DNA of 64,000 nt, from NCBI RefSeq assembly GCF_029633865.1, contig NC_079211.1, positions 7,594,415-7,658,414 on the forward strand, given 5' to 3'. The stretch's first letter is position 1; the number at the start of each line of letters is the position of its first letter. The translations under genes were made by a program, and so were the position numbers. The DNA is from Lampris incognitus. Its lineage: Eukaryota > Chordata > Actinopteri > Lampriformes > Lampridae. Positions 1-64,000 of the stretch are shown piece by piece. The notes under the pieces are model-generated. The model did no database searches. It worked only from the letters and a program-made list of their open reading frames with translations, and had not been told where the DNA came from.

Positions 1-335
1 CGATTTCTGTGTCGAAGGCCTTCTGAGCGGTTGGAAGAATAAAGATGATTTCTCCCAAAGTCAGGGGTAGTGAAAGAACCACATCTTCCGTTTTACCCAG
101 GATGAACAGGTCCGTAAAAACGTTTCTACATGGTGACACGTCGTCATGACGCCGGGACGTTTACGAATGTCTCATGTTGGAGAGGAACAAACTCGGAAAC
201 ACGTCGTCGTTTCGTTTTGTGCACTTGTGCATATGAAATGAAATGAAACGCCGTTTCCCCCGGCCCACAGCGGTGCAACACAAAGACAGAAACACACACA
301 CAAGAACTACAAGAACTACAAGAACACATAAAACC
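1..335. other. Unassigned unique flank
   Basis: No gene, repeat family or RNA is recognised here. The right edge shows short AAGAACTAC-type repeats (about 303-329) that lead into the minisatellite. Confidence 0.5.
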
Positions 336-337
336 AT

Positions 338-2503
338 ACTAACACATATATCCAAACTAACACATATATCCAAACTAACATATATATCCAAACTAACATA
401 TATATCCAAACTAACACATATATCTAAACTAACACATATATCCAAACTAACACATATATCTAAACTAACATATATATCTAAACTAACATATATATCCAAA
501 CTAACACATATATCCACACTAACATATACATCTAAACTAACACATATATCCACATTAACATATACATCTAAACTAACACATATATCCAAACTAACATATA
601 TATCCACACTAACATATATATCTAAACTAACACATATATCCAAACTAACATATATATCTAAACTAACACATATATCCAAACTAACACATATATCCACACT
701 AACATATACATCTAAACTAACACATTATCCACACTAACATATACATCTAAACTAACACATATATCCAAACTAACATATATATCCACACTAACATATATAT
801 CTAAACTAACACATATATCCAAACTAACATATATATCTAAACTAACACATATATCCAAACTAACACATATATCCACACTAACATATACATCTAAACTAAC
901 ACATATATCCACACTAACATATACATCTAAACTAACACATATATCCAAACTAACATATATATCCACACTAACATATATATCTAAACTAACACATATATCC
1001 AAACTAACATATATATCTAAACTAACACATATATCCAAACTAACATATATATCTAAACTAACACATATATCCACACTAACATATACATCTAAACTACCAC
1101 ATATATCTAAACTAACACATATATCCACACTAACATATACATCTAAACTAACACATATATCTAAACTAACACATATATCCAAACTAACATATATATCTAA
1201 ACTAACACATATATCCACACTAACATATACATCTAAACTAACACATATATCTAAACTAACACATATATCCACACTAACATATACATCTAAACTAACACAT
1301 ATATCTAAACTAACACATATATCCAAACTAACATATATATCTAAACTAACACATATATCTAAACTAACACATATATCCACACTAACATATACATCTAAAC
1401 TAACACATATATCCAAACTAACATATATATCTAAACTAACACATATATCCACACTAACACATATATCCACACTAACATATACATCTAAACTAACACATAT
1501 ATCCACACTAAAATATACATCTAAACTAACACATATATCCAAACTAACATATATATCCACACTAACATATATATCTAAACTAACACATATATCCAAACTA
1601 ACATATATATCCACACTAACATATATATCTAAACTAACACTTATATCCAAACTAACATATATATCTAAACTAACACATATATCCACACTAACATATACAT
1701 CTAAACTAACACATATATCCAAACTAACATATATATCTAAACTAACACATATATCCAAACTAACACATATATCCACACTAACATATACATCTAAACTAAC
1801 ACATATATCCACACTAACATATACATCTAAACTAACACATATATCCAAACTAACATATATAGCCACACTAACATATATATCTAAACTAACACATATATCC
1901 AAACTAACATATATATCTAAACTAACACATATATCCAAACTAACATATATATCTAAACTAACACATATATCCACACTAACATATACATCTAAACTAACAC
2001 ATATATCTAAACTAACACATATATCCACGCTAACATATACATCTAAACTAACACATATATCTAAACTAACATATATATCTAAACTAACACATATATCCAA
2101 ACTAACACATATATCCACACTAACATATACATCTAAACTAACACATATATCCACACTAACATATACATCTAAACTAACACATATATCCAAACTAACATAT
2201 ATATCCAAACTAACACATATATCCACACTAACATATACATCTAAACTAATGCATATATCCACACTAACATATACATCTAAACTAACACATATATCCAAAC
2301 TAACATATATATCCACACTAACATATATCTAAACTAACATATATATCTAAACTAACATATATATCCACACTAACATATACATCTAAACTAACACATATAT
2401 CCACACTAACATATACATCTAAACTAACACATATATCCAAACTAACATATATATCCACACTAACATATATATCCAAACTAACATATACATCTAAACTAAC
2501 ATA
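338..2503. repeat. 18-bp minisatellite, about 120 units
   Basis: This is a nearly uninterrupted tandem array of an 18-bp unit of the form AACACATATATCCAAACT. Variants differ at a few fixed positions: ACA or ATA, ATAT or ATAC, CCA or CTA. Because 18 is divisible by three, the minus strand reads as an open frame of hexapeptide repeats (VSLDIC, VSLDIY, VSVDIC) for more than 500 codons. The phase is broken near 723 by a 2-bp loss and near 2317 by a similar change. I read it as a non-coding satellite. A remnant of the array resumes at 3728-3741, beyond the Tc1 insertion. Confidence 0.95.
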
Positions 2504-2505
2504 TA

Positions 2506-3725
2506 CACTCACTGGCCACTTTATTAGGTACACCTTGCTAGTACCAGGTTGGACCCCCTTTTGCCTTCAGAACTGCCTTAATCCTTTGTGGCATAGATTC
2601 AACAAGGTACTGGAAACATTCCTCAGAGAGTTTGGTCCATATTGACATGATAGCATCACGCAGTTGCTGCAGATTTGTTGGCTGCACATCCATGATGCGA
2701 ATCTCCCAGTCCACCACATCCCAAAGATGCTCTATTGGATTGAGATCTGGTGACTGTGGAGGCCATTTGAGTACAGTGAACTCATTGTCATGTTCAAGAA
2801 ACCAGTCTGAGATGATTCGAGCTTTATGACATGGCGCGTTATCTTGCTGGAAGTAGCCATCAGAAGATGGGAACGCTGTGGTCATAAAGGGATGGACATG
2901 GTCAGCAACAATATTCAGGTAGGCTGTGGCGTTGACACGATGCTCAATTGGTACTAAGGGGCCCAAAGTGTGCCAAGAAAATATCCCCCACACCATTACA
3001 CCACCACCACCAGCCTGAACCGTTGATACAAGGCAGGATGGATCCATGCTTTCATGTTGTTGACGCCAAATTCTGACCCCACCATCCGAATGTCGCAGCA
3101 GAAATCGAGACTCATCAGACCAGGCAACGTTTTTCCAATCTTCTATTGTCCAAGTTTGGTGAGCCTGTGCGAATTTTAGCCTCAGTTTCCTGTTCTTAGC
3201 TGACAGGAGTGGCACCCAGTGTGGTCTTCTGCTGCTGTAGCCCATCTGCCTCAAGGTTCAACGTGTTGTGCGTTCAGAGATGCTCTTCTGCATACCTCGG
3301 TTGTAATGAGTGGTTATTTGAGTTACTGTTGCCTTTCTATCAGCTCGAACCAGTCTGGCCATTCTCCTCTGACCTCTGGCATCAACAAGGCATTTTCGCC
3401 CACAGAACTGCCGCTCACTGGATATTTTCTCTTTTTCGGACCATTCTCTGTAAACCCTAGAGATGGTTGTGCGTGAAAATCCCAGTAGATCAGCAGTTTC
3501 TGAAATACTCAGACCAGCCCGTCTGGCACCAACAACCATGCCACGTTCAAAGTCACTTAAATCACCTTTCTTCCCCATTCTGATGCTCGGTTTGAACTGC
3601 AGCAGATCGTCTTGACCATGTCTACATGCCTAAATGCATTGAGTTGCTGCCATGTGATTGGCTGATTAGAAATTTGCGTTAACGAGCAGTTGGACAGGTG
3701 TGCCTAATAAAGTGGCCGGTGAGTG
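2506..3725 (-). mobile_element. Tc1-like DNA transposon, full length, inserted in the minisatellite
   Basis: The element is 1,220 bp and is bounded by TA duplications at 2504-2505 and 3726-3727. Terminal inverted repeats of about 30 bp begin CACTCACTGGCCACTTTATT on the left and CACTCACCGGCCACTTTATT on the right, with two mismatches. Removing the element plus one TA rejoins 2498-2505 with 3728-3737 into exactly one 18-bp satellite unit, so the empty site can be reconstructed. The transposase lies on the minus strand. Confidence 0.95.
2538..3578 (-). pseudogene. Tc1-like transposase with one nonsense codon
   Basis: Cut-and-paste DDE transposase. The reading frame starts at MGKKGDLSDFERG (ATG at 3578) and runs in one frame to 2538, about 345 codons, the usual family length. 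The only lesion is TGA at 3258-3260, where the family normally has Arg (CGA); this C-to-T change at a CpG fits deamination. The N-terminal part (106 residues) has the helix-turn-helix region. The C-terminal part keeps all three catalytic acidic residues: WSDES, FQQDNAPCHK and [12 protein letters not shown] (DD34E-like). The copy is very young except for the stop, so it cannot make full-length protein. Confidence 0.92.
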
Positions 3726-3744
3726 TATATCTAAACTAAACCAA

Positions 3745-4070
3745 AAAAACAAAATCACTGTCCAGGAGATTGAACACCAGCCAGGATGACTGTCGCAACT
3801 GCCGGTCTGCATGGGCTAGCAGTTAGCTTAGCCTGCCCCGCTTCCACATCCTGTCAGACCGCCCTCCGTGTTACCTCTTCCTGCACAGCTCCAGGCAGGG
3901 CCGTGGTCCCTGGACCCACAGGACGCAGCAGACCAAGCTCTCCCAGCCGATCCAGCACCAGCTCTCCCAGGCATCAAACGAAGACAAACTTAGACGCAGA
4001 CGTGGACAAAGACAGAATCTGGACACGGTTCGTGAAACTGTCGACAAATAAGCATATATTAGAGTTTTCT
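3745..4070 (+). repeat. Interspersed repeat family R1, copy 1
   Basis: This is an unclassified repeat beginning near CCAGCCAGGATGACTGTCG and containing GGGCTAGCAGTTAGCTTAGC, a stretch of CTGTCAGACCGCCCTC, then CTCTCCCAGC and a GACGTGGACAAAGACA tail. The same ordered blocks recur at 18134-18290 (reverse strand) and 51890-52400. No coding potential or terminal repeat was recognised. It could be a SINE-like or non-autonomous DNA element. Confidence 0.7.
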
Positions 4071-4510
4071 TACTCATCACACTGTGGTTTACTGACATAA
4101 CAAATGAAAACAAACAGACAAACTTTGTGCTCAAAATAGAGAAGGTCTGAAATAACTCTGTCCTTAAACGATCTGATGAAATCTGAACGGGAGAGAACAT
4201 CCTCGGCCCAATAAAACCATCACACAAACAAGGCCACCTATGGATGACTGTCAATCAATAGGAATCATCATAATACAGGAATAAACCTGGGCCTCTAAAG
4301 ACGATATTCATCAAAATCATCATTATGTCTTCGCGCGTCGTACAGTCGGAGACACACTGGTCCGAAGACTCAAGTGGGACTCGATCCCAAACCACTCGAG
4401 GAACATCTAACCCTGTAACTGAAATGTACCATGCTGACAGCAGTATGGGTGTGAGATCCCAGTAATGGAGGCCCGTGTATTAAGGATATAAAGGGATGTA
4501 TTGATGCGTG
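4071..4510. other. Unassigned sequence
   Basis: I see no gene or recognisable repeat between R1 and the Penelope-like relic. Confidence 0.4.
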
Positions 4511-4514
4511 CTCA

Positions 4515-4795
4515 ATAACCCAGGTAAGAAAATCAAAGAAAGTTGAATCAGTTCATCTGGACACAACATTTATTGAGAGAGAAACGTTTCATCACTCATG
4601 GACCGCTTCAGTCTCAACTGACTGCAGGTGTCCCCACCCTTATCAACAATACAGTGACATAACGACCAAAACCAATGATCGGTTTTCATATGCAAATTGC
4701 CGTGAGCATTAACTAGATTTTCAATGGCCATGTGTACTATTCACAGAGGATTGGGGAATGGTTGCAATCACAGCATTCGACTCTGGTGTCCTATC
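4515..4795 (-). mobile_element. Penelope-like element 3' region, inverted
   Basis: The block runs from AAGAAAGTTGAATCAGTTCA to the GGGGAATGGTTGCAATCACA stretch. It is a diverged copy of 20207-20460, where the same sequence follows the reverse-strand GIY-YIG coding end of a Penelope-like element. Here it lies directly next to a Penelope-like coding relic in the opposite orientation. Penelope elements often carry such inverted terminal copies (family knowledge). Confidence 0.75.
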
Positions 4796-5390
4796 CAGGG
4801 ACACCACCTAACCATTGGTTCAGATTGGTAGATGGCGCCTGGGTTAGAATGAAATCTCAGGACGTTCCACATTTCACCGACCACATTAATTCTGTGGACA
4901 ACCACACCAAGTTCACCAGGGAGGACGTGAAACACGACAGGCTAGTCTTCTTAGCCTGTGAAATTGCAATTGGTGATGAAGTTTAACACTGAAGGTTTGA
5001 CTCTCATCATCCGCTGGAGCACAAACTAGGAGTCATCCGGACGCTGCACCGCCGAGCTGACAACATCCTCACCGACACAGCGGCTGGGGAAGGGGAGAAA
5101 TCCCACATCAGACAGGCCCTGGTTAAGTGTGATTATCCAACTGGGCATTTATCAAAGCCAGGAAGACGCCCAAACAGTGCACCAGCTGTTTAAAGACAGG
5201 AGAAGGACCACAGCTGTCTAAGCGTAAATCAGTGGCGATTCCGTATGTGGTGAGAGTGTCAGAGCAGTCGAGACACGTATTTTCCAAACATCACGTCTCA
5301 GTTGCTTTCAAACCCCAAAACATGCTGCGCCAGGATTTGGGACACCCCAAGGATTGGGTCCCCCGGCATAAACGGAGCAATATAGTGTCA
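4796..5390 (+). pseudogene. Penelope-like element reverse transcriptase/GIY-YIG linker relic
   Basis: The plus strand encodes, in pieces, SYPGTPPNHWFRLVDGAWV, then HINSVDNHTKFTREDVKHD, FDSHHPLEHKLGVIRTLHRR and FSKHHVSVAFKPQNML. These match the end of the reverse transcriptase and the linker before the GIY-YIG endonuclease of Penelope-like retroelements. The catalytic YVDD box is degraded to LVDG. Stops and a deletion occur at about 4985, and another stop follows at about 5190. The element is dead. Confidence 0.85.
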
Positions 5391-5770
5391 TCGTCATCAT
5401 CGGCAGTCATTCGAAGCAAGTACGACTGTCCTCTGTGTTGGTTGGGTTGTCTACTTATGGGTCCTCAGGTGGCCGTCGAGGCCGATCTGCGATCCACATG
5501 CTTTGGTGCAGTGTGGACAGGGGAAAGTGGTGGTGGTTGTTGTTGGTGGTGGTGGTGGTGGTTGAGCCTTTTTCTATCTCTCCTTGCAGTGCTGTCACGT
5601 TTTCTCTGCGGCACGGTGACGTGCAGCTCCTTCCTGCATGGGTTTCTTCCAGGAGCGCCTATCCAGTGCAATGTGTCCCCAGTTGCTTGATTTGGTGTTG
5701 CATTTCTTCAGACTGGTCTTGATATTTTCCTTGAAATGTTTCTTTTGCTCGCCAGGAGCTCGCTGGCCTT
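5391..5770. other. Unassigned sequence with a TGG-rich tract
   Basis: A TGG-type tract lies at about 5528-5565. The segment ending at the gap reads like a dispersed repeat, but I cannot name it. Confidence 0.35.
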
Positions 5771-5970
5771 NNNNNNNNNNNNNNNNNNNNNNNNNNNNNN
5801 NNNNNNNNNNNNNNNNNNNNNNNNNNNNNNNNNNNNNNNNNNNNNNNNNNNNNNNNNNNNNNNNNNNNNNNNNNNNNNNNNNNNNNNNNNNNNNNNNNNN
5901 NNNNNNNNNNNNNNNNNNNNNNNNNNNNNNNNNNNNNNNNNNNNNNNNNNNNNNNNNNNNNNNNNNNNNN
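5771..5970. other. Assembly gap (200 N)
   Basis: There are exactly 200 N. Minisatellite sequence starts directly at the right edge, so the gap probably reflects unresolved repeat copies. Confidence 0.99.
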
Positions 5971-6478
5971 TGCTAGAACCACATTATCCTGCACGGACCT
6001 ACATTAGCCTGCACTTACCTACTGCTAGAACCCACATTATCCTGCACGAACCTACATTCTCCTGCACTTACCTACTGCTAGAACCCACATTATCCTGCAC
6101 AAACCTACATTAGCCTGCACTTACCTACTGCTAGAACCCACATTATCCTGCACAAACCTACATTAGCCTGCACTTACCTACTGCTAGAACCCACATTATC
6201 CTGCACGAACCTACATTCTCCTGCACTTACCTACTGCTAGAACCCACATTATCCTGCACGAACCTACATTCTCCTGCACCTTACCTACTGCTAGAACCCA
6301 CATTATCCTGCACGAACCTACATTAGCCTGCACGAACTCACATTATCCTGCACGAACCTACATTACCCTGCACAAACCTACATTATACTGCGTGAACCTA
6401 CATTATCCTGCACGAACCCACATTATCCTGAACGAACCTACATTATCCTGCACGAACCCACATTATCCTGCACATCGC
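5971..6478. repeat. Compound minisatellite (53-bp unit and 20-bp subunits)
   Basis: Up to about 6300 a unit of about 53 bp (TGCTAGAACCCACATTATCC followed by TGCACGAACC, TACATTCTCC and TGCACTTACCTAC) repeats. Beyond that only a 20-bp subunit, CCTGCACGAACCTACATTAT, repeats. The right side shows how the longer unit is built from the shorter one. Confidence 0.9.
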
Positions 6479-6569
6479 TGTATTTTTCACGTAAAAAACA
6501 CATGAGGTGAATGTTGTTTACTCTTTTTGAGAAGCAACCGAGAAAGAAACACTCAGAAATAACACTCAG

Positions 6570-6990
6570 GAGGGGCGTCCGGGTAGCATAGCGGTCTATT
6601 CCGTTGCCATACCAAAACAGGCGTCGCTGGTTCGAATCCCCGTGTTACCTCCGGCTTGGTCGGGCGTCCCTACCGACACAACTGGCCGTGTCTGCGGGTG
6701 GGAAGTCGGATGTGGGCGTGTGTCCTGATCGCTGCACTAGCGCCTCCTCTGGTCGGTCAGGGCGCCTGTTCGGGTGGGGGGGGGGAATAGCATGATCCTC
6801 CCACGCGCTACGTCCCCCTGGTGAAACTCCTCACTGTCAGGTGAAAAGCAGCGGCTGACGACTCCACATGTATTGGAGGAGGCATGTGGTAGTCTGCAGG
6901 CCTCCCCGGACCGGCAGAGGGGGCGGAGCAGTTGGCCGGATGCAATTGAGGAGAATTGGGGAGAAGAGGGAGGGGGGGGGAAGAAATAAG
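6570..6990 (+). mobile_element. tRNA-derived SINE, family S1, copy 1
   Basis: The head GGCGTCCGGGTAGCATAGCG carries a Pol III A-box-like segment, and GGTTCGAATCC (6629-6639) is a perfect B box. Then come the family body (GCGCCTCCTCTGGTCGGTC, GTGAAACTCCTCACTGTCAG) and a purine-rich tail. Further copies lie at 7834-8680 and 15163-15580. Confidence 0.88.
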
Positions 6991-7226
6991 ACTCGGGGAT
7001 AAACGTCACATCCTAGCGTTTCTATCACGGAAACGATGTTCCACATTTCCGCCGCGTCAGAGGTCGTTTTGTGGGCCGTCACTGTTTCCAAGCAGCTACC
7101 ACCTTTTTTTGGAGGGGGGGTGAGGCGTTTGTATTTTTGCACCGCACATCGCTGTTTAATCCGGTGGGGGCAAAGGGACACTAACAGTAACATCCACCCA
7201 TATTGTGGGCTGAAACGTGATAGGTG

Positions 7227-7305
7227 TTGTGTTGTGTGTGTGTGTGTGTGTGTGTGTGTGTCTGTGTGTGTCTGTGTGTGTGTGCGCGTGGGGGTGTGCG
7301 CGTGT
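7227..7305. repeat. TG microsatellite
   Basis: Mostly (TG)n with interspersed TC and CG steps. The surrounding 6990-7830 holds no gene that I recognise. Confidence 0.9.
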
Positions 7306-7833
7306 GAAAGCTGACCTGCAGAGCCCCCATCCTCGGGCCGACACTTAAGAGCGTCTCCCTCTCAGCTGAGCGTGTCGGGACAACAGCGATGTGGAAAAGA
7401 CCGGCATGTTTATCGCCCCTGTGAAATCAAATACAAGCTGCTCTCACAAACACACACCGCGGCGTGGAGGCAACACGGCGAGTCAACAAAGCCTCCGAGT
7501 TGCACCGGCACATGGAGGCCGCCCTACGTCACGGTTGTGTGCACGCCATTAGACCCACATGATCCTTTTTTTTGGGGTTTTTTCCAGCTGCACACAAAAT
7601 AATCCGGCGGTGCTTCTGGGGTGCCGTGTGTTGCTCAGCTTGGCGATATGGAAAAGTGGACGACTCCACACCTGCTCACATGTGCGACAGGACCGAACCA
7701 GAACCGGTTTCCAGGTGAGTCTGCTTTTAGACACGCCAGACCTCCTTTTGTGAGACAGGCTGGCTCACAGTTTGTCGCTTTGTGACTCACCATATGACAA
7801 AAGTTCTTCATCATACGCATTTAAAAGACGGTT

Positions 7834-8680
7834 AATGGCGTCCGGGTGGCGCGGCGGTCTAATCCGTTGCCTACCGACATGGGGATCGGTGGTTCAAATC
7901 CCCGTGTTACCTCCGGCTTGGTCGGTCGCCCTACACACATAACTGGTCGTGTCTGCGGGTGGGGAGCCGGATGTGGGTAGGTGTCCCGGTCGCTGCACTA
8001 GCGCCTCCTCTGGTCGGTCGGGGCGCCTGTTGGGGGGGGGGGGGGAGACTGGGGGAATAGCGTGATCCTCCCACCCGCCACGTGCCCTCCCCAGATAGCA
8101 TCCGGATGTGGGCCGCTTCATGCAGTGATGCGGCAGTGGTGGCCTTCTTCTGGCCCTGACAAACCGGATGTGAGCCTGAAGTGGCCCACATGTATAACAG
8201 CAAATATGGCCCAAATGTGCCAAATCACATGTGGGGCCTTTTCTGGCAAAGATGCGGCGCTCTGGGCAACATGTGATCTGGATGTGGCCCTGAAGTGGCC
8301 CGTGTGGTGAATGATGAATATGGCCCAAATATCACAAAACAAATATGGGCCACCTTTGGCAAATATGTGGCACATGCGGCATTGCTATGGCTCGGTTCTG
8401 GCCCAGCTCTGGCAAACAGGAGCGGACCGCCCCAAGTGCCGTCGTTCCACGCGGTATGTGGGCCGGACGACGTGCCGGGTGCGGGACGGGTCCGGGCCGC
8501 AGCAGTTTTGCTATCTGGGCCCGGTGGAACTCCCTCGCCGTCGGGTGAAAAGAAGCGGCTGGCGACTCCACGCGTATGGGAGTGGCGACCAGGACGGTGT
8601 GGAAAATAGAGCAATTGGCCGAGTACGATTGGGGAGAAAAACAGGAGAAAAAGCAACCACAAAAAAAAAAAAAAAAAATT
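7834..8680 (+). mobile_element. tRNA-derived SINE S1, copy 2, split by a MITE
   Basis: The head is GGCGTCCGGGTGGCGCGGCG with B-box-like GGTTCAAATCC at 7891. The body continues to 8089, is interrupted by the element at 8090-8519, and resumes with the GTCGGGTGAAAAGAAGCGGC block, ending in an A-rich tail near 8680. Confidence 0.85.
8090..8519. mobile_element. Non-autonomous DNA element (MITE) nested in SINE S1
   Basis: It has 11-bp terminal inverted repeats, CCCAGATAGCA at 8090-8100 and TGCTATCTGGG at 8509-8519. The interior is rich in alternating TGGCCC/GGGCCA blocks and has no transposase. It sits exactly between two halves of a SINE copy, so the ends are well defined. The superfamily is not assigned. 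Confidence 0.8.
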
Positions 8681-10080
8681 TCCACACCTCCTTATTGAGG
8701 AGTTTTAGCCAACAGTTCGTCGCCGTCACTCTTTGTGAATCACCGTCAAGATGACATTAGTTCCTCGCCATACGATGCCGTTTAAAAGATGATAAACGAC
8801 GGCATTGAGTCGTGGTGCGGCGCTGTGCGGAGTCGGGGCCTCGTCCTCCAGCGGATCCTCGCGTGCCGAGGATATATCGCTTATATTTCCCATAATGTGC
8901 TGCGAGGTACGGGCCGTTATAATGTCAAGTGTGCCAGTGGTAATGTTTAGCGTCATCTGAAACGAGATCCCTGTCAAGGAAACCAGGGGATGAGTGTGCC
9001 TTGGTGGGCAGTAGGTAAACGGAGAGCGCTGTACGCCCCCCTATGGACAAATGACGGTGAGCACATTTCAACTCTGTCGCTGAGAGCAGCCACACAGGAC
9101 TGCAGACTGACGGATACCGGGGTTTCCTCCTCTCGAAGGAAACGGTGTTTCCTGAGAAGCCCGGTCGCTTATAAAGGCCCGTTAAACACACAACATTGCT
9201 TGTATTTTCAAAATCCCCACGCACTTGTAAGGCTGGGATGCCTCCTCCCGGTCTCCAACCCGTCCTCCCTCTGATGGAGACCTGGCAGGGGAGCATGGAG
9301 GAATGTGTTCCCAGCACCCTCAACCGAGCCTTCCTACGTCTCAAGGCCTCCGGACGGCTCACATCCTTGTGATTTAATCAGGCCTTCCTAATGCGATCCT
9401 TTGGTTTTTTGTTTTTTTTTCATCCTTCAGCAAAGAGATAAAATAACACACCAAAGAAGATAATGAAGTAATTTTCGCCGCGCGTATGCTTGCGTGCATC
9501 ATAACCGAGTCAGGAGCTCTTTCGATGCGACGGGCTATTCGATATAATCATTAGCGATTGTGCTGATGTGCTGTGTTCTTTAAGAGCCGTGGACCCAGCA
9601 GGAAATGAAACAGATTGGATTGACTCATGTCTTCCTGTCTGAAGAATGGACCCCCCCCCCACTTTTTTTCTTTTTTTTCCTTTTGATTGGTCAATTAAAA
9701 GTCTGCAGCCACTTTTGCAGCCTGGCCCCATTACAAAAAGCAATTTCCAGAGCCAAGCTGTCGGCCCCGCGCTGTCCGCTATGAGGAATTCCCTCTGCAC
9801 TCCGGCAAAGCCGAAGCGCAGGGAGAGGGAGAGAGGGAGAGGGAGAGGGAGAGGGAGAGGGAGAGAGCGTTGGTAATATTAGCTCCCATTTTTATTGAGA
9901 GACGCATTAATTGTAGCCTTCTGCCGCTGACCCCTGACCTCCGCTGACCTTGGCTGACCCCTGGACATCAAGTTACTAGCCAGAGCCAACCAGCGTTACA
10001 GCACTGCCTGGTGAGCAACAGACTCTACTATAAATATATATTTTTATATATACATATATTTATTTATATTTATATTATAT
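8681..10080. other. Unassigned mostly unique DNA
   Basis: I recognise no gene. A short GGGAGA-type purine repeat lies at about 9823-9866, and several homopolymer runs (C at 9650, T at 9411) occur. Confidence 0.4.
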
Positions 10081-10084
10081 ATTG

Positions 10085-10120
10085 TTGAGCACTTTCCCTA
10101 CCGTTGAGTGTTTATATACC

Positions 10121-10152
<32 letters not shown>

Positions 10153-10545
10153 CATACATATATACATATATACGCCTTACATAATATAGCTTTATATGTA
10201 TATTTATATATATATATATTTATATTTATATTATATATATATATATATTTGTTGAGCACTTTCCCTACCATTGAGTGTTTATTTAAACGAAGTTATAGAA
10301 AATATACCCACACACACACACACACACACACATATACATACATAAATACATATATACGCCTTACATAATATAGCTTTATATGTGTATATATATATATATA
10401 TATTTGTGGAGCACTTTCCCTACCGTTAAGTGTTTATTTAAACAAAGTTATATATATATATATACATACACACACATATATATATATATACATACATACA
10501 TACATACATATATACACCTTACATAATATAGCTCTATATATATAT
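10085..10545. repeat. AT-rich tandem array, three units of about 160 bp
   Basis: Each unit has GAGCACTTTCCCTACC (10086, about 10255 and about 10409), a TGTTTAT segment, a CA/TA microsatellite core and CCTTACATAATATAGCT. Differences between units are mainly microsatellite length. Confidence 0.85.
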
Positions 10546-10774
10546 ATATACATGCACTGGGAGAAAATGCAAAGAATTTACTAGATTTAATTTCATGTGT
10601 GCAGAAAAAAAAATATTTGAGACATTATTTGCATTTTTCAGAAACTGTATAATGGATTTTTAATGGTTTAATTTCTTGTTGATTTATGTAAAAAAATCAC
10701 TCAAAGGATGACGTGAATCTATAATTATAGTAATACTTCCTCTAAGCACTTACCGTATTCACTCATTTAAAAAA

Positions 10775-10945
10775 AAAGAAAATCTCTTTCTTGCACTTTT
10801 ACTTCAGCACTGGTTTTGCTCTTAGACGCTTGTTTAGATGCACTTATGACCTCTGATGACTAGTAGTTCTCCTGGTTTCCGACGTGAAATGATGCACTTA
10901 CTGTAAGTCGCTTTGGATAAAAGCGTCGGCTAAATGACTGTAATG
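10775..10945 (+). mobile_element. LINE/SINE 3' tail of L2 type
   Basis: It contains GTAAGTCGCTTTGGATAAAA followed by GCGTCGGCTAAATGACTG, a tail motif common to fish L2-type LINEs and the SINEs that use them. The tail passes straight into TGTAATG-type repeats, as expected for L2-type 3' ends. Confidence 0.75.
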
Positions 10946-11170
10946 TAACGTAATGTAACGTGATGTAACGTAATGTAACGTAATGTAATGTAACGTGATG
11001 TAACGTGATGTAACGTGATGTGACGTAATGTACGGTAATGTAATGTATTGCAACATAATGTAATGTACTGTAATGTAACGTAATGTAATGTAATGTAACG
11101 TAATGTAACGTAATGTAACGTCACGTACTGTAACGTAATGTAACGTGGTGTCACGTAATGTAATGTAAAC
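10938..11170. repeat. TAATGTAACG minisatellite grown from a LINE tail
   Basis: About 230 bp of a 10-bp-like repeat (TAATGTAACG, with TGATGTAACG and shorter TAATG variants) directly extends the short tail repeat of the adjoining L2-type end. Confidence 0.88.
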
Positions 11171-11989
11171 ATCATTCGGAGTCACGAGGTTTCCACGTGA
11201 CAATTTCTCATCAGCAACGCATCACCGCTACTGGATAGAAAGCAGGTATCTAAAAAAAAAGTACATTTTTATCAAAAAGAGTGAATAAGAGATTATTTGG
11301 GCCGACATGCACGTGATATCCAGTCCATTTTATGTAATCACGTATTAATGGCTCGAGTGTCACAACAAACGCACTGACCCGTGCGCGTCATCATTACGTC
11401 ATCCTCAGGAGACCAGCCCGTAAAGAGGGAAACCAGCTCCAGTCACATCCTGCTGCTACGTGTGCTAAGTCCTGCCATGCCAGCATAAGAATCGCCGCCT
11501 CTCTTTATTTCTTTTGGTTCTTGAAACTCGCCGTTTGTCTGAACGTTATCGATAAAGTCTCGAAGAGAGAGGAAAAAGGCCGCCACGCCTGTAACGGCGG
11601 GCTCGCGTTTCAGTGGGACGATCCAGAGGTGATCTTGTACAATCGAGCTAATAATGTGTTTTGACACGCGGCAGAGTGGGACGGCCTCCTCTCTAGCTCG
11701 TTCCAGCACGCGGCGTTAATCGCCGCCTCGCGGCGGGACGTTTTGGGAAGTATCATCCCCTCTTTATCTGAACGCGAGCCTCCCGCCATGGAGGACTTGG
11801 TGTAACTTTATACACATCTTTGTCTCATTGGCTCCATAAACTGCACTCTTGCCTGTTCCCCCCCCCCCCCCGCCAGGCCCGGCCCACGCGCCCCGGCCCA
11901 CGCCCCGGCCCACGCGGCCCACACGCCTCGGACGCCCGCTGAAAGCAGATACCTGATTGTGTTAGTGTCTCCCCTGTAAGCTGTTGTCA

Positions 11990-12410
11990 CCTAGCTGACC
12001 GATTATGGGCAATTACCTGCTCTGTCGGAATCCTAGCCGAATAGATTGAATTCAGATTGATTTCTGCCCAGGAAAGAGGAGGGAATTTAAAGCCTTTTTT
12101 AATTGGGTATTTGGTGTGTGCTGATCTGAACACCATGGCCTTCCCGAGGGATCCTTTATGGGCCAATAATGGCATTGGATGGGGTTGGGGTTGTGTGTGT
12201 GTGTGTGGGTGGTTGGAGGGGAGGGGGGGGGGCTCCACAGTCTCGTCTGCCGGCTCCCTCCCAAGGCCATAACCCTGCATTTGCTCTGAGTGCTTTTCTA
12301 TTATGCATTGATAGTTGAGCATCAATCAATAAGAGGGGAAACAGAAAACCCAGCGAAACCAACTTCTTAAGTGTAAAATGCCTCTTAATACCCGGGGCCT
12401 TTCAAACAAC
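11990..12410. other. Candidate conserved non-coding element
   Basis: Non-repetitive, no plausible open frame. It contains homeodomain-like and CCAAT-like words such as GATTGAATTCAGATTGATTT and GGGCCAATAATGGCATTGG. The texture resembles vertebrate conserved enhancers. This is inference only. Confidence 0.3.
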
Positions 12411-12839
12411 TTAACCTGGACGCCCCCTCTCTCCCCCCCTCTCCCCCCCATCCACCACCACCAACCATCTCCGTGCCCCCCCCACCCACCCCTGCTCTTA
12501 GAGGGACACTTACTGGCGCCTGGTGACACAATGTTTTATTTAGGGAGGCTGAAAATCTGCAGCTCTCAGGTGAAAACGCGCCGTGGCCTCCTGTGATCCC
12601 TCCCCACCCTCCCCGCCCCCCCCCTCCCCCGTGCAACGAGCGCAGCATCAAAACAGAGCCGCCGAGCTTTTCATCGTCCCTCTCCTTTCCCTCTCGTGAA
12701 GGTGCTTCTTCTTCTTTTATCCCGGCCCTCGATAAAAAAAAGCATCCGTCCTTCGTTGCCGATAATCCTGGAAAACGCTCAGGTCTTTACGCCAATGGCA
12801 AACACGGAGGAGGAGGGGGGGGGGGAAGAAATAGCCTTT

Positions 12840-12975
12840 CATTGAAAGAGCTTGTTGGGTTTTGCAGCAAAGCACAGCCCTCTCCGGGGCCGATAAGGTC
12901 AACAGAGCCTGGTCAATCGCATTATAAATGTGGCCCTGACTTGAAATCAAATCCCGCCGATGATTAAAAGATGAT
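12840..12975. other. Candidate conserved non-coding element
   Basis: A short unique block with GATAAGGTCAACAGAGCC and CGCATTATAAATGTGGCC, without coding potential. It is called on texture only. Confidence 0.25.
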
Positions 12976-13539
12976 ACCGAAGAGAAAGAAGACGACCTCT
13001 CTTTACAGCGCACCCTCCTTCGCCGTCGGTTGGCTCGAGGGGGTAAACCCCACAGAGTCACCTTTCACGTTTCCAGCCCTGCTGTCCGCTAGCTGGGACG
13101 GTTCCGGGAAGGCCAGAACGGAGGGGAAAAACCAAGTCCGGCCGGCAGATAAGAGGAGCACGTGGGGGTGGGGGGGCGGCATCGGACTCCCGTGGTGGAA
13201 GAGATAAGAGGGAGACGGTCACAGCAAAAGCGCGCCACATAATACACAAGCCCACCTCCAGCCGTCTAAATCTCCCATCAGCTCGGGTCCCCGCCGGCCC
13301 TCCTGTCACCACTAATGCACCTTTTTCCCATAGAACGAAGCCCGAGACACGGTAAGCTTATCTGGGGGGCTCCGCTGGGTTTCTCGGAAACCGGCGAGTT
13401 CACCTTTCCTCTGGTCCAGATGACAGTGGGCGATACCGGGGGGAGGGGGGGGCATCGATTATTGTGTGTGTGTGTGGGGGGGGGAGGCCTTCCTTCAACG
13501 TCCATCAACGGTCGCAAGGGTGACCGCGTGAAAACACGC

Positions 13540-13770
13540 TAGCAGGTAGCTTGTAAAATTCCAACGCCTTCGCCGGCGTTCGAGCAACTTAGAAATAGTA
13601 TTGTAGTTGTTAAAATGGTTAATTTTGGTGTCAGTTTCATAACAGACCTGCCGACATGTGCAGCGCATTGATATCTCGGTTGGGTATGCATCTTGGCAGA
13701 ATGTAGAGTTTAAAAACCGGCGGTCGTTTTGACCGCTCGTGGTCGTTGTAGGCAGGAGTGAAATCCCGGT
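13540..13770. mobile_element. piggyBac-type MITE fragment
   Basis: It shares GGTTAATTTTGGTGTCA, CATAACAGAC and GGAGTGAAATCCCGGTC, in the same order, with the right half of the element at 40910-41566. The left half and the TTAA boundary are not recognisable. Confidence 0.7.
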
Positions 13771-13989
13771 CTCTTTACGCAAGAGCGATTATGACGTGAC
13801 CTTTTTGTCAGTCACCGTATCCACGATCAAGACAACGAAAGATGGGAATATCTGGAGAGGGAGGGGGGAGAAGGTTCATGCTGACTGGATGCCCCCCACC
13901 CCCCGCCCGCCGCCACCACCACCACCACCACCACCACCGGACTACTTTGGTTACACAAACTTTGTTTTCGGCGTCAGTGCATCAGAGGC

Positions 13990-14330
13990 CTCTCCCTCCG
14001 TCGACCATCTGCTCCTGAAGAATCTGTTTCACTCGATGAGCCAAGCCCTGCCTTTATTGGTCCTAATGGCACTATCAGCTGAGCCGCCAAACCCAATTAC
14101 CTTTTAAAAAGGGAGGCCACCCCAGCTAATCATGGCTGCCTAACCTGATTTGCCTGTGATGAAGAGATGGGATAAAGAGCAGTTAATGGAGGGAGAATGA
14201 TCTCACAAATACAAAAAACTCAATTCATTTCTCCGGGAGAGCAATCTGTCCGATTCAGGGGTAATGGAGTGGAGATTCATTAGTCCTCGGGCCTTATAGT
14301 AGTATAGCACCGTTCCCTTATCGTCTCGGT
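13990..14330. other. Candidate conserved non-coding element
   Basis: Unique and without a plausible open frame. TAAT-core words such as AGCTAATCATGGCTGCC and GGGATAAAGAGCAGTTAATG are frequent. The texture is like developmental enhancers. Cross-species alignment would decide. Confidence 0.35.
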
Positions 14331-15160
14331 GACAAAACATTGGGGCGTCCTCCTCTTATGAACTGGCTGTTGTCACGGAGGGCGTATGCAGCGGGTCAGC
14401 ATCCTCGACAACCGGCGCTGGATGCTGAGGCGGATGTGCTCGGGAGGCGAAGAATCGGATCGCTCGAACCAAACGCCGCAACGACCGGGGGCCCTGTAGA
14501 GTTAAGGGGGGGATTCGTCGTTTTAAGAGTAGGTTATGACGCAGGTCCCTGGAAACACTGCTGTCCTGGCCTGAACACCAAGCTTATTTTTGATGTTGAG
14601 AAGGTTCATCCCCTCAGGTAAATGCCAAACTGCTTAGATTGTCCCTCACCTAAACATCTGGACATATTGTATTAATATTATTATTATTATTATTATTCAG
14701 TGGACACCTTCAACTGAAGGCTTATTTTAGCTAACTAGCATAGCTTTTCATTAAAACCACCTCTTATTCCTCTCTCTTGCGTTACTTTAACTTGATCACC
14801 GCTTTATTCACGTTATCATTTTTCACATTCATCTTTTTGTCATAACATTTCATTTTGTTATACTGTATGCTCGTAAGTTGTTTTTTTTTTCATTTTCGTT
14901 CTGTTGTTGCTTGTGGAGCACCTTCACACCGAGGTTTTACAGCTTTCTCTGCTTGTTGTACTCTGTCCGCTTCTTTCTAATGTAGAACACTTGGAGCTAC
15001 ACTTCGTCTATAAAGCCGCTACGCACCGTTTCTGATCGGTTTCATTGTTGCTGCTGACAGGCAGGATGACGTCATGTCCTGCCTCACACGCCGCATGGAA
15101 GGAAAAGGAAAACACCATCGGTGCCTTTGGCTCCCTTCTGATTGTTTTATCCTTCCATTA
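14331..15160. other. Unassigned; short ATT repeat
   Basis: There is an (ATT)n run near 14680-14697. No gene is recognised. Confidence 0.4.
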
Positions 15161-15162
15161 TA

Positions 15163-15580
15163 GGGGCGTCCGGGTGGCGTGGCGGTCTATTCCGTTGCCT
15201 ACCAACCCGGGGATCGCCGGTTCGAATCCCCGTGTTACCTCCGGCTTGCTCAGGCGTCTTTATAGACAGAATTGGCATGCGGGTGGGAGGCCGGATGTGG
15301 GTATGTGTCCTGGTCGCTGCATTAGCGCCTCCTCTGGTCGGTCGGGGTGCCTGTTCCGGGGGGGGGGGAATAGCGTGATCCTGCTACGCCCCCCCTGGTG
15401 AAACTCCTCACTGTCAGGTGAAAAGAAGCGGCTGGTGACTCCACATGTATGGGAGGAGGCATGTGGTAGTCTGCAGGCCTCCCCGAGGGGGCGGAGCAGC
15501 GACCGGGACGGCTCAGAAGAGTGGGGTAGTTGGCCAAGTACAACTGGGGAGAAAAGGGGTAAAAAAATAAACAGATATGA
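15163..15580 (+). mobile_element. tRNA-derived SINE S1, copy 3
   Basis: The head is GGCGTCCGGGTGGCGTGGCG, with a perfect B box GGTTCGAATCC near 15219 and the same body and tail as the 6570 copy. It is interrupted only by small indels. Confidence 0.88.
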
Positions 15581-16620
15581 TCCAATATGAGCCCGGACTT
15601 TTTATTCAAATACAATTCTACTGACCATATCTACTATTTCCACAACAAATAGAAAAGTCCTTTATTTCTGTCGACGTAAAACTTGCTTGTTTCTTATTGC
15701 AAAACGTCACCTGCTGAACAGTCCTCTGATGCGATGTGCAGTCACACAACGCAAAGCGGGCCATCACAATACGCACAAAGGCGACTCGTCCCAGGTTCAG
15801 GCGTGACGGTGCTGTGCGTCCGATTTGCTGTCACTACGCCCATTTTGAAGCGTTGTTTCAACGAAACAGCCGTGTTCGAAGAACAAAGCACATCCTGCAG
15901 CTCATCAGAAGAAAACAAGTGCCAAAAGCAGCTTTAGCTCAATGACAAGTTGGTAAAAACTTTAATTGCTGCCCCTTCATGTGAAAAAAACGACAAACAA
16001 AAGCAGGTTCCTGGTTTAAAGTCTGCAGCAAACCGCAGAAAATGCATCTAGGTGCCACTTTTTGTTCCGGTCACGTCGCTGGTTGATAGAAATGTCCGCG
16101 TTAGCTTGTAATATTCACGTATTGACTGCCTCATCAGAGGTTTTAGGAACACCGACCAGCTGGCCGACGTTTCCTGTAATTCAGAATGTGGTGCATGTAA
16201 AGTCACAGATAAACGTGTGTAGTCAAGCTCATGACCCATCACGCCAACCCCCTCCTCCCCCCCTCCTTTTTTTTCTTCTTCTGCAGAGTTGGGTGAAAAT
16301 CCACGGCGTCACTCGTGAACCCCGGTCGTTTCAAAAGTGAACTTCTCGCTGAGGATCAAGCCTCTCCGCTCCGTATTCACAGGGTACGTATTCGGATTCA
16401 GGTAGAAGTTGTACGCGTTTCCCACGAGAGGCTACACAATACACAACGCATGCTTTCCGCTTCGCCCCGCCTCACCCACAGGCCTGTTCTCTCGAGGATG
16501 GAAGTGACCGCATGAATGACCGATTGATGCGTCCGTCTTGAATGTGTTCCAGGCCATGAGTCACTGAGGCACGGGGTGAAGGACGACAATGTCCCCCCAA
16601 CCCCTCTGCCTCTCATCCAT
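15581..16620. other. Unassigned unique DNA
   Basis: I see no recognisable gene or repeat apart from short C/T-rich runs near 16250. Confidence 0.35.
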
Positions 16621-16624
16621 ACAG

Positions 16625-16740
16625 TGCTGCGAGCCCTGGCCGAGGCCCTGCCAAGATATGATCCAGAGGACGTGGACGAGATGGGGCATAGGGCCATTGC
16701 CAGGGTTTGCAGACGGACATTAGGCCGAAGCCAGAGTTAA
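16625..16740 (+). CDS. Possible terminal coding exon, unrecognised
   Basis: A pyrimidine-rich stretch ending in CATACAG is followed by an open frame, LRALAEALPRYDPEDVDEMG then HRAIARVCRRTLGRSQS, ending in TAA at 16738-16740. The composition looks protein-like and the acceptor is good, but I do not recognise the family and find no matching upstream exon. It could equally be chance. Confidence 0.25.
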
Positions 16741-17012
16741 AATCCTATTAGTTTGAGTTGGGAATCGGATTATCGTCGTCGAGAATCACTCGTCTGGCAA
16801 CTAGAGTCTAATTTACGCCAATCAACGGCAATTATTGAGGGGAAGGGAGCCCCTATTAGAGGGCCTCATCCACTTAGTCTAATGAATGGGGAAGATTCAA
16901 TCTCAGCTGCGGAGATGCATTGGAGAGCTGCAATAGGGCTGAGAAAGACCTGCTGCTATTTATCAACGGCAGGGTGCTGTCAAGCTAAACACGAGCTAGC
17001 CAAGGACCGCTA
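16741..17012. other. Candidate conserved non-coding element
   Basis: A unique, TAAT/ATTA-rich block, for example GCCAATCAACGGCAATTATT and CTTAGTCTAATGAATGGGG. It follows the possible exon, so it could also be its 3' UTR. Conservation is inferred, not tested. Confidence 0.35.
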
Positions 17013-17415
17013 GCCTCCGGTTTGTGAGCGCTGTGCCCAGTATGGCCGCTGATTCTTTACCGTCCGCTCTGTGGCCAACGCTGCTCTGCAGCCGAACCGA
17101 GGAACGTGGTGTAGTTCCTAACAGGTCCTTATCGAAGAGAGCATCCACGGCTGAGAGCACCGACAACACGGAGCAGTAATTTAATTCTGTTTATGAGGTT
17201 ATTCAAAGAGTTGCATGCTGATACGCTGATTTGTAAGTTTGAGTCTGGACGTAGTTGAGCCAAGGATGTGCATATGTGAGGAAACCCTCTGCAACAGTAC
17301 GCAAAGTATGTAGCAAAGGTTTAGTCATGCCTCATATGTACAAACAGCAGTGGCAATAATAATAATAATTATTATTATTATTATTATACACATGATTTCT
17401 AACACACATTTCATT

Positions 17416-17876
17416 CAATCTTCGTTCCAGCCCTCACCTGTGGTCATGAGCTTTGGGTAGTGACCGAAAGGGTGAGGTCGCGGATACAAGCGGCTGAAAT
17501 GAGTTTCCTCCGGAGGGTGTCTGGGCTCAGCCTTAGAGATAGGGTGAGGAGCTCGGACATCCGGAGGGAGCTCGGAGTAGAGCCGCTGCTCCTTCACGTC
17601 GAAAGGAGCCAGTTGAGGTGGTTCAAGCATCTGATCAGGATGCCTCCTGGGCGCCTTCCTTTGGATGTTTTACCGGACACGTCCAACAGGGAGGAGACCC
17701 CGGGGTAGACCCAGACAAGCTGGAGGGACTACATGTCCACTCTGGCCTGGGAACGCCTTGGGATCCCCCAGGAGGAGCTGGAGGGCGTTGCTGGGGAGAG
17801 GGACGTCTGGAGTGCCCTACTTAGCTTGCTGCCACCGCGACCCGACCCCGGAGAAGCGGCTGATGATGAGAGATTT
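17416..17876 (+). pseudogene. Non-LTR retrotransposon ORF2 C-terminal fragment, family L-a, copy 1
   Basis: Frames encode [40 protein letters not shown] and [19 protein letters not shown], then a shifted WRDYMS-type segment. These are the region after the reverse transcriptase in a common fish LINE. The 5' part is missing and one frameshift is present. A sister copy is at 53605-53965. Confidence 0.8.
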
Positions 17877-18133
17877 CATTAAAAGCAAATCTGAATGTGC
17901 TGGAGTTCTTCAACAGGTGCAAAAAAAAACCCCCAAAAAACTAACCAAATGCAAAAGTGTATGAAAAACAACACAAAGTTAAGAAAAGCCAAATTAAAAC
18001 GGAGGGTTTTACGTAGATGGATACAATCAAAACACATAAATTACTACAACTAGAGAGTAGAAACCACAAACTAAACGGAATAGAATTGCTCGTCACAGTA
18101 AGGAGCAGCTGCCTATACATGCCAGTGTTTCCT

Positions 18134-18290
18134 CTACCATCTTCCCACCGTCGTCCGGTAGGCCCAGGGACCACGGCCCCTGCCTGGAGTTGCGCCCGAA
18201 GAGGAAACACCGAGGGCGGTCTGACAGGAGGCAGAAGTGGGGCAGGCTAAGCTAACTGCTAGCCCATGCAGAACGGCAGTTCCGACAGTC
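18134..18290 (-). repeat. Interspersed repeat R1, copy 2 (reverse)
   Basis: Reverse complement of the core block at 3786-3940, with shared words such as GGCAGGCTAAGCTAACTGCT. It abuts a V-SINE-like fragment. Confidence 0.75.
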
Positions 18291-18545
18291 ATTGGGCAGC
18301 AGGCGGGGAGACACCCAGGACAGGCCGCCAGTCCATCCCAGGGCCGACACATTCACACCTAGGGACAATCTAGTACGGCCGAGTCACCTCACCTACATGT
18401 CTTTGGACTGTGGGAGGAAACCGAAGCCCCCGCAGGAAACCCACGCAGACACGGGGAGAACATGCAAACTCCACACAGAGAACGAACCGGGACGACCCCC
18501 AAGCTTGGACTACCCAGGGTCTCTAACCCAGGACCTTCAATAACG
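18290..18545 (-). mobile_element. tRNA-derived SINE S2 (V-SINE-like), partial
   Basis: Contains CTACATGTCTTTGGACTGTG followed by GGAGGAAACC and GGGGAGAACATGCAAACTCC, the central part of a widespread fish SINE seen complete at 39153-39495. This copy is reversed and lacks the tRNA head. Confidence 0.8.
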
Positions 18546-18837
18546 TGCTCCATTAATTCTAAAATTAAAAGGCCACACTTAATAATAGAGTTAATAATAG
18601 TAGTTTTACGAAGTTATACATTTAGTCAGACAGCAACTGACTGAGCTTACGCTTCATGATGAGACGCGGCACTGTGGAGCATCTGAGCTGCCCAAGTGTC
18701 CATGAGCAGGACTCTTGAATGCCAACCACATCCAGAGATGTTAATTTTCAGTTGAAGCCTTTGGGAAAGGAGGGCAGATGCAGCTCAATAATGTATTATA
18801 TATTATCATGATGATGCTTATAATGATGAAGGGAAAA

Positions 18838-18940
<103 letters not shown>

Positions 18941-19483
18941 TTTATCAAGAGGCATGGTGATGATTATTGAGGTTTTTGTCATAGCTAAGTGACTCAAAGT
19001 GACTCACTATCTTGAAACTCATCTCCTCCTTATGTCCCGGTCACACTTCTGTATGCTTTTCACTGAACGCTCCTTTGTTTTTCTGCACAACAGCACCTGT
19101 ATGACCCCGTTTATGACCCATCAGGCAAACAACTTGACGTGCCTGCTGTTTTATTTCAATTGTTACACTGCCCCCTTCTGACAGAAACTGCAAACTACGT
19201 GTCTGCGCTTAGGCCTGTTAAAGGAAGAGGGCAACCAGATCAATTGCCTCAACAATCATCCGCCCATCACATTGTTAAGAAGTGATCCTCGGTGAGCTGT
19301 TTGAGGCTGGACGAATCCAAGAAGACAAAGTAGGCAGATATATTCATGAAGAAACTGCAATTCTTTGCATTTAAAATAAATAAAAGGTGGTGAATTGATG
19401 TAACAATACAGAAATTAACCTACTGCGCATTGGACAGTTGATTTAAAATGCGTATGTGTTGATTGCATGTTTGGATGCATGCA

Positions 19484-19515
<32 letters not shown>

Positions 19516-20015
19516 AGTGTATGCCATTTTTTAAAACATGGATACTCGTTATCTTACAGACGGATACTCGCGTTATCTTAAAGGCTAGTTTTAAAAGGAC
19601 CGGTACATGCAACACAATGCCACAACTTCATGACAACCGATGATACACAACTATCAACACACATCTTCACAGAGAAATCTAAAAATAAAAATTAAAAAAA
19701 ACTGCAGCTATGTATGTGGGATTGCTGGCCCTGCAGTGTAGCGTCAGTGAGGGACTGAATGGTTTTGTTCTGAAAATCCCATCCGGTGGGGGAAACCCCC
19801 ACACCTTCCCTACCCAACGATTTGAAATTCTCTTTTTGGATTTGGCCTGGTTTTGTAGGGGGAGATAACATGAATGCACAGTAAAATTCTAATTTCTTAG
19901 TAAACCTTTCCACAGTCGACGGGGTTTCACTTCCTGCTGAGGCCTCAGTGACTTTTCCGTGCCGAACCAAGAGCCAGAGCAAAACCACCCTGAGACCACA
20001 CATGACAGGGGAAAA
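18941..20015. other. Unassigned; one TG microsatellite
   Basis: (TG)n at about 19487-19515. No gene or transposon is recognised in the rest. Confidence 0.4.
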
Positions 20016-20017
20016 TA

Positions 20018-20119
20018 TAACTAGATAGACAGACAGATCAATAGATAGATCGACAGGCAGACAGACAGACAGACACAGATACACCGACTGACTGACCGAC
20101 CGACCGATAGATATAAGAG

Positions 20120-20194
<75 letters not shown>

Positions 20195-20205
20195 CAGATA
20201 GATAG
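20018..20205. repeat. GACA/GATA microsatellite
   Basis: Imperfect GACA/GATA (20024-20115) leads into pure GATA (20116-20205). It directly borders the Penelope-like tail at 20207. Confidence 0.95.
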
Positions 20206-20206
20206 G

Positions 20207-20671
20207 TCCAAGAAAGTTGAATCAGTTCATCTGGACACAGCGTTTATTGAGAGAAATGTTCCATCACTCATCGAAGTGACCTCTTCAGTCTCAACTGACT
20301 GCAGGTGTCCCACCCTCCTAAACAATACAATACAATGGCATAACAGCCGAAACCATTGGTTTCAAATGTACATTGCTGTGACTATTACCTTTAGTTTCAA
20401 TGGCCACGTGTACTGTTCACAGAGGACTGGGGAATGGTTGCAATCACAGCATTGTAAGATGGTGACAGATGTACTCTTAACCCCCCCCCCCTCAGTTCAG
20501 GGATGGTCGTTCCCTCGTCACATAGGTGGCCTCTTTGACTCCCCGTTCAAACCAGCGTTCCTCCCTATCAAGGATGTGCACATCCTCACCCTTGAAAGAG
20601 TGGCCACTGGTCTGTAGATGGTGTAGAATGCGGAGTCTTGGCTTTATGTGTTAGCTCTCCTGTGTTGTGCC
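20207..20671 (-). pseudogene. Penelope-like element 3' end with GIY-YIG C-terminus
   Basis: On the minus strand, 20612 to 20505 encodes HSFKGEDVHILDREERWFER then GVKEATYV and PSLN, the end of a Penelope-like GIY-YIG endonuclease. The 3' untranslated part follows, down to 20207. Upstream coding continues to AQHR at 20671, where a hAT element interrupts it. Frameshifts show it is inactive. Confidence 0.85.
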
Positions 20672-20971
20672 CATAGGCGTTTCTATCCCATTTTTGGGGA
20701 TGCTGCAGCACCCCTAAATTGAACCCCAGCACCCCTAAAATTGAAGAGATTTTTTATTTTTTACTGTATGTCCATGTTTAATAAGCTGAAGAAACGTCAA
20801 AACCATATCCAGTATGTGGTTTAAACGTAATTTTTTAACAACAAAAATACAGCACCCCCCATGCTTCGAAAATGGTTTGATCCACCCGCCCCCCCCACAT
20901 TTATCTTGCCTGGCGGGCTAGCACTCTGCGTGCTCAGCACCCCTAAAGCTCTGATCCTAGAATCGCCCCTG
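20672..20971. mobile_element. hAT-type MITE with perfect 8-bp target duplication
   Basis: The 300-bp element is flanked by GTTGTGCC at 20664-20671 and 20972-20979. The ends CATAGGCG and CGCCCCTG form imperfect inverted repeats, and the right end AGAATCGCCCCTG is a familiar fish hAT terminus. It carries repeated CAGCACCCCTAAA words and no transposase. It is inserted in the Penelope-like relic. Confidence 0.88.
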
Positions 20972-20983
20972 GTTGTGCCGTAG

Positions 20984-21804
20984 ATGGTTGTGGCTAGATG
21001 GGGCACAGCCGCGGACGAAAGTGATGAAAAATCTCACTGGGGGTATTTCGTTGCTATGGCTCTAGCTAGCCTAGCTAACCTCCTGAGAGACATGGCGGCA
21101 AATTCAGAAGAAGCCCACGAAGGCTATTTTCACAGTTTCCCTTCGCATAGATCTTTTGAGGGGATTTAAAAAATATATATGAGGAGGACACACTGACCAA
21201 ATTCATTTTTTCAACAAAAGACAAGGCTTTTGGTCAGGAGGGAGTTTTCATAGCTAGCTAACGTTAATCATCTAGCTAGTAAAAAAAATGATCTTGCTAG
21301 TTAGCATAGCTACCGATAGCTTAGCTAACGTTACAAATGTGACGTTACGTTAGCTAACGTTGGCTACGTTAGCTAAGTGGATTTTTAAGATGTACGTTAG
21401 CTAGCTAGGTAGCTACATCACACAGTTCATGCTTTAATTTCATTTCACTAAGGTGCGCTACATAGCTAGCTAGCTAGCTATTTGAACCTATATAGATAAC
21501 TGTTAATGCTAATTATACAGACTGGCCATGCATGTTGAAGAAAATAGGGATGATGGTAAGTTATGTAATATTAGCTAACGTTAGCTAGCTAATGTAATGA
21601 CAACAGTAGGCCACTGATTTACTCTAGTTAACTCACTCTTACAGACTAATTCATCCGACTCATCATTCAATCTGGCTTTAAAAACCAAAGTCCAAACTCG
21701 CGGTAGCTCAGGAGGTTAGCTAGGCTAGTTATCGTCACAGCAACGAAATACGCCCGGTGTGATTTTTGCATCACTTCCGTTCGAGGCTGTATCCCATCTA
21801 GCCA
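20984..21804. repeat. Large inverted repeat with an AGCT/TTAGCTAACG-rich core
   Basis: About 105 bp at 20984-21093 (GTGGCTAGATGGGGCACAGC ... TAGCCTAGCTAACCTCCTGAG) recurs as reverse complement at 21698-21804 with moderate divergence. The roughly 600-bp spacer is full of self-complementary GCTAGC and TTAGCTAACGTTA words. The right arm ends exactly where the LTR element at 21805 begins. Confidence 0.7.
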
Positions 21805-22341
21805 CGTATCAAATTCGAGGGGCAGCCGGGAACTGCTGCAGCCGGGATGCGAACCCGGGTCGGACTGCGCTAACCAGTCGACTGAAGGGTTCAACCCGTT
21901 AGCCAACCAGCTAGCGAGTCTACACATTCGTGGTCGTTACACTACCCCCACTCCTTCGGGAACTGCATCACCGCGCTTCAGCATACCAGCTCCCTCACGC
22001 CTCTGGGCACAAGCGCTTCCGATGGCCTCAAGGTCTCACCATCCCCAGAGATGGAAAAACCCGGTCCAGGAAGTAAAAACCCTAACCGTGTCTTTACTCC
22101 ACCCATGTACCAAACCATCAGATTGCACTGACTAGTTTCCCAAATCAGCTGGTTTAATACACGGATGTAGTAAAGACACGGTTAGGGTTTTGACTTTCTG
22201 GACCGGGTTTTTCCACCTCTGACCGTCCCACTTCTGACACCAGTGTAGCGAATTCAGGGGCAGCTGGGAATCACCGCAGCCGGGACACGAACCCGGGTCG
22301 CCCGCACCACGGAGCGGGTCTACTCATTCATGGTCGTTACA
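21805..22341 (-). mobile_element. Miniature LTR element (TRIM-like), family B, with tRNA-like LTR
   Basis: Read on the minus strand, a 5' terminal repeat of 98 bp (22341 to 22244) starts TGTAACGACC and ends GAATTCGCTACA. One base later comes TGGTGTCAGAAGTGGGA (22242-22226), complementary to the 3' end of tRNA-Leu(CAA) including CCA. The internal part of about 210 bp (minus the nested MITE) ends in a purine tract GAAGGAGTGGGGG. A second terminal repeat of 137 bp (21941 to 21805) follows. It contains an A-box-like TAGTCGACTGG-type segment and the B-box-like GGTTCGCATCC. The 5' copy has lost about 40 bp around the A box. No matching target duplication is visible. Confidence 0.75.
22046..22221. 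mobile_element. hAT-type MITE nested in the TRIM-like element
   Basis: It begins CAGAGATGGAAAAACCCGG and ends CCGGGTTTTTCCACCTCTG, with inverted arms of about 60 bp (both contain the AACCCTAACCGTGTCTTTAC block). The flanks ACCATCCC (22038-22045) and ACCGTCCC (22222-22229) are an 8-bp target duplication with one mismatch. The empty site matches the uninterrupted copy near 61700. Confidence 0.88.
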
Positions 22342-24008
22342 GATTGATAGGGTTTAACAAGAGGCATGTAGTCGTGATCACTGCCATATGTTTCAACCTT
22401 TCCTCCTAGGTTTCTGTATCTTGGATGCTGGTGTTGGGGAAACAGGGATACTGGCTGTGCTGAAGAGCTACAGGTACGCTGACCCTGTCACACTTTAATA
22501 TTCGTAAGTCAAGTTTGCATTCCAGGAAACTCTACTTTTTTCCGTTCTTGCAGTCACACACAATTTCACAGCTGCCCACAAAGTTCTCAGAATATTACCT
22601 AAAAAGAATTAAAAGCGCAATATGAGATATCACAAAGAACCTACTCCTTTTTGACTAATAAATATCAATGGGGAGAAGGTTGAACATATTTAGCCACATC
22701 TCCACCACCTCCCTGGATGTGAGATGAATCTTGTGGTTAAAGGCCCACATACGCCCACCCAAAAGCCCCATCTGGATGGAGTGTGCAACTGTCGAAGCGC
22801 GGGGGTGTGAACCGGGTTCTTGCGGTGACCTTCGCTGCTCGCTGGGTTGTGGGTTGCTTGTTCCATTTCACTTTTGCACTCTCATTATTGCTAATCGTTT
22901 TCCTCCACCGGGATGCATGGTTGAACGGGTAATCGGATTACGAGTCTGTGCCATTTGTTTGAAGTTCATTCCATCTATTCTTGGCAGTTTTGTTGGTATC
23001 GGTAAACTACGCTGTGTGACTCTTATTGACCAAACCACTCACCCACCACACATCTACTACCTTCTGGATAGGACTGCCAGGTTGCTCGTGAAAACTGCAA
23101 ACAGCATGGGAAATGTACAGTGTGATCACAAACGTAAATCATCCCTCTTTGTGCAAACTGAGCCTCGGGCTTTTCATTGTGACGGTCTGAGCTGAGATTG
23201 AGGATTTTCACTAGTCGAATACAACTCACTTTTCATGTGCATGTGGATAGTCACATTTGCACAGGATGAGCTTCTCTTCTGTCCCTTAGGCAAAGATGAG
23301 TCCTGTTTCGCCTCCTGATCCGCAATGCCTCAACAATGTAAAATCCCGTGATTGAAAAGATGAAAGGGGGGGGGGGACGAAAACACCGTCAGGGGTATTT
23401 ACCGATGGTGATGATACATTTTGTGGTTTGGCTCAGATATCCTATGAGCTGTAAGAGCTCAAAAATAACTTGAAATAAACCCTGCTTATGTAGATGACAT
23501 GAGACACAGCCTTGATACTGTGGTCTGGCCTTCAAGCTGCAACCCTGAAGATTTACATTCAAACGACCTTTTGAAACCTTCTATTCAAGACAGTAGCTGA
23601 TCCTCGAATATCCATATCGCAAACAACGGATCTCTGAAATTTGGAGTCACATGCCAATGCAATAGCCAGAATCTCCACAGGGGTTTGTTAGAAAAACAAT
23701 ATTGAAGATCTTCAGGATTGTAGGCTTTAAGAAAGGAGAAAAATACAATATAGGTAAATAAATAAATGGATTGCATTTATATAGAGCTTTTCTAGTCTAC
23801 CAACCACTCAAAGCGCTTTTCATTGCAATAGCATTTGCATCAAGTATTTGAAAGTAATTTTGCTATAGTTATGAGTGCAATTGAAACCACACCTTTCAGT
23901 ATTTAAAACTGCCATGGTACAGAAAACCACAGCTACCAAATACTGCACTGGAAAAGAGAAAGCATATTTGAGACAATACTTTACTTATTTTTCGTCATCA
24001 GTGACTGT
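22342..24008. other. Unassigned DNA
   Basis: No gene is supported. GCATTTATATAGAGCTTTTC near 23771 is a short dispersed fish repeat motif. A long spurious frame at 22731-23195 shows no family features. Confidence 0.35.
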
Positions 24009-24009
24009 C

Positions 24010-25325
24010 ATAGTCAAGGATGATGAGGATGAAGAGTGGAAAGGCAGTTGGTCCTGATGACATACCTGTGGAGGAGAGATGGCAGTGGGGTTTTTAACTA
24101 GATTGTGTAACACAAGCTTGGAAAGTGAGAGGATGCCTGAGGAGTGGAGAAGAAGCATACTGGTACCGATTTTCAAGAACAAGGGCGATGTGCAGAGCTG
24201 TAGCAACTACAGAGGTATAAAGTTGATCAGCCACAGCATGAAGATATGGGAAAGAGTAATAGAAGCTAGGTTAAGAGGAGGAGAGGTGATGATCAGCGAG
24301 CAGCAGTATGGTTTCATGCCAGGAAAGAGCACCACAGATGTGATGTTTGCTTTGAGAATGTTGATGGAGAAGTATAGAGAAGGCCAGAAGGAGTTATATT
24401 GTGTCTTTGTGGATTTAGAGAAAGCATATGACAGGGTGCCGAGAGAGGAGGTGTGGTATTGTATGAGGAAGTCAGGTTGAGAAGTATGTAGGAGTGGTGC
24501 AGGATATGTATGAGGGCAGTGTGACAGTGGTGAGTTGTGGGGTTTGGAATGACAGATGGGTTCAAGGTGGAGGTGGGATTACATCAAGGATCAGCTCTGA
24601 GCCCTTTCTTGTTTGCAATGGCGATGGACAGGTGAACAGACGAGATCAGGCAGGAGTCTCCGTGGACGAAGATGTTTGCGGATGACATTGTGATCTGCAG
24701 TAGTGGTGATGAAGGCGTATGAATTTAAATACTTGGGGTTGACTGTCCAAAGTAACAGGGAGTGCAGAAGAGAGGTGAAGAAGAGGAGGGTGCAGGCAGG
24801 GTGGAGTGGGTGGAGAAAAGTGTCAGAAGTGATTTGCGACAGAAGGGTACCAGCAAGAGTTAAAGGGAAGGTTTACAAGATGGTAGTGAGACCAGCTATG
24901 TTATATGGTTTGGAGACAGTGGCACTGATGAAAAGACATGAGGTGGAGCTGGAGGTGGCAGAGTTGAAGATGCCAAGATTTTCAATGGGAGTGATGAAGA
25001 AGGACAGGATTAGGAACGATTATATTAGAGGGACAGCTCAGGTTGGACGGGTTGGAGACAAAGCAAGAGAGGCAAGACTGAGATGGTTTGGACACGTGTG
25101 GAGGAGAGATGCTGGGTATATTGGGAGAAGGATGCTGAATATGGAGCTGCCAGGGAAGAGGAGAAGAGGAAGGCCGAAGAGGAGGTTTATGGATGTGGTG
25201 AGGGAGGACATGCAGGTGGCTGGTGTGAGAGGAAGAGGAAGATGCACAAGATAGGAAGAAATGATGATTCGCTGTGGCGCCCCCTAACGGGAGCAGCCGA
25301 AAGTAGTAGTAATAGTAGTAGTAGT
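24010..25325 (+). pseudogene. Non-LTR retrotransposon reverse transcriptase, family L-b, copy 1
   Basis: Frames encode, in order, MPEEWRRSILVPIFKNKGD, NYRGIKLISHSMKIWERVIE, FMPGKSTTDVMFALRMLMEK, CVFVDLEKAYDRVPREEVWY, then MFADDIVICSS (intact catalytic ADD near 24672) and, after an internal deletion, KYLGLTVQSNRECRREVKK to RLRWFGHVWRRDAGYIGRR. The tail GGCGCCCCCTAACGGGAGCA with GCCGAAAGTAGTAG repeats is a typical fish LINE 3' end. Stops, a deletion after CSS and frameshifts make it inactive. Confidence 0.9.
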
Positions 25326-25332
25326 AATAAAG

Positions 25333-25605
25333 GACATGGAAGATAATGAATCAATAGACGGTAATATTGGCAAATGGGAATTTGCTAAATTTAAAATGAG
25401 GGGATATACTGTACATTTCTGCAAAGAATTAAACAGGGAAAAAAGAGAATACGACAGTAATTTGCGCCGGGAAATAAGTCAGTGCTGTAGTACATCTGAA
25501 GTAAACAGTCAAAGAAAAAATAGATTAATGGAGCTGCAAGTCAAGTTAGATGACCTTTATCTTGAAAGGGCTCAGGGTGCCTTCATAAGATCAGGAGTGT
25601 ATTAT
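25333..25605 (+). pseudogene. L1-like ORF2 linker fragment
   Basis: Encodes WEFAKFKMRGYTVHFCKELN and QVKLDDLYLERAQGAFIRSG, the segment between endonuclease and reverse transcriptase. It is homologous in position and wording to RKAEGAFVRSRKKWLEEGEQ in the 27-31 kb element. Only this fragment is present. Confidence 0.75.
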
Positions 25606-25912
25606 TCCACTGAAAACGGGAGTGTCCCGATTTTCAGCCCTCTGCGACCGGCAGCTGGAGTGCAGTCTGAAGTACCGGCCACAAACAAATGTTCCCCCTC
25701 AGAGTATTGTAGAGTCCAGACCTTCATCTCGACCAATTGCTTGAACTCACGTCTTCCTTAGCTATGTCACTAGGGGAAACCATGACAACCAAAGTGAGGT
25801 TGGCGTTGTTTGCTCGTTTTACAATAGACCGCTGCACTTCCGCGTTCGAACGTTAGAGCGGGGGGGGGCGCTAGAGGGGGATAGAAGCCGGCAAGTTTGA
25901 ACACGGTTTAAA

Positions 25913-26030
25913 TGACTGACTATGTCGCTACGTTGGCTGCTGCGGACAAGAACCGACATTTGCGAAAAATTCGCAGTATCGGTGGCCAGTGTCCTTTCAG
26001 TCGAACAGGGGAATGGGTTAATAACCCCAC
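25913..26030 (+). CDS. Short partial frame with a WPDVSYGDIYNYI motif
   Basis: The frame starts at ATG 25913 and contains QWPDVSYGDIYNYIGTRL. A (W)P..YGDIYNYL-type motif recurs in large uncharacterised proteins of fish and invertebrates that look transposon-linked. After GTRL the sequence loses similarity. It could be one exon or a relic. Confidence 0.35.
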
Positions 26031-26212
26031 TCAATGGCCAGATGTGTCTTATGGCGACATCTACAATTACATAGGAACTAGGCTACATTTTCAACAAATG
26101 TTTGCATTTTATTCAATTATTGCTTTTTACTGGATTACACACGACTGCATACAATGATGCATGATATACTACTAAATTAAGGATGACAATAATAATGTGA
26201 TAACAATGCTTG

Positions 26213-26577
26213 TGTAAACTACTAATAAGACACGTTAGCCCCTAGCTAACGGGTCTGACCCTTTAGCCGAGCGGTTAGTGATGTCGCCTTGTGGTGCAGT
26301 CCCTCTCGTATCGAATCCCGCACCGGGCAAGAAAATAACCGGTGGCAGTGGTGGGATCCGGAAGTGTGCAGATCCTCAGAAGTCTCTTCGGAGCGCGGGA
26401 ATAACAAAGCGCAAGGGCGCGCTTCCGGGAGAGGGTGACGACTGTAAACTACTAATAATACACGTTAGTCCCTAGCTAACGGGTCTGACCCTTTAGCCGA
26501 GCGGTTAGTGACGTCGCCTTGTGGTGCAGTACACCCCGTATCGAATCCCGCACCGGGCAAGAAAATAACCGGTTACA
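26213..26577 (+). mobile_element. Miniature LTR element (TRIM-like), family A, complete
   Basis: A 365-bp element flanked by CTTG on both sides (26209-26212, 26578-26581). Terminal repeats: 26213-26342 (130 bp) and 26443-26577 (135 bp), starting TGTAAACTAC; the right one ends GGTTACA. The left lacks the last TTACA. Inside each LTR lies TAGCCGAGCGG (perfect A box) and GTATCGAATCC (B-box-like), spaced as in a tRNA, and a GTTAGC/GCTAAC hairpin. After the left LTR, GGTGGCAGTGGTGGGAT (26341-26357) is complementary, with one mismatch, to the end of tRNA-Leu(AAG). The internal part of about 100 bp ends in GGGAGAGGGTGACGAC. It has no coding capacity. Confidence 0.82.
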
Positions 26578-26794
26578 CTTGCATTTTAACTGGGTAAGGG
26601 AGACCGGGGTAGTTACCCCTTGTTTCTAGGAAAGATAAACAAAATTGAGCACGTGACCAAATATTCAGGGGGGAGGGGCCATTTTATTATTTTTAATGGA
26701 TAAAAATACATGTGGGTTTGAAGAATGTGATCCCATTCAGACAGGTTTAGCTCACTGTGGAATTCCATACAGCCACCGGCTCAACCTGCGCCAG

Positions 26795-26970
26795 ACCAAA
26801 CTGGTCAGAATCCCAAAGTTGTCCATCCTTGTCTTTCCTTCTGATCGCCTGGAGCCATTTCAAGGGTTTTTCTCCCTCCTTCTGCCTTTTAGGCAATACA
26901 AAAAAACAACAATATTTGGGTTGTTTTTCTTGTTAACAGTACAGTCCACCACACAGCAACTTTTGGGCAT
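26795..26970 (-). pseudogene. THAP-domain relic
   Basis: From 26970 on the minus strand MPKSCCVVDCTVNKKNNPN gives the start and first Cys pair of a THAP C2CH zinc finger. After a frameshift, VLPKRQKEGEKPLKWLQAIR then RKDKDGQLW continues the domain with its conserved Trp. The final C..H pair reads SDQF, so the zinc site is incomplete. It may be a transposon-derived exon. It is unlikely to be functional. Confidence 0.7.
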
Positions 26971-27087
26971 GGTAGCTACGGCTAGGCTGCGTATCTCATA
27001 CAGTGCGGCTTGGCGGCTTGGGGTTTCTATCCCCCTCTCCTGGCGGCCTGTTGTCAAGGTACCCGGAAGTGTTCCGGTGGTCTATGA

Positions 27088-30000
27088 TTTTTTTTTCTTA
27101 CTTTATTGATACTTCAAATACATTCAAACAGAGCAAAATAGACACACGAGACACCACAAAAACAATAGATAGAAGATAAAAAAAACAATAAAGACACAAA
27201 AGAGAAAGTAAATTATAAAAAATAAATAACTGAAAAAAATCAGTAAATAAAGGTGAGATCATATTTTATGTAAACAGATTCAGAGATTTGCAAATGTTGA
27301 TCGTTTTTAAAGCCTTTGTGTTTTTTGAAGTAGAGATTGTCCTTATATATTGTTCAACTTCTCTTTTAAGTGCAAAGAGTTGAGGCTTTCTGTTGGAGAA
27401 TTTACATTTATGTATATGAAACTTGGCTAAAAATAAAAGCATATTTATAAAAAAGAATGCATCACCATCTTTGTGATTAAAATTATGAAAACCAAAAATA
27501 ACATTCTTATAGTAAAGGTGAAAATCAGAAAAGACAAAATCAGCGATAAACTTGTGGAAGTCTCTCCAGAATTTATAAGTGAACTGACATGACCAGAATA
27601 AGTGGACACGTGTTTCAGGATGCATTTGGCAAAAAGAACATTCAACATCTATATCATTTTTAAACTTTGATAAATATTGTTTTGCAGGGTAGAATTTGTG
27701 TAGCAATTTAAATGAAATCTCTTTGACTTTGTTTGTTAAAAAAAATCTTTGTGGTAACGACCAAACTTTCTTCCATTCAACATCATTCACAAAGTTGTTC
27801 CAAAAAAATGTTGCTGGTGGGACGGAAACTAGGCTATCCTGAAACATGGCTCTTATTCTGGAGTTCAGAAGTTTACATGATGAGGAGCAGACAGTACCAA
27901 GAGGAGACTGTGACACATCAGGAGGGTTGAATGATATGAGAGGAGAGCTGCCAGAGGACCTGAATAACATGCACAAACCAGAAGGGATAGCATCAAATAC
28001 CACCGAAAATTCTCTAGGCGTTACTGGTACATTATATCTCATTAGAAATTCAGAGTAATTATATAGCAGCCCATCTTTTTTGAACAATTGACCAACTAAA
28101 ACAAGACCATTGTTAAACCATCTGTCCAAAAACAATGTTTTGTTCTTATAAACAATATTACAGTTGTTCCAGATGAAACAATTCTGTGGAGAGAAATTGT
28201 GTTTGTATATCAATGCCCACGCTAAAAGGACCTGTTGATGGAAGTGAGAAAGTTTCAGGGGTATTTTTGGAATGCTATAATTACATAGCAGCAGGAAATT
28301 AAGGCCGCCTAAGTTTGAGAACACATGATGTGAAATGAAATTCCAGATAGATGTGGGATTTTTCAAATATTTTTTTATCCAGTTTATCTTGAAGGTATTG
28401 TTGAGTGCACCAAAATCAATAAAATTCCAACCACCTTTGTCATATGCGCTTAAAGTAACAGATTTTCGTAAATAGTGGGTTTTGTTTTTCCATAAAAAAC
28501 TGTTTAACATTTTATCAATTGATTTGCAGATTGTGTTATCGACATGTAAGGACTGAGCAGCATAGGTTAGACGAGAGATTCCTTCTGCCTTCAAAAGCAG
28601 AACTCTACCCCTTAGAGACACGTCTCTCTGCAGCCAGTGATTAAAGATTTTTTGGGACTTTTCTATAATAGGGCTGAAGTTTACAGAGCTTCTGGATTGC
28701 CTATCTTTAGTGATTTGAATACCGCGGTATGTTACAGAGTCTTTCACAGGAATCCCATGAATTGAGGTCGCCAAACAGTCTTTAACAGGCAAAAGTTCAC
28801 ATTTATTAAGATTAAGGAAAAGGATTAAGGAGAAGGACTGGACACTGTTGATAGCGACAGAAACTTGCGAGGCATCTCTGAGAAAGAGAGCCGTGTCATC
28901 TGCCAGCTGACTTATAAATATTTCTCTGTCAGCTACGACCATACCCTTTAATGAACTGAGTTTAATATGTAAATTAAGGAGTTGTACAGAAAGAAGAAAC
29001 AGATACACTGAAAGGGGGCACCCCTGCCTCACTCCACGTTTCAAAGAAAATCTTGGGGAAGTACCACTAACAAGTTTTATGGAACTATTACTATTGAAAT
29101 ATAAAGTATGAACTGCATTGCAAAAGGATTGACCAAAACCAAATTTCTTCAAAGCAGTAATAATAAAATCATGTTCTAAGGAGTCAAAGGCCTTATAAAA
29201 ATCCAAAAGAAGAATAAAACTCTCATCCTGCACAAATTCTGGGTAGTCTATTATATCTAAGATTAGTCTTGTGTTATTTGAAATATGACGATTCTGCATA
29301 AACCCGAACTGACACTCATCAATAACAGTATCTAAAACAGGTTTTACTCTATTTGCAAGAATCAGCGCTAGTATCTTGTAATCGTTGTTCAATAAGGAAA
29401 TTGGTCGCCAATTATCTAAGAATAAGGGGTCCTTTCTAGGTTTGGGAATCAGGGTGATTAGGCCTTGAGATAAAGTGGGAGGGAGCGCACCCCTATCAAT
29501 ACTTTCCTTAAAGACTTCCACAAGAAATGGGGCTAAGCTGTCAGAGAACTGCTTATAAAGTTCGGCAGTAAGGCCATCTGTACCAGGAGACTTATTAACT
29601 TTTAGACACTTTATAGCATCTGCGACCTCATTCAGAGAAATTGACCTATCACAGAGTTCACTGTCAGCCTCACTCAGCTGAGTAATATTATCTATGGAGT
29701 TAAAAAAATCAGAAGCAGCTTGAGGGCAATAACTGGAAGAGTATAGTTTACTATAAAAATCAGCACAATACTTTGCTATGGTATTCTTATCGTTAGAAAT
29801 TATCCCATTAATATTTAGTTGTAGAATAGAGTTAATGCTGGATTGGTGTTTCTCAAGTCTGAAAAAATATGCAGAGTTTTGCTCTCCTTCTTCAAGCCAC
29901 TTTTTGCGAGACCTAACAAATGCTCCTTCAGCTTTGCGCTTATAAATCTCATCCAACCTATGCTGCAAGTCAATTAGTTCTGCCTTATCATAGTCGTTGA

Positions 30001-30849
30001 GAGCCTCTTTTGGTTTGGATGTTAAAGATGTAATCTTATGTATTGTTTCATTCTCGTCAGCCCTTCTTTTCTTTGCCAAACAAATGCTATATTTACGAAA
30101 AAATTTGCCAAGTTCATATTTCAAACGCTCCCAGTTGTTACAAAACATATTTTCAGCCCGAGCTTTGCTCCAGTGAAGCCTTATTAAACTATGAACTTCA
30201 GTAACTACTTCCTTATGCTCAAGGATAGTATTGTTAAGCTTCCAATATGACGCTTTAGCATCAGAAGACGATGACAAAGAGATATTTAAGTGAATTGTTT
30301 TGTGATCTGAAAGCGGCGTAGGAAAAATGTCAGTTTTAACTTCTTTCAAGTCTTTTGAAATAAGCCAATAATCAATCCGTGAGTGACTGGTTTGTGTCTT
30401 ATTGCACCATGTGCATCCTCTTTGAGCTGGATGAGAATCCCTCCATGAATCTAATAAATCAAATCTTTGTGCAAACAACTTTACATGTGAGTTAGAGAAG
30501 TCTAAACCCCTAGAGGGCCACCTATCCATGCAATTATCAAATACAACATTAAAGTCTCCACCAAAGATTATAAAAGAACCTGGATATTTGGACAGCCAGT
30601 GCAGTAAACGCTCTTCCAACCTGTCAAAATAAAGATTATTCTCTGTTTGACTGTTAAATCCATACACATTGACTAAAATATAGATAGAGTGTGCAACCTC
30701 AAGCATCAGAATAATATAATGACCGTCTTTATCACAGTCAGAGATTAAGATTTTTCCATTAAATCTGTTTTTCAGTATACAAACACCAGCGTAACGCTCT
30801 GTACCATGGGACAACCACAAATCATTTCCCCACTGCGACCTCCAGAAAA
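27088..30849 (-). mobile_element. L1-like non-LTR retrotransposon, 5'-truncated
   Basis: The 3' end is at about 27088 with AATAAA followed by an A-rich run (seen as T-rich at 27088-27097 on the plus strand). The 5' end, near 30849, falls within the endonuclease coding region. The flanks TTCCGGTGGTCTATGA (27072-27087) and TTCCGCTGGTCTGTGA (30850-30865) agree at 14 of 16 positions and may be target duplications. Confidence 0.85.
27266..30848 (-). CDS. L1-like ORF2: endonuclease, reverse transcriptase, zf-RVT
   Basis: An open frame of about 1,190 codons runs without a stop from the truncation point to TAA at 27266. It begins inside the apurinic-type endonuclease (FWRSQWGNDLWLSHGTERYA, GGDFNVV near residue 100, SRIDYWLIS, PLSDHKTI). 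The reverse transcriptase follows at about residues 400-700: GLITLIPKPRKDPLFLDNWR, LLDFYKAFDSLEHDFI, RGVRQGCPLSVYLFL and QLADDTALFLRD, with the catalytic ADD intact. The C-terminal zinc-binding region (CSFCQMHPETRVHLFWSC) is also intact. About the first 60 endonuclease residues and any ORF1 are missing, so this copy is not autonomous. The start shown is the truncation point, not an initiator. Confidence 0.93.
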
Positions 30850-30879
30850 TTCCGCTGGTCTGTGAGGCACACAGTAACG

Positions 30880-31140
30880 ACAGCTCCGAACGCAGACTTC
30901 GCTTCGGCCAATCGGGACACGCGTTGATCGGAGGTCAGTTTACGAAAAAATGACTGCTTCCGGGGTAAGAAACGCAAACGCTTTAAAATAGCCGACCAAG
31001 TTCCGGTTCAGGTCTATTTGCCCGGTGGGACCCGCGTGGCGTCAGCGTGCTGTCGAAGACGCAGTTTACCTCCATTGACGAGACGCAGCTACGACGGCTT
31101 GACTCAAAGTAGGTAGACGGCTTAAATTAGTTACTTAACC
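30880..31140 (+). promoter_or_regulatory. CpG-rich, promoter-like segment
   Basis: Contains GGCCAATCGGGACACGCG (CCAAT box) and many CpG steps, and no repeat is recognised. It could hold an upstream non-coding exon or promoter for adad1, about 8 kb upstream, but nothing links them directly. Confidence 0.2.
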
Positions 31141-31162
31141 CCGATCATGGCTACATACGTGG

Positions 31163-31205
31163 CTACACCGCGGGCGACAACGTTAGCCAAGGGCTAGCTA
31201 ACGGG
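31163..31205 (-). repeat. Fragment of a family B tRNA-like LTR
   Basis: ACCGCGGGCGACAACGTTAG and GGGCTAGCTAACGGGTCCG match parts of the family B LTR seen at 60120-60175. Confidence 0.5.
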
Positions 31206-31360
31206 TCCGATTACCCTGGTAGGTTACACTGTCGTACTGAAGCGTGGGACTGCATTTTGCTAGACGTTTATGGAAGTCTATTTACAACCGGTAAGCCTTT
31301 TGGATTACAGCTTTTAAATCAATGCATAAATGTTGCTGCGCGATGAAGAAATAATAATAA

Positions 31361-31495
31361 TGTAAACTACTCATAAAACACGTTAGCCCCTAGCTAACGG
31401 GTCTGACCCTTGAGCCGGGCGGTTAGTGACGTCGCCTTGTGGCGCAGTACACCCCGTATCGATTCCCGCACCGGGCAACAAAATAACCGGTTACA
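31361..31495 (+). mobile_element. Solo LTR of TRIM-like family A
   Basis: 135 bp from TGTAAACTAC to CCGGTTACA, about 90% like the two LTRs at 26213-26577. It has an A-box-like GAGCCGGGCGG and B-box-like GTATCGATTCC. No second LTR or internal region is present. The flanks are AT-rich and give no clear duplication. Confidence 0.85.
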
Positions 31496-31627
31496 ATATA
31501 ATAATAATAACAAAAAACCCACAGCGGTTTTCTCTGCGGACGTTGACCCAAATCCTAAAACTACGTAGTGCTGCTTTCAATTTTGAACAATATTACCGCT
31601 AACGCGGTTGAGCGGTGAAACCGTTAA

Positions 31628-31705
31628 GATGGCGGGGGGCTGGCAAAATGGCGGAGCGACACGAGCTGGTGTCCTTTGCGCCTACTCGGTCCGCCATCTT
31701 GCGTA
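31628..31705. promoter_or_regulatory. Cluster of ATGGCGG/CCGCCAT words
   Basis: AAGATGGCGGGG, AAAATGGCGGAG and GTCCGCCATCTTGC lie within 78 bp, and each resembles a YY1 site. The role is unknown. They may belong to an unrecognised element. Confidence 0.25.
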
Positions 31706-31929
31706 TGCTGAAGTTCCTCGGTAGTGTTAAATAATGACCGTTTACCCTAAAATAAGTTTTTGGATTACGAGTTTAAAAATGGCCAAACAACGAAAATGAA
31801 GTAAAGATAAAGATATGACGACGAACATCAACGCTAGCGACAAGGACGATGTACCGCACGCCTTTCGACGCCATGATGGCGTCGGGCCCGATGAGCGAAG
31901 TGTCGACGAGCTAGAACGTTCGCCATTAA

Positions 31930-32980
31930 GACCAGAGACGGTCATATTACCGTTTTGGATTTTATTCGCCCCAAAATGAGTTTTAGATCAATTGCACAGC
32001 AGAAGAAAAGTTATAAGATCTACGTAACACGACCATGACCGGTCTTTTTTTGTGTTTTTTTTAAACACATTTCAAGACATTATACAGAGAAATGCCCATT
32101 TCGAGCCCTTTCTTCTTTGCAATGGTGATGGACAGGTTGACGGACAAGATCAGGCGGGAGTCTCCGTGGACGATGATGTTCGCGGATGGCATTGTGAGCT
32201 GTAGCGAGAGTAGGGTACAGGTGGAGGAGAGCCTGGAGAGGTGGAGGTATGCACTGGAGAGAAGAGGAATGAAAGTCAGGAGCAAGACGGAATACCGATG
32301 CGTGAATGAGAGGGAGGACAGTGGAATGGTGAGGATGCAAGGAGTGGAGGTGACGAGGGCCGGTGAGTTTAAATACTTGGGGTCAACTGTCCAAAGTAAC
32401 GGGGAGTGCAGAAGAGAGGTGAAGAAGAGAGTGCAGGCAGGGTGGAGTGGGTGGAGAAGAGTGTCAGGAGTGATTTGCGACAGAAGGGTACCAGCAAGAG
32501 TTAAAGGGAAGGTTTACAAGATGGTTGTGAGACCAGCTATGTTGTATGGTTTGGAGACAGTGGTACTGAAGAAAAGACAGGAGGTGGAGCTGGAGGTGGC
32601 AGAGTTGAAGATGCTAAGATTTTCACTGGGAGTGACGAAGAAGGACAGGATTAGGAACGAGTATATTAGAGGGACAGCTCAGGTTGGACGGTTTGGAGAC
32701 AAAGCAAGAGAGGCAAGATTGAGATGGTTCGGACATGTGTGGAGGAGAGATGCTGGGTATATTGGGAGAAGGATGCTGAATATGGAGCTGCCAGGTAAGA
32801 GGAAAAGAGGAAGGCCAGATATATATAAATGGTAGTCATGATGCATCTGTAATGGCGTCTAACCAGACATGTTGGCAATAATCAGAAATCAAGTTTAGAC
32901 TACAACTTGTTTTTTTTCTCCACAAAGTTATTACACTTTGAAAATCCAAAATGGTCATAATGACCGTCTCGGTCGTCCTA
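31930..32980. mobile_element. piggyBac-type element split by a LINE fragment
   Basis: Flanked by TTAA at 31926-31929 and 32981-32984. The ends GACCAGAGACGGTC and GACCGTCTCGGTCGTCC are inverted repeats. Interior words such as AGTTTTAGATCAATTGCACA and CAGACATGTTGGCAA match the complete MITE at 40910-41566. The LINE piece at 32089-32832 interrupts it. Confidence 0.75.
32089..32832 (+). pseudogene. Non-LTR retrotransposon reverse transcriptase fragment, family L-b, copy 2
   Basis: A single frame of about 247 codons starts ISSPFFFAMVMDRLTDKIRR and continues SPWTMMFADGIVSCSESRVQ, AGEFKYLGSTVQSNGECRRE and RLRWFGHVWRRDAGYIGRR. It matches 24600-25190 but keeps the segment deleted there. The catalytic FADD has become FADG. 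It is truncated at both ends inside the piggyBac-type element. Confidence 0.9.
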
Positions 32981-33049
32981 TTAAATGTGATCGATTATGA
33001 GGCAATGAATGGCATGATAAAACTAAAATAGTTGCAACAATTCATACAC

Positions 33050-34110
33050 AATAAAAATGGATTCTGGTTTAATATTCCTTCTAAAATATCTAATAAATGC
33101 GGTGGGATAGATTTTCTGTTAAGATGTGAGTTCTAAATTGCTAAACTACCCATTAAGCTGTCCAAATTTCATCAGCAGGCTCTCTTATATTGGAAACTGG
33201 TTTATAAGCACAATTTCACTCCACACAGGCTGCTCTCAGTGTCTGGCATAGCCGATCATGCGGAATAACAGATATATCTGGTTTAAAATAAAATCTTTGT
33301 TATTATGATTGGGTGGAGAGATGTGTTTGGTCTATTTTACATTTGATGGATTCAAGAGGAAATCTTCAATGAATTCATTGATAAATTCAATGTGACGTGT
33401 ACAAAAAAGCCCAATACTCAGCGGTTATCAAGGCAGACCCACAAGTAATGATGAATATGATAAAAGGAATGTTGCCATATGATGTATTAGTACCACGGTT
33501 GCCTTCACTTTATATAGACAGTCTCGATTTTAAGGAGAAAATTTGCACAAATAAAATTGTAAGGAGTGCCCTTACCTCCATACTCTTTCCTCTACCATTA
33601 AAAAGGAAAAAAAATCAATTAAAAGATTATCCTAGAGATTATAGTCAGAATTGGAACCAGATACCTCACTCTCCCTATTTCACCAAAATGAAAGAAATTC
33701 ATGTTAAAATGATAAATGATATTTATTCTTGTAACGAGTTTCTGAGACAAAGATTTAACATTGATTAAAAACAATTGTAGGTTTTGTGATTCTGTTATCG
33801 AAAATTTTGTTTTTTACCTGTAATAATACGAGAGCCTTTTGGGAATTATTTCAGAATTGGATATCTAAAAAGGACTTTCGTTTGCCCAATTTAGATTGTC
33901 TGGATATTAAAGTTGGAATTATAATGGAAATGTTTTACAATAGCCTGATTATTATGGCTAAAAAAATTTATCCATAGATCTAGATTTATTAATGCCAGAC
34001 CACTATTCTTAATCATCATGAATGAGTTAATACATTTCAAGAAAGCACTGAAATGTATAAAAACCAAACAAGCTTTGGATATTTACAAAAACATACATAT
34101 ATTCTAAGTG
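33050..34110 (+). pseudogene. L1-like ORF2 C-terminal fragment
   Basis: Encodes KLSKFHQQALLYWKLVYKHN, parallel to KLSHFHQQVLLAWALIYKHN in the 27-31 kb element. It then reads MKEIHVKMINDIYSCNEFLR, CRFCDS of the zinc-binding region, FWELFQNWISKK and IMNELIHFKKALKCIK. Stops and shifts break it into at least four frames. Confidence 0.82.
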
Positions 34111-34560
34111 GATCTCTGTTTTTTCATTTTATTATTTTTATTGTTTTGTGAAATTCTAAAAAACATTGTAATTGCACAGTCTGAGTTGTACTATTTGCTA
34201 ATTTATTATTATTATTATTATAGCCAGATTTTGTTTGTATATTAAAGGTATTAAAAAAAAAAGAATTTAGATAGCAGCTGGCATTTTGTTGGCTAGTTGC
34301 ATTTACCCTGCACGCATACAGGACAACAGTCACGTGATAACTGAGCCTGTCACATGTTCTTTTATCGTTACCATATTTTTATCTGTATACTTTATTTAAC
34401 ATAATAAAAAGTACCACGCACCTTCAAATGCAATGAAATGCATTTGCCCTGGCTCTCTCAGCCCTTACAAACTAAGGAAATAATAACAAACACAATAAAT
34501 AAGCTATAGAAATCCCATAAAATAATAAATCACCAAAGTTATGTAAGGGGTGTACTGTTC
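34111..34560. other. Unassigned AT-rich DNA
   Basis: No gene or named element. There is an (ATT)n run near 34200. Confidence 0.4.
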
Positions 34561-34561
34561 A

Positions 34562-35206
34562 TTATTCTGACTGCCTGGGGGTACAAACTCTTGAGGGGGC
34601 TGGTCGGAGTGCTGATGCTCTGTAAGCATTGTCCTGAGGTAAGGAGGAGAACAGACCATGTGCTGGGTGGCTGATGTCCTCCATCATACTTAGAGCCTCC
34701 CTTCTGCAACAGGTGGTGTAAATGTCCTGAAGCTGTGGCAGTACTGTTCCTATGATTTTTGAAGTGGTTTTTACTGTCCTCCTCAGTTGTCTGTGGTACT
34801 GTTCAGTCAGGTTACCAAACCACACCAGTATGCTTCTAGTAAGGATGCCCTCTGGGGTAGATAGAAATTGACAAGGGTTTTTGTGGATATTCTGAGTTTT
34901 TCAAAGCATCTCAAAGTCCTTCACAACTTCAACAGGGACACCATTGATGTAAACTGGTGTCAGAACCATTTTGGACTTCTTAAATTCAACAGTTATCTCC
35001 TTTGTTTCCTCAACATGTAGGGAGAGGTTGTTGTCTTGACACCATACGGTTAGGTCCCTCACCTCCTTCCTATAGGCATCTTCATTGTTGTCATTTATCA
35101 GTCCAATTACTGTGGTGTCATCTGCGACTATCACTACGCTGTTATATTTGGTGACACCGTCATGTGTGAACAGACTGTAGAGCAGGGGTCTCAAACTACC
35201 GCCCAA
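34562..35206 (-). pseudogene. CR1/Rex1-type LINE reverse transcriptase fragment
   Basis: The minus strand encodes LRPLLYSLFTHDGVTKYNSV, VIVADDTTVIGLINDNNEDA, LTVWCQDNNLSLHVEETKEI and VYINGVPVEVVKDFEML. After a shift, YHRQLRRTVKTTSKIIGTVL and ISHPAHGLFSSLPQDNAYRA follow. This is the end of a CR1-group reverse transcriptase, with the ADD box intact but with a frameshift and deletion. Confidence 0.85.
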
Positions 35207-36050
35207 TGGGTTGACAGTTTGAGAGGCAGTTTTGTATGGCCCGCGCTATGTTTTAGTTTTATTAGGATCTGGACCATGTATCCATTTTACATACTACTTT
35301 TGTGTGTGTGTGTGTGTGTGTTTCTAGTTCTAAGTACTTAAAAGATTAGTTGCGAGGCCGGTTGCAGATGACATAGCCTAATGTCAGTTTTGCATATCTC
35401 TCAATTCATGTCCAATTTGGACAGTACACAATAACACTAGTAATGAACATTAACACAATATTATACCAATCAGTAAAGAAAGAGAAGTAGCTCAAAAGGT
35501 AGAGCATGAGTTGTGAGGAGACAAGTACCGCTGTCATGTGTTGTGCTGGTTGTCTCAGGCTGGGGCATGCACTGACATGTCTTGCTGCATCCACAGTGCT
35601 GACACTATTTTCCCCCAAGTAGATGCTTGATTTTAGTCTGGTCAGAGAATGTATCAAAATCTTGGAATTTGCATTTAATAACTTCATATGTGCTACATTG
35701 TAGCAGGAAGTGTTGCTGTGTCTCCACCTGTCTCTGTGGACAGAGCTGACACAGCCTGTCTTCTCTAGGCAGCAGGTCTGCCCATGTCAGCCAGTCTCTA
35801 TGGCCAAGCTGCGATCACTGAGTCTGTACACAGTTCATGTCTTTCTCAGTCTCTGGTCACGCCGGTCGGATAGTCTGCCATCGTGTACTGTCTGTTTACA
35901 GCCAATAAGCAGTGAAGTTTGCTTTGAGTTTTTGTGATAGATGTCCAATGGTTAATGTAGATTTATTTTTCTTGAGCTATATAGATCTTTTTTAAACGTT
36001 TTATTTCTGGGTATTTTCTTCATTACAGGACCAAAAAAAAAAAAAGGGAG
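35207..36050. other. Unassigned; hAT-like terminus and TG repeat
   Basis: The sequence GCAGGGGTCTCAAACT at 35186 is a common hAT terminus, and (TG)n lies at 35301-35322. I recognise nothing else up to 36050. Confidence 0.4.
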
Positions 36051-36700
36051 GTCATGGGACGATCAAGAAACCACTAAAGTAGAATGTCTCATATACAGTA
36101 TACTTACAATAACTATGAGCTAATCTTCTCATTGGCCAAATAAATACACAATTCTCCCCACCGTTTTCCTCCCAGTTCTTTTTGGAGCTGAATAGAGTAA
36201 GTCATCTGTTCTGAAAGACGTAATTCTTTGACAATATTGATGAAGAGTCTAATAGTAGGGGTATTTTTCTGAAGCCAGTGTTTTGTAATGGCCTTTTTTT
36301 TTTTTACTTCCCGCCAGCAAGATCTTCAAAAGATAGACATCAGTTTTATTTAGTCCATCAGGGGTATGTCCAAGATACACAGATGAGAATATAGAACTAA
36401 TACTAAAACCCAGGGTTTTTGAGATGATAACTGATACTTCCTTCCAAAAAGTCTGAACGGAGGGACACAACCAAAAAAAATGAGCATGATCAACCAGGAT
36501 TTCTCCACATTCCCTCCAACAGCTCAGCTGAGTGCCGGTTTGTTTGGACTTCTGTTTAGGGGTGATAAAAAAAGCGAATCAGGTTTTTCTAGTAGAAGTC
36601 GCTCCAGGTCCGGGAGTTGGTGGAGGACGATTGCGTTTTCCAGGCATCCAACCACATGTCCTCAATTATTTCAGTGCCCAGCTCTTTTTCCCGTTGTTGT
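36051..36700 (-). pseudogene. L1-like ORF2 extreme C-terminal fragment
   Basis: The minus strand encodes CGEILVDHAHFFWLCPSVQT then FWKEVSVIISKTLGF, YLGHTPDGLNKTDVYLLKIL and KHWLQKNT-type endings. This is the zinc-binding end of an L1-like ORF2. It is broken by shifts. Confidence 0.7.
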
Positions 36701-36949
36701 TTCACATAGTCTGTGGAGTCTTTATTCAGTGATGTGATGCCATAGTATAACTTATAAGATGTTTGTTGCTTTCTGAGTTAGATGCATCAATAACAGCTGG
36801 AATCTCTCTTTTAGAACCTTTTATCTTTTTAGAAAAGTAATCACGGAACTGTAAATACTTATAAAAGTCCTGCCTCCCTAACCGATATGGTGAAGTGCAT
36901 TAATTGCGTCAGATCAAGAGGTTTACAACACCATCAGTTCTGTTTCTGG

Positions 36950-37620
36950 AGGAAATAGATGCAACGTATAGAGATGTGTTGTACTTCTCAGAAGTGCGCT
37001 GGTTGAGCCGGGGCAGTGTCCTGAAAAGGTGTTTTGAATTGAGGAAGGCAATCAGCATTTGATAGTGTGAAAGCCCTCTCTGTAAAATTCGACAGCTCAG
37101 AGAAAAGATTTGTCCACTTTCCAGCATGCGAGTCAATTATTGATGATGGTGCCAGGGTCAATGCTGATGAGTGTGTGACTGCCATTGACAATCTGCAGCA
37201 GGAGTTTGAGCATTGCTTTTCTGATTTTAAGACTCACAACACCACTTTCCAGTTATCTGCAGACCCCTTCTCCTCTGATGTGGGCAGTGCTTCAAGCACA
37301 TTTCAAATGGAGCTCACAGACTTGCAGTGCAACACTGAGCTCAAGGCAAAGTTCAGAGACACAAGGAAAGCTGAAGATGCTTGGGCAGTTTCTCAGAGAA
37401 CTTCCCAAAACATTCCCACAGTTGTCCAAACTGTTCAGGCAGGTCATGTGTCTTTACAGCAACACTTATCTGTATGAGAAACCGTTCTCAACTATGACCT
37501 TTAATAAATCAAAGCCAGACTGACCAATGAACATCTCCAGGGTGTCCATTGCCCAGTCCCTGAAAGCAAATGTGCCTCACCTGTCAGCAGAAGTAGTGCC
37601 AGAAAGAAGTAGACTAAATA
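36950..37620 (+). pseudogene. hAT transposase C-terminal fragment
   Basis: Encodes VLYFSEVRWLSRGSVLKRCF, VKALSVKFDSSEKRFVHFPA, ADPFSSDVGSASSTFQMELT then DLQCNTELKAKFRD. After a shift, VMCLYSNTYLYEKPFSTMTF and LTNEHLQ follow. This is the dimerisation region of Charlie-type hAT transposases, also found in GTF2IRD2-like genes. Stops near 37050 and a frameshift near 37380 inactivate it. Confidence 0.82.
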
Positions 37621-37914
37621 TCTAGGCCTAGGCCAGGCTACACCCCCAAACAACACATCCCAACATGAACACAGCACCCAAACATGCAAAAATATAACAC
37701 AATTGACCCAAATATTAGCACTCCCAGGGGTCCCTGTGCTCCCCCTGTGCAGGTCCGCGGATGGTCAGAGCGACCACCTGCCCTGGCCGCTACAATATAT
37801 TCGAATGGGTTCGAACCTATGTGTTTTTTTTTTTTTTTTTTTTTTAAGAAGGGATAATCAAATGTCATTTTTGGCCAATTTTGACAGCCGTAGTACATGT
37901 GGCCATGGTAGCTC

Positions 37915-38287
37915 TTAGGGTCTAAGAAAATATTGATACACTCGAGTATCATGATGTTAGCTTTTGTGATACTGTATCGATTCTCAAAACCACTATATCG
38001 ACTTTTAATTTTTACATGTAAAGGTTCGTGACAAACATTGTATTGTGTGTAACCCCACGACCGCTAGATAAGTGTTATCTATCTTCAGCCATTTGACTCT
38101 TCCACTCCAACCCAACAATGTAAAGTGAGACAGGAAATAGCATAAGCACAAAGAACACAGGCCTATGAAATCACAATATATCGTCTTTCTTACAGTATCG
38201 CAATATATGACGATATATCGAATCGTAACCCCTGTATCATGATGCGTATCGTATTGCCAGATTCTCGCCAATACACAGCCCTAGTAG
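37915..38287. mobile_element. Probable MITE rich in ATCGATA palindromes
   Basis: Repeated words such as TATCGCAATATATGACGATA and GTATCATGATGCGTATCG occur, with an end reading ATACACAGCCCTA, resembling fish hAT MITE termini (TAGGGCTG...). The left boundary is uncertain. Confidence 0.45.
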
Positions 38288-38819
38288 CCCTATGAATGGT
38301 CTGAGTTCCCAAAATGAGGCCGTAGAATAGACCTGTATGCTACCTTGATAGTGGAGTAGCAGTGATCCAAGATCTAGTTGCCCCTGGTTGGACCGCCGAC
38401 ATGCTGGAGGTATTTAGGTAGCACCAATTTGAGGCTGCAGTGATGAAAGTCCCCTGCCACAAAGGAAATAGCCTGTGGATGCTGATTCTCATCGCCACTG
38501 ATTGCCCCCATAGAGCTCTGCCAGATCTACTGTAGTGTTGTCTTGGGGTTGAATGTAAGTAAGTTAACAGAACAGAGGGGAATTCCCTTGGTAGATAAAC
38601 TTTACAATGCAATGCAAAGGGCTTCACATTAAGTTATATACAATATGTACCATATAATGGTATTTTTATTGATTAATTTATGCGTACAGGGCAGTTATCT
38701 CCCTGATAACGGAGCCTGTCATATTGGGTGTGTTTAGATTCAGCTAATTATCATACATCGTTAACTGGCTGACCTATGAACTGTGAGTAAAATAATGTAT
38801 GTTCTTATCTTTTTTACAG

Positions 38820-40413
38820 AAATCTGGACTCGCCAAAATGTTTTCAAAGGGTGGGCCACACAGGGGTTCGAGGCAGGGCAGTTCTGCTAAAATCCACAAC
38901 AGGCTTACAAGCAGCCCCCCACAACTGACCGCGTATGGTCTCTCACACATCTTAAGAGGACATGGCAACACCTCGAACACAACAGCACGCAGAAGCTACA
39001 GAAATGGTGAGGAGCATTTGTTTTGCAGAAGTCAAATGCACAAACGGAGTTCAGGTATCCCAAAATTGCATATCATAATGTTAATGGGTAAGCATGTTAT
39101 ACTTTAAGTTCAAGATTTACTATTGGAAGTCATTTGTTATCACTGTTATCATCATGGCAGCACGATGGCGAAGTGGTTAGCACAGTCACCTCACAGCAAG
39201 AAGGTCCTGGGTTCGAGCCCCTGGGTTGTCCAACGTTGGGGGTCGTCCCTGGTCGCCCTCTGTGTGGAGTTGGCAGGTTCTCCCTGTGTCAGCATGGGTT
39301 TCCTCCCACAGTCCAAAGACATGTAGGTCAGGTGAATTGGCCATACTAAATTGTCCGCGGGGGTGTGTGTGGGGGGGGGTGTCTCAGCCCTGAGATGGAC
39401 TGGTAGCATGTCCAAGGTGTCTCCCCAGCCCAATGACTGCTGGGATAGGCTCCAGCGACCCTGAGAGCAGGATAAGCGGTTTGGGGAATGGAATGTTCAG
39501 TAATTTCTCAGTCATTTCTACCCTGTACAAATCTTCCATGTGAGGTCCATGTTTTTGTTTAAGGACAGTCTGCATAACTTCGATAATGTTAGATTGCTGT
39601 TCTTCACAGATAGGGGAAAATATCAGTGTCTTGTTGTAAACACATCATTCTTTGTCATTTTACCAACTATGCTCCAGATGCCCAGCCAACACTGACACCC
39701 AAGGAGCTGATAGAAAAGTACAATCAAAGTGACGTCAATCCTGTGTGCATGCTCCATCAACTCTGCAGGGCATTACAGGTTCAGCTGGAGCTGAAAGAGA
39801 CCGTGACCCCAGGTAAAGACCTTTTAAGGCCTGGTCCACACTGCTTATCTCTCTACCCGTGCACGAATTGGTCATTGTTTCTTGTCAATTTAACAAACGA
39901 GCTTTTTCTACCCTGAGGTTAATTTGTTGCCCTTCTCCCACTGTTCAGCAAACACGGCAGGCGTTTACTTTGCCTTTTGTGCTGTGATTGACGGTAAGAT
40001 TTATGAGACTGGGATTGGAACTAGCAAGAAGCAGGCCAAGTGCCGTGCGGCAGAAATAGCTCTGAAAGACCTGACACTCGCAATGGAAAAGGAACCCACC
40101 CTTCCAGAGGCACCAGGTGAGAAGTTCACATGGTGTTTCGAATGCGTGTTTCACATCACACATCCTTTCCTCACACTACGTTTGCCTTTTTTTTTTTTTT
40201 TGCTGACTATGGCAATACTGTGGTGTTCTTTTTAAACTGTAGTCTGTTTAGACGCACAACTGAGATTTACCCAAGGATAAGAAGAACTGAAATGAAAGGA
40301 CCAGTAATCTGAATGAGAAAGTACAAGGACATTTGTTTTACAAAATGGACTGATGGCAAAGTAACTCAACTCAGTGTCTTTATTGAAATGCCGTGAAAGG
40401 TAGCTTCTGAAGT

Positions 40414-40479
<66 letters not shown>

Positions 40480-43400
40480 GCTGCAGTTATTTATTTTTCC
40501 GACTGTTTCAAAGAGCTGTGCGAGCAGTTAAGTCCCCCACCCGTTAAGCCAAGAGGGCCACAACTTCTCAACCGACCCAGAAATGAGAAAAATTCTCACA
40601 ATCTCTCAAGTCTCGTTCATGCTCTGACATTCCTTCGTTAACCCTCCCGTTTTGTCTAAACAATACAGTAAATGTGAACGGCTGGCCTGCTCCCGCTGTT
40701 CAAATCGAAACGTCCTCTAATCAAATGAAATGTGCTTATTTTCCCTGCCACCGAACCAGAATGCAAGAATCCCCTCGGGGACAAGATCCTTCACGCCGTG
40801 AGAGAGCAACTGGGCAAGCTGTTGAAGAGTCACCCGGAACTTCCCTCCTGCCAGGGCACTGTGGCGGCAATCATCGTTGAGACGTGTAAGTGCTGTCCAT
40901 TACCCTTAACACTAGAACGACCAAGGCCGTCATTTTCACTGTTCTGGATTTTCAGTGTTTAATAACTTAGTGGGTGGGTGGGGGGGAGAGGTAAACCTGC
41001 CGCTCCGTGAATTCTCCCAAACCTGCATATATTTTCATTAAAATGAATTTTAGATCAATTGCACACAAAAAAAGTTGTAAGATCTACCTAAAACGACCAT
41101 GAGCGGTCACCATGACCGCTCGTAATTTGCGCATCATGTCAGTATTTATGACATGTTTTGGTCGCATCATTTCCTTCGTGAAGTTCATTGCTCTGTCCTA
41201 GAAACCCACCAGCATTCTCCAGTGCAGAGAAAAACTGGATTTTTGATTTAAACTTGATTTTTGACTGTTGCCAACATGTCTGATTACAGATGCCGTTACA
41301 GACACGCAATGACTACCACTGAGGCGTTGCAGTATTTACAGGCGTTGGGACAGCGGTCATTTTAAATTGTTTCAAAAATAGTATTAAAAGTTGTGAAAAG
41401 GTTAATTTTGGTGTCACTTAGTTTCATAACAGACATACTAGCATATGTAATGTGTTAATATCTCAATTGGGTATTTATCTTGACAGAATATGGAGTTTAC
41501 AAATGGCCGCCATTTTGACAGCCCATGGTCGTTTTAGGTAGGAGTGAAATCCCGGTCGTTGTAGTGTTACGCAGTATTCTAGACTCCAAAACTGCTGCAG
41601 GGGTGCTACCCTGCAGAGGACCCTTCGGCCTGGCCTCTGTTCGGGGCACATATGCGTGGCTTCGTCTGCGTTCATAAGCTTTGTGTGTGTGAGTGAAACT
41701 TTGTGTGGGGAAAAATGACCATGTCAAGTTATGAAAGGGGTTCTTCTGAAAACGTGATGTCAGTCTACTTGACATGCTTTTATTTTCACTCTGTCTTCCA
41801 ACCAACGCTCAAGTCCCGCTCAGCCACCTGCTGACTGTTAACTGCAGGAGTCTGCACAGCCACCGGTGCCGTTTTTTAATTACTTGCAGCCGGCTGTATT
41901 TTAATTGTCCTTGTCAGCAGAACTGTAGTACGTGCTTTGTGAGACGTTCATTTGACAGTGGCTTGCAAAATATGTGCATGCGTGGACAAACATCCCTCAG
42001 CAGTTGTAAATTGGCCAATGATTGAGTTACAAAGGTGCAGTTTTTCTGAGATAACAGTACTTGATGTATGGCGTGATAAAAGGCTCTGCATTTAAGAAAC
42101 CAAATGATCCATAACAGCCAGCAGCAGTAAAAGGAAGATGGTGTTGGTTCTGTTCAGGTCTGCTCCCAGGGACAGAGCGTAGTCAAATCTCAGACACATA
42201 GTCCATGTTTAGACAGCCTTGTACAAGTGACCCAGTTTAGATTTATTGCTCAAATGTGGCTCAGATTAGATGCGTATCGTGGCTTAGTAACCGGGGGGAA
42301 AAAACAAGTGGAATCCAATATTTTCTGATTTGGTTTTGATCACATATCTGGAAATAACTGATAGGATAGGAATCTGATATTCGCCAATATGACTCATGTA
42401 ACCAAATAGATTGGATTTTCAGGTCATTGTGAATCACACATCTTTCAAAATGAGACACACTCACACTCTTGTTGCATTTTGAATGGCAAGGTTTTCATTT
42501 GTATTTAACTTCCACATCAGTGACAAAACTCATGTAGAACGACGCATGCAAGTTGTTTGAAGCACAAACCAGATAGTTACAGTGGCACTTGAAAGTTTGT
42601 AAACCCTTTGGGATTGTCTTTATCCAGCAAATGTTCTAATGAAAAAGTACTTTTCTTTTTTTTTGGTGTTTTGTTTAATTAGGTTCTCTTTATCTAGTTT
42701 TAGGACTTGGATGAAGATCTGATCACATTTAGAATTCATGCAGAAATACTTACAATTCTGAAGGGTTCACAAATTTTCCAGCGCCACTGTATGTTGTAAG
42801 CACGGGACCACCTGGTTTGCTGGTGAAGCCAGAACAGCATGGATCTAAATCCCCTGAAGACAGTGGAGATGGTGGTTGACCTCAGGGGAAACCCAGCCCC
42901 CCCCCCACACACACACACACACTCTCTCTCTCACCCTGTATGATTTGCCAGTTACCATTGTGGAGTCGTTGCCTTTCCTGGGCACCACCATCACTCAAGA
43001 CTTCAAGTGGAAGCTAAACATCAAACATATATGGAATTATAAGATCTATGAAGAATATGATGAGGACGATGCCAAGCAGTGTCCAGGTGCCACCGGAACA
43101 GCCTTGGACCTGAGCCACATGTGATCACCATGTAGACCTGACAGGAGGACAGACTACACATATACACAGTGGAGAATCACATCCCACCATTCACATACAT
43201 GGGAGAAGAGGCAGGAGAAAACATTTGTCAGACATCGAAGTGAGAAAAGGATATAACATTGAAAGAGGTATATGGATTTATAAGATGTATAAAAAAATGT
43301 GATGAAGATGCCAAGCAGTGTCGAGGTGGCGATCATCGTCACCATGGGGAATGTAACTCCAAGATTTCTGGCAGCCACACTTTGTGAAATCACAGAGTTG

Positions 43401-46400
43401 TCAATTGTTATTGTTACCTGATCAAATTGGTGTGTGTCCTGCAGGGCCAATGACCAGCATCTCCGTTTTAGCCAAATTTAAAAGCAGGAAATTTAGTGAC
43501 ATCCACTGTTTCATAGCAGCCAAGCAGGCCTCTAAATTAGTCAATCATCAGCCCTTATAGGCACATAAAGGTTTTTGTTTTTGTTTCGGAGAGAGAGAGG
43601 GAGTTCCTTATCCGATGCAAGGGTCTAAGGACGGGATGTTGTGTTGCTGTAAAGCCCCTTGAGGCAGATTTGTGATATTGGGCTGTACAAATAAAATTGA
43701 CTTGACTGTATAGATAAGACATATTGGTAAGAAAGGATCTGCAGGAGTAGCTGGAGTTGGAAGAACAAATTTTTTATGATCTCATCATTGCAGAAAAAGT
43801 TTTGAAACTCGTGGGCCTGCGTTCTGCACATTTAATCACCACCAGTGGTAGGAATGATTATTAGATTGTTGTGATTCACACATTTATGAGAGGAGAGCTA
43901 TGGAACAATACAGCAGGAAAGGCAGACGGTCTCAATATTTTAGACCAATCTGTCAATCTATTGTATGAGAAATTCTTTGACTAAACGTATTAACTAAACT
44001 AGTTGTCACTTCATCCACACTAGGTTTAAATCTAGCATGGTCTCTAATCACCTGTAACCTGCTGAATAATACGTCCCTAGTGTCAAACTAAACATAGACA
44101 GCTATTTATATTGCTAGACAAAAGAGCAGCGCGGCCCCCAGTGGGTTGACTACAGTCTGCTTTCAGCAGGTAAGGGTGGCCCCAGAAAGAAGGTCAGTTA
44201 TCAACAAAACCAAATCCCTGCTCATTACAGTAACAAGCCAGCCAGTGTTTCATTGAGGTGAGCCTACTGTACATCTCATCATTACCCCTCACAGGTAAGG
44301 GACCAAAGACAATTAATTGATGTTGACACAGCTTTCTGGCCAACTCAAGTGTCATGACTAGGCTGGCTTTTGGGATCTCCGATTGCTTTATCCTAGCATT
44401 ATTGGTGCCAACATTAATAAAAGTGTTGCTGGAAGTAGTGGTGCTGTGTGCCTGGGTTCCCTGATTCTCCCTTTGTGATGGCAGCACCCTAAGATTATCC
44501 TCTATGTCAGTGAGTCTGGCCCCAGGTAAGCAGTGAACCAAGGCTGGTGAAGTTAATCTGATATTGTGGGTAATGGAATCTCCTATCACTAGCGTGCGTT
44601 GCTTAATTCTGTCGACGGAAGCGGGAGAGGCCCACTGGCCGGCAGGACTACCAACAAGGCTAGTGAGGGGCAAAAATCAGTTTGCAGTCGGGAGAGGTGA
44701 CTGCAGCTCAGGTCACACGACCGGTGGGCGGTGGCTTGCTCTTGCGAGCCTCCCCATGCCAGCAAACAGAGACAAACTTCACCGCATCAGACCTGGATTT
44801 CAATAGCCACATTAACATAATAACAGATTTAACCTACTGTTACCGGATGAATATATCAAGAATTAAAGGATTTATGTCTCAGCAAGATTTAGAAAAACTT
44901 GTCCATACATTTATCTTCAGTCGACTTCAGCCCACTGAGGCAAATTTGTAATTTGTGGTATTGAGCTATACAAATAAAATTGATTTGACTTGACCTGGCA
45001 TCTTTACAGATCTCTAAAAATCGATTAAACAGCTGTAGCTGATTCAGAACGCCACTGTTCGAGTCCTTATTAAAACCAAATAAGTGGATCACATCACACC
45101 AGTTCTGAGGTCTTTACACTGGCTTCCTGTCCGTCAAAGAATTGATTTTAAAATACTCCTCTAGATTTATAAAGAACTGAATGGTTTATGGCCAAAGTGC
45201 ATTTCTGATCTTAAGTTGTGAACCATCAAGATCTCAGATCGTCTGGGACAGGTCTGCTTTCTGTCCCCAAAGTCAAAACTAAACATGGAGAGGCAGCTTT
45301 CAGTTTTTATCCACCACATATGTGGAACGAACTCCCAGAAAACCGGAGGTCTGCTGCAACTCTGTTCTTTTAAATCAAGTCTGAAGACTTTCCTTTTTGC
45401 CACTGCCTTTTATTAAATCAATTTTGAAGCTTCGTGATAATCATCTTACAGTTCACTGGAACTTTTACACCCCTGTTTTATCTGTCTTAGCTTATTTTAT
45501 TGCCTTACGCTGCTTTTACATTTTGTCTTAATGCCTTTTATGTTTTAGGTAAAGCACTTTGAATTGCCTTGTTGCCGAAATATGCTTAACAATTTTCCTT
45601 GCCTCTCACTGATTCTGACTTCAGCAAAAAGTTGGAGGGGCACCCATGCCGTGAATGTGTGACATCAAGTAGTGTTCCGAATCCATCTCTACAGAGAAAT
45701 AAATGCATGGTTAATTCATAAGAGAGCAGTTAACTAAATATTACTATAAGACATAGTGGAAGCAATCCTATTACACCCCTATGCCCCCCCCCCATTGAGT
45801 TGAAATGCAGGTGGACCTGGAAACCCATATTTAAACATCACTTCTGAGTTCTGTTAAATATTTCAGTTACCACTTTTTTTTTTTTTTTTTGCCACCTTCA
45901 GCTGATAGTAGTGTTGAGTGTGGTAATCATTAACCTCTTGTTTGACCATCCAGACACCAGATGTGAGGTGGTTGCCATAGGAACTGGGAACTTCAACACT
46001 AACGAGATTGCCACTCCAAAAGGACGGTTGCTTCATGATTCACATGCTCTAGTGACCACAAGGAGATCATTGATGCGGTTAGTTTCACACTTGTTCATGC
46101 AGATCAGATATTGTCAGCCTATTTGATAGTTAAGTAGAATTTATAACTGACTTTGTTTTCGGGTGAATAAAGCTCCAGCGGTTGTCAATATACCAAACTA
46201 GGCAACTTGTATATTTTTCAGTCTTGGGTTTTTTTTTTTGCATGCTGCAATGTTAGCGGTAAGCTCGCTGACGCAGTGCTCTTTGGTAACAATTTTTTTT
46301 CAGGAATAAGTTTAGGAAATAAGATTTATATTCCTACTTTGAATTTCCCGTTTCAAGTCTTGATTATCAGATTTTGTATGTGCTAGAGAATGTGAGGGGA

Positions 46401-48745
46401 AAATGTGCTCATTTAACCCTCATTTCTAGGTTTTTTTCTTTTCCTGTTATTGCATAGCGCTAAACAATGAATCAGACTTGACTGCATTATTAAGGTTTAT
46501 TAAATTTAATGTTGGCATAAATGTGCTATCTAACCATATCTAATCTGTCATACGATGTCATCAGGTACCTGTACCACCACCTGCTGCTGTTCTACAATAA
46601 GAATACAATCCTGAAAGAGAGGTCCATCTTCCAGCAGAGCAGCACCAGCAACCTTCTGTCCCTGAAAAGTGGCGTGACACTCCACCTCTACATGAACCAG
46701 CTGCCCAAGGGCACAGCTAAGATAGCCTCTTACCTGTGAGTGTCCCTACTTCAAAATCTGGACGGTTTGTTGTAGGGCTGCACGATTATTGTTAAAACGA
46801 TGGATCACAATTATTTGGCTTAATATTACAATTGTAATCATTTTTCATTATTATTAATCCATTTTGGGGAACAGAATTGTTTTACTGAGCATTTTAGATC
46901 AACAGAAAACTGCCTTGATATTCATAGTGTACATTATAAACCTGTAAATACTTTCAAATGTACTAATATTCAAGTCAAAATAGTAGTTTCTTCACACCAG
47001 AGCAAGCTAAACGCAGCGTGAATAATATCCCCAGGCCAGGTTGTGGAAACCAATATTTTTTTATGATTAATAGTCTGTTTTGTTTTTTTCATGATATACA
47101 GTGCAGTGCATCCGGAAAGTATTCACACCCCTTCACTTTCCCCACATTTTGTTATGTTACAGCCTTATTCCAAAATGGATTAAATTCCTTTTTTCTCTCT
47201 CATCAATCTACACACAATACCCCATAATGACAAAGTGAAAAAGGTTTTGTAGAAATTTTTGCAAATTTATTAAAAATAAAAAACTGAAATATTGCATGTA
47301 CATAAGTATTCACACCCTTTACTCAGTACTTGGTTGAGGCACCCGTGGCAGCGATTACAGCCTCAAGTCTTCTTTGGTATGAAGCTACAAGCTTTGCACA
47401 CCTATCTATATTTGGGGTATTTCTCCCATTCTTCTCTGCAGATCCTCTCGAGCTCTGTAAGGTTAGATGGGGAGCATCGCTGCACAGCTATTTTCAGGTC
47501 TTTCCAGAGATGTTCAATGTGGTTCAAGTCTGGGCTCTGCCACTCAAGGACATTCACAGACTTGTCCCGAAGCCACTCCTTCGTTGTCTTGGCTGTGTGC
47601 TTAGGGTTGTTGTCGTGTTGAAAGGTAAACCTTCGCCCCAGTCTGAGGTCCTGAGGGCTCTGGAGCAGGGTTTTCATCAAGGAGATCTCTCTGTACTTTG
47701 CTCCATTCATCTTTCCCTCGATCCTGACTAGTCTCCCAGTTCCTGCCGCTGAAAAACATCCCCACAGCATGATGCTGCCACCACCATGCTTCACTTGTAG
47801 GGATGGTATTAGCAAGGTGATGAGAGGTGCCTGGTTTCCTCCAGACATGACGTTTGGCATTCAGGCCAAAGAGTTCAATCTTGATTTCATCAGACCAGAG
47901 AATCTTGTTTCTCATGGTCTGAGAGTCCTTTAGGTGCTTTCTGGCAAACTCCAAGCGGGCTGTCATGTGCCTTTTACTGAGCAGAGGCTTCCGTCTGGCC
48001 ACTCAACCATAAAGACCTGATGGTGGAGTGCTGCAGAGATGGTTGTCCTTCTGGAAGTTTCTCCCATCTCCACAGAGGAACGCTGGAGTTCTGTCAGAGT
48101 GACCATTGGGTTCTTGGTCACCTCCCTGACCAAGGCCATTCTCCCCCAATTGCTCAGTTTGGCTGGGCGGCCAGCTCTAGGAAGAGTCCTGGTGGATCTA
48201 AACTTATTCCATTTACAAATGATGGAGACCACTGTGCTCTTCGGGACCTTCAAAGCTGTAGAAATTTTTTTTGTACTCTTCCCCAGATCTGTGCCTCGAT
48301 ACAATCCTGTCTCGGAGGTCCACAGACAATTCCTTTGACTTCATGGCTCGGTTTCTGCTCTGACATGCACTGTCAACAGTGGGACCTTATATAGACAGGT
48401 GTGTGCCTTTCCAAATCATGTCCAATCCATTGAATTTACTAGAGGTAGACTCCAATCAAGATGTAGAAACATCTCAAGGATGATCAGTGGAAACAGGATG
48501 AACCTGGGCTCAATTTTGAGTGCCATAGCAAAGGGTGTGAATACTTGTGTACATGCAATATTTCAGTTTTTTATTTTTAATAAATTTGCAAACATTTCTA
48601 CAAAACCTTTTTCACTTTGTCATTATGGGGTATTTTGTGCAGATTGATGAGGGGAAAAAAAGAATTTAATCCATTTTGGAATAAAGCTGTAACATAACAA
48701 AATGTGGGGAAAGTGAAGGGGTGTGAATACTTTCCGGATGCACTT

Positions 48746-48788
<43 letters not shown>

Positions 48789-51700
48789 TACCGTTCAAAA
48801 GTTTGGGATCACCCAAACAATTTTGTGTTTTCCATGAAAAGTCACACTTATTCACCACCATATGTTGTGAAATGAATAGAAAATAGAGTCAAGGCATTGA
48901 CAAGGTTAGAAATAATGATGTGTATTTGAAATAAGATTTTTTTTACATCAAACTTTGCTTTCGTCAAAGAATCCTCCATTTGCAGCAATTACAGCATTGC
49001 AGACCTTTGGCATTCTAGCTGTTAATTTGTTGAGGTAATCTGGAGAAATTGCACCCCACGCTTCCAGAAGCAGCTCCCACAAGTTGGATTGGTTGGATGG
49101 GCACTTCTTGCGTACCATACGGTCAAGCTGCTCCCACAACAGCTCAATGGGGTTCAGATCTGGTGACTGCGCTGGCCACTCCATTACCGATAGAATACCA
49201 GCTGCCTGCTTCTGCTCTAAATAGTTCTTGCACAATTTGGAGGTGTGTTTAGGGTCATTGTCCTGTTGTAGGATGAAATTGGCTCCAATCAAGCGCTGTC
49301 CACTGGGTATGGCATGGCGTTGCAAAATGGAGTGATAGCCTTCCTTATTCAGAATCCCTTTTACCCTGTACAAATCTCCCACCTTACCAGCACCAAAGCA
49401 ACCCCAGACCATCACATTACCTCCACCATGCTTAACAGATGGCGTCAGGCATTCTTCCAGCATCTTTTCATTTGTTCTGCGTCTCACAAACGTTCTTCTT
49501 TGTGATCCAAACACCTCAAACTTGGATTCATCCGTCCACAACACTTTTTTCCAGTCTTCCTCTGTCCAATGTCTGTGTTCTTTTGCCCATCTTAATCTTT
49601 TTCTTTTATTGGTCAGTCTCAGATATGGCTTTTTCTTTGCCACTCTGCCCTGAAGCCCAGAATCCCGCAGCCGCCTCTTCACTGTAGATGTTGACACTGG
49701 TGTTTTGCGGGTACTATTTAATGAAGATGCCAGTTGGGGACCTGTGAGGCGTCTGTTTCTCAAACTAGAGACTCTAATGTACTTATCTTCTTGCTCAGTT
49801 GTGCAACGCGGCCTCCCACTTCTTTTTCTACTCTGGTTAGAGCCCGTTTGTGCTGTCATCTGAAGGGAGTAGTACACACCGGTGTAGGAAATCTTCAATT
49901 TCTTAGCAATTTCTCGCATGGAATAGCCTTCATTTCTAAGAACAAGCATACACTGTCGAGTTTCAGATGAAAGTTCTCTTTTTCTGGCCATTTTGAGCGT
50001 TTAATTGACCCCACAAATGTGATGCTCCAGAAACTCAATCTGCTCAAAGGAAGGTCAGTTTTGTAGCTTCTGTAACGAGCTAAACTGTTTTCAGATGTGT
50101 GAACATGATTGCACAAGGGTTTTCTAATCATCAATTAGCCTTCTGAGCCAATGAGCAAACACATTGTACCATTAGAACACTGGAGTGATAGTTGCTTGAA
50201 ATGGGCCTCTATACACCTATGTAGATATTGCACCAAAAACCAGACATTTGCAGCTAGAATAGTCATTTACCACATTAGCAATGTATAGAGTGTATTTCTT
50301 TAAAGTTAAGACTAGTTTAAAGTTATCTTCATTGAAAAGTACAGTGCTTTTCCTTCAAAAATATGGACATTTCAATGTGATCCCAAACTTTTGAACGGTA
50401 GTGTATATATATATATATATAGATGCAGGAAAAAAAGTTTTAATGCACAGCAGTACAGGCCTGTTTCGTGCGTCGCACACTCATCAGCTGCTAAATCAGC
50501 TGCGCACTCATCATTAGCAGCTGCTGAGTGCGCGATGCACGAAACAGGCCTGTACTGCTATGTATTAAAACTATTTTTCCTGCATCTATTAATATTCTGC
50601 CCCTCATTAGTTGAGCACTTCTATCAGTACCATTGACAGTTTCGGAGGGAAAAAACGCTATATATTTATCCTTCTCTCCTTCCTTTGTGTCTAGTCTTTT
50701 GTACAGGTCCTCATATGCTCGTGCCATTGCTATCACTACTGCTCTCTTGGTTTCTTTCTTAGCTTTCTTGTATTCATTCATGTTTCGCTCATTCTTGTTT
50801 TTGTCCAGCTTCATTTTGGCCAACTTTTTCTTCTTTATGCAGCGCTGCACTACTTCCTCCCATGACCAGCTTTCCTGTCCCTTCTTTTTACTCCCCCGTG
50901 AGATTCTCCGAGTACTCGCCTGCCTGCTTCTTTCCCAATCTAGTGACAATCCATCTCCCAACAGCTCTCTTACCTTCATCCTAAAAGTTTCTCTACAAGG
51001 TTCCTTTTTCAGCTTCCACCATTTAATCTTCCATGCTGCTGGTCTTTGCATTTTCTGAGTTTGCTTCTTGTCTTTACTTGGCACATCAGTGGTCTGTGTT
51101 GTTTTGTTACACACTCGCTTGGTAATACATTGCAATTTACAGCTTCCCTCAAGTGCTGCTTTCTGCATAAACTGTAGTCTTATCTGTGTCGTTCTGCCTT
51201 CACTCTTGTAGGTTACTGTCTGATTTTACCTCTTTTTGAAATACGTATTAATTGTAGCCATATAATTCCTCGTAGCAAAATCAACTATTAGGAATCAGGA
51301 GAAATGTATTGTCCTTTTTTTCATTTACTTGCGTACACAAAAGAAACAACATTTTGTTTCTCCCAACCCACAGCAGTGCAACAGAAGACAAAAACACACA
51401 TCCAAAATTTCCAAAAAATGACACCACCAAAAAACAGAGGGAACAAAGCAAAAAAACAGCTAACAACACAGTCCCAAAAAAAACACTACACTACAGAACG
51501 CCACAGAAGGTCATTCCTGTATGTGGCCATCAAACTTTACGACTCCTCCATCAGAGTGTCAGACACTCTTGAGTCAGTAGTCATTAGACTGGCCCTTCCA
51601 CTTATTTTTCCCTGTCGGGTGTTTGTTTGTGCTGTTTGTTCCATGCTGCAGTAATTCAGTATAGATAGGGTGTTATATGCTGCAGCATGGTGCACATACT

Positions 51701-54700
51701 TTACATATTTTGTTCTTATTTTATCTTCTATTTCTATTTATTTCTTCTATTTCTATTTTCTTGTTTCTATTTATTTCTATTTTCTTTTTATCCTGTATCT
51801 TGTTAGTTTTTCTTTACTAGAGCGTGAGTGTCTGTAATAGGGCCCAGTTTCCCCTCAGGGATGAATAAAGTATTCTGATTCTGAAATGCCACTGTCCAGA
51901 GAACGAACGCCAGCCAGGATGACTGTCGGAACTCCTGGTCTGCGTGGGCTAGCAGTTAGCTTAGCCTGCCCCACTTCTGCGTCCTGTCAGACCGCCCTCG
52001 GTGTTTCCTCTTTGGGTACAGCTCCGGTCAGGGCCGTAGTCCTTGAGCCCACCGGACGCGGCAGACCAGGCTTCCTCAGCCGGTCCAACGCCAGCTCTCC
52101 CAGCCAGACACCTTCGACACACCTCCCCGCACTCTACACGACGACACAAACACGGACGCAGACAAAAACACTGCACAGTCGACACTAGGTGTGGTCACCG
52201 CCAGACCACCTTGGTGTTTCCTCTCGGGCGCAGCTCCCGGCAGGTCCTTGGTCCCACGGGATGCAGCAGACCAAGCTCTCAGCCAATCAAATGCCAGCTC
52301 TCCCAGCCATTAAACGAAAAAAAATCGACGATCAAAGTAAAAAATTTCACTCAATGACACAAACTTAGACGTAGATGTGGACAAAGACACTGCATATTTG
52401 GTACTGGATGAGGCAGCTGCAAACGTGAGTTTGCACCGCCATCTTCCCACACTGGATGTTGACGCCCCACCTGCATTTCTCATTCCAAACAGCACTAATG
52501 GCAGTCGTTGTTAACTCGGGCCTCGACCGAGCCGGTGTGTCATTCCCGGTCTTGTCAAGCCGCATAATGGTTTGGCAGAATGTTACGTGGGATGCCCTTC
52601 CTGATACAACCACTAACGCTATGGACGGGGGCATAGGTAAAGTGCTGGATGCCATCCCAGTATTCATGGACTCACACCCATGCCTGTCGCCTTATTGAAA
52701 TTGCAGTTATGTACACGATTAATTGAGCAGCCCTAGTTTGTTGTGGGTTTTCTGTTGTGATCTGTGGCAACCCAGTGGTTGGTGACATAGTACTTCAATA
52801 GGAGAACCAGAGGTTTGATCATAGACAAAGCTGTTCATACCTTTTACACTGTAATTCTTGGGTGAGAGTTAAACAAGGGCGGTATGGTGGCCCAGTGGTT
52901 AGCGCTGTCGCCTCACAGCAAGAAGTCCTGGGTTCGAACTCCTTCGTTGTCCAACCTTAGGAGGTCCATCCCAGGTCATCCTCTTTGTGGAGTTTGAATG
53001 TTCTTCCCGTGTCTGTGGTGGGTTTTTTCCGGGTGCCCCGGTTTCCCCCACCATCAAAGAAAAAGACATGCATGTTAGGGTTAATCCTCCTGTCTGTGCC
53101 CCTGAGCAAGGCATGACGAGACGAACTGGAGTTGGTCCGCGGGTGCTGCACGGTGGCTGCCCACTGCTCCTAGGTACCCAGCTAGGATGGGTTAAATGCA
53201 GAGAATTTCCCCATGGGGATTAATAAAGTAGCCACAAAAAAAAAAGGAGCAGGTAATGGTAAAGTGAATGGAAGTGTGGAGAATTGATCAGAAAATGTGG
53301 TAATGTGATTAAAACTCAAATCCTGAAGATTGCTGTTATTGTTGACCTGACTCTTATGTTGATGCTGGTAAGGTGTGTTATTTAAGATTCATCCAAAATA
53401 AAGCAGAGTCACTAGTGCTTTTGTCATCACTTTCCAGTTATATACAAAAATTATTAAAGAGAAAATGCAGAGTTCTGTACAGTAAACTGATGGGTTATTA
53501 ATTCTTAGAATAATATAATAGGACTAGTTAATAAGAAACGCTATGTGATTCATCACAAGAGGTGGTATTGTTGGTGCTATTTTTTAATACTATTATACTA
53601 CGCTAGGCCTCCGTAGGGTGTCTGGGCTCAGCCTTAGATATACTGCGAGGAGCTCGGACATCCAGCGGGACCTTGGAGTAGAGCCACTGTTCCTTCGCGT
53701 CGAAAGGAGCCAGTTGATGTGGTTCAGGCATCTGATCAGGATGCCTCCTGGGCGCCTTCCTTTGGAGGTTTACCAGGCACGGCCAACTGGGAGGAGACCC
53801 CGGGGTAGACCCAAAGCTCGCTGGAGGGACTACATGTCCAGTCTGGCCTGGGAACGCTTTGGGATCCCCCAGGAGGAGCTGGAGGGTGTTGCTGCAGAGA
53901 GGGACATCTGGAGTGCCTTACTTAGCTTGCTGCCGCTCCGACCCGACTCCAGAGAAGTCGGCTGATGATGAATGAATGATAGATACTACACTACATTAAT
54001 GTCGTTTTAACCATTTTCCCCCCTACTCAGGAACATGACTCCTGGCTCAGTGTCTTCGCGGGAGATGAACAACCAGATCAGCCTACACCTGACAGTGGGA
54101 GGCAAGGTGTTCAAGCTGTTTTATCATTTTACCTTTAGAGATCCTCAAATATCACTGAGACAGAACATTCAGCAAATGTCTTTACAGCTCATGCATATTT
54201 CTTCATATGTTGTTCGAGTACTCGCATTCACCGTTGGCAACATGCTGTGAGCTTTGTAACAATAACTTGCACATTTAAAATCAAATATTTGAATATTCCA
54301 AGTTTCCTGGTGGGAAATGAGCACAGGAGGAATGTTTGAGGCTGGGGAATTTTTTTTGGTTTCATACCTTGGCAGCGGTCTAATTTACTATGTAAACAGA
54401 TCACCACACATTTCACTGTCTTTATGGGGCCGTCAAACATTATGTGAGCGCAATGTGTGTGCTACATACGAGAGTAGTGTGGGCGTGCCCAAGTCTACAC
54501 TGGTGAAAGAAACTGGTGAGACCGATACTGCAGTCCATATGAAGTGAGAGTCGCTACCAGCAGTGAAAACGGATGTACTGACGCAGTCCTAGATTGCCTG
54601 ATTCTATATGCCGCACTGAGTTGTCTGCCCGGTGACTACAGTCAGATCTTTTCTCTCTCAAAGGTCGTCCCCGTTTTCTCCTGCGCTGAGAACTGGACCT

Positions 54701-57700
54701 TCAAGAAGATGGTCAGCATGTCAGCCTCTGACAAATTCACCCAGTGGCAGGTGCTCGGTTACCAGGGTGCCCTGCTCAGCCACTTCTTGGAACCCATATA
54801 CGTGCTGAGCATCTTTTTAGGAAAGTATAAAAAGAACAAAAAACACATGCGATTACCCATCAGTTTATCGGTGCTGGACGCGGTAGTTTGGATACGGTCC
54901 CATATGAAATATGGGCTGATTAAATAATTGAATGATAAATGGATGAATAGGGGAAATTGGCTGATAGGTAAGTGGTTTTATTCGAAAACATAATTACTGT
55001 ATTTCAATCAATCAGTCAATCAAGTTGCATTTTCTATAGCACTTTTCTAGCTGCAACAGCCATGCATATGAAAGTTTAAAAGCACACGATGTGATGACAA
55101 GCTACAGAGTAATGCGACTGTGACTTCTCTCCAAGGCCTTCATTAAAAATGGAAACAATTTAGTGCATCCTAAAACGGAAAACCCGCTTGAACTGTTTAC
55201 TGAAGATGCAAATGATAGTTGATAGCAAGCCACAAAGAAATCAGCTTTACATAAACTATATTATCGGGGGGGGGGGGGGGGTAGCATTAAAACTTCAGCT
55301 GATGAATTTTGGCCAAGAAAGTTAACGTTTTATGTTTATTTAGATCCCCATTAGCTGTTACCCAAGGCAACAGCTACTCTTCCTGGGGTCCACATTAAAA
55401 ACATCCATGTATACACATCCTTTACATGCATGCATACGTACATAAATAAACACAATTGCATCACTAAATTCAGTTCATCCCCCACCCCATCTCACCCACC
55501 TCAATTAAACCAGCATTATTAGAGAAGCCAGACACATACACCCATAAGTAGCAGTGGAGTTTTTATAGTTTGGTCAAAAAAAAAAGGTTTAAGTAAGCAA
55601 AATAGGCACAGGATTTTTTGTACCTTACATTAAAAGTCCAGCTTTCCAACCAAACCTACAGGTGACTCCCACTGCAGCAATGTGCGGATGATGGAGATGG
55701 TCACGACCCAACGCTTGAACGGGCTCACCCTGCACCTGCCCATGCACTACTGCATGCTGCAGCCCCGCATCAGCCTGGTCGGTGGGCTGACAGTGAATGA
55801 CGGCGCCGATGCACAGCAGAGTCTAAGTGTTAACTGGGTCAAAGGAGACGGTACCGTGGAGGTGGTGGACAGTCTGAAAGGCAGGACTGTGAAAGAGTAA
55901 GAATGAGATGTACTCAGATTAACCATTCCTCTTAACACCTGGCATCACCAGGGGCCTCATGTATCAGTTGTTACTGTGGGCAAATTTGTTTGTACACACC
56001 CGTGGGATTTTTTAGTCCCAAAGTTTGTCTCAGAGACCATCGCAGAACCTGGGCAACCCCTGAATTTAGACACCGATTTGCTAACACTGATGTCTTTGCA
56101 GACCTGGGTGATGGCTCATTGCAAGAGATAGATGTTAGGAGGAAGGAATTACAAATAACCATCATGCTTTGCTACTGACTGTTAGACAATGTTGAGGACT
56201 AAAAAAATTCCATGGGTGTGTAAGAACAAATTTGCCCATAGTAACGACTGATAGATTAGGCCCAAGGTGTCCTGGGTGGAGCAATTGACCCATTGCTGGA
56301 CATTTGATTGGTCCGCTAATCCACCATCCAGATGGCTTGTGTGCAGAGCAGCTGTTGCTAACATACTTAAGTCTGTCCATCCATCCATTATCCAAACCTC
56401 TTATCCTGCTGTCAGGGTCGTGGGGATGCTGGAGCCTGTCCCAGCAGTCATTGGGTGGCAGGCGGGGGGACACCCTGGACAGGTCACCAGTCCATCACAG
56501 ACATTAATAAATTAATTTACAATATACATTAATCATATTCTTCATATATCTTGTAGTTTCATTATAATTCTGTTTATCCTCTTTCAATGTTGTATTGTGT
56601 AAACACAACATCCATTGCACGTTGTCCGTCTTGGGAGAGAGATCCTCCTCTGTTGTGCTCCCTGAGGTTTCTTCCTAGTTTTTCTCCTTGTTAAAGTTTT
56701 TTTTAGGGAGTTGTTCCTTATCCGATGAGAGGGTCTAAGCACAGGATGTTGTGTTGCTGTGATAATGGGCTGTACAAATAAAATTTACTTGTTTGTCTTA
56801 GTTAATAACCAAGGCGCGCACGGGAGGGCGGGGCTTGACAACTGGTGAGGTGTGGCTGTGGAGTGACGGTAAACTGTTCAGTCAAGTTGTAAATGCCTTC
56901 ACACTGTATCGATGATTAACGTTTTCGGTGCGTGGCTTTTTATGATTATTGTAACTCATGTATAGTGTCTTTGAGTACCCCGAAAAGCGCTCTATAAAAT
57001 ACGTGTTATTATTGTCATTATTTTATTTTATGAGATGTGTAAAGGCACTCCTCAATTCACTCAAAGGAACATTTTAAAGAGAAGTAGAAAAGTTCTTCTT
57101 TTTGCTGCACACCTGACAAATTTGTCAAAAGTGGACAGTCGGTACGTTCATGGATGGGTAACGAGCCTGACAATCCATTCATGGGGAATGTTAATTGATA
57201 TGAAGATGACTGAAGCCATCTTCATATCAATTAACGTTCTGTCACTCAGATGTGACTTGTTTTTTTTTTTTGTTTTTTTTTTGTTCTGTGTATGTGAATG
57301 GTGTGATGCGAGTCTCCGCTGTGTGCATGTGTAGTCTGTCCTCCTGTCCGGTCTCCATGGTGATAGTGGTGCGAGGCAGTTATGTGTAGAACAATCTTTT
57401 TCTACAAAACAGCGAGAAATCTAGGTGACCATGTTTGTGTCGAGTATAAACATCCAGCTAAAACGTGGACATCCAGATATCAGACACCGATTTATGCCAG
57501 GTGTAAATATATCATGAACTATACTACCTGTCTACTGTGTACCATAGTGTTTGAAATACAGAATACTGTGCATGTTCTACCACACCGTCTGCCATATACC
57601 TTACCATGTACTTCATTAGAGAGAGTTGTTAGTATGGAGGAGAATTAACCGGTTGTCGAATGCTGAAGTTGTCTGAAAAGTTAGTTACCACCCGCTTTGA

Positions 57701-58580
57701 CAGGTAACTAGTCAGTCAGCCTGTTGCAGCAGGTATTAGGCTGGGGAAAAGTCCTCATCTAGGTAATGTTTGATTTATCTTCGCATATTTTTCCGGCAGC
57801 ACGTCTCACCCCGAGTCTTTCGTCGTAGGTCTCCCTTTAAGAGTGGCTCTGAGCTGGCTAGCCGTCTGTGTAAAGCGGCCATGTTAAGCCGCTTCGGGCT
57901 GGTGGCTAAAGAGGCCCAGCGACCGGATCTGCTGGCTTTCACCTCTTACAAAGAGGCCAAGGTAAGCTCATCAACTCTCCTCATTAACACTCACCTGTGG
58001 AACATTAAGATTTAAAGTGTCTGTCAGCAATTTCAATTTAGAACACTTTTCATAATATTTGGTCAAACTCTTTATACATTCCAACAGCTATCAAGTAAGT
58101 GGATGCACGGGGGGGGGGGCAATATGTGGGTGCCCTAGACGCTGTAAACAGACGGGACATTTTCCCAGTACCCGCTCCTTATCAGTCAGTCAGGAGTTCT
58201 TTGCAAGCTGGGGTCTCCATTGGTCCGCACTTGTCAGTTTGCACATTCACAAGGCTTTTTGGCGGAAGTGAGGGGTCTGATCCTTGTGCAGTTTTTAAAA
58301 TGTGGTTAGCGCTTGCCAACCTCCACCCAGGATTTTTATCTTCGGTGGTCCCTTTCAGTTATCCATGCTGAAGAAGTACTTTTACTTTTCTGACGGTGAG
58401 ACGCTCAGCAACTTTACTTTTTAAAAAATTCTACGTGAATGTTTTCTGATGCTTTTCTGGCTGCAGATGATGGCGAAGTCCTACCAGGAGGCCAAGAACA
58501 TGGTGAAGGATCACCTGCTGCAACAAGGCTATGGATCCTGGGTGACCAAGCCTCTGGTCGATGAGCACTTCAGCATGTGA
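38820..58580 (+). CDS. adad1: adad1: adenosine deaminase domain-containing protein 1
   Basis: Eleven coding exons join in frame to about 535 codons (ATG 38838, TGA 58578-58580). ADAD1 is a germ-cell, nuclear double-stranded-RNA-binding protein needed for sperm differentiation in mammals (family knowledge). Order: variable N-terminus (1-56), a dsRNA-binding domain (about 62-150, with [18 protein letters not shown] and [15 protein letters not shown]) and an adenosine-deaminase-like domain (about 200-530). The deaminase fold keeps its layout but has lost chemistry: the HAE motif reads HAL, PCG reads PKG and MSCSD reads MSASD, so the catalytic Glu and two zinc Cys are absent, as expected for ADAD1. 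All intron boundaries are GT-AG except after the exon ending at 54820, where GA replaces GT. Introns are swollen by transposons; the largest are 40886-45953 and 46736-54030. The acceptor before the first exon implies an upstream non-coding exon. Confidence 0.93.
38838..39006 (+). CDS. adad1: adad1 coding exon 1
   Basis: Begins [20 protein letters not shown]. The acceptor TTTTTTACAG precedes position 38820, so about 18 bases of 5' UTR share this exon. The donor is GTGAGG. The phase-1 junction gives the Asp of DAQPTLTP. Confidence 0.85.
39153..39495 (+). mobile_element. tRNA-derived SINE S2 (V-SINE-like), full length
   Basis: Starts GCAGCACGATGGCGAAGTGG (A box TGGCGAAGTGG), with B-box-like GGTTCGAGCCC at 39212. 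The body includes CTCCCACAGTCCAAAGACAT and GTAGGTCAGGTGAATTGGCC, and it ends GGATAAGCGGTTTGGGGAAT. It lies in adad1 intron 1. Confidence 0.92.
39678..39812 (+). CDS. adad1: adad1 coding exon 2 (dsRBD start)
   Basis: Encodes [20 protein letters not shown] then [20 protein letters not shown] and ETVTPG. Acceptor CTCCAG, donor GTAAAG. The Lys-Glu-Leu-Ile helix and MLHQL pattern open the RNA-binding domain. Confidence 0.92.
39949..40116 (+). CDS. adad1: adad1 coding exon 3 (dsRBD core)
   Basis: Encodes [20 protein letters not shown] and [17 protein letters not shown]. The beta strands and the KKQAK motif that contacts RNA backbone are both present. Acceptor GTTCAG, donor GTGAGA. Confidence 0.95.
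40417..40477. repeat. TC microsatellite
   Basis: About 30 uninterrupted TC units in adad1 intron 3. Confidence 0.98.
40760..40885 (+). CDS. adad1: adad1 coding exon 4 (linker)
   Basis: Encodes [20 protein letters not shown] then [20 protein letters not shown]. It forms the entry to the deaminase-like domain. Acceptor AACCAG, strong donor GTAAGT. The next intron is about 5.1 kb and carries a piggyBac MITE, a Tc1 MITE and LINE pieces. Confidence 0.92.
40910..41566. mobile_element. piggyBac-type MITE, complete
   Basis: 657 bp, flanked by TTAA (40906-40909) and TTAC (41567-41570). The ends CACTAGAACGACC and GGTCGTTGTAGTG are inverted repeats with one mismatch. The interior has repeated GACCATGAGCGGTC/GACCGCTCG words and no transposase frame. 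Relatives are at 13540-13770 and 31930-32980. Confidence 0.88.
41571..42575. other. adad1 intron, unassigned part
   Basis: No gene or repeat family is recognised between the two MITEs. Confidence 0.4.
42580..42789. mobile_element. Tc1/mariner MITE
   Basis: 210 bp between TA dinucleotides (42578-42579, 42790-42791). Ends CAGTGGCACTTGAAAGTTTG and CAAATTTTCCAGCGCCACTG are inverted repeats of about 30 bp. No coding capacity. Confidence 0.9.
42865..43025 (+). pseudogene. CR1/Rex1-type LINE fragment with an internal CA/TC repeat
   Basis: Encodes [16 protein letters not shown], a CA/CT microsatellite, then [20 protein letters not shown] and KWKLN. This matches the post-catalytic part of CR1-type reverse transcriptases. 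Confidence 0.65.
43075..43340 (-). repeat. Unclassified interspersed repeat R2, copy 1
   Basis: GTCTGTCCTCCTGTCAGG (as reverse complement) and the neighbouring TATGTGAATGGTGGGATG word recur on the plus strand at 57285-57365. It may belong to a LINE 3' region. Confidence 0.55.
43575..43705 (+). mobile_element. Rex3-type LINE 3' tail
   Basis: GGAGTTCCTTATCCGATG, GGGTCTAAGGACGGGATG and ATTGGGCTGTACAAATAAAA are the typical end of Rex3 (RTE clade) retrotransposons. Coding sequence is absent. Confidence 0.8.
44180..44690 (-). pseudogene. LINE ORF1 with SGNH/GDSL esterase domain
   Basis: A minus-strand frame of 159 codons encodes [18 protein letters not shown] (GDS motif), [35 protein letters not shown] (GxN block) and [18 protein letters not shown] to GFGFVDN. 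Esterase-type ORF1 proteins occur in CR1/L2-group LINEs, and GDSL lipases share the fold. No gene context supports a host role. It is a relatively well kept fragment without the rest of ORF1. Confidence 0.75.
44915..45000 (+). mobile_element. Rex3-type LINE 3' tail
   Basis: GAGGCAAATTTGTAATTTGT and GAGCTATACAAATAAAATTG form a second Rex3-type terminus. Confidence 0.75.
45003..45595 (+). pseudogene. L2-type LINE ORF2 C-terminal fragment and 3' UTR
   Basis: Encodes [40 protein letters not shown] and [17 protein letters not shown], the end of L2-clade ORF2 (the ITPVL.SLHWLPV motif). Several stops occur. Confidence 0.82.
45954..46077 (+). CDS. adad1: adad1 coding exon 5 (degenerate HAE motif)
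   Basis: Encodes [20 protein letters not shown] and [18 protein letters not shown]. His of the ADAR zinc site is kept, but the proton-shuttling Glu is Leu. Acceptor ATCCAG, donor GTTAGT. Confidence 0.95.
46565..46735 (+). CDS. adad1: adad1 coding exon 6
   Basis: Encodes [40 protein letters not shown] and [13 protein letters not shown] stands where editing enzymes have PCG, so a zinc ligand is missing. Acceptor CATCAG, donor GTGAGT. Confidence 0.95.
47099..48747 (-). mobile_element. Tc1-like transposon, degenerate
   Basis: Ends GTGCATCCGGAAAGTATTCA and TGAATACTTTCCGGATGCAC are long inverted repeats next to TA at 47097-47098 and 48748-48749. The family is a common fish Tc1. The transposase is broken. 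Confidence 0.92.
47402..48345 (-). pseudogene. Tc1-like transposase, frameshifted
   Basis: Pieces in three frames: [20 protein letters not shown] and [20 protein letters not shown] (DNA-binding region), then [20 protein letters not shown] (first Asp), [40 protein letters not shown] (second Asp) and [15 protein letters not shown] (Glu). Shifts near 48005, 47760 and 47640 destroy it. Confidence 0.9.
48748..48785. repeat. TA microsatellite between two Tc1 elements
   Basis: An uninterrupted (TA)n run of about 38 bp joins the right end of one Tc1 element to the left end of the next; it resumes at 50404-50420. Confidence 0.97.
48786..50403 (-). mobile_element. Tc1-like transposon, apparently intact
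   Basis: 1,618 bp with perfect terminal inverted repeats of 27 bp (CACTACCGTTCAAAAGTTTG then GGATCAC) between TA at 48784-48785 and 50404-50405. It carries a complete transposase frame. It is inserted within a TA microsatellite in adad1 intron 6. Confidence 0.96.
48948..49991 (-). CDS. Tc1-like transposase, uninterrupted, 347 aa
   Basis: A full-length cut-and-paste transposase from [16 protein letters not shown] to GGFFDESKV. Two helix-turn-helix regions (about 1-110; [10 protein letters not shown] is the GRPR-like linker) bind the terminal repeats. The catalytic triad is intact: Asp in [12 protein letters not shown], Asp in [11 protein letters not shown] and Glu in [14 protein letters not shown]. 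Length and motifs are normal for the family, and I see no internal lesion. Whether it is expressed cannot be judged from sequence. Confidence 0.95.
   Translation of the reverse strand: MARKRELSSETRQCMLVLRNEGYSMREIAKKLKISYTGVYYSLQMTAQTGSNQSRKRSGRPRCTTEQEDKYIRVSSLRNRRLTGPQLASSLNSTRKTPVSTSTVKRRLRDSGLQGRVAKKKPYLRLTNKRKRLRWAKEHRHWTEEDWKKVLWTDESKFEVFGSQRRTFVRRRTNEKMLEECLTPSVKHGGGNVMVWGCFGAGKVGDLYRVKGILNKEGYHSILQRHAIPSGQRLIGANFILQQDNDPKHTSKLCKNYLEQKQAAGILSVMEWPAQSPDLNPIELLWEQLDRMVRKKCPSNQSNLWELLLEAWGAISPDYLNKLTARMPKVCNAVIAANGGFFDESKV
50421..50587. repeat. Long inverted repeat (foldback) of about 75-bp arms
   Basis: GATGCAGG...GCAGTACAGGCCTGTTTCGT on the left is mirrored by ACGAAACAGGCCTGTACTGC...CCTGCATC on the right, with a short CAGCTG-rich centre. 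It directly follows the TA run. Confidence 0.9.
50590..51175 (-). pseudogene. Non-LTR retrotransposon linker fragment (family L-b type)
   Basis: A minus-strand frame encodes [40 protein letters not shown] and [20 protein letters not shown], the region between endonuclease and reverse transcriptase of the L-b LINE type. Both ends are truncated. Confidence 0.7.
51478..51890 (+). mobile_element. LINE 3' end (CR1/L2/Rex1 group)
   Basis: [20 protein letters not shown] resembles the conserved RRSF.P.AI.L.NSS end of these ORF2 proteins. It is followed by a 3' UTR and CAGGGATGAATAAAGTATTC-type tail at about 51857-51888. Confidence 0.72.
51891..52420 (+). repeat. Interspersed repeat R1, copies 3 and 4 in tandem
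   Basis: A complete block starts GCCAGGATGACTGTCGGAAC at 51911 and runs to about 52190. A partial second block (GTGTTTCCTCTCGGGCGCAG, GACAAAGACACTGC) covers 52195-52400. The arrangement duplicates the order seen at 3786-4030. Confidence 0.75.
52888..53240 (+). mobile_element. tRNA-derived SINE S3
   Basis: The head GGCGGTATGGTGGCCCAGTGG (A box), B box GGTTCGAACTC near 52931, a body partly like S2, then a distinct tail GGATGGGTTAAATGCAGAGA ... GGATTAATAAAGTA. Confidence 0.85.
53605..53965 (+). pseudogene. Non-LTR retrotransposon ORF2 C-terminal fragment, family L-a, copy 2
   Basis: One frame of 115 codons encodes [40 protein letters not shown] and [20 protein letters not shown]. It is less damaged than the sister copy at 17416-17876. 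Confidence 0.82.
54031..54106 (+). CDS. adad1: adad1 coding exon 7
   Basis: Encodes [20 protein letters not shown] then TVGGK. I end it at GGC AAG before GTGTTC because that gives a phase-0 join with exactly the family spacing to the next exon. Intron 6 (7.3 kb) contains the nested hAT/Tc1 cluster. Confidence 0.82.
54664..54820 (+). CDS. adad1: adad1 coding exon 8, followed by a GA donor
   Basis: Encodes [40 protein letters not shown] and [19 protein letters not shown] replaces the MSCSDK of active ADARs. The exon must end at 54820 to join exon 9 in frame, but the next bases are GAAAGTATAA, where GTAAGTATAA would be an ideal donor. Reading through gives about 35 extra residues and a stop at 54925-54927. 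Confidence 0.85.
54928..55661. other. adad1 intron 8: dispersed motifs and a LINE tail
   Basis: AATCAAGTTGCATTTTCTAT at about 55019 is a dispersed fish repeat word also present at 60859. A G run of about 18 lies at 55265. GATCCCCATTAGCTGTTACC then CTCTTCCTGGGGTCCACATT (55347-55395) is a reversed LINE 3' terminus. Confidence 0.55.
55662..55896 (+). CDS. adad1: adad1 coding exon 9
   Basis: Encodes [40 protein letters not shown] and [20 protein letters not shown]. Acceptor CTACAG, donor GTAAGA. The alternative internal CTGCAG at about 55676 would drop the first residues. Confidence 0.92.
56370..56500 (-). mobile_element. SINE S2 tail fragment
   Basis: ATCCATCCATTATCCAAACC and GGACACCCTGGACAGG are the reversed end of S2. 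Confidence 0.78.
56630..56800 (+). mobile_element. Rex3-type LINE 3' tail
   Basis: CTCCCTGAGGTTTCTTCCTA, AGTTGTTCCTTATCCGATGA and GGGCTGTACAAATAAAATTT are typical of Rex3. Confidence 0.85.
57045..57370 (+). repeat. Interspersed repeat R2, copy 2
   Basis: Matches the reverse complement of 43075-43340 over TATGTGAATGGTGTGATG and GTAGTCTGTCCTCCTGTC. It also contains a short exact palindrome (TTAATTGATATGAAGATGAC with its inverse near 57215). Confidence 0.5.
57829..57961 (+). CDS. adad1: adad1 coding exon 10
   Basis: Encodes [20 protein letters not shown] then [20 protein letters not shown] and KEAK. Acceptor CGTAG, donor GTAAGC. The SPFKSG and [10 protein letters not shown] blocks are diagnostic of ADAD1. 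Confidence 0.95.
58467..58580 (+). CDS. adad1: adad1 terminal coding exon
   Basis: Encodes [20 protein letters not shown] and [17 protein letters not shown] followed by TGA. Acceptor CTGCAG. Candidate polyadenylation signals are AATTAAA at about 58682 and ATTAAA at about 58788. Confidence 0.95.
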   Translation: MMAKSYQEAKNMVKDHLLQQGYGSWVTKPLVDEHFSM

Positions 58581-58779
58581 AAAAAGAATGTGTGGTTGGA
58601 TTGTTATCGCCCCTCAACAAATACCTTTACAGTTCAAGTTGTGTTTCGAGAACTGAATAATTTAGCAGCAAGAAAAACTTTTAATTAAAAAAATGTTTAG
58701 ATGGATGCCAGATGTCTTATTTCTCCTGCAGTTGTTTTTGTTCACTTTATTATCAGATCAAATGTCTTTATTTTGAACA

Positions 58780-59950
58780 TGACCAAGCATTAAAAAAAAA
58801 AAACCCGGAAGAATTCTCAATACACTTCTCTTGTTGCACCTTCGTTTGTCTCTTTGTATAATATGTTTGCCATTTAGGATGGACATGTGACTGATGTGAA
58901 CGCGTAGTGTTCCCAGTAAGGAGAACTCCTCTGCCTCTGGGGCAGCGTTGACTGCATCTACTAAAACAAACTAGACAGTGGGCATTGCAGTGGATGTAAA
59001 AGGCATGTTTCGCTTGCTCTTTTCCAGCCCGGACCCCAGAATGCTGCCCCCTCACCACGGCAGCACCGTCATGTGCTTGGCCCACAAGATTGTTTTTGTA
59101 TTCCAGACCACGACTTTCCAATATGTGGATCATTTTTTTCGGTAAGCCCTGCTGCATCTAGCCTCAGCAGATTCAAATTGGAGAGAACTCTCCTGGATAG
59201 CTGCACTGAAATAGTACTCGAGTACTTGAGAAATCTGTCCGCCGCCCCCCCCCCCACACACACACACATCTGTTGTTTCATCTGCCATGATGCTAAAGAC
59301 TCCTATGTTTTTCACTACTTTGGTAATTTTGGTTAAAACCATGTCTGCCAAACAACCAGAAACTCATTCTGAATGGTTTGGCTTGTGTTCTTTGCATTAT
59401 GGATGGAAGTCAACCTTTTTTAACTGGTTAGCAATTGTCTCTTGAATTGCCATGAAGTTCCCTTCATTATCTTAGACTGCAGACTCATTGTGTCCTCTTT
59501 GAGCAGTGTTTTGTGTGGCAGTGAGTAGTAGCGCTGACCCTATTGTCTTCATATATTCCCGGTTGTCTCTAACCTGTGCGTTATGTTCCTTGTTTAGGAC
59601 ATTGGCCAGTGTTGCATTACTTGTTACAGCTCTGATCGTCCCTCCATGCAACCATTGCTTGTTTGTGCCGCTCAGACTTGGCATGGCTTGCAAGACCCCC
59701 GTCTGTAGGTTGCTTTCTCCCAGTTTTTGAATCCGGGTGGTGTGTCAAATACTGTGTCTGTGCTATTATGGTCTGTGCTATTATGAGGGCTGAAACGTCT
59801 GCAGGCGTAACAACACGCAGAGTCCAGTAGTTTAGAATACTCAAGCCAGGGGTGAATGTTGTACCAGGCCGCCTGGAAGAAGCTCCTCCTGTCCCCCTTC
59901 AAGGTCCTTGGAAACTATTTCAAGTTCAGCTGCATCAGTGGATCTTATTT
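58780..59950 (-). pseudogene. hAT transposase relic with TTF-type zinc finger
   Basis: Minus-strand pieces in order: CCYACRRFSP and PGFKNWEKAT (N-terminal zinc finger), ASHAKSERHKQAMVAW, VRDNREYMKTIGSALLLTAT, GVFSIMADETTDV, then LVGQAHDGAAVVRGQHSGVR and AFYIHCNAHCLV (catalytic-core region). Order and motifs match ZMYM1-like hAT transposases. A CA/C-run expansion at about 59243-59270 and several frameshifts disable it. Confidence 0.85.
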
Positions 59951-60067
59951 ACATTTGCTGATATCTGTGGAGAAGGACAAACACATATAGCGTCCCCCCC
60001 CCCCGGAAACCAATGGTGTTGATAAAAGTGCTCAGCAAATGAGGAGCGGAATATTGAGACTATGCAT

Positions 60068-60205
60068 TGCAGCGAATTGGGGGGGGGGGCAGCCCTGGAA
60101 CCGCCACCAAAGCCGGGACGCGAACCCATATCTCCTGCACCGCGGGCGACAACGTTAACGAGTCGACTAAAGGGTCCGCTCACGTGTCTATTTATTGGTG
60201 TACGT
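60068..60205 (-). mobile_element. Solo LTR of TRIM-like family B
   Basis: On the minus strand it holds GACCCTTTAGTCGACTCG (A-box region), GGGTTCGCGTCCCGGC (B-box stem-loop) and a C-rich run ending CAATTCGCTGCA. No second LTR is adjacent. Confidence 0.75.
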
Positions 60206-60235
60206 TAATGTATATCGTGTGTGTGTACACGCACC

Positions 60236-60500
60236 ATAGCAGCCATCCGTTATCGGAACCGCTTGTCCTGCTCTCAGGGTCGCGGGGAGACACCCTGGAC
60301 AGGCCGCCAGACCATCACAGGACACACACAACCTAGGGACAATTTAGTACGGCCAGTTCGTATGTCTTTGGACCGTTGGAGGAAACCGGAGCCCCCGGAG
60401 GAAACCCAGTCACGATGAGAACATGCAAACTCCACAGAGCGGATGACCCACCAAGGTCGGACTACCCCGGGGCTCGAATCCAGGACCAACACCATGAGAC
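60236..60500 (-). mobile_element. SINE S2 copy, reversed
   Basis: AGACACCCTGGACAGG, GTATGTCTTTGGACCGTTGG and GAGAACATGCAAACTCCAC follow the S2 order in reverse. The head up to GGCTCGAATCC at 60471 is present. Confidence 0.82.
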
Positions 60501-61110
60501 TAAACACTCCTACATGGACACACCATACGAACTGTAGTTGCACTGCTTTACAAGCGGGCAAATATTTGTTTCGCCATCGCAAAGGTGACGGTCCAGTGGC
60601 TGTGTACCGCTCGGATCCGACTGGAATGTTGAGCCACATTTGTTCCGCCTTTTGCGCCAGCGCCACATCGTCGCAAGATATCGATACTTTCATTACAAGG
60701 CTCTTCGTTGGGGAGGGGGTGGGCGTGGCCCAAGCACAGCGCTACAGGGGCAGTGCCCCTGTTGGCCCCGCCCCAAAACCGCGTATGATTTTCGGCGAAT
60801 TCAGCCATCAGTGTCTTCAGGTCATTTTGGTTTTGAGTGTAGCCCCGAATATCAATCAATCAAGTTGCATTTTATACAGCGCTTCTCTAGCTGCATCAGC
60901 ATCATTTCTGGCCAAATCTCAGTTTCAGGCTCCTGTTATAACGGAACGCAAGCCGTTTTCTGCACAATCGCTACCCATTTCTTACGCGTAAGGCCACCGA
61001 AATGTGATTTACTCCGGTTAACTTCTTCACACGTGCGTCAACATGCGTCCAAACAGCATCTGTAAATGTGAGCAGCTTTTTTTTTTAGCTTCCAGGGATG
61101 TGCAACGTGA
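60501..61110. other. Unassigned; GC-box-like words
   Basis: GGGGAGGGGGTGGGCGTGGC (60710-60729) and GGCCCCGCCCC occur, and a dispersed AATCAAGTTGCATTTTATAC word lies at 60859. No gene is recognised. Confidence 0.35.
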
Positions 61111-61114
61111 TCCA

Positions 61115-61330
61115 GAAAGGGTCAGTGTGTGGGTGCGGGTCTTCGCTCCAACCAAGCTGCCACACGCCCAAGTCTATAAATCAAAGTCCTCAACAAAGAC
61201 TATTGGTTGACTAATCAGTTGTGTAACGGCTTTGTTGGAACAGGACTATTGTTTGACCAATAGAATCAGGTGTGTGGTGTGTAACTGCCCGGTTGGAACC
61301 AAGACCTGCACCCACACTGGCCCTCCCCGG
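61115..61330. mobile_element. MITE with long inverted repeats
   Basis: GGGTCAGTGTGTGGGTGCGG ... CTCCAACC at the left is mirrored by GGTTGGAACCAAGACCTGCA ... CACACTGGCCC at the right, with arms of about 38 bp. A second inner pair (CTATTGGTTGACTAATC and GACTATTGTTTGACCAATAG) adds symmetry. The superfamily is not assigned. Confidence 0.75.
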
Positions 61331-61477
61331 ACCATGCTGCCCACCTCTAACCTAACCTGACTAAGCATGCCTAAAAAGACATTTGCATGCCACGGTATGC
61401 TTGGACTGACCAAAACAGCTTGCTTTGTGGGAAATGTGCTAGTAGACACAAAATATGATGGGAGATCACAGAAATAG

Positions 61478-61578
61478 TGTAGCGAATTCGGGGGGGCAAT
61501 CTGGGAGACCGTCGCCACAGCCGGGACGCTAACCCGTGTCTCCCACTCCGCAAGCGACAACGGTAACCAGTCGACTAA
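61478..61578 (-). mobile_element. Family B LTR, inverted, 5' part missing
   Basis: The reverse strand ends GAATTCGCTACA at 61478. It contains GGGTTAGCGTCCCGGC and the A-box segment TAGTCGACTGG. It meets the next element head to head at about 61575, where both share GGTCGG. Confidence 0.75.
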
Positions 61579-61950
61579 GGGGTCGGGCTCTTGTCGAAAG
61601 GTTGTCGCTTGGGGTGCAAGAGATACAGGTTCGCGTCCCGGCTGTGGCGGTTGCCGGGCTGCCCCCCCCCCCCGAATTCGCTACGTTGGTGTCAGAAGTG
61701 GGATCGTGAGACCGTGAGGTCATTGGAAGCGCGTGCGCCCAGAGGCGAGAGAGAGCTGATATGCTGAAGCGCGTCCCGAAGGATTTTGGGGGGGGGGGGT
61801 GCATGGATAAGTAGACACGTTGGTCCTTGGGTAGTGGGTCGGACCCTTTAGTCGGCTGGTTAACGTTGTCGCTTGCGGAGTGAGAAACACGGGTTCGCGT
61901 CCCGGCTGTGGCGACGGTTCCCGGGCTGCCCCCCCCCCGAATTCGCTACC
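61575..61950 (+). mobile_element. Miniature LTR element (TRIM-like), family B, second copy
   Basis: LTR1 (truncated, about 61575-61685) ends GAATTCGCTACG. PBS TGGTGTCAGAAGTGGGAT at 61687-61704 is a perfect 18-nt complement of the tRNA-Leu(CAA) 3' end. The internal part of about 95 bp ends in GAAGGATTTTGGGGGG. LTR2 (61800-61950) starts TGCATGGATAAG and ends GAATTCGCTACC. Both LTRs hold GGTTCGCGTCC (B box); LTR2 has TAGTCGGCTGGTTAACG (A box). Confidence 0.78.
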
Positions 61951-62111
61951 GAATTATACCGACAAAACAGCGTGTATTTTAACTGTAAGTCTACGTGAAG
62001 CCCGACAAAAAACGTAACGCGTGTGAATGTCAGATAGTCTTCTTAACATAACTGCCAGTCAAAAATTTTCTTTTACTTAATTTTTTGGCCGGTCAAAATA
62101 AATGCAAGTCT

Positions 62112-62245
62112 GTGTGTGCGCGCTGCGCATGCGTGGGTAGCAGAGCGGTTGAAAAATCTGGTGGTCAGCGCTGAGTGACGTCACACAAGTTAAAGCGGGA
62201 AGAGACCGGCACAGGAGAAATGGCAGAGCGTGCAGAAACAAACGA
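62112..62245 (+). promoter_or_regulatory. Promoter-like segment with NRF1 and CRE sites
   Basis: GCTGCGCATGCGTGG (62124-62138, an NRF1-type site) is followed by GAGTGACGTCACAC (62172-62185, a full CRE palindrome). After these, ATGGCAGAGCG at 62220 opens a 20-codon frame ending in TGA. This could be a promoter with a first exon, possibly of the downstream THAP gene, or part of an old element. Confidence 0.35.
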
Positions 62246-62334
62246 CCTTTTTTGGATTTTTCCAAAGGAGAAGGAAGGATGAGAATTTAGCCTACGTTGA
62301 ACTTGCCTGTTGATTTATGATAGGAATTGGATTC

Positions 62335-62387
62335 GGTACCTACGATCACGATGAAGAGAAATTCTCTTCGTCATGGTTGTAGGTGCC
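62335..62387. repeat. 53-nt near-perfect hairpin
   Basis: GGTACCTACGATCACGATGA with GAGAA pairs with TTCTCTTCGTCATGGTTGTA with GGTGCC. The loop is almost absent and several mismatches occur. Confidence 0.65.
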
Positions 62388-62449
62388 GTTTAGCTAGCGG
62401 GCCATACTCGTCTGATCCCACGGCATACTTTTATTTATTTATACACACA

Positions 62450-62685
62450 CACACACATTCATACCTAGGGACAATTCAGTATGGCCGATCCACCTGACCT
62501 ACATGTCTTTGGACTGTGGGAGGAAACCGGAGCACCCGGAGGAAACCCACGCAGACACGGGGAGAACATGCAAACTCCACACAGAGGACGACCCGGGACG
62601 ACCCCCAAGGTAGGACTACCCCAGGGCTCAAACCCAGAACCTTCTTGCTGTGAGGCGACCGTGCTGCCCTCACATTATTTTGACT
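62450..62685 (-). mobile_element. SINE S2 copy, reversed
   Basis: CTACATGTCTTTGGACTGTG, GGAACCGGAGCACCCGGAGG-like and GGGGAGAACATGCAAACTCC lead to the reversed head near GCTGTGAGGCGACCGTGCTG. Confidence 0.85.
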
Positions 62686-62879
62686 TCCTGAAAAATATAT
62701 AGATGTAACTCTTTTATGGTGACTTCATTGTAATGTGTATCACAAGGTACACGAAAATTCCTACCAGAGTAGGAGTAAACAACAGTTTTTGAGGTACACA
62801 TTTCAATGTTTCAATGATTAAGACATGCATTTTGAATGTAAATAAGGTGCCAGAGTGCGTTTAAAAAAGCATAAAAATA

Positions 62880-62942
62880 GAGCGTGTTTATAGGGGAATT
62901 ATCAGTCGACGTCACTCTAACGTCACGCAGGTTCTACTGCGC
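62880..62942 (+). promoter_or_regulatory. Putative promoter of the THAP gene
   Basis: CAGTCGACGTCACTCTAACG and a second ACGTCACG (CRE-like half sites) and CTGCGCATG (NRF1-like) lie within 45 bases of the ATG. There is no clear TATA box. The transcription start is unknown. Confidence 0.4.
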
Positions 62943-63163
62943 ATGTCGGCTGCAGCAGGGAAGCGGCCGGCATCGTCGTGTTGTGCAGTCGGTTGCCAGA
63001 ATCGTTTTGACAAACAAAACGCTCATGTTTTACCGAATTCCGTCAACTCGCACCCCTTTTAAGGCTAACCGGAGACGTCTTTGGTTCCAAGCAATCAGGA
63101 GAAGCGATTGGAGCGAGGAGCTAATTAAAAATGCCCGCATTTGCAGTGATCACGTCATAACAG
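62943..63163 (+). CDS. THAP-domain gene exon 1, with a one-base frame break
   Basis: THAP domains are C2CH zinc fingers that bind specific DNA, shared by P-element transposases and host regulators. ATG 62943 gives MSAAAGKRPASSCCAVGCQN with RFDK, which includes the first zinc Cys pair. The rest of the domain is in the next frame: TLMFYRIPSTRTPFKANRRR, LWFQAIRRSDWSEELIKNAR and ICSDHVITG, including the conserved Trp and final Cys..His. The frame changes by one base within 63009-63025, near GACAAACAAAACG. Donor GTAAGT at 63164. The frame break is either an assembly error or a real defect. Open in all other respects. Confidence 0.75.
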
Positions 63164-63473
63164 GTAAGTTAACGTTAGGCCTCAGCTAACAGGCTAATCA
63201 GCCATAACGTTACATCACTCGTTTTAACTTAGAACAACAAACGTTACATAACATAATTACTGAGTCCTGTGCATATATAACTAACAATGTTTGCAAGCAA
63301 CAGAGTGATTATGTTCAAGTTTGAGGTGAACTAGCTTAGAAGCTAACGTACCTTGGTTCAATTTTGCTAAAGTTGTGTTGCTAGTAACTGTTAACGTAGT
63401 AATGGTAGGCCAATGACCTGTTTTGGTGTGTTAAGGTTACTGTAAGTCCCTGGAATACACTTTATTTGTACAG

Positions 63474-63567
63474 GAGAGGCATCTGAGGACTTCGACAGTC
63501 CTGACTTTGTCCCGTCTGTCTTTTCCTACTCAACCCAGTCCAGCAAAGGCAATGCAAAACATGAGCG
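63474..63567 (+). CDS. THAP-domain gene exon 2
   Basis: Joins in phase to exon 1 (GGA GAG GCA). Encodes EASEDFDSPDFVPSVFSYST then QSSKGNAKHER. FVPSVF corresponds to the AVPxF motif that closes THAP domains, which supports the exon. Acceptor TACAG, donor GTAAAT. Confidence 0.78.
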
Positions 63568-63863
63568 GTAAATATGGTCACTTCCTTGTGATTTGTTGTT
63601 CACTGTGCTCGCTCAGCATGACTCGACATAGCATGACTCGAAGTGCAGAGAAGAAATGATGAGTAATTTAATGTAGCTATATTTTTGTCAGGATGATCTG
63701 TTAGGCCAGATGGTTTCTGTTATGTCTACATTATCTCATGAAGCCCTTTGAGGCGTGCTATGTGATTTCCACTGACTTGAATTGAGGATGCGATAAACCT
63801 GTGGTCAACTGGGTAGATTAACTTTTTTTGTACTAACTGCTTGCTGTCTTCTGTGTGTATTAG

Positions 63864-64000
63864 ATATGAGAGAAAAAGAAGAAGGGATGAAACCCCCCAC
63901 AGACGGCCAGACAATGGACATCAGTCCACAGAAGTTGTTGATAAGGCTGCATCGGAATCCACACGCACTTCCCTCTCCCCAAATGATTGCGGAATGGAGC
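63864..64000 (+). CDS. THAP-domain gene exon 3, cut by the window end
   Basis: Encodes YERKRRRDETPHRRPDNGHQ then STEVVDKAASESTRTSLSP and NDCGME, with no stop before 64000. It is basic and then Ser/Thr-rich, like the linkers after THAP domains. Acceptor GTATTAG. The remaining gene, and whether it carries a transposase-like part, lies outside the window. Confidence 0.7.

Follow-up and report, generated by a model that had tools for sequence, protein, structure and literature searches.

A Helenus-type miniature LTR family with tRNA-His-like LTRs in Lampris incognitus and its likely Ty3/gypsy helper

Plant Cassandra elements are gene-less LTR elements that carry a 5S-like Pol III promoter within the LTR. 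TRIMs with tRNA-like LTRs have been described under the name Helenus (Kojima 2024, PMC10886601); they occur in animals, in fungi and in a single plant, and their hosts include zebrafish and other ostariophysan fish, sturgeon and paddlefish, and coelacanth. Animal Helenus elements generate 4-bp target-site duplications (TSDs) and vertebrate ones use tRNA-His, tRNA-Leu or tRNA-Lys as primers (PMC10886601). Little is known about the helpers of TRIMs whose LTRs are Pol III-like: Cassandra has no known helper, animal Helenus elements are linked to Gypsy by PBS likeness only, and one fungal Helenus family has its internal part in common with a Copia element (PMC10886601). Among the matches listed in our literature search, the only other mention of Helenus or TRIMp3 was a 2026 meeting report (PMC12859917). 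The element considered here lies in a 64,000-nucleotide stretch of the L. incognitus genome (the window). We judge it quite probable that this element belongs to a Helenus-type TRIM with tRNA-His-like LTRs, present in many copies, that is copied in trans by a helper, element H, through the cycle proposed below.

The element (26213–26577, forward strand, as are all its features) is 365 bp long and gene-less, in agreement with an earlier note on this DNA. Two direct repeats (26213–26343 and 26443–26573; 131 matched bp, 95% identity, seven differences) enclose a 99-bp internal region (26344–26442) with a primer site and purine tract but no gene; the element belongs to a family, family A, whose internal region recurs genome-wide. 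The duplication CTTG that the note had reported can indeed be read from the sequence on both sides (26209–26212 and 26578–26581) and has the 4-bp length typical of other copies. The 3′ LTR (26443–26577) runs TGTAAA...GTTACA; the 5′ LTR (26213–26343) is without the terminal TTACA that the 3′ LTR and most other copies have, so that the proposed TG...CA ends hold for the 3′ LTR but not for the 5′ LTR, which lost its last bases with the deletion of GGTTACATT. The primer binding site (PBS; 26341–26357) matches tRNA-Leu(AAG) at 16 of 17 positions, as stated in the note. The polypurine tract (GGGAGAGGG, 26427–26435) is likewise present but does not abut the 3′ LTR, from which it is separated by TGACGAC. 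A second family-A LTR in the window (31361–31495, forward strand) is probably a solo LTR, with flanks ATAA and ATAT that agree by eye at three of four positions. A 1222-codon open frame adjoins the element on the reverse strand (27269–30934), its start resembling by eye a LINE endonuclease/RT protein, and a UnaL2 LINE 3′ element lies at 10890–10943 (Rfam RF00436, 57.9 bits).

The host genome (1.48 Gb) was searched with the window element, yielding 1641 first-look candidates; 40 were scored and 39 further copies fetched, a biased sample, since these copies were chosen by similarity to a window copy that itself carries a junction deletion. Whole-length matches among the 40 scored measured 363–378 bp, the family-A element being about 374 bp long. 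Every one of the 39 copies has at least two LTRs, and 33 are delimited exactly by TGTAAA...GTTACA, six deviating at one end. Three LTRs occur in four copies (L030, L031, L043 and L045), and further unit borders in four others (L010, L039, L041 and L047). The earlier note had suggested looking for full elements with duplications of 4–5 bp: exact 4-bp TSDs flank 20 of the 39 copies as compared with 35 of 1482 cross pairs, seven more being off by one base, while exact duplications of 3, 5 and 6 bp were seen in 0, 0 and 1 copies, respectively. By position, the target is mostly C-T-A-G (20 sites). Searching with the LTR alone gave 30 loci including the window copy, of which 13 were multi-LTR copies and 17 single LTRs; 12 of the latter have exact TSDs, two of these (L051 and L053) with the same flanks, and two single LTRs (L060 and L074), which continue into sequence resembling a PBS, are perhaps not genuine solo LTRs. 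The exact LTR/PBS/internal junction of the TRIM (48 nt) occurs 852 times genome-wide. Exact searches with a 22-nt LTR stretch gave no match in viral or in prokaryotic contigs.

The usual family-A junction consists of LTR...GGTTACA, one T and then TGGTGGCAGCGGTGGGAT, which matches tRNA-Leu(AAG) at 18 of 18 positions. The window element represents a past insertion whose PBS is damaged, the missing nine bases (GGTTACATT) comprising the end of the LTR and the start of the primer site. The junction was usual in 22 of the 39 copies, lacked the same nine bases in eight and another nine in three, and was otherwise altered in six, mostly by single-base changes. The 9-mers GGTTACATT, GGTGGCAGC and GGTGGGATC resemble one another; this likeness would invite slippage, and the two recurrent 9-bp deletions fall between them. 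It is doubtful that the common U5/PBS deletion marks an inherited subfamily, because the 3′ LTRs retain the deleted letters and the query itself selected for the deletion.

Within the 5′ LTR, an A box (TAGCCGAGCGG, 26264–26274) precedes a B-box-like segment (GTATCGAATCC, 26308–26318, 9/11); all 11 letters of the former are identical in 93, and the latter is identical in 100, of 120 distinct LTRs. The 3′ LTR has the same A box at 26494–26504 (11/11) and the same B-box-like segment at 26538–26548 (9/11), and their joint score was reached in 4 of 20,000 dinucleotide shuffles. Both boxes are hence found in each LTR, as the earlier note had proposed; the class II tRNA spacing that it assigned to them has to be abandoned, the A-to-B distance being 44 nt in both LTRs, which is that of class I tRNAs. 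No A/B pair was found on scanning the LTR at 31361–31495, where the A box is altered. When the LTRs were compared with 22 vertebrate tRNAs, with letter shuffles as control, tRNA-His(GTG) scored best, with 39 for the 3′ LTR, 35 for the 5′ LTR and 37 for the third LTR (shuffles reaching these scores: 0, 3 and 2 of 1000; shuffled best-of-panel mean about 22); with the third LTR, tRNA-Asp scored nearly as high (35). The tRNA-His match takes in the anticodon-loop letters TTGTGG; in the 5′ LTR the tRNA-His-like stretch spans 26270–26318, limits transferred from the alignment of the 3′ LTR. A foldable tRNA within the LTR was also considered and dropped: the Rfam tRNA covariance model, a check proposed in the note, gave no match, even at E values up to 10, in any of the window's three family-A LTRs, and ARAGORN predicted no tRNA anywhere in the window. 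The tRNA resemblance is one of promoter boxes and sequence, not of a foldable tRNA.

Family A thus has two LTRs within less than 1000 bp and no protein gene, a PBS for a tRNA 3′ end and a polypurine tract at the ends of its internal region, an animal-type 4-bp TSD and LTRs that include a tRNA-derived segment bearing an A and a B box, the B box at 9/11 and the covariance model unmatched. This is the design of Helenus, notably of the fish families related to LTR-11_DR, with tRNA-Leu among the three vertebrate primers; zebrafish Helenus elements likewise reach thousands of copies, and Helenus elements form tandem arrays (PMC10886601). The fish elements were aligned there with tRNA-Val, whereas the tRNA-Val score of family A is at the shuffled level. 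Family A is consequently a further Helenus family or one already described, an assignment based on its design. The earlier note is therefore confirmed in part as to its observations and supported in part as to their interpretation: the element is a TRIM with tRNA-like LTRs, as genomic copies with paired LTRs, a PBS, a purine tract and TSDs of 4 bp show, but the design is not undescribed, as the note had thought possible, Kojima having reported it in fish as well.

A second family with tRNA-like LTRs, family B, is represented in the window at 21783–22343 (reverse strand) and 61470–61950. Its LTRs (TGTAACGACC...TTCGCTACA) have GGTTCG-type B boxes, and its PBS, TGGTGTCAGAAGTGGGA, fits tRNA-Leu(CAA). 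The LTRs are distantly related to those of family A, with alignment scores of 49 and 63 as compared with 31 and 37 for the best of 1000 shuffles. Just upstream of the A box, both families have a palindrome of the type GGGTCNGACCC / GGGTTGAACCC, which, judged by eye, matching changes on its two sides have preserved. The internal region of the first family-B copy contains an inverted-repeat element of about 118 bp (22076–22193), which matches Rfam mir-4796 at 43 bits, under the gathering score of 90. A mosaic locus elsewhere in the genome (L095; G000:C15, near 35284592) reads LTR-B / internal-A / LTR-A / internal-B, joined at the LTR/PBS borders.

The sequence TTTT occurs in only 1 of the 120 distinct TRIM LTRs and 1 of the 39 whole copies, and AATAAA or ATTAAA in 2 of the 120 LTRs. 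Among the helper LTRs of the 28 complete hybrids described below, all 28 contain TTTT and 27 contain AATAAA, and a complete helper has AATAAA in its 5′ LTR but not in its 3′ LTR; the helper LTR looks like one of the Pol II type. As the TRIM is devoid of a TTTT terminator, a Pol III transcript could cross the whole element and end in flanking DNA, where many SINE transcripts stop. Family A shares with Cassandra the formation of tandem arrays and, as predicted here, a Pol III-type promoter inside the LTR of a gene-less element; it differs in being tRNA-like rather than 5S-like, in the scarcity of T-runs and in its animal-type 4-bp TSD. Alternatively, the tRNA-like stretch may be a fossil devoid of promoter function, the TRIM being transcribed by Pol II. 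This would be consistent with a B box that is imperfect in most of family A, with the unmatched tRNA model and with the conservation of the boxes, which shows no detectable excess over the remainder of this young and uniform LTR (of 134 shifted windows, 31 do as well). On the other hand, the near absence of polyadenylation-type signals and T-runs sets the TRIM LTRs apart from helper LTRs, the A box is mostly exact, class I spacing is kept in both LTRs, and the same design is found across many phyla (PMC10886601). A fossil appears a possible but somewhat doubtful reading, and the use of Pol III by family A remains plausible.

The likely helper came from the internal-region query (1903 candidates, 40 scored; 39 loci, L078–L116, were used, a few of them also among the earlier 39). 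Four of these copies (L081, L089, L109 and L112) have a foreign 5′ LTR of 254/255 bp, TGTAACC...CTCGGTTACA. The foreign LTR represents a family in its own right (516 candidates, of which 40 were scored, at 98–100%), and a complete copy at G000:C2:118179138-118184621 has two LTRs of the 255-bp type, differing by 0.4%, and the TSD GAAG/GAAG. In the middle of this one copy, three separate pieces match RT, RNase H, and the zinc-binding and core domains of integrase, in the Ty3/gypsy order and between LTRs accompanied by a PBS, a polypurine tract and a TSD. Its U5 tip and PBS are identical to family A over 27 nt, the PBS being letter for letter that of the family-typical TRIM junction; leader and purine tract differ. 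We consider this Ty3/gypsy element, H, to be the likely helper of the family-A TRIM.

The exact junction between the tip of the helper LTR and the TRIM internal region (47 nt) occurs 76 times genome-wide (reversed-pattern control, 0), that is in 76 of 928 exact junctions (8.2%, arrays being counted more than once). We examined 44 junction loci, namely 40 from the list of 76, taken as the first 20 on each strand, and the four copies named above, two of which (L081 and L089) are within the list of 76, while L109 and L112 deviate from the pattern by one base. Twenty-eight loci are complete at both ends, and in these the helper LTR is at the 5′ end and the TRIM LTR at the 3′ end; the other 16 were set aside, 12 being truncated on one or both sides, two having another 3′ side, one being A/A and one other/other. 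By eye, only the beginning of the 3′ LTR is present in the hybrid L112, and next to it stands a short copy of that beginning in inverted orientation. The 28 complete hybrids show exact 4-bp TSDs in 17 cases, TSDs off by one base in three and off by at least two in eight, as compared with 13 equal pairs of 756 cross pairs and 0–1 of 28 at shifted positions. The 3′ flank begins with TTGG in six hybrids, and five of these continue, by eye, into another primer site; when these five run-on cases, all among the eight with at least two mismatches, are excluded, exact TSDs are found in 17 of 23 single-unit hybrids. The 5′ flanks are mutually unrelated (0 of 378 pairs alike). The exact TSDs imply that these elements were already hybrids when they inserted. 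The opposite join, from TRIM internal region to helper LTR, was found neither genome-wide (0 exact matches to a 32-nt pattern, shorter and hence easier to match) nor among the 39 internal-region copies (0/39); the join from TRIM internal region to TRIM LTR gave 138 exact 17-mers in the fetched loci, some of which overlap.

Unlike LTRs with this polarity point to plus-strand strong-stop DNA that was made on a helper minus strand and then annealed to a TRIM minus strand at its PBS end, a transfer usually regarded as intramolecular; the switch point falls inside the 27 shared letters. The same product, TSDs and junction would be obtained if extrachromosomal TRIM and helper cDNAs recombined as double-stranded DNA over this stretch before integration. 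We regard such recombination as unlikely, since homologous recombination would have a match of merely 27 bp to act on, which is very short, and since the reciprocal product, TRIM LTR with helper body, should be equally frequent. None was seen: the TRIM-LTR/helper-leader pattern gave 0 matches, but this zero is uninformative, as the same leader was found only once even behind the helper's own LTR. It is rather improbable that one founding hybrid, made of helper LTR, TRIM body and TRIM LTR, multiplied in place of many independent formations. The junction is admittedly the same in all hybrids, and the star-like divergence of their helper LTRs (median 3.1% from one another, 1.6% from the complete helper) is also expected from a single founder; however, reverse transcription would equalize both LTRs, the helper-type R region would have no partner in the TRIM 3′ LTR, and an indel that splits the hybrids 12 versus 16, with both states also present outside hybrids, suggests more than one helper lineage. 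We hold it to be very improbable that the hybrids arose only once a helper and a TRIM copy were already inserted, through ectopic recombination or gene conversion involving the two: both families are numerous and have 27 nt in common at the junction, and 8 of the 28 complete hybrids have no matching TSD, but exact TSDs link the helper 5′ end to the TRIM 3′ end in 17 of the 28, where recombination between two loci would leave two target sites, and a single polarity is seen, so that the TSDs already largely refute this possibility. Finally, tandem duplication of a SINE, which the earlier note had named as the outcome that would overturn its reading, may be dismissed as practically refuted despite the tandem arrays, since SINEs are single units with a 3′ tail, longer and variable TSDs and neither LTR pair nor PBS, hallmarks that family A does not show, having instead a PBS, a purine tract, 4-bp TSDs and single LTRs with TSDs.

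Transfer of strong-stop DNA between molecules, which we prefer to these alternatives, would fit into the following cycle. Pol III would start upstream of the A box of the 5′ LTR and read through the terminator-less element into the flank; the hybrids suggest that the TRIM RNA may then enter helper particles, either alongside helper RNA or several molecules at a time. Priming would be by tRNA-Leu(AAG) at a PBS that, in its family-typical form, is identical in sequence to that of the helper. The plus-strand strong-stop DNA, consisting of the LTR and the copied 18-nt PBS, would land on the minus strand of another molecule, and the product would derive its 5′ LTR from one template and its internal part and 3′ LTR from another, as the TSD-bearing hybrids with a helper LTR at the 5′ end only suggest. 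The helper integrase would accept the tips of both LTRs (TGTAA...TTACA) and insert the product with the 4-bp duplication that is observed. The mosaic with family B and the tandem arrays might arise by the same PBS-guided joining.

If strong-stop DNA moves between molecules, the two LTRs of an ordinary TRIM copy need not be alike. In copies picked by similarity to the window copy, a biased choice for this comparison, the divergence within LTR5/LTR3 pairs was 5.00 as compared with 5.16 for permuted pairs (n=36; 266 of 2000 permutations as low), and 5.10 as compared with 5.05 when only copies with exact TSDs were taken (n=20). In copies picked by the internal region, the values were 16.12 and 16.10 (25 pairs of 30 loci, some LTRs being partial), and 7.71 and 7.91 for exact TSDs (n=7). 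The two LTRs of a TRIM copy thus resemble each other no more than LTRs paired at random do. This fits inter-molecule transfer but only lends it support, because a star-like burst of simultaneous insertions explains it equally. LTR positions 27, 70 and 94 show shared polymorphisms (L009–L047 and L078–L107) that are often discordant between the two LTRs of one element; hot spots, conversion and template swapping are candidate causes.

Normal reverse transcription makes both LTRs identical, as stated by Sabot and Schulman (2007, PMC1950507), whose Triticeae complex elements are fused LTR elements with TSDs that originated by template switching during reverse transcription. The outer LTRs of those elements are alike, whereas the ends of our hybrids come from unrelated families, with a helper LTR at the 5′ end and a TRIM LTR at the 3′ end. 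In one classic retrovirus study (Hu and Temin 1990, as cited in the review PMC12789967) the second transfer was reported to be always intramolecular; HIV-1 mosaics have been argued to show that intermolecular second-strand transfer is possible (Cappy et al. 2017, PMC5651808). As in the HIV-1 case, transfer between two templates is deduced from mosaics; there, the evidence came from polymorphisms of related genomes, whereas here an autonomous element and an unrelated TRIM contribute two visibly different LTRs. Recombination has also been described for Onsen (PMC5668417). Among the matches listed in searches on intermolecular plus-strand transfer and LTR swapping, most subscription papers being outside their scope, no title or abstract opening mentioned helper/TRIM hybrids with unlike LTRs. 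A study of soybean by Du et al. reportedly deals with LTRs swapped between autonomous elements and their non-autonomous counterparts, which would resemble the exchange between helper and TRIM.

On balance, we lean towards the view that intermolecular transfer of plus-strand strong-stop DNA is routine for this TRIM and its helper, so that the two ends of one insertion may come from different RNAs; this would account for the helper LTR at about 8% of exact TRIM junctions (76/928), for the TRIM's own LTRs being no more alike than those of different copies and, by the same joining, for the tandem arrays. While the link of animal Helenus elements to Gypsy has rested on PBS likeness (PMC10886601), hybrids with TSDs single out a specific helper by sequence analysis alone, and any genome can be screened in this way for TSD-flanked insertions that have a different LTR at either end. 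If the proposed transfer is true, the dating of such insertions by LTR–LTR divergence would be invalid.
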